IMG/VR virus record: IMGVR_UViG_3300037258_001219 | Span: 1 to 22,856 of that record | DNA from: a virus | Length of the DNA stretch: 22,856 nucleotides | Reading direction: 5' to 3' (one strand) | In this document: one piece after another, positions 1 through 22,856 of the stretch | Numbering within the stretch: the first letter of the stretch is position 1 | Layout: each line of letters begins with the position of its first letter | Notes under the pieces: model-generated | What the model saw: the letters and a program-made list of their open reading frames with translations, nothing else | Databases searched by the model: none | Told to the model about the DNA's origin: nothing | Made by a program: the position numbers and the translations under genes

Positions 1-681
1 TCAGCCCTCCTGATCGACGCCGACGATCAGGTGGCATTCGATCACCTCGGCGCGCGCGATGCGCAATTCCGTCGGCGGGTTGAGTTGGCGCAGCAAGAGC
101 GCGTCGGCCTCCCAGCGCACGAACTGCTTGATCAGCACGGCCTGGCCCTGCTTGTAGACGACGACGTCGCGGCCGCGGGTGGGTGGCTTGAACGGGTTGA
201 TGTGCAACAGCCAGCCCTGCTCGTACCGCGGCTCCATGCTGTCGCCGACCATGTAAATCGCGTAGGCGCCGCGCACCCCATTGAGGTTGGCGGGGCGCGC
301 CGTATAGCCGATCGGGCCGTCTTCGAGGAACATCTCCTGATCGCCGCCGCCGCGCCCGGCGCTGCGGATCGGGATCGGCTCCGACCGCGGTGGCGGCGCC
401 GCCAGCGGTAGCGCCCGCGGCGGGCGGCCCCGCCGCGGCCGGGATGCCGAAAGCGACGAGCCGTCCTCGGGTGCCTCGACACCGGTGCCGGCGTGTCGCA
501 ACACCTCGTCCTGCGGCACGCCGAGGAAAGCGGCGACCTGCACGGCCTCGAGCAACTTCATCTGGCGATCGCCCTTCAACATGCGCGAGACGGCCGACGG
601 GGCGAGACGCAGACGGCGGGCGAGATCGGCCTGCGACGCGCCGGCCCGATCGAGCGCCGCTTGAAACCAGATCGCATCCAT
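1..681 (-). CDS. Phage repressor, XRE-type HTH plus S24 (LexA/CI-like) domain
   Basis: Likely lysogeny repressor: binds operators as a dimer and keeps the rightward genes off. In the 226-aa protein, residues about 6-62 form a lambda-repressor-type helix-turn-helix (SQADLARRLRLAPSAVSRML). A Pro/Arg/Ala-rich linker covers about 70-105 and an S24 domain follows. The Ser-Lys pair of the family is visible as S148 in GDSMEPRY and K185 in VLIKQF. An Ala-Gly bond at 108-109 lies 40 residues before the serine, close to the spacing in LexA and lambda CI, so RecA-stimulated self-cleavage is possible. However, many alphaproteobacterial S24 repressors have a similar Gly-rich stretch and it is unknown whether they cleave. 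It is divergent from the gene at 772 and shares an AT-rich promoter region with it. Family assignment is firm; mode of induction is inference. Confidence 0.93.
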   Translation of the reverse strand: MDAIWFQAALDRAGASQADLARRLRLAPSAVSRMLKGDRQMKLLEAVQVAAFLGVPQDEVLRHAGTGVEAPEDGSSLSASRPRRGRPPRALPLAAPPPRSEPIPIRSAGRGGGDQEMFLEDGPIGYTARPANLNGVRGAYAIYMVGDSMEPRYEQGWLLHINPFKPPTRGRDVVVYKQGQAVLIKQFVRWEADALLLRQLNPPTELRIARAEVIECHLIVGVDQEG

Positions 682-712
682 GGATGAGGGAGCCTATCCG
701 TAATCTGCGATA

Positions 713-741
713 TTGACATTATAAGCATTATATTATATGTC
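713..741 (+). promoter_or_regulatory. Candidate rightward early promoter and operator
   Basis: A perfect -35 hexamer TTGACA (713-718) is followed after 17 nt by TATGTC (736-741), a fair -10 box; TATTAT at 731-736 is an alternative at a poor spacing. The same stretch holds an imperfect inverted repeat, GACATTATAA (715-724) against TTATATGTC (733-741), which is a plausible repressor operator covering both promoters. A strong Shine-Dalgarno (AAGGGGG, about 757-763) and the ATG at 772 follow. Confidence 0.5.
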
Positions 742-743
742 AC
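718..743 (-). promoter_or_regulatory. Candidate repressor promoter (leftward)
   Basis: On the minus strand a perfect TATAAT lies at 723-718, with GTGACA at 743-738 as a possible -35 box. The spacer is only 14 nt, so the -35 assignment is weak. The -10 box lies about 37 nt before the repressor start. The region is strikingly AT-rich in a GC-rich window and overlaps the rightward promoter, a classic arrangement for a self-regulating immunity region. Confidence 0.5.
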
Positions 744-771
744 ATGCGCCTTTGGCAAGGGGGATTTGCGC

Positions 772-1104
772 ATGCAGCTCGAAACGTCAATCGCAGAGGC
801 GGACAGGGGTGGCTGCGCCTTCATCGTAGACGGGAGCAGCGAGATTGCGGCGCGATCCTGCGCGGCGCCGTGCCGGCCGGGATCACCCTATTGCGTGCTG
901 CACCACGCGCGGTGTCGCGTCATCGGCGGCAGCGTCGAGGAGTGCCGCCGGTTGCGCGAGATCGAGGCCCTGGCAGAGGCGGTCGGAGGCCGTCAGGGGA
1001 GCGGCGCCGACCACCCGTCGAAAGCCCTGCTGCGGCGCCTGGAGCGGGCGGCGCGGGCGGCTTTGCGCCCAGGTTGTTCACGTATTGTTCAGGATAAGAC
1101 GTAA
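772..1104 (+). CDS. Small Cys/His protein with GcrA-like zinc-type motif
   Basis: A 110-aa protein of unproven function. Residues 30-48 read CAAPCRPGSPYCVLHHARC, a Cys/His cluster (C30, C34, C41, H44/H45, C48). It resembles the C-terminal CG...GxPYCxxH segment of the alphaproteobacterial cell-cycle regulator GcrA, suggesting a small metal-binding fold. The rest is charged and helical, with no obvious HTH. I chose ATG 772 because AAGGGGG ends 8 nt upstream; in-frame TTG 766 is less likely. It is the first gene rightward of the immunity promoter, the place where a Cro-like or other early regulator would sit. Its stop codon (TAA 1102-1104) abuts the next ATG, so the two are almost certainly co-transcribed and coupled. 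Gene reality is fairly sure; role is inference. Confidence 0.72.
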   Translation: MQLETSIAEADRGGCAFIVDGSSEIAARSCAAPCRPGSPYCVLHHARCRVIGGSVEECRRLREIEALAEAVGGRQGSGADHPSKALLRRLERAARAALRPGCSRIVQDKT

Positions 1105-1659
1105 ATGGTGACATCGCGCACCGCCGCAGCTTCCCGCCGCTCGCCGAGCGATGCGGCACCGACGCCCGAGCGGCACCAGCACGGCCTAATCGAGCGCCTG
1201 GAGCGCGCGATCGGCGACGCCGCCGGGCAGCCGTCACGACCCTACCGCGCCGTCGATACGCTGGCGATCATGGAGCGCCGTGGCTCGATCACCGCCGGGA
1301 TGCGCCAGGCCGGCGAGGATTTTCGCCGCCGCTTTGGGCTGGCGCAGCTCGATCCGCTGCGGGCGTTCGATGTCTCGCGGCTGCGGCTCGGCGAGCGCAG
1401 CGTGCGGCCGGATCACGACGGTCCCGGTTTGCGCATTGAGGCGGCGCGCCGCGCAGTGTGGCGCGCGATCCAGGCGGCCGGCGGCATCGCCTCGCCGGCG
1501 GGATCGTGCCTGTGGCATGTGCTGGGCTGGGAACGCTCGCTGAAGGAATGGGCGCTGGAGCAGGGCTGGAGCGGCCGGCGGGTCAGCCAGGAGGCCGCCT
1601 CCGGCATCTTCGTCGCGGCGCTCGGCGCCTTGGAAGCGCATTTCGGCACATCACAGTAA
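1105..1659 (+). CDS. DUF6456-like putative DNA-binding regulator
   Basis: A 184-aa protein whose residues about 46-184 match the DUF6456 pattern as I know it. An N-terminal block (YRAVDTLAIMERRGSITAGMR) is followed by a helical block with RRAVWRAIQAAGG, GSCLWHVLGWERSLKEWA, QGWSGRRVSQEAASG and a final FVAALGALEAHFG. Proteins of this type occur widely in alphaproteobacterial genomes and prophages and are usually annotated as helix-turn-helix-like; no activity is established to my knowledge. The first 40 residues are Ala/Arg/Ser-rich and probably disordered. It starts directly after the upstream stop, so translation is probably coupled. By position between the immunity region and terminase it could be a delayed-early or late activator, but that is inference. 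Confidence 0.72.
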   Translation: MVTSRTAAASRRSPSDAAPTPERHQHGLIERLERAIGDAAGQPSRPYRAVDTLAIMERRGSITAGMRQAGEDFRRRFGLAQLDPLRAFDVSRLRLGERSVRPDHDGPGLRIEAARRAVWRAIQAAGGIASPAGSCLWHVLGWERSLKEWALEQGWSGRRVSQEAASGIFVAALGALEAHFGTSQ

Positions 1660-1682
1660 TTGCTTATATAGCACATTTATCG

Positions 1683-1711
1683 TTGCCAAATCCGGATCGA
1701 TCTGTTATAAG
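1683..1711 (+). promoter_or_regulatory. Candidate sigma70-type promoter before the packaging genes
   Basis: TTGCCA (1683-1688) and TATAAG (1706-1711) are separated by exactly 17 nt, a good sigma70-type match, in the 111-nt gap between the regulator gene and small terminase. The gap also has TTATATAGCACAT (1664-1676), which matches TTATATGTCACAT (733-745) in the immunity promoter at 11 of 13 positions, and TTATAAG (1705-1711), also present at 719-725. The shared motifs suggest the same regulator acts at both promoters. Confidence 0.5.
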
Positions 1712-1731
1712 ATCGCCACACTGACGAAATC

Positions 1732-1750
1732 GGGCCGGGCGGCCCGGCCC
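1732..1750 (+). other. Perfect GC hairpin in the leader of the terminase operon
   Basis: GGGCCGGG (1732-1739) and CCCGGCCC (1743-1750) form a perfect 8-bp stem with a 3-nt loop, 20 nt downstream of the promoter's -10 box and 20 nt before the small-terminase start. There is no T-run after it, so it is not a standard intrinsic terminator. It could be a transcript-stabilising 5' hairpin, an attenuation element or a dyad protein site. The structure is seen; the role is unknown. Confidence 0.4.
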
Positions 1751-1770
1751 CAATCTCGGCAGGATCAGTC

Positions 1771-2256
1771 TTGGCAACTCGGTCACCGCGGCGCGGCACC
1801 TCCCGCCCGGCATCGGGCAAGCCACACCGCGGCTCAAACGCGGTGGCGCCGGAAGCGGCGAGCGCCACTGGGGTCGAGGACATCGCGGCGCGCGCCGCCC
1901 GCCTCGGCATCACCCCGGAGCGAGTGCTTGCGGAATATGCCGCGATCGCCTTCGCCGATCTGCGGCATATCGTCGAATTCGGACCCGACGGGTTCCACAT
2001 CAAGGCGCTCAGCGAGATGAGCGCGGAGGACCTGGCGGCGATATCGGAGATCGTGCCGGGCGCCGACCCCGCGCATTCCCGGGTCAAGCTCTATGACCGC
2101 AAGGCGGCGCTTGATGCGATCGCCCGCCATCTCGGGATGTTCCCGGCGGCGGCGCGGCGGCGCGAGGAGCCGGCGGCGCAGGACGAGGGAGAGGATCCGC
2201 GTGAATTCCTTACGCGCGAGCTCGCTCGCCTTGCTGCCGCAGCCGCTGAGAAATGA
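1771..2256 (+). CDS. Terminase small subunit
   Basis: Recognises the packaging site on concatemeric DNA and hands it to the large subunit. The 161-aa protein has a basic, Ala/Pro-rich N-terminus, then a helical segment (residues about 36-70) of the Terminase_2 kind. Its C-terminal signature RVKLYDRKAALDAIARHLGMF (about 104-124) is typical of phage small terminases (V/I-K-L-x-D-K-x-x-A-L-x-x-L-x-K-H-L-G-M-F). I accept the TTG start at 1771 because AGGA lies 6 nt upstream and no ATG is available before the conserved core. It overlaps the large-subunit gene by 56 nt, typical of tightly packed terminase pairs. The family call rests on motif and position. Confidence 0.83.
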   Translation: MATRSPRRGTSRPASGKPHRGSNAVAPEAASATGVEDIAARAARLGITPERVLAEYAAIAFADLRHIVEFGPDGFHIKALSEMSAEDLAAISEIVPGADPAHSRVKLYDRKAALDAIARHLGMFPAAARRREEPAAQDEGEDPREFLTRELARLAAAAAEK

Positions 2257-3541
2257 GCTGATCTGGTCGCTGTCGCGTGAACAGGCGCAGCGCATAAAAT
2301 ACGATTGGACATACCGGGCGCGCGACGAGCAGGCGCCGCCGCGCGGCGATTGGCGGATCTGGCTGCTGCTGGCCGGCCGCGGCTTTGGCAAGACCCGCAC
2401 CGGCGCCGAACTGGTGCGGGCGCGGGTCGAAGCGCATACGGCGCGGCGGATCGCGCTGGTCGCGCCGACCGCGGCGGATGCCCGCGATGTGATGGTCGAG
2501 GGCGAGAGCGGGCTGTTGGCGATCGCGCCGCCCGGGAACCGGCCGCTTTACGAGCCGTCGAAGCGGCGGCTGACCTGGCCCGACGGCGCCGTCGCGACGA
2601 CCTACAGCGCCGACGAGCCGGAGCGGCTCCGTGGCCCGCAGCACGATTTCGCCTGGTGCGATGAACTCGCGGCGTGGCGCTACCCGGCAGCCTGGGACAT
2701 GCTGATGTTCGGGCTGCGGCTCGGCGACGATCCGCGCGTCGTCGTCACGACGACGCCGCGGCCGACGCCGCTGATCCGCACCTTGCTGAGCGACCCGCAG
2801 GTAGTCGTGACGCGTGGCCGCACCGCCGCGAACCGCGCCCACCTGGCGCCGGCGTTTCTCGACCAGATCGTGCGGCGCTACGAGGGCACCCGGCTCGGCC
2901 GGCAGGAGCTCGACGCCGAGATCCTCGACGACATGCCGGGCGCCTTGTGGCAGCGCGGCATCATCGAGGCGGCGCGGGTCGGCAGCGCGCCCGAACTGGC
3001 GCGGGTCGTCGTCGCGATCGACCCCGCGGCCGGGTCGGGCGAGCATTCCGACGAGACCGGCATCGTCGTCGCCGGCCGTGACGCGGCTGGGCACGGCTAT
3101 GTGCTGGCGGACGCCTCGGGTCGCTACGCGCCGGCCGAATGGGCGCGCGTCGCGATTGCCGCCTACCGCGCCCACCGGGCCGACCGCATCGTCGCCGAGG
3201 TCAACAACGGCGGCGAGATGGTTGAGGCGACGCTGCGCGCGATCGATCCCGACGTGCCGTTCGGCGCGGTGCGGGCGGCCCGCGGCAAGGTCGCGCGGGC
3301 GGAGCCGATCGCTGCGCTCTACGAGCAAGGCCGGGTGCATCATCTCGGCGCATTGCCGCAGCTCGAAGACCAGATGTGCTCGTTCACGAGCGGTTTCGAC
3401 CGGCATGTCGCGGGGCATTCGCCGGACCGGGTCGACGCGCTCGTTTGGGCGCTCAACGAATTGCTGGTCGAGCGCTCTGTCGGCCAGGGCATTTTCGAGG
3501 CTTACCGCCGTCTGGCGGCAAAGGAGAACGAGGCTCCATGA
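2201..3541 (+). CDS. Terminase large subunit (packaging ATPase and nuclease)
   Basis: Motor that cuts concatemeric DNA and pumps it into the prohead through the portal. From the GTG at 2201 the protein has 446 aa: Walker A GRGFGKT (59-65), Walker B FAWCDE (150-155), coupling motif TTTPRPT (183-189). A C-terminal RNase-H-like nuclease follows, starting at VVVAIDPAAGSG (D274) and ending with D409/D412 in SPDRVDALVWALNE. It is the type found in alphaproteobacterial GTAs (their gene 2). The open frame extends to 2093, but that extension lies inside the small-subunit gene and is only Arg-rich. GTG 2201 has a purine-rich Shine-Dalgarno (GAGGGAGAGG, ending about 2194) and starts at the expected N-terminus. 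All catalytic motifs look intact. The stop overlaps the next start (ATGA). Confidence 0.96.
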   Translation: MNSLRASSLALLPQPLRNELIWSLSREQAQRIKYDWTYRARDEQAPPRGDWRIWLLLAGRGFGKTRTGAELVRARVEAHTARRIALVAPTAADARDVMVEGESGLLAIAPPGNRPLYEPSKRRLTWPDGAVATTYSADEPERLRGPQHDFAWCDELAAWRYPAAWDMLMFGLRLGDDPRVVVTTTPRPTPLIRTLLSDPQVVVTRGRTAANRAHLAPAFLDQIVRRYEGTRLGRQELDAEILDDMPGALWQRGIIEAARVGSAPELARVVVAIDPAAGSGEHSDETGIVVAGRDAAGHGYVLADASGRYAPAEWARVAIAAYRAHRADRIVAEVNNGGEMVEATLRAIDPDVPFGAVRAARGKVARAEPIAALYEQGRVHHLGALPQLEDQMCSFTSGFDRHVAGHSPDRVDALVWALNELLVERSVGQGIFEAYRRLAAKENEAP

Positions 3542-3981
3542 CCCTTCTCGTCAAAGACGCCAATACCACAATCCAGTCGCTGTCGACCGGGCTCGACGGT
3601 AGCGGCAACCTGGTGCCGGTGCACGCGCCGGCCACCACCAACTCGCAGGGCGTCGCCTCGCCGGTCGGGCCGCAGAACCCGCTGCCGGTCATCAACGCCG
3701 CCGGCAGCCCCGCAATCGACGGCAGCGGTACGGTAGCGGCCGGCGGCAGCGCGCAGATGCTGTTCGGCGGCATCGCGCCGGTGAACGGCTTTTTGATGCA
3801 GAACAACTCGTCGTCGGCACTGTGGATCTGCGATGTCGGGACGGCCTCGGCCGGCGGCGCCAGCATCCAAGTCGCCGCCAACGGCGGCATCTTTTGGACT
3901 TCGGCGGGTTACAAGCCGGCCGGCGCGGTCAGCCTGTTCGGCGCGACCACCGGCCAGGCCTTCGCCGCGCGGCGCTGGTAA
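3538..3981 (+). CDS. Small beta-rich accessory protein, unrecognised
   Basis: I do not recognise this 147-aa protein. It is Gly/Ala/Ser/Asn-rich with short predicted beta strands. The second half (MLFGGIAPVNGFLMQNNSSS, then ALWICDVGTASAGG and AVSLFGATTGQAF) reads like a compact beta-sandwich, as in capsid-decoration or fibre-associated proteins. It has no signal peptide, unlike its apparent counterpart at 8003-8377, with which it shares the theme 'N-x-[ST/G]-x3-W/L-I/N, then Gly/Ala-rich strands'. ATG 3538 overlaps the terminase stop and AAGGAG lies 11 nt upstream. It precedes a large spike-like gene, so a chaperone, linker or decoration role for that protein is possible. Function is inference only; coding status is well supported by spacing and codon use. 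Confidence 0.68.
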   Translation: MTLLVKDANTTIQSLSTGLDGSGNLVPVHAPATTNSQGVASPVGPQNPLPVINAAGSPAIDGSGTVAAGGSAQMLFGGIAPVNGFLMQNNSSSALWICDVGTASAGGASIQVAANGGIFWTSAGYKPAGAVSLFGATTGQAFAARRW

Positions 3982-3994
3982 AGGGATGCCGCCG

Positions 3995-6568
3995 ATGAGA
4001 TCGCTCGACCGCACGATCGGCGCGACCGCGCTGGTTGCCTGCGGGCTCGCGGCACTCAGCGCCTGGGCACAATCGCCGGGCAATTTCTCCACCCTGTCGA
4101 CGACCGGGACCGCGACGTTGAGTGGCGATGTGCTGGCCTGCTCCGGGCGGCCGTGGGTCGACGTCAAGTGCCCGAGCATGGCCGGCGGCGCGGTCGGTGA
4201 CGGCAGCCACGACGACACCGCGGCGATCCAGGCGACAATCGCCGCCGCCGTCACCAACGACTGGCCGGTGCACATCCCGGCCGGCACCTACAAGGTCACC
4301 TCAAAGCTGACGATCGATTATGCCGGCCGGGCGTCGAGCGGCTTCCGGCTGATCTCCGAGGGCGCGACGATCGACGGCCGCGGCATCGCGGCCGGCCCGG
4401 TGCTGCAGGTGAAATGTTCCGGCGGCACTCCATCCAGCCCCGCCAACTGCTTCTACTTCAAGGCGGAAGGCACGCTGTTTGTCGATGCCGATACGTCGGC
4501 CTACGCGGTGGTCATCGGCAATGCCGATTTCTCGGATGCGCACAACTCGCTGAAGCTCGACCATCTGGTCGTCAACAATGCCTCGACCGTGGCCGGTGCC
4601 GGCGGGCTGCAACTCAACTATGTGCTCGATTCCGACATCTTTACGATCGCCGATGCGGCGGGCGGTGCCGCCGGCATCGCTCTCGAGCAAACGCAGTTCT
4701 CGCGCATCTCGGGCGCCGGCTCGGCGTCGGGTACCGGCGGCACGGCGCTGCTGCTGGAACAGGGCTTCAACAACTCCAATTCGATCTTCGCCTTCGACAT
4801 GGAAGTCTCCCCGACCTGCCTCGGCATCACCGCGCCGCATGACGGCATGAACACGTTCATCTCGCCCTATTTCGCCTGCGCGACGGCGGTCAACGCGACG
4901 GCCAGCACGCACAACCTGCTGATCAACCCGACCTACGCCGGCAACGTCGTCAACCGCGGCCCGCAATCGACGGGGATCGAAACCGTGGGCTCGGGCAACT
5001 GGGCGAGCTGGCAGTTTCCGGCGGCGGCGACCTATACCGCCGCGCCGATCGACGACCACACCGTGCTGTCGTCGTTCAATGCGCCTGGCGCCGCGCTCGC
5101 GGTGACGCTGCCGCAGCCGAGCGCGGTTGCGCCCGGCTGGTGGATGGGGTTCGCCACCGACAACGGCAAGGGGCTGACTGTCGCCGCGCCGTCCGGGCTG
5201 ATCCTGTCGGGCGGTAAGGCGATATCGTCGGTGACGCTGGGTCCCGGCAACTACGAGTATCTGCAGCTCGCTTCCGATGGCAGCAACTATCGCATCGTCA
5301 CGGCGACCCGCGGCACGCTGGCGGCCAACGGCATGGAAAGCCGCGACTGGCCGGGCAGCTGGCTCTACCCCTCAACGTCCGGCTATGCGGCCGCGCTCGG
5401 CGACAACGGCAACGTCGTGTCGAGCTCCAACACGGCCGCCGGCCTGACCGTGACGCTGCCGTCGACGACCGGTCTGCCGACCGGCTGGTCGATGGGGTTC
5501 GCCACCGACAACGGCAAGGGGCTGAGCGTGCAGGTCAACGGTACCGCCGGCGGCCATATCCTCTACCCGCTCGCCAACCCGACACTGCAGACAGGGCTGA
5601 CGTTGGCCGGCAATTCCTACGAGTTCGTCACCTTGCAATACGACGGCGCCGACAACTTCCGCGTCGAGCAGGTGACGCCGGCGACGGCGCAGCAACTCGG
5701 CCTCGCCGGTACGGGCGGGCTGTCACGCTGGCTGTATCCGGCGGCAACCGCCTATAGCGCCGGCCAGGCCGACAACGGCACGGCGATCTCGGCGTTCAAC
5801 AGCCCGCTCGCCTACCTGACCGTAACGCTGCCGTCGATCACCGCACTCGAACCTGGCTGGACAATCGCGATCGCCAACGACAACAACAAACTCGCGGCCG
5901 TGCAGGTCAACGCGACGAGCGGCGGCCACATCCTCTACCCCGGCAGCGGCGGCACCGTCACGTCGCTGTCGCTGGCGAGCGGCAATTACGAAATGGCGAT
6001 CCTGCAGTTCGACGGCACCAACTTCCGCGTCTTGCAGTTGACCCCGGCGAGTGCGGCCGCGGCCGGCCTGAGCGGCGGGACCTGCACCGCCAAATGGATT
6101 TTCCCGGCGGTCAGCAGCTACGCCGCCGGCGTCACCGATTGCGGCACCACGATCTCCAACTTCAACTCGCCGATTTCCAGCCTCACCGTGACATTGCCGT
6201 CGACCACGGCGATCGCCGCCGGCTGGCGGATGGGCTTCGTCTCCGACAACAACAAGACCCTGACGGTGCAGGTCAACGGCACCAGCGGCGGGCTGATCCT
6301 GATCCCCGGCACACGCGGCGGCCAAAGCGCGATGACGCTCTACGCCGGCAATTACGAGCTCCTGCAGCTCGAATTCGACGGCTCGAACTTCCGCGTCATG
6401 GCGGCGACGCCGGCCACCGCCTCGGCCAACGGCATGCTGCCGGCGACCGGCACGCCGGCGTCGAGCTCGGCCGCTTGCCAAACCGGGCAGATCGAGCTCG
6501 ACAGCAACTACCTCTACGCCTGCACCGCGCCCAACACCTGGAAGCGCGCAGCCTGGAGTACGTTCTGA
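3995..6568 (+). CDS. Spike-like protein: signal peptide, pectate-lyase-type beta-helix, four C-terminal repeats
   Basis: An 857-aa protein likely to bind or degrade a surface polysaccharide. Residues 1-26 look like a Sec signal peptide (hydrophobic ATALVACGLAALSAWAQ). Residues about 55-115 carry the N-terminal signature of the Pectate_lyase_3 / GH28-related superfamily (GAVGDGSHDDTAAIQATIAAA, then VHIPAGTYKV), the usual start of phage tail-spike beta-helices. The helix runs to about 330. Four diverged repeats of about 115-123 aa follow (about 335-452, 453-575, 576-696, 697-813), each with W-x-[YF]-P-A, LTVTLPS, GW-x-MGF, DNNK and NYE-x-LQ-x-DG-x-NFRV. The end (CQTGQIELDSNYLYACTAPN) is typical of phage fibre C-termini. 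ATG 3995 is preferred because AAGGG lies 9 nt before it; ATG 3986 sits right on the Shine-Dalgarno. Catalytic residues cannot be assigned by eye. Confidence 0.82.
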   Translation: MRSLDRTIGATALVACGLAALSAWAQSPGNFSTLSTTGTATLSGDVLACSGRPWVDVKCPSMAGGAVGDGSHDDTAAIQATIAAAVTNDWPVHIPAGTYKVTSKLTIDYAGRASSGFRLISEGATIDGRGIAAGPVLQVKCSGGTPSSPANCFYFKAEGTLFVDADTSAYAVVIGNADFSDAHNSLKLDHLVVNNASTVAGAGGLQLNYVLDSDIFTIADAAGGAAGIALEQTQFSRISGAGSASGTGGTALLLEQGFNNSNSIFAFDMEVSPTCLGITAPHDGMNTFISPYFACATAVNATASTHNLLINPTYAGNVVNRGPQSTGIETVGSGNWASWQFPAAATYTAAPIDDHTVLSSFNAPGAALAVTLPQPSAVAPGWWMGFATDNGKGLTVAAPSGLILSGGKAISSVTLGPGNYEYLQLASDGSNYRIVTATRGTLAANGMESRDWPGSWLYPSTSGYAAALGDNGNVVSSSNTAAGLTVTLPSTTGLPTGWSMGFATDNGKGLSVQVNGTAGGHILYPLANPTLQTGLTLAGNSYEFVTLQYDGADNFRVEQVTPATAQQLGLAGTGGLSRWLYPAATAYSAGQADNGTAISAFNSPLAYLTVTLPSITALEPGWTIAIANDNNKLAAVQVNATSGGHILYPGSGGTVTSLSLASGNYEMAILQFDGTNFRVLQLTPASAAAAGLSGGTCTAKWIFPAVSSYAAGVTDCGTTISNFNSPISSLTVTLPSTTAIAAGWRMGFVSDNNKTLTVQVNGTSGGLILIPGTRGGQSAMTLYAGNYELLQLEFDGSNFRVMAATPATASANGMLPATGTPASSSAACQTGQIELDSNYLYACTAPNTWKRAAWSTF
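5143..5177 (+). repeat. Exact 35-bp direct repeat, copy 1
   Basis: Identical to 5491-5525, 348 bp apart, and in the same reading frame. It encodes the MGFATDNGKGL block of repeat unit 1 of the spike-like protein. The flanking repeat sequence is much more diverged, so this block has been kept identical by selection, gene conversion or a recent exchange. Confidence 0.9.
5491..5525 (+). repeat. Exact 35-bp direct repeat, copy 2
   Basis: Second copy of the 35-bp block at 5143-5177, in repeat unit 2 of the spike-like protein. Units 3 and 4 have related but changed versions (for example GW-x-IAIANDNNK and MGFVSDNNK). Confidence 0.9.
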
Positions 6569-7896
6569 TGCCTCCCCAAGGTGGTACGCGCACGCCGTTC
6601 AACGCTTCCTACACCTGGGGCCAGCAAGGCCTGGAAGCACAGTTCCGCGGCGTCTTTCAGCCCGACCAGGGGATCTTCTCGCCCGGCTACCCGCTGGCGC
6701 CGCTCGAACCGGAGCGGCTGCGCGTGTGGGACTACCCGGTCGGCGTCAATACGATCTACACGCCGCGCGCCTACGAGACGATCTCGTTCGCCGAGTTGCG
6801 GGCGCTCGCCGAGCATCACGACATCACGCGGCTGGCGATCGAGACCCGCAAGGACCAGGTCGAAAAGCTCGATTGGACGATCAAGTCGCGCACGCTGCAG
6901 CGGTCCGACGCCGACACGAGGGCACGCGCCGCGCGGGTTGCCGAATTCTGGCGGCGACCGGATGGCGAGCGCCCGTTCGCCAGCTGGCTGCGCGAGTTGC
7001 TCGAAGACCTGCTGGTGCTCGACGCGCCGGTACTCGAGATGCGCCGCAACCGGGGCGGACGGCTGATCGCGCTCGACATCGTCGACGGCGCGACGATCAA
7101 GGTGCTGATTGACGAAACCGGTCGGCGCCCGATGCCGCCGGCTCCGGCCTACGAGCAGGTCATCCACGGCCGGCCCTGGAAGCTGCTGACCAGCGACCAG
7201 CTGCTCTACGTGCCGCGCAACCCGCGGCCACATAAGGCCTACGGCTTCGGACCGGTCGAGCAGATCGTCATGACCGTCAACATCGGGCTGCGGCGGCAGG
7301 CGATGCAGCTGCGGCACTTTACCGACGGTAACGTGCCGCCGGGGCTGCTCAATGCCCCCGATGGCTGGAGCGCTGAGCAGATCCGACAGTTCCAGGAATG
7401 GTTCGACAGCGTGCTGGCCGGCAACGCCGGCGGGCGGGCCCGCCTGGTGTGGGGGCCGAGCGGCACCAGGTACCAGCCGTTCAAGGAGGCGCCCTACAAG
7501 GACGAGTTCGACGAGTGGCTGGCGCGCATCATCTGCTATGCGTTCTCGCTGCCGGCGACGGCCTTCACCCGCCAGGTCAACCGCGCCACCGCCGAGACCA
7601 CCCAGGAAGCCGCGCTGGCCGAGGGGCTGGCGCCGCTGATGGGGTGGATCAAGCGTCTCGCCGACCACGTGATCCAGGATCGGATGGGGCAGGCGGACCT
7701 CGAATTCGCCTGGATCGACGCGCGCTCGGTCGACCCCGCCGAACAGGCGAAGCTGCTCGACCTTTACGTGCGTGACGGCATCTACACGGTCAACGAGGCG
7801 CGCGACATTCTCGGTCTTGATCCGGTCGCCGGCGGCGACCAGGCGATGATTTATGGCGCCAGCGGCGCGACGCCGCTGCCGATGAGCCGCGAATAG
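6568..7896 (+). CDS. Portal protein
   Basis: Dodecameric ring at one capsid vertex through which DNA enters and to which the tail joins. The 442-aa protein has features of the HK97-type portal family (Phage_portal). There is an N-terminal arm, then RALAEHHDITRLAIETRKDQV, a wing region (LLVLDAPVLEMRRNRGGR) and the LIALDIVDGATIKVL strand. The clip/stem region includes DQLLYVPRNPRP, YGFGPVEQIVMTVN, NVPPGLLNAPDGWS and the channel-helix block FSLPATAFTRQVNRATAE. The C-terminus has the usual VNEARDILGLDPVAGGD motif. ATG 6568 overlaps the upstream stop (TGATG), so it is translationally coupled to the spike-like gene. That is odd, because in GTAs the portal gene directly follows terminase; here about 3 kb of accessory genes sits between them. 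Length is normal for the family. Confidence 0.95.
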   Translation: MPPQGGTRTPFNASYTWGQQGLEAQFRGVFQPDQGIFSPGYPLAPLEPERLRVWDYPVGVNTIYTPRAYETISFAELRALAEHHDITRLAIETRKDQVEKLDWTIKSRTLQRSDADTRARAARVAEFWRRPDGERPFASWLRELLEDLLVLDAPVLEMRRNRGGRLIALDIVDGATIKVLIDETGRRPMPPAPAYEQVIHGRPWKLLTSDQLLYVPRNPRPHKAYGFGPVEQIVMTVNIGLRRQAMQLRHFTDGNVPPGLLNAPDGWSAEQIRQFQEWFDSVLAGNAGGRARLVWGPSGTRYQPFKEAPYKDEFDEWLARIICYAFSLPATAFTRQVNRATAETTQEAALAEGLAPLMGWIKRLADHVIQDRMGQADLEFAWIDARSVDPAEQAKLLDLYVRDGIYTVNEARDILGLDPVAGGDQAMIYGASGATPLPMSRE

Positions 7897-7914
7897 CGCG
7901 CCCGGCGCGGTTTT
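7897..7914 (+). terminator. Weak GC hairpin with short T-run after the portal gene
   Basis: CGCGC (7897-7901) and GCGCG (7905-7909) can form a 5-bp stem with a 3-nt loop, followed by G and TTTT (7911-7914). It lies right after the portal stop in the 106-nt gap before the next gene. The stem is short and the surroundings are GC-rich, so this may be chance. The remainder of that gap shows no gene or other clear signal, apart from the GGGAG ribosome-binding site near 7989. Confidence 0.25.
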
Positions 7915-8002
7915 CGCCGGCACAAACGGCCGCGGCGGCGTCGGCAACCTGACCGGGTGCAGCGGCGCACCCGCATCTTCGCAAGTTTCGGGAGCCCTAT
8001 CG

Positions 8003-8377
8003 ATGCGCAGTTTCTCTGCCGCGCTCGCGTTCGCGCTGGTGCTTGGGACGAACCCCGTGGCGCGGGCCGCCGACATTGTGGCACCGAGCAGCCTGCCGAT
8101 CACCCAGACGGTGGTGACACTCGCGGCCGGCGTCGATGCCATTCTCGGCACCGCCACCAGTCGCCGATACCTCTGCCTGATGAACATCGGCACCGGCCTC
8201 GTCAACCTCGGCTTCGACGCCCCGGCCGCGGCAAGTGCCGGGTGGGCGCTCGAGGGCGCCTCGGACGCCGGCCATCAAGGCGGCGCGATGTGCTGGGAAA
8301 ACAGCATCGTTGCCGCCGGCGTCGTGCATGCGATCAGCGCGGCCGGATCGACCGTCGTTGTGCTGGAGGGGCGATGA
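8003..8377 (+). CDS. Small exported beta-rich protein
   Basis: A 124-aa protein I do not recognise. Residues 1-22 are a convincing Sec signal peptide (MRSFSAALAFALVLGTNPVARA, then AD), with a short basic n-region, a hydrophobic core and an A-R-A cleavage site. The mature part is beta-rich with RYLCLMNIGTGLVNLGF and a second cysteine in GGAMCWENSIVAAG; C57-type and C101-type cysteines could form a disulphide after export. It pairs with the following large fibre-like gene (ATGA overlap at the end), just as the small protein at 3538 pairs with the spike-like gene. It may be a cognate assembly factor or decoration protein. The exported character is seen in the sequence; the role is inference. Confidence 0.7.
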   Translation: MRSFSAALAFALVLGTNPVARAADIVAPSSLPITQTVVTLAAGVDAILGTATSRRYLCLMNIGTGLVNLGFDAPAAASAGWALEGASDAGHQGGAMCWENSIVAAGVVHAISAAGSTVVVLEGR

Positions 8378-10425
8378 TGACGCCGAGCATCGGATTGAGC
8401 AGGGCGGCGATCGTGCACATGTGGCAGTCCGCCAGCCGGTCACCGGGAGTTAGTGTCGCGCGGATCGGGTTGCGGCGGGCGGTCGCGGTCGGCGTGCTGG
8501 CGGCGGCGCCGCTGCTGCTGCAGCCGGCCTATGCGGGGCCGACACCCAGCACCGAGATGTTCGTCAACGCCGCGAACGCGGCGCTGCCGACAGCGCGGAA
8601 AAACCTCGGTCTCGAAGACGCGACCGGCAGCTACTACACGCTCGGCTCGGGCCTCTTTCCGCGCTACGCGACGGCGACCGCGACGACCGCGACGACGACC
8701 AATGGCAGCCCGACGATCACGGTCACCTCGGCCAGCAACATCAGCCTCGGCGACCAGGTCACCGCCGCGTTCGCGCCGAGCCTGACCTATGTCGCCAACA
8801 TCAGCGGCACGACCGTCACGTTGTCGGCCAACGCGACCGCGACCAATGCGTCGCCGGCCGCCGTCACGTTCGGCGCCAACCGCTTCAGTGCCGGCGCGAC
8901 CGTGCTGACCAACGCATTCGGCGCCGAGCAAGGCTATTTCGGCCAGGCGGCGCAGGGCCGCTCGACCTGGCTGGCGCAGTTCTTCCCCGGGCTCGACACG
9001 TTCGGCAGCGAGGCCCTGGTGGCGCTCGGCCCCGACGGCGGCGACACGATCATCGGCGGCGTGCGCAACAACCTGGCGGCGGCGACGATGGCGTTCCCGA
9101 CCGGCGTCACCGGCGTCGGCGTCTTGGAGAGCGGCGCGGCCGGCAACGCGGTGTTCGGCATCGGCGCGCAGGTCTGGCAGTACGATGCCGGGGTCGCGAC
9201 CAACGAGCTCAACACGAATAATTATTTCGGCGCGCCGTCGTCGGCGCTGCCGCCCGACCGCTCGATCGGCACGGCGCAGACCCTGCCGATTGTGCTGACA
9301 TTGGCGCCGCAGGGCAGCTACGCCTCGGCGATCGATTTGCAGCTCGGCGAGGGCGGCGCGGCGCCGCAGCCGGCCCTGACCGGCATCTACATGAACCCCG
9401 GCGCGGTTTCGACAACCGGCCTCTACATCGACAGCAGCGGGACGACCGGACCGACGACCGACGCGGTGTTGAGCGAGCCCGGCGCCGGCATCAACCTGCA
9501 GCTCCACACGACCGACACGATGGTCGCGACGAATTCGGTCATCACGGCGCAGGACCATACCGGCGCCTTCTGGTTTTACGTCAAGCAGAACGGCGACCTC
9601 GGCGGCGGCCAATTGCTCGCCGGCTACCAGTCGACCTATTCGCTGGCGTTGAACGGCGGCTCGACCTACACCGCGCTGAACGCCGCCTCGGGCGCGACCG
9701 GCATCCTGGTCAGCCCGAACAACAACGGCAGCAACGCGTCGCTGCGGCTGAGCAACACGTCGACGCAGGCGATGATCGCCGCGACCGACCCGACCGGCAT
9801 CGCGAGCTACATCCTGCAGCTCGGCGGCTCGGAAACCCATTTGCAGGTCGGCGGCACCGACGCATTGGCCTTGACCGCGTCCGGCATCACGTTGTCCGAC
9901 CCGGGCAACAGCAATGCCACGGCGCTCAGCACCGCGAGCGGCAACACGACGCTCGGCGAGAGCGGCAAGAGCGTGACGCTGGTCGCGCCGAAGATCGGCT
10001 CGGCCAAGGTGCCGGCGACGAACGCGTCGCAAAAGAACGTCTCGGCGCCGTCCGGCACGACCTCGACAACCGGCGTCATGATGGGGCTCGCGGGCGCGAT
10101 CACGCCGGCGACGACCGGCAACATCTTGATCATAATTTCCGGCGATATCGCCAGCGACACCTCGGGCGACGGCGCCAAAGTGCAGCTGCGCTATGGCACC
10201 GGCTCGGCGCCGACGAATGCCGCGGCGCTGACCGGCACGACCTGCGGCGGCCTGGTGCAGGACAGCGACGCAAGCGGTGACGGCGCCAAGGTGCCGTTCA
10301 GCGTGCAATGCATCGCCACCGACCTCTCGACCGGCACCGCGTACTGGCTCGACGTAGAGCTGGCGGCGGTCACCGGCGGCACCGCCGCGATCGCCGATAT
10401 CAGCCTATCGGCGCACGAGTTGTGA
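8374..10425 (+). CDS. Fibre-like protein with signal-type N-terminus and jelly-roll-like C-terminal domain
   Basis: A 683-aa Gly/Ala/Thr/Ser-rich protein, probably a receptor-binding fibre or other trimeric surface protein. From ATG 8374, residues about 33-54 form a hydrophobic segment with an AYA cleavage site (VAVGVLAAAPLLLQPAYA), so it looks exported. The n-region is long, and an internal ATG at 8419 would give a more ordinary signal peptide. Next come a fibre-like block (AALPTARKNLGLEDATG), low-complexity Thr/Ala strands and a long stretch of short beta repeats (SSG, NNNGSNASLRLSN, TDALALTASGITLSD). The last about 120 residues (GVMMGLAGAITPATTGNILI to ADISLSAHEL) look like a separate globular beta domain, of the sort seen at fibre tips in alphaproteobacterial phages. 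The start overlaps the previous stop. Exact function and catalytic activity are unknown. Confidence 0.75.
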   Translation: MMTPSIGLSRAAIVHMWQSASRSPGVSVARIGLRRAVAVGVLAAAPLLLQPAYAGPTPSTEMFVNAANAALPTARKNLGLEDATGSYYTLGSGLFPRYATATATTATTTNGSPTITVTSASNISLGDQVTAAFAPSLTYVANISGTTVTLSANATATNASPAAVTFGANRFSAGATVLTNAFGAEQGYFGQAAQGRSTWLAQFFPGLDTFGSEALVALGPDGGDTIIGGVRNNLAAATMAFPTGVTGVGVLESGAAGNAVFGIGAQVWQYDAGVATNELNTNNYFGAPSSALPPDRSIGTAQTLPIVLTLAPQGSYASAIDLQLGEGGAAPQPALTGIYMNPGAVSTTGLYIDSSGTTGPTTDAVLSEPGAGINLQLHTTDTMVATNSVITAQDHTGAFWFYVKQNGDLGGGQLLAGYQSTYSLALNGGSTYTALNAASGATGILVSPNNNGSNASLRLSNTSTQAMIAATDPTGIASYILQLGGSETHLQVGGTDALALTASGITLSDPGNSNATALSTASGNTTLGESGKSVTLVAPKIGSAKVPATNASQKNVSAPSGTTSTTGVMMGLAGAITPATTGNILIIISGDIASDTSGDGAKVQLRYGTGSAPTNAAALTGTTCGGLVQDSDASGDGAKVPFSVQCIATDLSTGTAYWLDVELAAVTGGTAAIADISLSAHEL

Positions 10426-10485
10426 GGGTCGGTCGCAGCGGCCATGGCCGTGCGCAACCGAAAACAAATCGAGGAGATCATCGGC

Positions 10486-11703
10486 ATGCGGCTCTATTTT
10501 CCGATCGCCAAAGTTGACGGCGAGCAGCGCATGGTCTGGGGCTACGCCTCGACCGAGGCGGCCGACGACCAGGGCGAAACCGTCACGCGCGCGGCCTTGG
10601 CCGCGGCACTCGACGACTACATGCAGTTCGCCAATATCCGCGAGATGCACCGCCCCTCGGCGGTCGGCGTCGCCCAGGAGGCGGCGATCGATGACAGGGG
10701 ACTCTATCTCGGCGCGAAAATCGTCGATCGGGACGCCTGGGCGAAGGTCGTCGAAGGCGTCTACAAGGGGTTTTCGATCGGCGGTCGCGTGACGCAGCGC
10801 GATCCGGCCGATCGTCGCATTATCACCGGCCTGACGTTGACCGAGATCTCGGTCGTCGACCGCCCGGCAAACCCGGAGGCGGTGTTCGACTGCTGGAAGC
10901 GCGCGATCGCGACAGCGGACGAGGGCGACGACGGCGCGGCGAGCGGCGGCGCCGCCGATTTTGCCGACCCGGGCTATCAGGCCGACGGCAGGGCTCGCTA
11001 CCCGCTCGACACCGTGCGCCATATCCGCGCCGCCTGGACCTTCATCCACCAGCCGTCCAACGCGCGCCGCTACACGGCGCCGCAGCTGGCGCATATCAAC
11101 GCGCGCATCGTCGCGGCCTGGCGGACGCACATCGATCCACACGGGCCGCCGGCGAACGCCGGCGAACCGGCGGTCGCGCGCAAGGACTTCGCCGCCGAGC
11201 GCCCGGCTCGGATCATCCTCGATCTCGACTGGCTTGACGGCCGCATCGCCGCCGAGGCCGCTCCGTTACGTCAGCGGCTGTCGTCGATGATCGATGAATT
11301 GCGCCAGTATCTGGCCTCGCACGGCGGCGAGGCCGGCATCGCTCCGGCCGTCGCCGCGGCTCCGCTGGCCGCGATGGCGATTGCCAGCCGGCTGCGGCAG
11401 GCGAACCCGGCCACTCCCGCGCCGCTCGCCGACGGGCTCGCGAAGCTCGCTGACGCGATCCTGCCGCGGCTCGACGCGCTACAGCAGCGCGTCGACGACA
11501 TCGCCCGCACGCCGCTGCCGCCGCAGACCATTGCGCAAGGGATCGCCGGGTTCTCGAAACAGGAGGACGCGGGCCGCCGTGAGACGGCGGCACAGGATGT
11601 CTTCGCCGCCCTTGCCCGCATGAGCGAGGAGGAGCGCACCCTGACCCTGATCAAGGTGGCGCACGCCGCCCCGATTGCCCCGTTCTCTCGGCCGCCGCGC
11701 TGA
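10486..11703 (+). CDS. Prohead protease (XkdF/S78-like) with DUF6582 segment and scaffold-like tail
   Basis: Matures the prohead by cleaving capsid or scaffold protein. Of 405 aa, residues 1-130 match the XkdF-like/S78 family: GEQRMVWGYASTEAADDQGE, then IREMHRPSAVG (H55, likely catalytic), VYKGFSIGG (S97, likely nucleophile) and LTEISVVDRPANP. A DUF6582-like segment follows (ADFADPGYQ, YPLDTVRHIRAAWTFIHQP, YTAPQLAHINARI; about 157-210). The C-terminal 180 residues are Ala-rich, helical and partly coiled, like the scaffolding delta domain in other phages, so protease and scaffold may be fused. ATG 10486 is preferred over 10444: GAGGAG lies 9 nt before it and the conserved fold starts there. 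It differs from the protease type of the RcGTA cluster, so the head module has a mixed ancestry. Confidence 0.87.
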   Translation: MRLYFPIAKVDGEQRMVWGYASTEAADDQGETVTRAALAAALDDYMQFANIREMHRPSAVGVAQEAAIDDRGLYLGAKIVDRDAWAKVVEGVYKGFSIGGRVTQRDPADRRIITGLTLTEISVVDRPANPEAVFDCWKRAIATADEGDDGAASGGAADFADPGYQADGRARYPLDTVRHIRAAWTFIHQPSNARRYTAPQLAHINARIVAAWRTHIDPHGPPANAGEPAVARKDFAAERPARIILDLDWLDGRIAAEAAPLRQRLSSMIDELRQYLASHGGEAGIAPAVAAAPLAAMAIASRLRQANPATPAPLADGLAKLADAILPRLDALQQRVDDIARTPLPPQTIAQGIAGFSKQEDAGRRETAAQDVFAALARMSEEERTLTLIKVAHAAPIAPFSRPPR

Positions 11704-11732
11704 GCCGTACCGAGTTTCCCGCCTCCCCATCG

Positions 11733-11757
11733 ACCCGGCCGCTTTGCCGGGTTTTTT
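11733..11757 (+). terminator. Intrinsic terminator between protease and capsid genes
   Basis: ACCCGGC (11733-11739) and GCCGGGT (11746-11752) form a perfect 7-bp stem with a 6-nt loop (CGCTTT), followed by a T-run (11752-11757). This is a textbook Rho-independent terminator, and it sits inside the head operon. It is likely to reduce read-through, or to end an mRNA 3' boundary, before the highly expressed capsid gene. Confidence 0.85.
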
Positions 11758-11782
11758 CTTGCCCGAGCGGAAGGACATGCAG

Positions 11783-13270
11783 ATGAACCCCACCCAGGAC
11801 ACGCTCGATCTGGTCAAGAGCGCCCTACTGACGCCCGACGACGAGATCACCAAGACGATCTCCACCTCGACCGGCCTGGTCGCCTACGACCTGCAGGCGC
11901 CGGCGAAAAACCTCTACCCATTCGTGACGCCGATCCGCAACGCGCTGCCGCGCATTGGCGGCGGCACCGGTACGGCGACCAACTGGCGGCAAGTCACCGC
12001 GCTGATCGGTTCCGGCTTCGATGCGATGGGCTGGGTCCCGGAGGGTCAGCGCTCCGGTCAGATGTCGTACACCACCGCTTCCAAATCGGCCGCCTTTGTG
12101 ACGATCGGCGAGGAGGATGCGGCGACCTTCGAGGCGATCAGCGCCGGCCGCTATTTCGAGGACATCCAGGCGCGGATGACCTTCCGGCTGCTGCAGAAGC
12201 TGATGCTGAAGGAGGAGATCGCCATCCTCGGCGGCAACGCCTCGCTGCAACTCGGCGCGCCGGCCGACCCGTCGCTGTCAGCCTCGGGCTCCGGCGCGAC
12301 GCTGCCGGCGGCGACTTATTCGGTCATCGTCGTCGGGCTGACGCTCGAAGGGTACCAGAATTCGAGCCTCACCAGCGGCGTCGCGACGACCAAAACGATC
12401 ACCGGCGCCGACGGCGGCACGTTCACGCTGTCGGGCGGCTCGTCCGACAAGAGCAGTAACGCGACCCAGGCGGTGACGCTGGGTCAAACGCTGTTTGCCG
12501 GCGTCGCTGCGCTGCAAGGCGCGATCGCTTACGCGTGGTTCGTCGGCGCCGCGGGGGCCGAGAAGCTCGAAGCGATCACGACGATCAACAGCGCCAGCTT
12601 TACGAAGCCGCTGGCCGGCACCGGCCAGGCCGCAACCGCGATCACCGCCGACAATTCGGCCAATCCGAGCTACGCCTACGACGGGCTGCTGACCAGCGCG
12701 CTGAAGCCCGGGTCCAACGCCTATGTCAACATCATGGCGGCGGGCACCGCCGGCACCGGCACGCCGCTGACCGCCTCCGGCCGCGGCTCGGTCAACGAGA
12801 TCGATGCAATGTTCCAGCAGATGTGGGACCTCTACCAGCTGTCGCCGACCGTGCTCTACGTCAATGTCCAGGAGCTGAAGAACATCACCGACAAGGTGTT
12901 GTCGAACGCCTCGGGCCCGCTGCTGCGCTACGAGGTCACCGGCGACGGCAACGCCTACGACCTCGCCGCGGCCGGAGCGGTGTCGTTTTACTTCAACCCG
13001 TTCACGCTGAACGGCGGCCTGCGCATCCCGGTGCGCATCCACCCGCGCGTGCCGCCGGGCACCATCATCGGCTGGGCCGAAAACCTCCCGGTGCAGTACC
13101 AGTCGAACGAGGTGCCCAACGTCGCCGAAATCAAGACCCGGCAGGACTACTACCAGATCGACTGGCCGGTCGTGACGCGGCAGCGTCAGGTCGGGGTCTA
13201 TGCCGAGGAGGTGCTGGCGGTCTACGCGCCGTTCGCGATGGGCGTCATCACCAACATCGGCAACGGCTGA
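11783..13270 (+). CDS. Major capsid protein with inserted Ig/FN3-like domain
   Basis: Builds the icosahedral shell. In the 495-aa protein, residues 1-155 and about 295-495 look like the two halves of a HK97-type capsid protein: an N-arm, RIGGGTGTATNWRQV, AAFVTIGEEDAATFEA, MLKEEIAILGGNASL, then GSVNEIDAMFQQMWDLY, PTVLYVNVQELKNIT, and a C-terminal strand with QSNEVPNVAEIKTRQDYYQI. Between them, about 157-290, is a Thr/Ser/Gly-rich segment (PADPSLSASGSGATLPAATY) that reads as an Ig/FN3-like domain, probably displayed on the shell surface. ATG 11783 is chosen because AAGGA lies 7 nt upstream; the ATG at 11777 is almost on top of it. It follows a terminator, so it may have its own promoter in the terminator region, though I see no convincing box. 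Not the usual RcGTA capsid type. Confidence 0.85.
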   Translation: MNPTQDTLDLVKSALLTPDDEITKTISTSTGLVAYDLQAPAKNLYPFVTPIRNALPRIGGGTGTATNWRQVTALIGSGFDAMGWVPEGQRSGQMSYTTASKSAAFVTIGEEDAATFEAISAGRYFEDIQARMTFRLLQKLMLKEEIAILGGNASLQLGAPADPSLSASGSGATLPAATYSVIVVGLTLEGYQNSSLTSGVATTKTITGADGGTFTLSGGSSDKSSNATQAVTLGQTLFAGVAALQGAIAYAWFVGAAGAEKLEAITTINSASFTKPLAGTGQAATAITADNSANPSYAYDGLLTSALKPGSNAYVNIMAAGTAGTGTPLTASGRGSVNEIDAMFQQMWDLYQLSPTVLYVNVQELKNITDKVLSNASGPLLRYEVTGDGNAYDLAAAGAVSFYFNPFTLNGGLRIPVRIHPRVPPGTIIGWAENLPVQYQSNEVPNVAEIKTRQDYYQIDWPVVTRQRQVGVYAEEVLAVYAPFAMGVITNIGNG

Positions 13271-13300
13271 TCGCGACGACCCCGATCTTCCGTCCAAGTC

Positions 13301-13333
13301 ACCGTCATCCCCGGGCTTGACCTGGGGAACCAC
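13301..13333 (+). repeat. Interspersed palindrome-like hairpin between capsid and connector genes
   Basis: CCCCGGG (13309-13315), loop CTTGA, CCTGGGG (13321-13327): a 7-bp stem with one G-U pair (extended by T13308-A13328). The wider string (GTCATCCCCGGGCTTGACCT and GGGGAACCA) closely resembles an interspersed intergenic palindrome I recall from many alphaproteobacterial chromosomes (consensus about CCCCGGGCTTGACCCGGGG). No T-run follows, so it is not a standard terminator. It lies in the 89-nt gap after the capsid gene, the largest gap of the late region apart from those next to promoters and terminators. Confidence 0.55.
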
Positions 13334-13359
13334 ATCCGCTGTTCGATCGAGGTTCCGCG

Positions 13360-13998
13360 ATGGCCTTCGGCGACCTGACGACGCTGGCCGACGTGAAGGC
13401 TTGGCTGCAGACCGGGCAGACGAGCTTTCCCGACACCGACGATGCGCTGCTGACGCGGCTGATCACGGCCGCCGGCCAGTTCATCCAGACCTGGCTTCGG
13501 CGCCAGATCGCGTCGAGCGACTGGCAGGAGGTGCGCGACGGCAGCGGCGGGCAGCGCCTCGCCTTTGCCAATTTTCCGGTGACCGCAGTGTTGTCGCTGT
13601 CGATTGACGGCATCGCGATCGCGGCGGCGCCGACCGACGGTGGCTTCGATGCCGGCTATGTTTCCAGCGCGACCGAGCTGGCGTTGCGCGGCTATGTCTT
13701 CACCCGGCGGGCGCAGAACGTGATCTTCACCTACACCGCCGGCTACGCTGCGACCCCGCCCGATGTCGCGCAGGCTTGCATCGAGCTCGTCTGCCAGCGC
13801 TACCGCGAGCGCAGCCGCATCGGCGAGACCTCGCGCGCGGTGGGCGGCGGTGAAGTCGTGACGTTCTTGCAGAAAGACATGAGCGACGACGTGAAGCTGC
13901 TGCTGTCGCAATATCGCGTCGTTGCGCCGGTCTCGGGGTTCGTCTGGCAGCTCGCCGCGACGGCGACCGATCCGGCATTGACGGTGGCCGCGCTATGA
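13360..13998 (+). CDS. Head-tail connector (adaptor) protein
   Basis: Ring protein that binds below the portal and links the head to the tail. The 212-aa protein fits the gp6-like/phiE125 gp8-like connector family. It has an N-terminal helical part (LADVKAWLQTGQ, DALLTRLITAAGQFIQTWLR), a central strand region (RLAFANFPVTAVLSLSIDG, NVIFTYTAGYAATPPDVAQA) and a helix (CIELVCQRYRERSRIGE) that is typical. This is the same slot as GTA gene 6. ATG 13360 has GAGG 7 nt upstream. The stop overlaps the next start (ATGA). No separate stopper protein gene follows, so this protein may also serve that job. Confidence 0.82.
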   Translation: MAFGDLTTLADVKAWLQTGQTSFPDTDDALLTRLITAAGQFIQTWLRRQIASSDWQEVRDGSGGQRLAFANFPVTAVLSLSIDGIAIAAAPTDGGFDAGYVSSATELALRGYVFTRRAQNVIFTYTAGYAATPPDVAQACIELVCQRYRERSRIGETSRAVGGGEVVTFLQKDMSDDVKLLLSQYRVVAPVSGFVWQLAATATDPALTVAAL

Positions 13999-14429
13999 TC
14001 AGCCGCGAGCCGATTTATGCCGCGCTGTTCGCGCTGGTCGCCGGCGCCGCCGATTTCGTCACCACGTCGCGGCGACTGCGCCACTGGAACGAGCTGACGC
14101 CGGCCGAGCAGCCGGCCCTGTTCATGCGCCAGAAAAGCGAGGTCGCGGCGGTCACCGCGCGGGGCGCGCCGACGGTGTGGCGGCTGGCGGTCGATCTCTA
14201 CGTCTACGCGCAGGAGAGCGACCCCTACGCGGCGCCAGCCTCGGTGCTGAACCCGCTGCTCGACGCCATCGAGGCGGCGTTGGCGGCGCCAGTGGCGACC
14301 GGGCTGCAGACGCTCGGCCTGCCGGCGATGGTGCAGCACGCCTACATCGCCGGCAAGGTCGCGATCGACGAGGGGGTATTGCGCGATCAGATCGTCGCGA
14401 TCGTCCCCGTCGAAATTCTTTGTCTTTAA
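13995..14429 (+). CDS. Tail terminator-type protein (DUF3168-like)
   Basis: Probably caps the tail tube at its head-proximal end and fixes tail length. The 144-aa protein begins MISREPIYAALFALVAGAAD, then LTPAEQPALFMRQKSEVAA, WRLAVDLYVYAQ, and LLDAIEAALAAPVATGLQTL, a pattern shared by gpU/DUF3168-type minor tail proteins; it ends with a beta strand (IVAIVPVEILCL). It lies between connector and tail tube, where GTA gene 8 and lambda U sit. The start overlaps the connector stop by ATGA. The family call is by pattern and position, not by a search; a stopper role is the main alternative. Confidence 0.68.
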   Translation: MISREPIYAALFALVAGAADFVTTSRRLRHWNELTPAEQPALFMRQKSEVAAVTARGAPTVWRLAVDLYVYAQESDPYAAPASVLNPLLDAIEAALAAPVATGLQTLGLPAMVQHAYIAGKVAIDEGVLRDQIVAIVPVEILCL

Positions 14430-14447
14430 CCGAGGGAGTCCACTCTC

Positions 14448-15212
14448 ATGCAGCTCGCATTCGGCGCCGGGGCGCTGTGGGGCAACCGCACCGATGTGAC
14501 CGGCAGCGGCATCGGCCCCGACCAGTTCGGCATCCTGCAGGACGTCCAGATCGACTGGGACTGGACGACCAAGGAACTGTGGGGCCAGTTTCAGTTCCCG
14601 GTCGATATCGCGCGCGGTCAGGGCAAGATCACCGGCAAGGCCAAATTCGCCCGCATCTTCGGTGCGATTTACGGCGATCTGTTCTTTGGCCAGACCCCGG
14701 CGGCCGGCCAGGTGACGGTCTCCGAAAACGAGGCGGCGACGGTGCCGGCGACCGGCCCCTACACGGTGACGGTCGGCAATGCCGCCAATTTCGCCGACGA
14801 CCTCGGCGTCTATTACGCCAGCGGCGCCAACGCCGGCAACAAGTTCACCCGGGTCACGACGCCGGCGGCGGCGGGCCAGTATTCGGTCAATCTGGCGACC
14901 GGCATCTACACCTTCGCGGCCGCGGATGCCGCCGCGGCGCTGCTGGTCAGCTACCTCTACAGCACGAATGCCGGCCAGAAGCTGGTATTGACCAATCAGC
15001 TGATCGGCTACACGCCCACCTTCAAGGCGACGTTCTACACCACGAAGACGACGCAGGGGGTGCCGGCGGGGCTGGCGCTGGTGCTGAACGCCTGTACCGC
15101 GACGAAACTGTCGCTGCCGACCAAGATCGACGATTACGAGATCCAGGAATTCGATTTCTCCGCCTTTGCCGACGCCACCGGCGCGATCGGCACGCTCTCC
15201 GTCAATGAGTAG
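14448..15212 (+). CDS. Major tail tube protein
   Basis: Stacks in hexameric rings to form the non-contractile tail tube. The 254-aa beta-rich protein starts with LWGNRTDVTGSG and FGILQDVQIDWDWTTKELWG, ending LSLPTKIDDYEIQEFDFSAF, as in tube proteins of lambda gpV/GTA g9 type. A central segment, about residues 85-170 (VTVSENEAATVPATGPY, FTRVTTPAAAGQYSVN), is Thr/Ala/Gly-rich and may be an added surface domain. A strong ribosome-binding site (GAGGGAG, 14432-14438) fits an abundant virion protein, and the position just before the chaperone frameshift pair and the tape measure is diagnostic. Exact fold assignment is inference. Confidence 0.84.
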   Translation: MQLAFGAGALWGNRTDVTGSGIGPDQFGILQDVQIDWDWTTKELWGQFQFPVDIARGQGKITGKAKFARIFGAIYGDLFFGQTPAAGQVTVSENEAATVPATGPYTVTVGNAANFADDLGVYYASGANAGNKFTRVTTPAAAGQYSVNLATGIYTFAAADAAAALLVSYLYSTNAGQKLVLTNQLIGYTPTFKATFYTTKTTQGVPAGLALVLNACTATKLSLPTKIDDYEIQEFDFSAFADATGAIGTLSVNE

Positions 15213-15594
15213 TCGGATGAGCGAGACGATCGCGCTCGGCGGCCGGCATTTCGAGCTGCGGCCGCTGAAGCTCGGCCAGCTGCGCGGGCTGCTCGATGCG
15301 CTCGACGCGATGAGCGGCAAATCGGCTGGGGCCTTGATCGAGGCGGCGGCGCAGGTGGTCGCGGCCGGCCTCGCTGCTTCCCATCCCGATTTCGCGGTCG
15401 AGCGGGTGCTCGATCTCGAGGCCGGCGTCGACGATCTCAACGCAGCGGTGGCCGCGATCCTGCGCGTCGCCGGGCTCAAGCCGGCGGAGAACGCCCCGGG
15501 GGAAGTACGGCCGGTGGCGGCGGGCAGCTCGGCGCCCTCTACGCCGCCCTCGCCACCGGCTGCTTCTATTCCTATCGCCTCATCGACGGCATGA
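15205..15594 (+). CDS. Tail assembly chaperone, zero-frame product (G-like)
   Basis: Binds tape measure protein while the tail tube polymerises. The zero-frame product has 129 aa. Residues 8-90 form the recognisable N-terminal domain (IALGGRHFELRPLKLGQLRG, LEAGVDDLNAAVAAILRVAG). The last 30 residues are a Ser/Pro-rich tail that looks like out-of-frame reading past the slip site. The start at ATG 15205 overlaps the tail-tube stop; ATG 15217 is an alternative with the same core. A -1 shift near 15495-15501 would join it to the downstream frame as in lambda G/GT. Confidence 0.82.
   Translation: MSSRMSETIALGGRHFELRPLKLGQLRGLLDALDAMSGKSAGALIEAAAQVVAAGLAASHPDFAVERVLDLEAGVDDLNAAVAAILRVAGLKPAENAPGEVRPVAAGSSAPSTPPSPPAASIPIASSTA
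15495..15501 (+). promoter_or_regulatory. Candidate -1 programmed frameshift site CCCGGGG
   Basis: In the zero frame the codons read GCC CCG GGG GAA, so C-CCG-GGG fits the X-XXY-YYZ slippery heptamer. A -1 shift gives a continuous frame to 15857. After the shift, the reading is coding-like (GALYAALATGCFYSYRLIDG), resembling tail chaperone sequence, whereas the zero frame becomes a Ser/Pro string. Translation of the fused product gives about 217 aa. Confidence 0.6.
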
Positions 15595-15857
15595 CGCTGG
15601 CCGAGGCCGGCGAGATCTTCGCCCACTGGGAACAAAACCCGCCGCCGCACCTGATGCTGCAGACGATCGCCCGCATGCTCGGCTGGACGCCGCCGACCGC
15701 AACCGCGGCAGCGTCGCTCGCCGCCGCGCCGCCGCCCGGCCTGGCGACCGGGCCGATCGACATGCCGGCGCCGCTAGACCTCGACGCGATGCGCGCCCGC
15801 AACCGGGCGCGCGTCGACGCGATAACCAGACGCGCGCCCGCCCTAAGCGGTGACTGA
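15591..15857 (+). CDS. Tail assembly chaperone, -1 frame part (T-like, probably read as a fusion)
   Basis: The C-terminal part of the chaperone. From ATG 15591 it encodes 88 aa (MTLAEAGEIFAHWEQNPPPH, LMLQTIARMLGW, then a Pro/Ala-rich tail). The same frame is open and coding-like upstream to the slippery site near 15498, including ALYAALATGCFYSYRLIDG. It is therefore most likely expressed as a -1 frameshift extension of the gene at 15205 rather than from this ATG, which lacks a clear ribosome-binding site. The fused protein would recruit the tape measure and tail tube, as GT does in lambda. An independent start remains possible. The 42-nt gap after it holds only a 12-codon ORF. Confidence 0.78.
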   Translation: MTLAEAGEIFAHWEQNPPPHLMLQTIARMLGWTPPTATAAASLAAAPPPGLATGPIDMPAPLDLDAMRARNRARVDAITRRAPALSGD

Positions 15858-15899
15858 GGCATTTGGACAGTATGCCCGATCTTCCTCTCGAGGTGACCC

Positions 15900-16775
15900 T
15901 TGGCCGATGATGTGCAGTTAACGGTCGACGCCGATGTCAGCGGCGCGTTGGCGTCGCTCAATTCGCTGCGTCAGGCGATTGATGCGGCGACAGTGCCGGC
16001 CGCCCGCCTGTCGCGCGCCTACCAGCGCTCGTTCGACGCGATCGGCGCCGGCTGGGAGCGGGCGGTCGCGGGCTTGGCCGAGGGAAGGCTGACTCTGCAA
16101 GGCGCGGCGGTCAGGGCGACGCAATCGGTCGAAAACGGCCTCGTCGACCTTGCCGGCACGACCTTGTCGCGGGTAGCGGCCGGGCCGCTCGCATCGCTGC
16201 TGGGGCTGGCCGCGCCGGCCGCGGGGCAGGGGGTCGGCGATGTCCTCGGCGGCGCGCTCGGGCATTGGCTCACTGGCGCGCCGCAGCAGCTCGGCCAAGC
16301 CGCAACCGCGACCGCCAACACCGCGGCGCTCGCGACCAACACCGTCGCCCTCGGCGCGCTGACCGCGGCGCTCGGCGCCGCGAGCGTGGCGGGCGGCGCC
16401 GGCGCGCTTGGCAGCCTCGGCAGCGCCGCCTCACTCGCCGGCGGCACCGCCGAACTCGGCGCGGCGGGCAGCCTGCTCGCCTTTGCCCAGGGCGGCATCG
16501 TGACGTCGGCGGCGGGCGGCTGGGCTTTGCCGAATTTTTTCGGCGCCCGGCCGGCCTTGCTGCACGCCCGCGAGATGGTGCTGCCGGCGGCGATCAGCGA
16601 GGGGCTGCAGCAGATGATCGGCGACGGCGGCGGAGGGAGCGACATGCATTTGCATTTCCACGGACCCTCTGACGGGCCGGCGGTCGAGCGCTGGTTCACC
16701 GGGCTGATGGCGCGCAACCCCGGCGTCGTGCGCAACATGCTGCGCTCGAACGCCTTGACCCCGCGGACGCTCTGA
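15900..16775 (+). CDS. Short tail tape measure protein
   Basis: Sets tail length and leaves with the DNA. The 291-aa protein has an N-terminal segment with SGALASLNSLRQAIDAATVP, a helical central part and a long Ala/Gly-rich stretch (ATATANTAALATNTVALGAL). Its C-terminus is typical of tape measure proteins: FAQGGIVTSAAGGW, ARPALLHAREMVLPAAISEG, then MHLHFHG. I use the TTG at 15900 (GAGGTG just upstream); no ATG suits. At about 1.5 Angstrom per residue this gives a tail of about 44 nm, in the range of the short GTA tails. It stands between chaperone and distal tail genes, as GTA gene 11 does. It lacks any lytic domain; that job is on the separate NlpC/P60 gene. Confidence 0.83.
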   Translation: MADDVQLTVDADVSGALASLNSLRQAIDAATVPAARLSRAYQRSFDAIGAGWERAVAGLAEGRLTLQGAAVRATQSVENGLVDLAGTTLSRVAAGPLASLLGLAAPAAGQGVGDVLGGALGHWLTGAPQQLGQAATATANTAALATNTVALGALTAALGAASVAGGAGALGSLGSAASLAGGTAELGAAGSLLAFAQGGIVTSAAGGWALPNFFGARPALLHAREMVLPAAISEGLQQMIGDGGGGSDMHLHFHGPSDGPAVERWFTGLMARNPGVVRNMLRSNALTPRTL

Positions 16776-16781
16776 CCGCCG

Positions 16782-17408
16782 ATGAGTGCGATCTTTCCCG
16801 CGCTGCCCGGCCTCGGCTGGTCGGTGACGAAGGCGCCGCGCTTTGCGACGCGGCTGCAGCGCGCGGTGTCGGGCCGCGAATTGCGCGTCCTCGACCAGCC
16901 CTACCCGATCTGGACCTGGACCCTGACCTACACGCTGCTGCGCGACAAATGGGACACGCGCGGCGCCGGCGGGCTCGGCGTCGGCTACGACGAGCTGCGC
17001 ACGCTCGCCGGCTTCTTTCTGCAACAACAGGGCCAATTCCTGCCCTTCCTGTTCGACGATCCTAGCGACGATGCAATCATCGGCCAGGCGATCGGCACCG
17101 GCGACGCCAGCACGAGCGTTTTTCAGCTGGTTCGCAATATGGCTGGCTTCGCCGAGCCGATCACCGCGCCCAACACGCTGAGCGCGGTGTACTTCAACGG
17201 CGTGCTGCAGAGCCCGACCGGGTACGCGGTCGACGCCGCTACCGGGTTGGTGACCTTTGCCACCGCGCCATCCGCCGGCGAGGCGATCACCGCCGACTTC
17301 ACCTATTGGTTCCGCGTCCGCTTTGCCGACGACACGGCCCAATTCGAGAACTTCATGTACCAGCTGTGGCAGTTGAAGCAGGTCAAATTGCAATCGGTGC
17401 TGCCATGA
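16782..17408 (+). CDS. Distal tail protein (DUF2460 family, GTA g12-like)
   Basis: Forms the ring at the tail tube's lower end that anchors the hub. The 208-aa protein has the DUF2460 pattern: FPALPGLGWSVTKAPRFATR, then SGRELRVLDQPYPIW, LRTLAGFFLQQQGQFLPFLF, DPSDDAIIGQAIGTGDAST, and a C-terminal beta region (VYFNGVLQSPTGYAVD, GEAITADFTYWFRVRFADD). Same slot as RcGTA gene 12. The ATG follows the tape measure stop by 6 nt, and its own stop overlaps the next start (ATGA). Length is standard for the family. Confidence 0.9.
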   Translation: MSAIFPALPGLGWSVTKAPRFATRLQRAVSGRELRVLDQPYPIWTWTLTYTLLRDKWDTRGAGGLGVGYDELRTLAGFFLQQQGQFLPFLFDDPSDDAIIGQAIGTGDASTSVFQLVRNMAGFAEPITAPNTLSAVYFNGVLQSPTGYAVDAATGLVTFATAPSAGEAITADFTYWFRVRFADDTAQFENFMYQLWQLKQVKLQSVLP

Positions 17409-18346
17409 GGCCGTGCTCCGCGGCGCTGGCGGCCTATCTCGCAGCGAACGACAGCGTCGCCGTCGCCGACCTCTATGCGTTTGCGCTGACGAGCGGCGAG
17501 GTGTTGCGCTACTCCGGATGGACGACAGGGTTCACCGTTCCCGGCACCGCCTTCCCCACCGACAGCCTCAACTACAACAGCGCCACCTACACCGAGTTCG
17601 CAGTCGGGCCACGCTTCGGCCGCTCGAAGGTCACGACCAAGATCGGCGTCCAGCCGACCGAGCTCGACATCGACGTGCTGGCCGGCGACAACGACCTGGT
17701 CGGCACATTGCCGTTCGCCGAGGCGGTGCGGGTTGGCTTGTTCGATGGCGCGACGGTCGAGCTCGACCGCTTCTTCCTGCCGTCGAGCAATCTGCCCCTC
17801 GACACCAGTCTCGGCGCGATCGTGTGGTTCTACGGCCGGGTCGCCGAATGCGACGTCGGACGCAGCAGTATCGCGATCAAGGTCAAGTCGCTGATGAACC
17901 AGTTGGCGATCCAGCAGATGCCGCGGCGGCTCTACCAGGCGAGCTGCGGCCATGTGTTCGGCGGCGCGATGTGCGGCTACGACCGCGTGAACGGCAAGAG
18001 CGCCGCCGGGGTGGCGACCGGCGCCGGCAGCGTCACCGTCACCGCTGCCGCGGGCACGAACCGGGCAATAATTACCTGCACCGCCGCGGTGTCCGCCTAT
18101 TACGCCGAGGGCACTGTGACCGGTGCTGCCGGTGCCAATGCCGGCTACAACCGGACGATCGCCAATCTCGGGAGCGGCTCGCAGATCGCGCTGTTCAAGC
18201 CGTTCCTCTACCCGATTGCGGTCGGCGACACGTTTACGCTGCTGCCGGGCTGCGACCATACGACGGCGACCTGCAACGGCGTGTTCCAGAACCTCGCGCG
18301 CTATGGCGGTTTTCCCTACATCCCACCGCCGGAGACCGCGGCGTGA
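17405..18346 (+). CDS. Tail hub protein (DUF2163 family, GTA g13-like)
   Basis: Tail hub at the tip. The 313-aa protein has the N-terminal DUF2163 part (DLYAFALTSGEVLRYSG to VWFYGRVAECDVGRSSIAIK, about 22-160), then the C-terminal part with four cysteines in the conserved pattern: SCGHVFGGAMCGYDR, then GCDHTTATCNGVFQN, and RYGGFPYIP at the end. In the lambda homologue gpL the C-terminal cysteines bind an iron-sulphur cluster; the four here suggest the same. The start overlaps the DUF2460 stop (ATGA) and the end overlaps the peptidase start (GTGA). The open frame extends upstream to 17306 but that lies within the previous gene. Confidence 0.9.
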   Translation: MRPCSAALAAYLAANDSVAVADLYAFALTSGEVLRYSGWTTGFTVPGTAFPTDSLNYNSATYTEFAVGPRFGRSKVTTKIGVQPTELDIDVLAGDNDLVGTLPFAEAVRVGLFDGATVELDRFFLPSSNLPLDTSLGAIVWFYGRVAECDVGRSSIAIKVKSLMNQLAIQQMPRRLYQASCGHVFGGAMCGYDRVNGKSAAGVATGAGSVTVTAAAGTNRAIITCTAAVSAYYAEGTVTGAAGANAGYNRTIANLGSGSQIALFKPFLYPIAVGDTFTLLPGCDHTTATCNGVFQNLARYGGFPYIPPPETAA

Positions 18347-18771
18347 CGCGACAGTTGCGCTATGCCGTCGTCGCCGAGGCGCAATCCTGGATCGGCACGC
18401 CGTTTCACCATGCGGCGCGGGTCAAAGGCGCCGGCGTCGACTGCCTGATGCTGCTGGCGGAGGTGTATGAGCGGGCCGGTGTCGCGGCGCATGTCGAGCC
18501 GCCATTCTACGTCCCGGACTGGCACCTCCACCAGGGCGCCGAGCGTTACATGGAAGGGCTGCTGCGCTACGCCCGGCCGCTCGCTGGCCCGCCGCTCCCG
18601 GGCGACATCGCGCTGTTCCGCTTCGGCCGCACCTTTTCGCACGGCACGATCGTCGCCGCATGGCCACGCCTCGTCCACGCCTATTGGGCAATCGGCGTCG
18701 TCTGGGGTGACGCGACGCTTTACCCCCTCGGCGGCCGACCGGTGCGATTCTTCAGTCCCTTCGCGAGCTGA
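18343..18771 (+). CDS. Tail tip NlpC/P60 peptidase (GTA g14-like)
   Basis: Cell wall peptidase at the tail tip, cutting peptidoglycan cross-links during DNA entry. The 142-aa protein has a complete catalytic set: C34 in GAGVDCLMLL, H100 in FSHGTIV, and H112 in LVHAYW as third residue. WIGTPFHHAARVKG just before the cysteine is a family hallmark, and LPGDIALFRFG precedes the histidine. GTG 18343 is chosen because it overlaps the hub stop and gives the normal N-terminus; the much longer open frame upstream is a shadow of the hub gene. A short single-domain enzyme, as in the GTA. Confidence 0.93.
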   Translation: MTRQLRYAVVAEAQSWIGTPFHHAARVKGAGVDCLMLLAEVYERAGVAAHVEPPFYVPDWHLHQGAERYMEGLLRYARPLAGPPLPGDIALFRFGRTFSHGTIVAAWPRLVHAYWAIGVVWGDATLYPLGGRPVRFFSPFAS

Positions 18772-18774
18772 TCA

Positions 18775-20124
18775 ATGCCCAACCTAGTTGCCGGCAAGGG
18801 CGGCGGGCCGAGCCCGTTCGTCAACGCCTTCGACAGCCCCGCGCTGAACTCGCTGCGCTACAACACGAGCCAGGCGGGCAGCCCGGTGCATCTGTGCTAC
18901 GGCACGCAGCGGGTCAGCGTCAACCTGATCGAGTTCTGGGGGTTCAGCGGCACGAGCGGCGGCAAGGGCGGCAAGGGACTTGGCGCCTCGGGCGGCAAGA
19001 AAGGTTCCAACCAGCAATATTCGGTCGATGTTGCGATGGCGCTGTGCGAGGGGCCGGTGTCGTTCACCTATCCCGGCGATGTCGGCGGCAACAACCGCAT
19101 CTGGTCGAACGGCGGCATCGCCGCCGGGCTCGGCAATGTCGGGCTCAATGGCTATGCCGGCAATGACGGCCAGAGCGCCGACCCGGTGTTTGCCAGCAGC
19201 GATCCCAACACGCCGGTGGTCGGCTATTCCGGCACGTGTTACGTCACCGGCACGCCGATGAATTTGGGGTCGAGCCCGGCGCTGCCAAACATCTCGTTCG
19301 AGTTGGGAGGGCTGCATGCCGGCACCGCCGGCCCGTCCTTCCCCTACGACGCGCGGCCGGACCAGATCGTCACCGACCTGCTGACCGACCCGCGTCACGG
19401 CGCCGGGTTTCCCGCCGGCAATCTCGACAGCACCGGCAGCCTTGCCGATTGGGGCAATTACTGCCAGGCGGCGCAGCTCGCGATGTCGCTGCTGCTCGAC
19501 CGGCAGCAGCCCTGCGCCCGCTGGGTCGAGGAGATCGCGCAGCTGACGGTGGCGGCCGTCGTGTGGTCGGGCGCGCTGCTGAAGATCATCCCCTACGGCG
19601 ACACTACGCTCAGTGCCAACGGCGCGTCGTGGACGCCGAACCTGACCTGGCAGTACAGCCTCGGCGACGACGATTTTCTCGACTTCGCCGACAGCGGCGA
19701 GAGCGCCAGCGACCCGGTGCTACTGACCCGCAGCGACCCGGCGCAGGCGACCAATTGGCTCAGCCTCGAATACATGGACCAGGTGAACAACTATAACCCG
19801 CAGATCCTGCCGGTGTTCGACCAGGGGCTGATCGACCAATACGGGCTGCGGAGCGAACCGCCGATCCAGGCACACGAGTTCACCAACCCGACCAGCGCGA
19901 CGGTGTCGGCGCAGCTGCAATTGCAGCGCAAGGCCTATGTCCGCAACACCTACAAGTTCAAGCTCGGCTGGCGCTATTCGGTGTTGGAGCCGATGGATAT
20001 CGTGCTGCTGACCGACGCGACGCTGGGACTTGTCGGCGCGGCGGTTCGCATCACCCAGATCGACGAGGACGACAACGGCGAGTTGACCGTCACCGCCGAA
20101 GAAATCCCCGGAGTGACACCGTAA
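18775..20124 (+). CDS. Tail tip/host specificity protein, N-terminal part (GTA g15 'megatron'-like)
   Basis: Large tip protein that seals the tube and contacts the host. The 449-aa product resembles the front and middle of GTA g15-type proteins. It has NLVAGKGGGPSPF (N-terminal hydrophilic/beta part), YSVDVAMALCEGPVSF, YPGDVGGNNRIWSNGG, the Phage-tail_3-like segment around ALPNISFELGG and PYDARPDQIVTDLLTDPRHG. A later region has WVEEIAQLTVAAVVWSGALL and IIPYGD. The end (YKFKLGWRYSVLEPMDIVLL, VRITQIDEDDNGELTVTAEE) is where a single-chain protein would normally continue. Here it stops, and the next gene begins 1 nt later with what looks like the rest of the same protein, so this is probably half of a split gene. 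It has no obvious catalytic motif. Confidence 0.86.
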   Translation: MPNLVAGKGGGPSPFVNAFDSPALNSLRYNTSQAGSPVHLCYGTQRVSVNLIEFWGFSGTSGGKGGKGLGASGGKKGSNQQYSVDVAMALCEGPVSFTYPGDVGGNNRIWSNGGIAAGLGNVGLNGYAGNDGQSADPVFASSDPNTPVVGYSGTCYVTGTPMNLGSSPALPNISFELGGLHAGTAGPSFPYDARPDQIVTDLLTDPRHGAGFPAGNLDSTGSLADWGNYCQAAQLAMSLLLDRQQPCARWVEEIAQLTVAAVVWSGALLKIIPYGDTTLSANGASWTPNLTWQYSLGDDDFLDFADSGESASDPVLLTRSDPAQATNWLSLEYMDQVNNYNPQILPVFDQGLIDQYGLRSEPPIQAHEFTNPTSATVSAQLQLQRKAYVRNTYKFKLGWRYSVLEPMDIVLLTDATLGLVGAAVRITQIDEDDNGELTVTAEEIPGVTP

Positions 20125-20125
20125 G

Positions 20126-21169
20126 ATGCCCGGAACCATCACCCCGATCGGCGTCGGCACGGCTGCGTTCCACACGCGGTTAACGACCGCCGGCAGCGCG
20201 CTGGACACGCTGGCCGCGCCCGGCGACAGCAACCCGCCGATCATCCTCGAGCCGCCGTCGGCGTTGTCGGGCGGCGACCTCGAAGTGTGGGTCATCGCCT
20301 CGGGGGGCGCCGAATGGGGCGGCTGCCAGGTCTGGATCTCGACCGACAATGCGACCTATGCGCTGGCCGGCACGATCTACCGCGGCGGCCGTCAGGGCAC
20401 GCTGACCGTCGCGCTGCCGAGCCATGCCGGTCCCGACACCGGCGACACGCTGTCGGTCGACCTGACCGAGAGCCAGGGCCAGCTGCTGTCGGGCACGACG
20501 GCCGATGCCGACAATTTCGTCACGCTGTGTTATTGCGACGGCGAGCTCGTCAGCTACCAGACCGCGACCCTCACGTCGGCCTACCATTACGACCTGACGT
20601 ACTTGCGGCGGGGTGTTTATGGTACGCCGATCGGCGCCCATTCCAGCGGTAGCAGTTTCGCGCGCTTCGGGCCGAACGATCCGTCGCTGTTCCGATATCG
20701 CTATCCCGCCAGCTTCATCGGCCAGACGGTCTACGTCAAATTGCCGGCCTTCAACAATTTCGGCCAGGCCTTGCAGGACCTGTCGGGACTGACGCCGACC
20801 AGCTACGCGCTGACCGGTGACGGGGCGGTGGCGCCGCCGGCCTATGTCTCGGGCTCCTGGGCTGGCAGTCCGGGGGCGAGCCAAATCGTCGAGCGCTACA
20901 TCTTTGCCGCTTCGGTCACCCTTCCGGCCGGCCTCGCCGGCAGCTACGGCAGCGCCGGCACCGCTGCGACCGCCGCGGCGAGCTTCGCGATCGCCAAAAA
21001 CGGCACGAATGTCGGCACGATGGGGTTCGCCGCCGGCGCGGCTACCGCCACCTTCGCGATGGCGACGGCGACCACCTTGGCCGGCGGCGACGTGCTGACA
21101 ATCGTCGCGCCCGCGACGCCCGACGCGACCCTCGCCAACCTCGCCTGGACGCTCGGCGGCAGCCAATGA
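20126..21169 (+). CDS. Tail tip/host specificity protein, C-terminal part
   Basis: The 347-aa continuation of the tip protein. Residues about 35-90 (NPPIILEPPSALSGGDLEVW and GAEWGGCQVWISTDNATYAL) are the C-terminal half pattern of GTA g15-like proteins. It then has YHYDLTYLRRGVYGTPIGAH, FRYRYPASFIGQTVYVKLPA and FNNFGQALQDLSGLTPTSYA, which is like the fibronectin-like end of tip proteins. From about 250 on it is a Thr/Ala/Gly-rich beta domain that may be the host-specific end. It begins 1 nt after the previous stop, in a different frame (TAAGATG). This is either a genuine two-subunit tip or a broken gene. The clean start, the absence of stops and normal codon use favour a functional split. Confidence 0.83.
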   Translation: MPGTITPIGVGTAAFHTRLTTAGSALDTLAAPGDSNPPIILEPPSALSGGDLEVWVIASGGAEWGGCQVWISTDNATYALAGTIYRGGRQGTLTVALPSHAGPDTGDTLSVDLTESQGQLLSGTTADADNFVTLCYCDGELVSYQTATLTSAYHYDLTYLRRGVYGTPIGAHSSGSSFARFGPNDPSLFRYRYPASFIGQTVYVKLPAFNNFGQALQDLSGLTPTSYALTGDGAVAPPAYVSGSWAGSPGASQIVERYIFAASVTLPAGLAGSYGSAGTAATAAASFAIAKNGTNVGTMGFAAGAATATFAMATATTLAGGDVLTIVAPATPDATLANLAWTLGGSQ

Positions 21170-21543
21170 CGGACGCATTACACGACCCGCCGCCGCACCG
21201 GCCGGGCCGAGATGCTGCATGGCACAGCGCGATCCACCCGCATTTCACCCCCGACATCAATCTCGGCCATTTGGTGCAGGCGGTCGTCGTCGTCACCACG
21301 GTCGGCGGCGGCATCCTGGCCGGCTATCTCAGCTTGCGTGACGACCTCGACCGGCAGCGCGCCGAGTTTCGCGTCGCGATCGCCGAGCACGCCGAGCGCC
21401 TGACCGTCGACGAGCGCGAACTCGATGAGCGGCGCAGCGAAGAACAGCAATTCCAGACCGAGATGCGCACTTCGCTGCAGCAGGTCATGCAGGCGATCGC
21501 CGACCTGCGCACCGAGCTCGTCCAGAAACAGGACCGGAAATAG
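21166..21543 (+). CDS. Single-pass membrane protein with coiled coil (lysis-associated, spanin-like or holin-like)
   Basis: A 125-aa protein. An N-terminal hydrophilic part (about 1-33, His/Pro-rich) is followed by one membrane helix (VQAVVVVTTVGGGILAGYLSL, about 36-57). A long charged helix follows (DDLDRQRAEFRVAIAEHAER to TELVQKQDRK) with heptad-like spacing, hence a coiled coil. That layout resembles an inner-membrane spanin, or a membrane anchor for the lysis genes; it is also compatible with a small holin-type accessory protein. It overlaps the tip protein stop (ATGA) and is followed directly by the muramidase gene, so it belongs to the lysis cassette. The exact role is inference and the sequence has no family motif I recognise. 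Confidence 0.7.
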   Translation: MTDALHDPPPHRPGRDAAWHSAIHPHFTPDINLGHLVQAVVVVTTVGGGILAGYLSLRDDLDRQRAEFRVAIAEHAERLTVDERELDERRSEEQQFQTEMRTSLQQVMQAIADLRTELVQKQDRK

Positions 21544-21545
21544 CG

Positions 21546-22244
21546 ATGACCACCTGCCCGCTTCCCGACATCGTATTCGACGGCGTCATCGACGTGTCGC
21601 ACCACAATGGCGCGATCGACTGGCCGGCAGTGGCCGACGCCGGCATTGTCCTCGCCTTTGTCAAGGCGACGCAGGGCGGCGGTTTCGTCGATCCGCTGTT
21701 CGCCGCCAATCGCAGCGCCGCGACCCGCGCCGGCGTGCTGGTCGTCCCCTACCATTTTGTCGACCGCGACGATCCCGCCGACCAGGCGGCGCATTTTTGC
21801 GACGTGGCCGGCCTCGCCGCCGGTGGCGCGGCGATGCTCGATTGGGAGAGCACGGCGCCGGCCGAGGCCGTCGCGCTGCTCGGCGAGGCGCTCGCCGATA
21901 GCGGCGGGCGGGCGCCGGTCGCCTATTACGGCTTCGCGCAGCTGACCCGGCCCGACGCGGCGCTGTCGCGCTGGCCGCTGATGCTGCCGGAATACCCGCG
22001 CGGCGCAGCGGCGGGCTGCTACCGCACGCTGGTCAGCCGCCCGCCACGGCTGCCGCCCGGCCGCGCCGGCGGCTGGGGCGGCGTTGAGCGCCCCTACGAT
22101 TTTCACCAGTACACGCCGGCCGGTCGGGTCGCCGGCATCGCCACCCCGGTCGACCGCTCGGTTTGGGTCGGTAGCTGCGGCGACCTGAAGGCCTGGTATG
22201 CGACCGGCGAGCTGCCGCGGCCGAACGCGCCGCCCGGCATCTGA
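21546..22244 (+). CDS. GH25 muramidase endolysin
   Basis: Cleaves the N-acetylmuramic/N-acetylglucosamine bond of peptidoglycan to lyse the host. The 232-aa single-domain protein shows the GH25 pattern: GVIDVSHHNGAIDW (D16), FVKATQGGG, VVPYHFVDRDDPADQAAHF, and the catalytic AMLDWES with D99 and E101; YDFHQYTPAGRVAG and PVDRSVWVG near the end complete it. No signal peptide, so it needs a holin; the gene after the next terminator codes a holin-like protein. The start is 2 nt after the preceding stop. All catalytic residues appear intact. Confidence 0.95.
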   Translation: MTTCPLPDIVFDGVIDVSHHNGAIDWPAVADAGIVLAFVKATQGGGFVDPLFAANRSAATRAGVLVVPYHFVDRDDPADQAAHFCDVAGLAAGGAAMLDWESTAPAEAVALLGEALADSGGRAPVAYYGFAQLTRPDAALSRWPLMLPEYPRGAAAGCYRTLVSRPPRLPPGRAGGWGGVERPYDFHQYTPAGRVAGIATPVDRSVWVGSCGDLKAWYATGELPRPNAPPGI

Positions 22245-22271
22245 TCGCCGTCAATCCTGGTGTTCCATCGG

Positions 22272-22293
22272 AGCCGCCGCGAGGCGGCTTTTT
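22272..22293 (+). terminator. Intrinsic terminator after the endolysin gene
   Basis: AGCCGCC (22272-22278) and GGCGGCT (22283-22289) form a perfect 7-bp stem closed by a GNRA tetraloop GCGA, followed by TTTTT (22289-22293). A strong Rho-independent terminator in the 72-nt gap between the muramidase gene and the holin/lipoprotein gene. It would end the main late transcript or attenuate the last gene. Confidence 0.88.
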
Positions 22294-22316
22294 CGCTGTC
22301 TGAAAGGGATGTGCCA

Positions 22317-22856
22317 ATGCAAGTCCTCGCCTATCTGCTCGCCCGCTTCAGCGAGCCGTCGAGCTATGCCGGGCTCGGTGCCGTGCTGGCGCTGCTCGGC
22401 TTGAACCTGCCCGCGGGCACAGTCAGCCAGATCGTGCAGCTGCTGGCCGGCGCCTGCGGCCTGCTTGCGCTTCTGCTGAAAGAGCGCGGGCTGATCCAAG
22501 CAATCGTGCTGGTCTTTGCGGTATTGCCAGCGCTGACCGGCTGCGCCGGTGCGCCGGCGGTGCTCGGCGGCCTCGGCGCCGCCGGTTCGATCTATACCGC
22601 GGTCGACAAGGCGACCGAGGCGGTCAGCCCGGTCATCGCAACCGGCTGCCAGGACTACCAGAAGGGCAAGGCGGCGGCCGATGCGACGGTCGCGACCGGC
22701 ATCGTGCCGCAAAGCGTCGCCGGCAAGGTGACCGCGATCGAGCAATACGGCGACGCCGCCTGCGCCAACCCGCCGTCCGGCGATCCGCTCTCGACCGCGA
22801 TCTGGCTCGGCGGCCTCGCCGGCCAGATCACGACGCTGGCCAGCGCGGCGAAGTAG
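22317..22856 (+). CDS. Holin-like membrane protein with a lipobox (possible holin-lipoprotein fusion)
   Basis: A 179-aa protein with two parts. Residues 1-57 read like a small phage holin: LARFSEPSSYAGLGAVLALL, a turn LNLPAGT, then a second helix IVQLLAGACGLLALLL and KERG. Right after this comes a third hydrophobic stretch (IQAIVLVFAVLPALTGC, about 60-76) ending in a perfect lipobox L73-T74-G75-C76. Following it is a hydrophilic mature part of about 100 residues with two cysteines and a Gly/Ala-rich end. It may be a true fusion of holin and outer-membrane lipoprotein (spanin-like), or two products with an internal GTG (22507) start. ATG 22317 follows AAAGGG at about 7-8 nt; upstream in-frame residues overlap the terminator. 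Confidence 0.78.
   Translation: MQVLAYLLARFSEPSSYAGLGAVLALLGLNLPAGTVSQIVQLLAGACGLLALLLKERGLIQAIVLVFAVLPALTGCAGAPAVLGGLGAAGSIYTAVDKATEAVSPVIATGCQDYQKGKAAADATVATGIVPQSVAGKVTAIEQYGDAACANPPSGDPLSTAIWLGGLAGQITTLASAAK

Follow-up and report, generated by a model that had tools for sequence, protein, structure and literature searches.

The window analysed here comes from IMG/VR as a virus record 22,856 bases long and covers a phage late region, with genes in the order repressor, TerS/TerL, g3538, spike, portal, accessory slot, prohead protease, MCP and a GTA-like tail module. The tail module contains an Rcc01698-type hub (identified by Pfam and PHROGs), and the window belongs to a family of GTA-like siphophages with soil Alphaproteobacteria as hosts, relatives of which were found both among viral contigs and in Alphaproteobacteria assembled from metagenomes. 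The features of the window given with coordinates below are all on the + strand. The context genes are a portal protein (6571..7896; PF04860, phrog_2662) and a prohead protease (10444..11703; PF04586, PHROG head maturation protease). Upstream of the portal, the TerL stop is overlapped by 4 nucleotides by g3538 (3538..3981), which encodes a small companion protein of 147 aa without a signal peptide (phrog_22789, unknown function) and is followed directly by the spike gene (3995..6568, 857 aa). Between portal and protease are the genes for a small protein of 124 aa (8003..8377) and a fibre-like protein of 683 aa (8374..10425).

The spike, small and fibre-like proteins had been described in the initial annotation as carrying signal-type N-termini that end in AWAQ, ARA and AYA, respectively, and both the starts and the signal peptides are as described. 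The three reading frames are open from these starts, and each protein begins with an n-region, an h-region and an AxA-type cleavage site, combining the features expected of Sec export and signal peptidase I, namely a positive n-region, an h-region of 8-14 residues and small residues at -3 and -1, as scored by our own rule. The predicted signal peptide of the spike has 25 residues (3995..4069; MRSLDRTIGATALVACGLAALSAWA↓QSPGNF, site AWA↓Q), and that of the small protein has 22 (8003..8068; MRSFSAALAFALVLGTNPVARA↓ADIV, site ARA↓A), with relatives in L012 and L039. For the fibre, the signal peptide region (8374..8535; ...ARIGLRRAVAVGVLAAAPLLLQPAYA↓GPTP, site AYA↓G) would comprise 54 residues if translation begins at the first ATG, at 8374, which overlaps the stop of the preceding gene, or 39 residues if it begins at 8419; the hydrophobic part and the AYA site hold under either start.

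Spike N-termini could be read for 42 distinct relatives, drawn from a pattern search, from genome contigs and from 80 loci sampled via the portal, with one of the 42 cut by its contig end. The first 14 relatives (60-75% identity) were retrieved via peptide patterns outside the N-terminus, and are thus unbiased with respect to the signal peptide. A hydrophobic segment followed by AxA↓Q is present in 42 of 42, and 36 pass the strict form of the rule; loss of the hydrophobic N-terminus in homologues, set beforehand as the observation that would speak against the initial annotation, is therefore seen in none. When gene starts were called blind to signal peptides and the same rule was applied to core proteins, there were no matches in the portal (0/77), protease (0/60), MCP (0/42), TerL (0/35), g3538 (0/34) or g13360 (0/26), a total of 0/274, and only 1 of 1349 internal methionine positions passed. 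The rule accepts OmpA, PhoA, MalE, Bla, DsbA, PelB and LamB, rejects LacI and RecA, and places LacY below threshold. One reading of the N-termini is that they are artefacts, signal-like by chance through wrong start codons or alanine-rich composition, and the ambiguous start of the 8374 gene and the 4-17% of residue-shuffled, alanine-rich N-termini that pass the rule are in its favour, the latter indicating that composition contributes to the signal score. A chance origin of the spike signal is nonetheless excluded by its conservation in relatives, and this conservation, the empty core-gene controls and the independent evidence of the cysteines described below leave the artefact reading very improbable and, for the spike, largely refuted.

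The scoring rule is author-made rather than SignalP and is blind to cleavage, so that the hydrophobic helix of the spike could also be pictured as an uncleaved, membrane-active or anchoring element that inserts into membranes from a virion protein assembled in the cytoplasm. The pattern of divergence speaks against this reading, which we regard as improbable. Among relatives, the h-region is divergent while A-x-A↓Q is constant and is followed mostly by QSPGNF or QTISG, and omega reaches 0.65 in the signal peptide as compared with 0.10-0.23 in the mature part; that is, the cleavage site and the mature start are held constant while the helix drifts. Moreover, stray cysteines are tolerated only in the removable segment, whereas those of the mature protein are paired.

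The general assumption for receptor-binding proteins of tailed phages is that both folding and assembly take place in the cytoplasm, a reducing environment. Among 36 aligned spikes, the mature cysteines fall into eight pairs of alignment columns with matching presence patterns. Four pairs (49/59, 141/152, 275/295 and 828/843) are present in all or nearly all sequences, pair 205/219 occurs in the same 21 sequences, pair 697/716 in the same 15, and a pair within an insertion in the same 2, while cysteine 855 and a cysteine of the C-terminal extension are found in the same number of sequences (10). The unpaired cysteines comprise three single-sequence exceptions in the mature part, with all others lying inside the signal peptide, and the mature proteins have 10, 12 or (once) 13 cysteines, an even number in 29 of 30. 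Because the spikes are related by ancestry, independent gains of pairs are fewer than these counts. Such pairing suggests disulfide bonds, and hence folding outside the cytoplasm, and was not seen in the portal, TerL, MCP, g3538 or g13360, so that the mature spike, with its co-varying pairs and negative core-protein controls, fits an oxidising compartment. The exported proteins of the window are thus very probably Sec substrates that become oxidised, as judged from signal peptides and cysteines together. Four cysteine columns of the portal have one common pattern, which comes from two sequences only.

The features noted at the three genes extend further than the initial annotation stated, as predicted signal peptides are also present on other fibre families of the neighbouring slot. 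In many relatives, the portal-protease (or spike-portal) interval holds a small protein followed by at least one fibre-like protein, each with its own signal peptide; examples are the window, L010, L011, L012, L022, L026, L027, L038, L039, L042, L047, L070 and L075, and runs of exported proteins are found in L041, L051 and L053. The cassette represented by 8003 and 8374 varies between relatives. Its small proteins form two families, each with two invariant cysteines after the signal, as in the 124-aa protein of the window. Most of the slot fibres share a mature N-terminal motif, ..NAANAxLPxARxNLG.., ahead of unrelated distal parts, and in the window the motif (..M..NAANAALPTARKNLGL) lies at 8536..8619; this layout is the usual anchor-plus-tip design of fibres.

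The distal parts of these fibres are informative as to how the signal peptides may have been acquired. The C-terminal domain of the window's fibre (10024..10422) is found on signal-bearing fibres (L115-L117, L120, L121, L132, L134 and L039) and on signal-less phage fibres (such as L118, L122, L124-L130, L133 and L135), with its TC..NC cysteine pair present only in members with a signal. Likewise, a Gly-rich fibre is signal-less in about ten loci, where cysteine numbers are irregular, and carries a signal and four mature cysteines in L051 and L060. From these distributions, ordinary fibre domains thus seem to have received signal peptides on more than one occasion, including in contigs of 45-63% GC. 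A single-sequence viral scan with the window's fibre (P0003) found no relatives, and in isolated phages the protein was matched in its C-terminal domain only; isolated phages held no homologues of the spike (P0001), nor of the fibres of L041 (L041:4484), L075 and L042.

The main rival to a role in the virion accepts that the proteins are exported and disulfide-bonded, and places their activity in the periplasm or on the surface of a lysogenic or dying cell. Possible roles include masking or cutting of a receptor polysaccharide, for instance in superinfection exclusion, release from exopolysaccharide or prevention of re-adsorption to debris. The signal peptides and cysteine pairs also count in favour of such roles, and some of the signal-bearing cargo is enzyme-like, with a weak alpha/beta-hydrolase match in L051 and pectate-lyase-like proteins in the window (the spike) and L075. 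Precedent is provided by lambda Lom, an outer-membrane protein with a signal peptide that is expressed in lysogeny from a gene between those for tail spike and fibre (PMC12309495). The window's proteins resemble Lom in having a Sec signal peptide and genes placed among fibre genes (PMC12309495); unlike Lom, which is a beta-barrel of the outer membrane made during lysogeny, they have spike and fibre folds and are encoded by core late genes. Also against this rival, no outer-membrane anchor or autotransporter domain was found, and the same domains occur, signal-less, in ordinary fibres.

The position and history of the spike gene also bear on this rival. Of 51 contigs that include both flanks, 38 have the spike between TerL/g3538 and the portal, often overlapping or abutting neighbouring genes. 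For the 13 contigs that have no spike there, portal identity is near 70% in L067 and L071 only and 63% or less in the others. The spike is missing from the slot in L067, L071 and L074 and in the phages whose portals are at about 60% identity or lower, and is thus not essential to this head type. Distances of the spike correlate with those of the portal (Mantel r 0.86), TerL (0.78) and MCP (0.68), as compared with 0.76 for portal-TerL and 0.90 for portal-MCP, and the omega of the mature part is like that of the portal, indicating the same purifying selection. No convincing promoter or terminator-like signal of its own was detected at the spike with a sigma-70 scan, which is weak at this GC content. 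To judge from these sequence comparisons, the spike is a core late gene that co-evolves with the portal and not a sporadic moron, and its fixed synteny, overlaps, co-evolution and lack of a detected promoter or terminator argue for a late structural role. Export stands, and of the two interpretations offered in the initial annotation, an unusual route of fibre assembly is the better fit, whereas a moron expressed by the lysogen is weakened by the synteny, the overlaps, the correlation with the portal, the selection and the missing regulatory signals. An exported protein that acts apart from the virion is, on this evidence, a serious but lesser possibility.

The architecture of the spike is consistent with a virion component. 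The protein consists of the signal peptide, a linker, a beta-helix (Pect-lyase_RHGA_epim), repeated beta modules of ~115 aa and a tail-type C-terminus; it matches the pectate-lyase/rhamnogalacturonase-A family in Pfam (PF12708, E 4e-9), and PHROGs assigns tail spikes to the beta-helix and a tail protein to the C-terminus. An AlphaFold2 model (pLDDT 69.6) shows a beta-helix and repeated beta modules, and its structural matches are phage fibres, spikes and depolymerases, with TM-scores that are low and thus give fold class rather than close homology. With moderate confidence, the spike is predicted to be a right-handed beta-helix of the pectate-lyase type. In its pectate-lyase-type beta-helix, late structural operon and tail-type C-terminus, the spike is like the tailspikes and capsule depolymerases of tailed phages (Dettilon gp208, Klebsiella K2-2 TSP, HK620 and Sf6; PF12708). 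These beta-helix tailspikes are made in the cytoplasm and are not known to carry a signal peptide, whereas the spike of the window has one, and each protein has five to six cysteine pairs of disulfide type. It also differs from them in having no separate N-terminal domain for binding the particle: no P22-like domain was found, as the beta-helix motif begins from about residue 65, with a linker of only ~40 residues after the cleavage site.

In place of such a domain, a short peptide may suffice. In RcGTA, residues 2-10 alone hold the head fibre on its base (PMC7296036, PMC10218006), and if nine residues can serve as an anchor, the mature N-terminus QSPGNFSTL (4070..4096), likewise short, could dock. 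This candidate docking peptide, of which QSPGNF is invariant in alignment A1, is replaced by QTISG.. in part of the spike family. Similar to the RcGTA head spikes (base Rcc01079 and fibre Rcc01080), the spike is encoded after a small-protein gene, in an alphaproteobacterial GTA-like particle. As a protein that precedes the spike and has no signal, g3538 is a candidate for its docking partner or base. Unlike in RcGTA, no similarity of g3538 to the spike base was detected, and signal peptides go unmentioned for the RcGTA proteins (PMC10218006). No PDB sequence match to g3538 was found, and its structure model is of low confidence. A common ..AARxW end suggested that g3538 might be homologous to the small proteins that carry signals, but this was not borne out by hhalign, with probabilities of 1.7% and 0.2%.

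The best explanation for the locus, to which we give an even chance, is that its beta-helix spikes and fibres belong to a temperate GTA-like siphophage, leave the cytoplasm through Sec, acquire disulfide bonds and are probably added to particles either within the periplasm or during lysis. The comparisons on which it is based are the conserved signal peptide and cleavage site, the co-varying cysteine pairs and the core-gene status of the spike; whether the spike belongs to the virion and is added outside the cytoplasm is, in our estimate, finely balanced. In such a pathway, the spike and fibre proteins would be expressed late along with the head genes, pass through Sec, be cleaved after A-x-A by signal peptidase I, and fold outside the cytoplasm, where their disulfide bonds form. 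The mature proteins may then be kept in the periplasm until lysis breaches the inner membrane and attach to completed particles via their short conserved N-termini, and the docked spikes may bind or cleave capsule or exopolysaccharide. As the cytoplasm is where heads and tails are assembled, docking could not take place before lysis, which we count against this explanation. A two-compartment assembly, in which heads and tails made in the cytoplasm are joined only at the membrane breach to Sec-exported receptor-binding spikes and fibres oxidised in the periplasm, by a route that has arisen repeatedly via added signal peptides, would be plausible at slightly short of an even chance.

Phage proteins that pass through Sec include signal-peptide and SAR endolysins, Rz1 lipoproteins and the coat proteins of filamentous phages (e.g. 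PMC3765740, PMC8951688). These are lysis proteins or parts of membrane-assembled virions, whereas those of the window are of tailed-phage spike and fibre types. In the literature searched, which was covered in part, Sec signals on the fibres or spikes of tailed phages were not reported, nor was an export route for such fibres described.

If the proteins are parts of the virion, the assembly of tailed phages would gain a maturation step outside the cytoplasm, which would account for the making of disulfide-hardened spikes against soil polysaccharides. If they are not, phages would have a large class of effectors with fibre folds that are expressed late and exported. That phage DGR target proteins lack signal peptides has been counted as support for phage origin (PMC6199706). 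In either case, annotation rules would be mistaken in assigning a fibre-like gene to bacteria because it carries a signal peptide.

In several relatives, a stretch from the portal gene's 3' portion is present again, as a partial second copy, downstream of the full portal gene (L009, 5864-6166; L031, 5719-6021; L037, 9470-10177; L043, 8855-9296; L053, 5666-5911; L075, 3562-4113; coordinates are those of each compared locus), as if the portal end had been duplicated by insertion of the cassette between portal and protease. Within the cassette itself, the small protein and the next fibre form one open frame without an intervening stop in L006 (5120-7399) and L015 (7855-10134), and a second signal-peptide-like segment (MMRRTCTALLASTALVTRALA) lies in the middle of this frame.

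The accessory slot also holds alpha/beta-hydrolase-like proteins, predicted to be exported, in L041 (5838-6902) and L051 (9551-10636). Both carry GGGRRLF close to the C-terminal end, and they are possibly esterases that target surface polysaccharide. Proteins of ~100 residues bearing an LSGC lipobox occupy the slot in four loci (L045, 9381; L053, 10687; L063, 7059; L068, 5628). The window's final gene (22317-22856, incomplete at the window end) encodes hydrophobic stretches followed by an ALTGC lipobox, and a terminator-like hairpin with a T-run lies at window positions 11732-11753, between the genes for prohead protease and MCP.

Long, Gly-rich fibres that lack a signal peptide and begin with MTQIFIxSGTSWTVP (at 10509 in L018, 8837 in L048 and 9685 in L054, among others) are typical of a single branch within the family. 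Successive signal-bearing fibre-like genes are found in virus contigs whose base composition is quite different (L120, 885-4408; L132, 638-7500; L134, 1285-3108), which suggests that the signal-bearing fibre trait extends past the window's phage family.

Follow-up and report, generated by a model that had tools for sequence, protein, structure and literature searches.

A phage gene that joins a holin-like domain to a lipobox-bearing exported domain: a putative lysis polyprotein

The last gene of the DNA analysed here (the window, an IMG/VR virus record of 22,856 bases) encodes a single chain in which a two-helix holin-like domain is followed by a third hydrophobic segment, a lipobox and an exported-type domain. 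We regard it as probable, at about 60%, that this gene specifies a lysis polyprotein whose processing by the host enzymes Lgt and Lsp would yield a holin of three helices plus a lipoprotein that contains two cysteines besides the lipobox one. The sequence itself, its conservation, the fusion, the split homologues and the lysis cassette are direct observations and are presented first.

The fused gene and its neighbourhood

The fused ORF (22317-22856, plus strand) runs from an ATG at 22317 to a TAG at 22854-22856 and specifies 179 residues without an internal stop codon. An AAGGGA-type ribosome site is located 5' of position 22317 (duplex energy -7.6). The gene and its upstream neighbours are laid out as follows.

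21166..21543, plus strand: one-TM coiled-coil-like protein lacking Cys, conserved next to most fusions and showing a charge bias
21546..22244, plus strand: GH25 endolysin (Pfam Glyco_hydro_25, E 8.4e-21; PHROG endolysin), by eye lacking an N-terminal signal
22276..22294, plus strand: terminator-like hairpin GCCGC-GAG-GCGGC with T-run, 28 nt before the start codon and directly 5' of the ribosome site
22317..22490, plus strand: holin-like N-domain (residues 1-58), with a short amphipathic helix, two predicted TM helices and a putatively cytoplasmic KERG tail, of which KER 55-57 would be the n-region of an internal signal peptide
22491..22541, plus strand: third hydrophobic segment (residues 59-75), read as the h- and c-region of an internal lipoprotein signal peptide
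22533..22544, plus strand: lipobox LTGC with acceptor cysteine C76 (codon 22542-22544), the Cys being conserved in fusions and separate lipoproteins
22545..22853, plus strand: exported-type C-domain (residues 77-179), a predicted three-helix bundle with conserved cysteines C111 and C149

The original prediction had described holin-like helices and a hydrophobic segment ending in LTGC in one and the same frame, and this description is borne out by the intact 179-residue ORF and by a set of 12 fused homologues. Hydropathy analysis called three TM-like segments in the fusion protein (about residues 15-36, 36-56 and 56-79) and none after residue 83. The AlphaFold2 model (mean pLDDT 78, pTM 0.44) contains helices at residues 2-11, 14-26, 33-57 and 59-74 and a three-helix domain at residues 92-177; these two parts are joined by a linker (residues 75-87) with a pLDDT below 50, and this low-confidence linker argues in favor of a chain made of two separable products.

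The window contains a late phage block with terminase, prohead protease and tail genes, at the end of which the lysis genes are located. By eye the endolysin appears to lack a signal, so that it should depend on a holin; beside its gene, no gene other than the fusion was noticed to encode several TM-like segments. The fusion product resembles a holin in being a small predicted inner-membrane protein with TM helices, encoded in a lysis cassette with endolysin neighbours. A GH25 or PF11860 muramidase gene is present upstream of the fusion in several loci, the PF11860 enzyme taking the place of GH25 in L010 and L011. Among 149 proteins encoded next to 41 stand-alone N-domains, where one protein may match several families, there are Phage_lysozyme, GH25, Hydrolase_2, M15 peptidases, GH108 and others, and three match an Rz-like spanin family. 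The presence of muramidases or endolysins upstream of the fusions, and of peptidoglycan hydrolases and Rz-like spanins next to stand-alone N-domains, argues for a lysis polyprotein. Two observations on neighbouring genes count against it: no endolysin is encoded between the coiled-coil gene and the fusion in L007, L012 and L014 (the same holds for L024, described below), and one neighbour of a stand-alone N-domain matches GTA_holin_3TM (PF11351), which makes it another holin candidate at that locus.

The terminator-like hairpin, of a GCCGCC-loop-GGCGGC type, with its T-run is located 21-30 nt ahead of the start codon in 10 of the 11 fusions of the window clade, as well as in L024 and the unfused loci L118 and L026. 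In L044 the stem is present and the T-run is too short, and no such hairpin was found at this position in 12 other stand-alone N-domain loci tested. It possibly reduces the read-through that reaches the holin gene.

The window record stops at the stop codon of the fusion gene, so that its own downstream neighbours are out of view. Several virus records end at this codon or a few bases past it (the window at 22856, L003 at 5468 and L012 at 5453), which looks like provirus trimming at the gene end and not like a genome end. Elsewhere in the window, positions 3992-6565 encode a long protein with internally similar segments and a signal-peptide-like N-terminus that matches PF12708 (E 4e-9) and PHROG tail proteins; this pectate-lyase/tail-spike match is flanked by the terminase gene on one side and the 6094-7896 ORF on the other, where a tail-spike gene would not usually be expected. 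Two further ORFs with signal-peptide-like starts (8003-8377 and the one in frame 8377-10425), lying after the 6094-7896 ORF and before the prohead protease gene, matched nothing in Pfam or PHROG at E 0.01.

Conservation of the lipobox and occurrence of separate lipoproteins

Twelve distinct fused proteins carry a lipobox: that of the window and those of L002, L003, L004, L005, L007, L010, L011, L012, L014, L044 and L027. The proteins of L006 and L009, identical to that of L005, were left out of the counts, as were duplicate copies of contigs already in the set, and the fusions of L105 and L109, which lack a lipobox, stand outside the 12. In all 12 proteins the third segment is hydrophobic and is closed by L-x-[GA]-C, with L at -3, G or A at -1 and C at +1. 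The other positions ahead of the cysteine vary among the 11 window-clade fusions and are mostly occupied by hydrophobic letters (entropy about 1.3-2.4 bits). The strict lipobox [LVI][ASTVI][GAS]C, a consensus given in PMC6139136, is matched by 10 of the 12 fusions; the LGAC of L010 and L044 deviates at -2, which counts against processing, although LGGC is found in the separate lipoproteins of L124 and L125. The possibility that C76 is not conserved, which would have been fatal to the original prediction, does not hold, since the cysteine is present in 12 of 12 fusions. On the basis of this conservation the lipobox is genuine; lipidation itself is predicted. In addition, the lipobox precedes C-domains of at least four sequence types, and the constancy of L-x-[GA]-C in front of such different domains argues for a site at which the chain would be cut.

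The residues around the hydrophobic segment are consistent with a signal peptide. A K or R is located ahead of the hydrophobic stretch in 12 of 12 fusions, and K55, R57 and G58 are invariant in all 10 rows of an alignment, so that the positive n-region is constant. According to the positive-inside rule, K55 and R57 between segments 2 and 3 would place this loop in the cytoplasm and C76 in the periplasm. The mature part of every one of the 12 fusions contains exactly two further cysteines, and position +2 is never Asp. By the Lol rule of E. coli, a residue other than Asp at +2 points to the outer membrane. The lipoprotein part is therefore, going by this position, probably sorted to the outer membrane. 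Together, the constant positive n-region, the absence of Asp at +2 and the two further cysteines argue for the release of a lipoprotein from the fusion.

Does the frame itself reflect a chance hydrophobic helix with a coincidental cysteine, or an assembly artefact joining two genes? High G+C content makes long open frames cheap. However, the fusion is preserved in 12 distinct sequences from independent contigs and genomes. Among type-1 fusions (15 pairs, 6 sequences) the N-domain gave a pairwise dN/dS, or pN/pS where saturated, of 0.08-0.38 and the C-domain one of 0.13-0.81, with relaxed values in the third segment (residues 59-75). Such values below 1 for either domain indicate that both halves are translated in this frame. 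Chance or artefact, which we consider scarcely credible, is refuted by these two results.

The original prediction had proposed a search for split homologues, and these were found in the form of five separate lipoproteins and of stand-alone N-domains. The window-type C-domain is encoded by a gene of its own in L011, L116, L118, L124 and L125, each time with its own signal peptide, and the cysteine of all five aligns with C76, which argues that the fused domain too would be a lipoprotein once released. In L118 the GH25 endolysin gene is followed by the stand-alone N-domain, then by one lipoprotein and finally by the window-type lipoprotein; this locus has the same parts as the window fusion, unfused. 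The N-domain adjoins a different lipoprotein in L026 and L028, and L011 contains a fusion with another C-domain, directly behind which the window-type lipoprotein is encoded as its own gene. In L024, residues 1-75 are kept and a stop is present at the codon of the Cys position; the DNA behind this stop reads as another gene and not as a broken C-domain. The L024 product is thus exactly the predicted Lsp-released holin part, with residue 75 as its last, and this coincidence of its end with the predicted cleavage site further argues for cutting ahead of C76.

An alternative is that the chain stays uncut and works as a holin of three helices to which a periplasmic domain remains attached, this domain sensing or restraining triggering, in a layout like that of class III holins such as T4 T. 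In its favor, a C-terminal periplasmic holin domain is known in T4-like phages (PMC9636201), and the fusions of L105 and L109 have an exported domain that lacks a lipobox, a fact that also counts against the polyprotein. An uncut chain would however leave unexplained why L-x-[GA]-C is invariant in an otherwise variable helix and why the same domain occurs elsewhere as a plain lipoprotein, and we consider it unlikely.

A second small lipoprotein (..DYExERDxLRxC) was noticed behind the fusion or the separate lipoprotein in L002 (5629-5853), L004 (about 5723-5860), L010 (5626-5919), L044 (3464-3850), L124 and L125. It corresponds to phrog_26778 in L002 and L044, and the L044 copy weakly matches an Rz-like spanin PHROG (E 0.009).

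Translation start, origin of the fusions and proposed processing

According to the original prediction, an internal start near 22507 could yield both a holin and a lipoprotein. The nearest in-frame codon is GTG at 22506 (codon 64). With two starts, the whole holin fusion would be made alongside a lipoprotein initiated near codons 60-64, and candidate codons do exist: GTG64 is present in the window, L002, L004, L005 and L007, L003 has a TTG60 with a good ribosome site, and L027 a GTG64 with a fair one. Across the 11 of 12 lipobox fusions analysed for this feature (the set without L044), however, the candidates are scattered and their ribosome sites mostly weak; L010 has no ATG, GTG or TTG in the searched stretch, L011 only TTG68, which at 8 residues ahead of the Cys is too near to it, and the window's product, VLVFAVLPALTGC, would be without a charged n-region. 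The internal start is thus not conserved, GTG64 being present in only some members, and this part of the prediction is not upheld. Translation as one chain is the simpler reading, and two starts appear improbable.

The N-domain belongs to a large family with the motif [AD]R[FLM]xE[PA]S[ST][YW]A. A first viral scan gave 2 close relatives, a second 5 more loci and a third further ones; a wide viral scan for the N-domain gave 239 confirmed stretches. Order- and class-level genome searches matched 6 of 43 and 8 of 385 genomes, respectively, most of them with the N-domain alone; L009 comes from a named alphaproteobacterial MAG. The best 80 of the 239 confirmed stretches and the other loci collected, that is the best-scoring part only, contain 84 distinct N-domain proteins, of which 70 are of at most 85 aa (stand-alone), 14 of at least 140 aa (fused) and none of a length in between. 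With 14 of 84 in this best-scoring part, fused proteins are a minority, which agrees with the initial judgement that the arrangement is unusual.

In a tree of the N-domain (83 rows, 62 columns; bootstrap not yet settled) the 11 fusions of the window clade group with L024 and L032 (99/99), L032 being a long branch whose placement is not trusted. L027 pairs with the unfused L118 (100/99), and L105 and L109 are placed elsewhere. The latter two proteins (2956-3744 and 2944-3753, respectively) consist of the holin-like domain and an exported domain whose signal is closed by an AxA-like motif and contains no Cys, indicating that not all fusions of this holin-like domain would be lipidated; their C-domain is related to the lipobox-bearing one of L027. 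Well-supported branches force at least three changes between the fused and the unfused state. Going by this tree, the holin-like domain has likely been fused to exported domains repeatedly.

For the steps that would follow translation, namely membrane insertion, lipidation, cutting and the two functions, we infer this course. The N-domain would insert as an N-in/C-in helical hairpin, similar to a class II holin, after which the KERG tail would serve as n-region and residues 59-75 as the internal signal peptide by which the C-domain would be exported through the inner membrane. C76 would then be lipidated by the Lgt of the host, and signal peptidase II (Lsp) would cut ahead of it. This would give, in equal amounts, a three-helix holin (residues 1-75, the signal peptide being kept as third helix) and a lipoprotein of 104 residues. 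The holin would release the signal-less GH25 endolysin, and the lipoprotein would most likely act on the outer envelope in lysis, perhaps as an o-spanin. Taken as a whole, the scheme in which host signal peptidase II splits a phage lysis polyprotein into holin and outer-membrane lipoprotein at a ratio of 1:1, the segment being first a signal peptide and then the third helix of the holin, and in which lysis timing would depend on lipoprotein maturation, is a tentative one, to which we give somewhat less than even odds.

If cut as predicted, the protein would be a natural phage polyprotein of an inner-membrane pore former and a lipoprotein that is processed by a host enzyme, and for this enzyme, Lsp, an inhibitor is at hand (globomycin). 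Two lysis steps that are normally encoded by separate genes would then be linked at a fixed ratio, and the gene would provide a natural case of Lsp handling an internal signal peptide. The analysis also brings to notice a widespread holin-like domain that has no family name.

Relation to known holins and spanins

Neither the N-domain nor the C-domain is named by Pfam or PHROGs: the window protein matched neither a Pfam family (E up to 1) nor a holin PHROG, and this lack of a named holin or spanin family counts against the polyprotein. The nearest profile was phrog_8494 (unknown function; E 0.001), obtained with the stand-alone N-domain of L035. Searches of the PDB by sequence and by fold gave nothing significant, and single-sequence searches of phages, plasmids and genome contigs gave no usable match, the low-complexity filter of the phage search being one that may mask Ala/Leu-rich queries. 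A holin-lipoprotein fusion was found in none of the titles and abstracts that searches of the open-access literature listed.

Within the polyprotein reading, the C-domain could specifically be an o-spanin that pairs with an i-spanin to fuse both membranes. It is a predicted lysis-cassette lipoprotein whose periplasmic cysteines number two beyond C76 in each of the 12 fusions, and the absence of Asp at +2 fits this role. The distribution of Cys, two in the lipoprotein against zero in its coiled-coil neighbour, is the most frequent one among spanins (Kongari et al. 2018, PMC6139136), and overlapping Rz/Rz1-like pairs were seen by eye behind stand-alone N-domains in L029 (about 1501-2019), L031 and L033 (1139-1469). 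However, the coiled-coil neighbour, present as a one-TM candidate partner, has 1-4 K/R, mainly Arg, on the flank facing its coiled coil, against 0-1 on the opposite flank, and in all 8 sequences tested the Arg count was higher on the coiled-coil side. This bias suggests that its coiled coil is cytoplasmic, contrary to the N-in topology of an i-spanin. Moreover, the second two-Cys lipoprotein of L002, L004, L010 and L044 could be the o-spanin instead. The o-spanin assignment is accordingly possible but doubtful. Of the earlier label "spanin-type", the lipoprotein traits stand (two further Cys, no Asp at +2, both in 12 of 12), but a clear i-spanin partner was not found and no profile names the C-domain.

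Class II holins, of which phi21 S is the type, have two TM helices in an N-in/C-in topology. The fusion is like them in having a small two-helix protein encoded beside an endolysin gene, and differs in that it has no detectable kinship to a named holin family and in the added third hydrophobic segment and lipoprotein. GTA_holin_3TM (PF11351) is a three-helix holin of phage-like elements, as is predicted for residues 1-75 of the fusion, but the window protein did not match its profile. FbcH of Bradyrhizobium is a respiratory cytochrome b/c1 polyprotein split at an internal signal peptide, where it is cut by signal peptidase I. It resembles the fusion as a bacterial membrane polyprotein divided in this manner, but belongs to respiration and not to a phage. 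To our knowledge, the class III holin T of T4 has no lipobox. T shares with the fusion a C-terminal periplasmic domain on a holin, but it has one TM helix (PMC9636201), whereas the fusion, with three hydrophobic segments and a conserved lipobox Cys, does not fit the class III plan of one TM helix, N-in, and a large periplasmic C-domain. The o-spanins of two-component systems (Rz1, PseT.2) are also small lysis-cassette lipoproteins, with periplasmic Cys that are often two (PMC6139136), but the predicted lipoprotein of the fusion follows a holin-like domain and is predicted to form a three-helix bundle, and no clear i-spanin partner was found for it. Unimolecular spanins such as T1 gp11 combine a lipobox and a TM helix in one chain, as the fusion does, but in these the N-terminal lipobox comes first, the TM helix last and there is no periplasmic Cys (PMC6139136), whereas the fusion has the reverse order, with TM helices first and the lipobox at residue 76, and two Cys.
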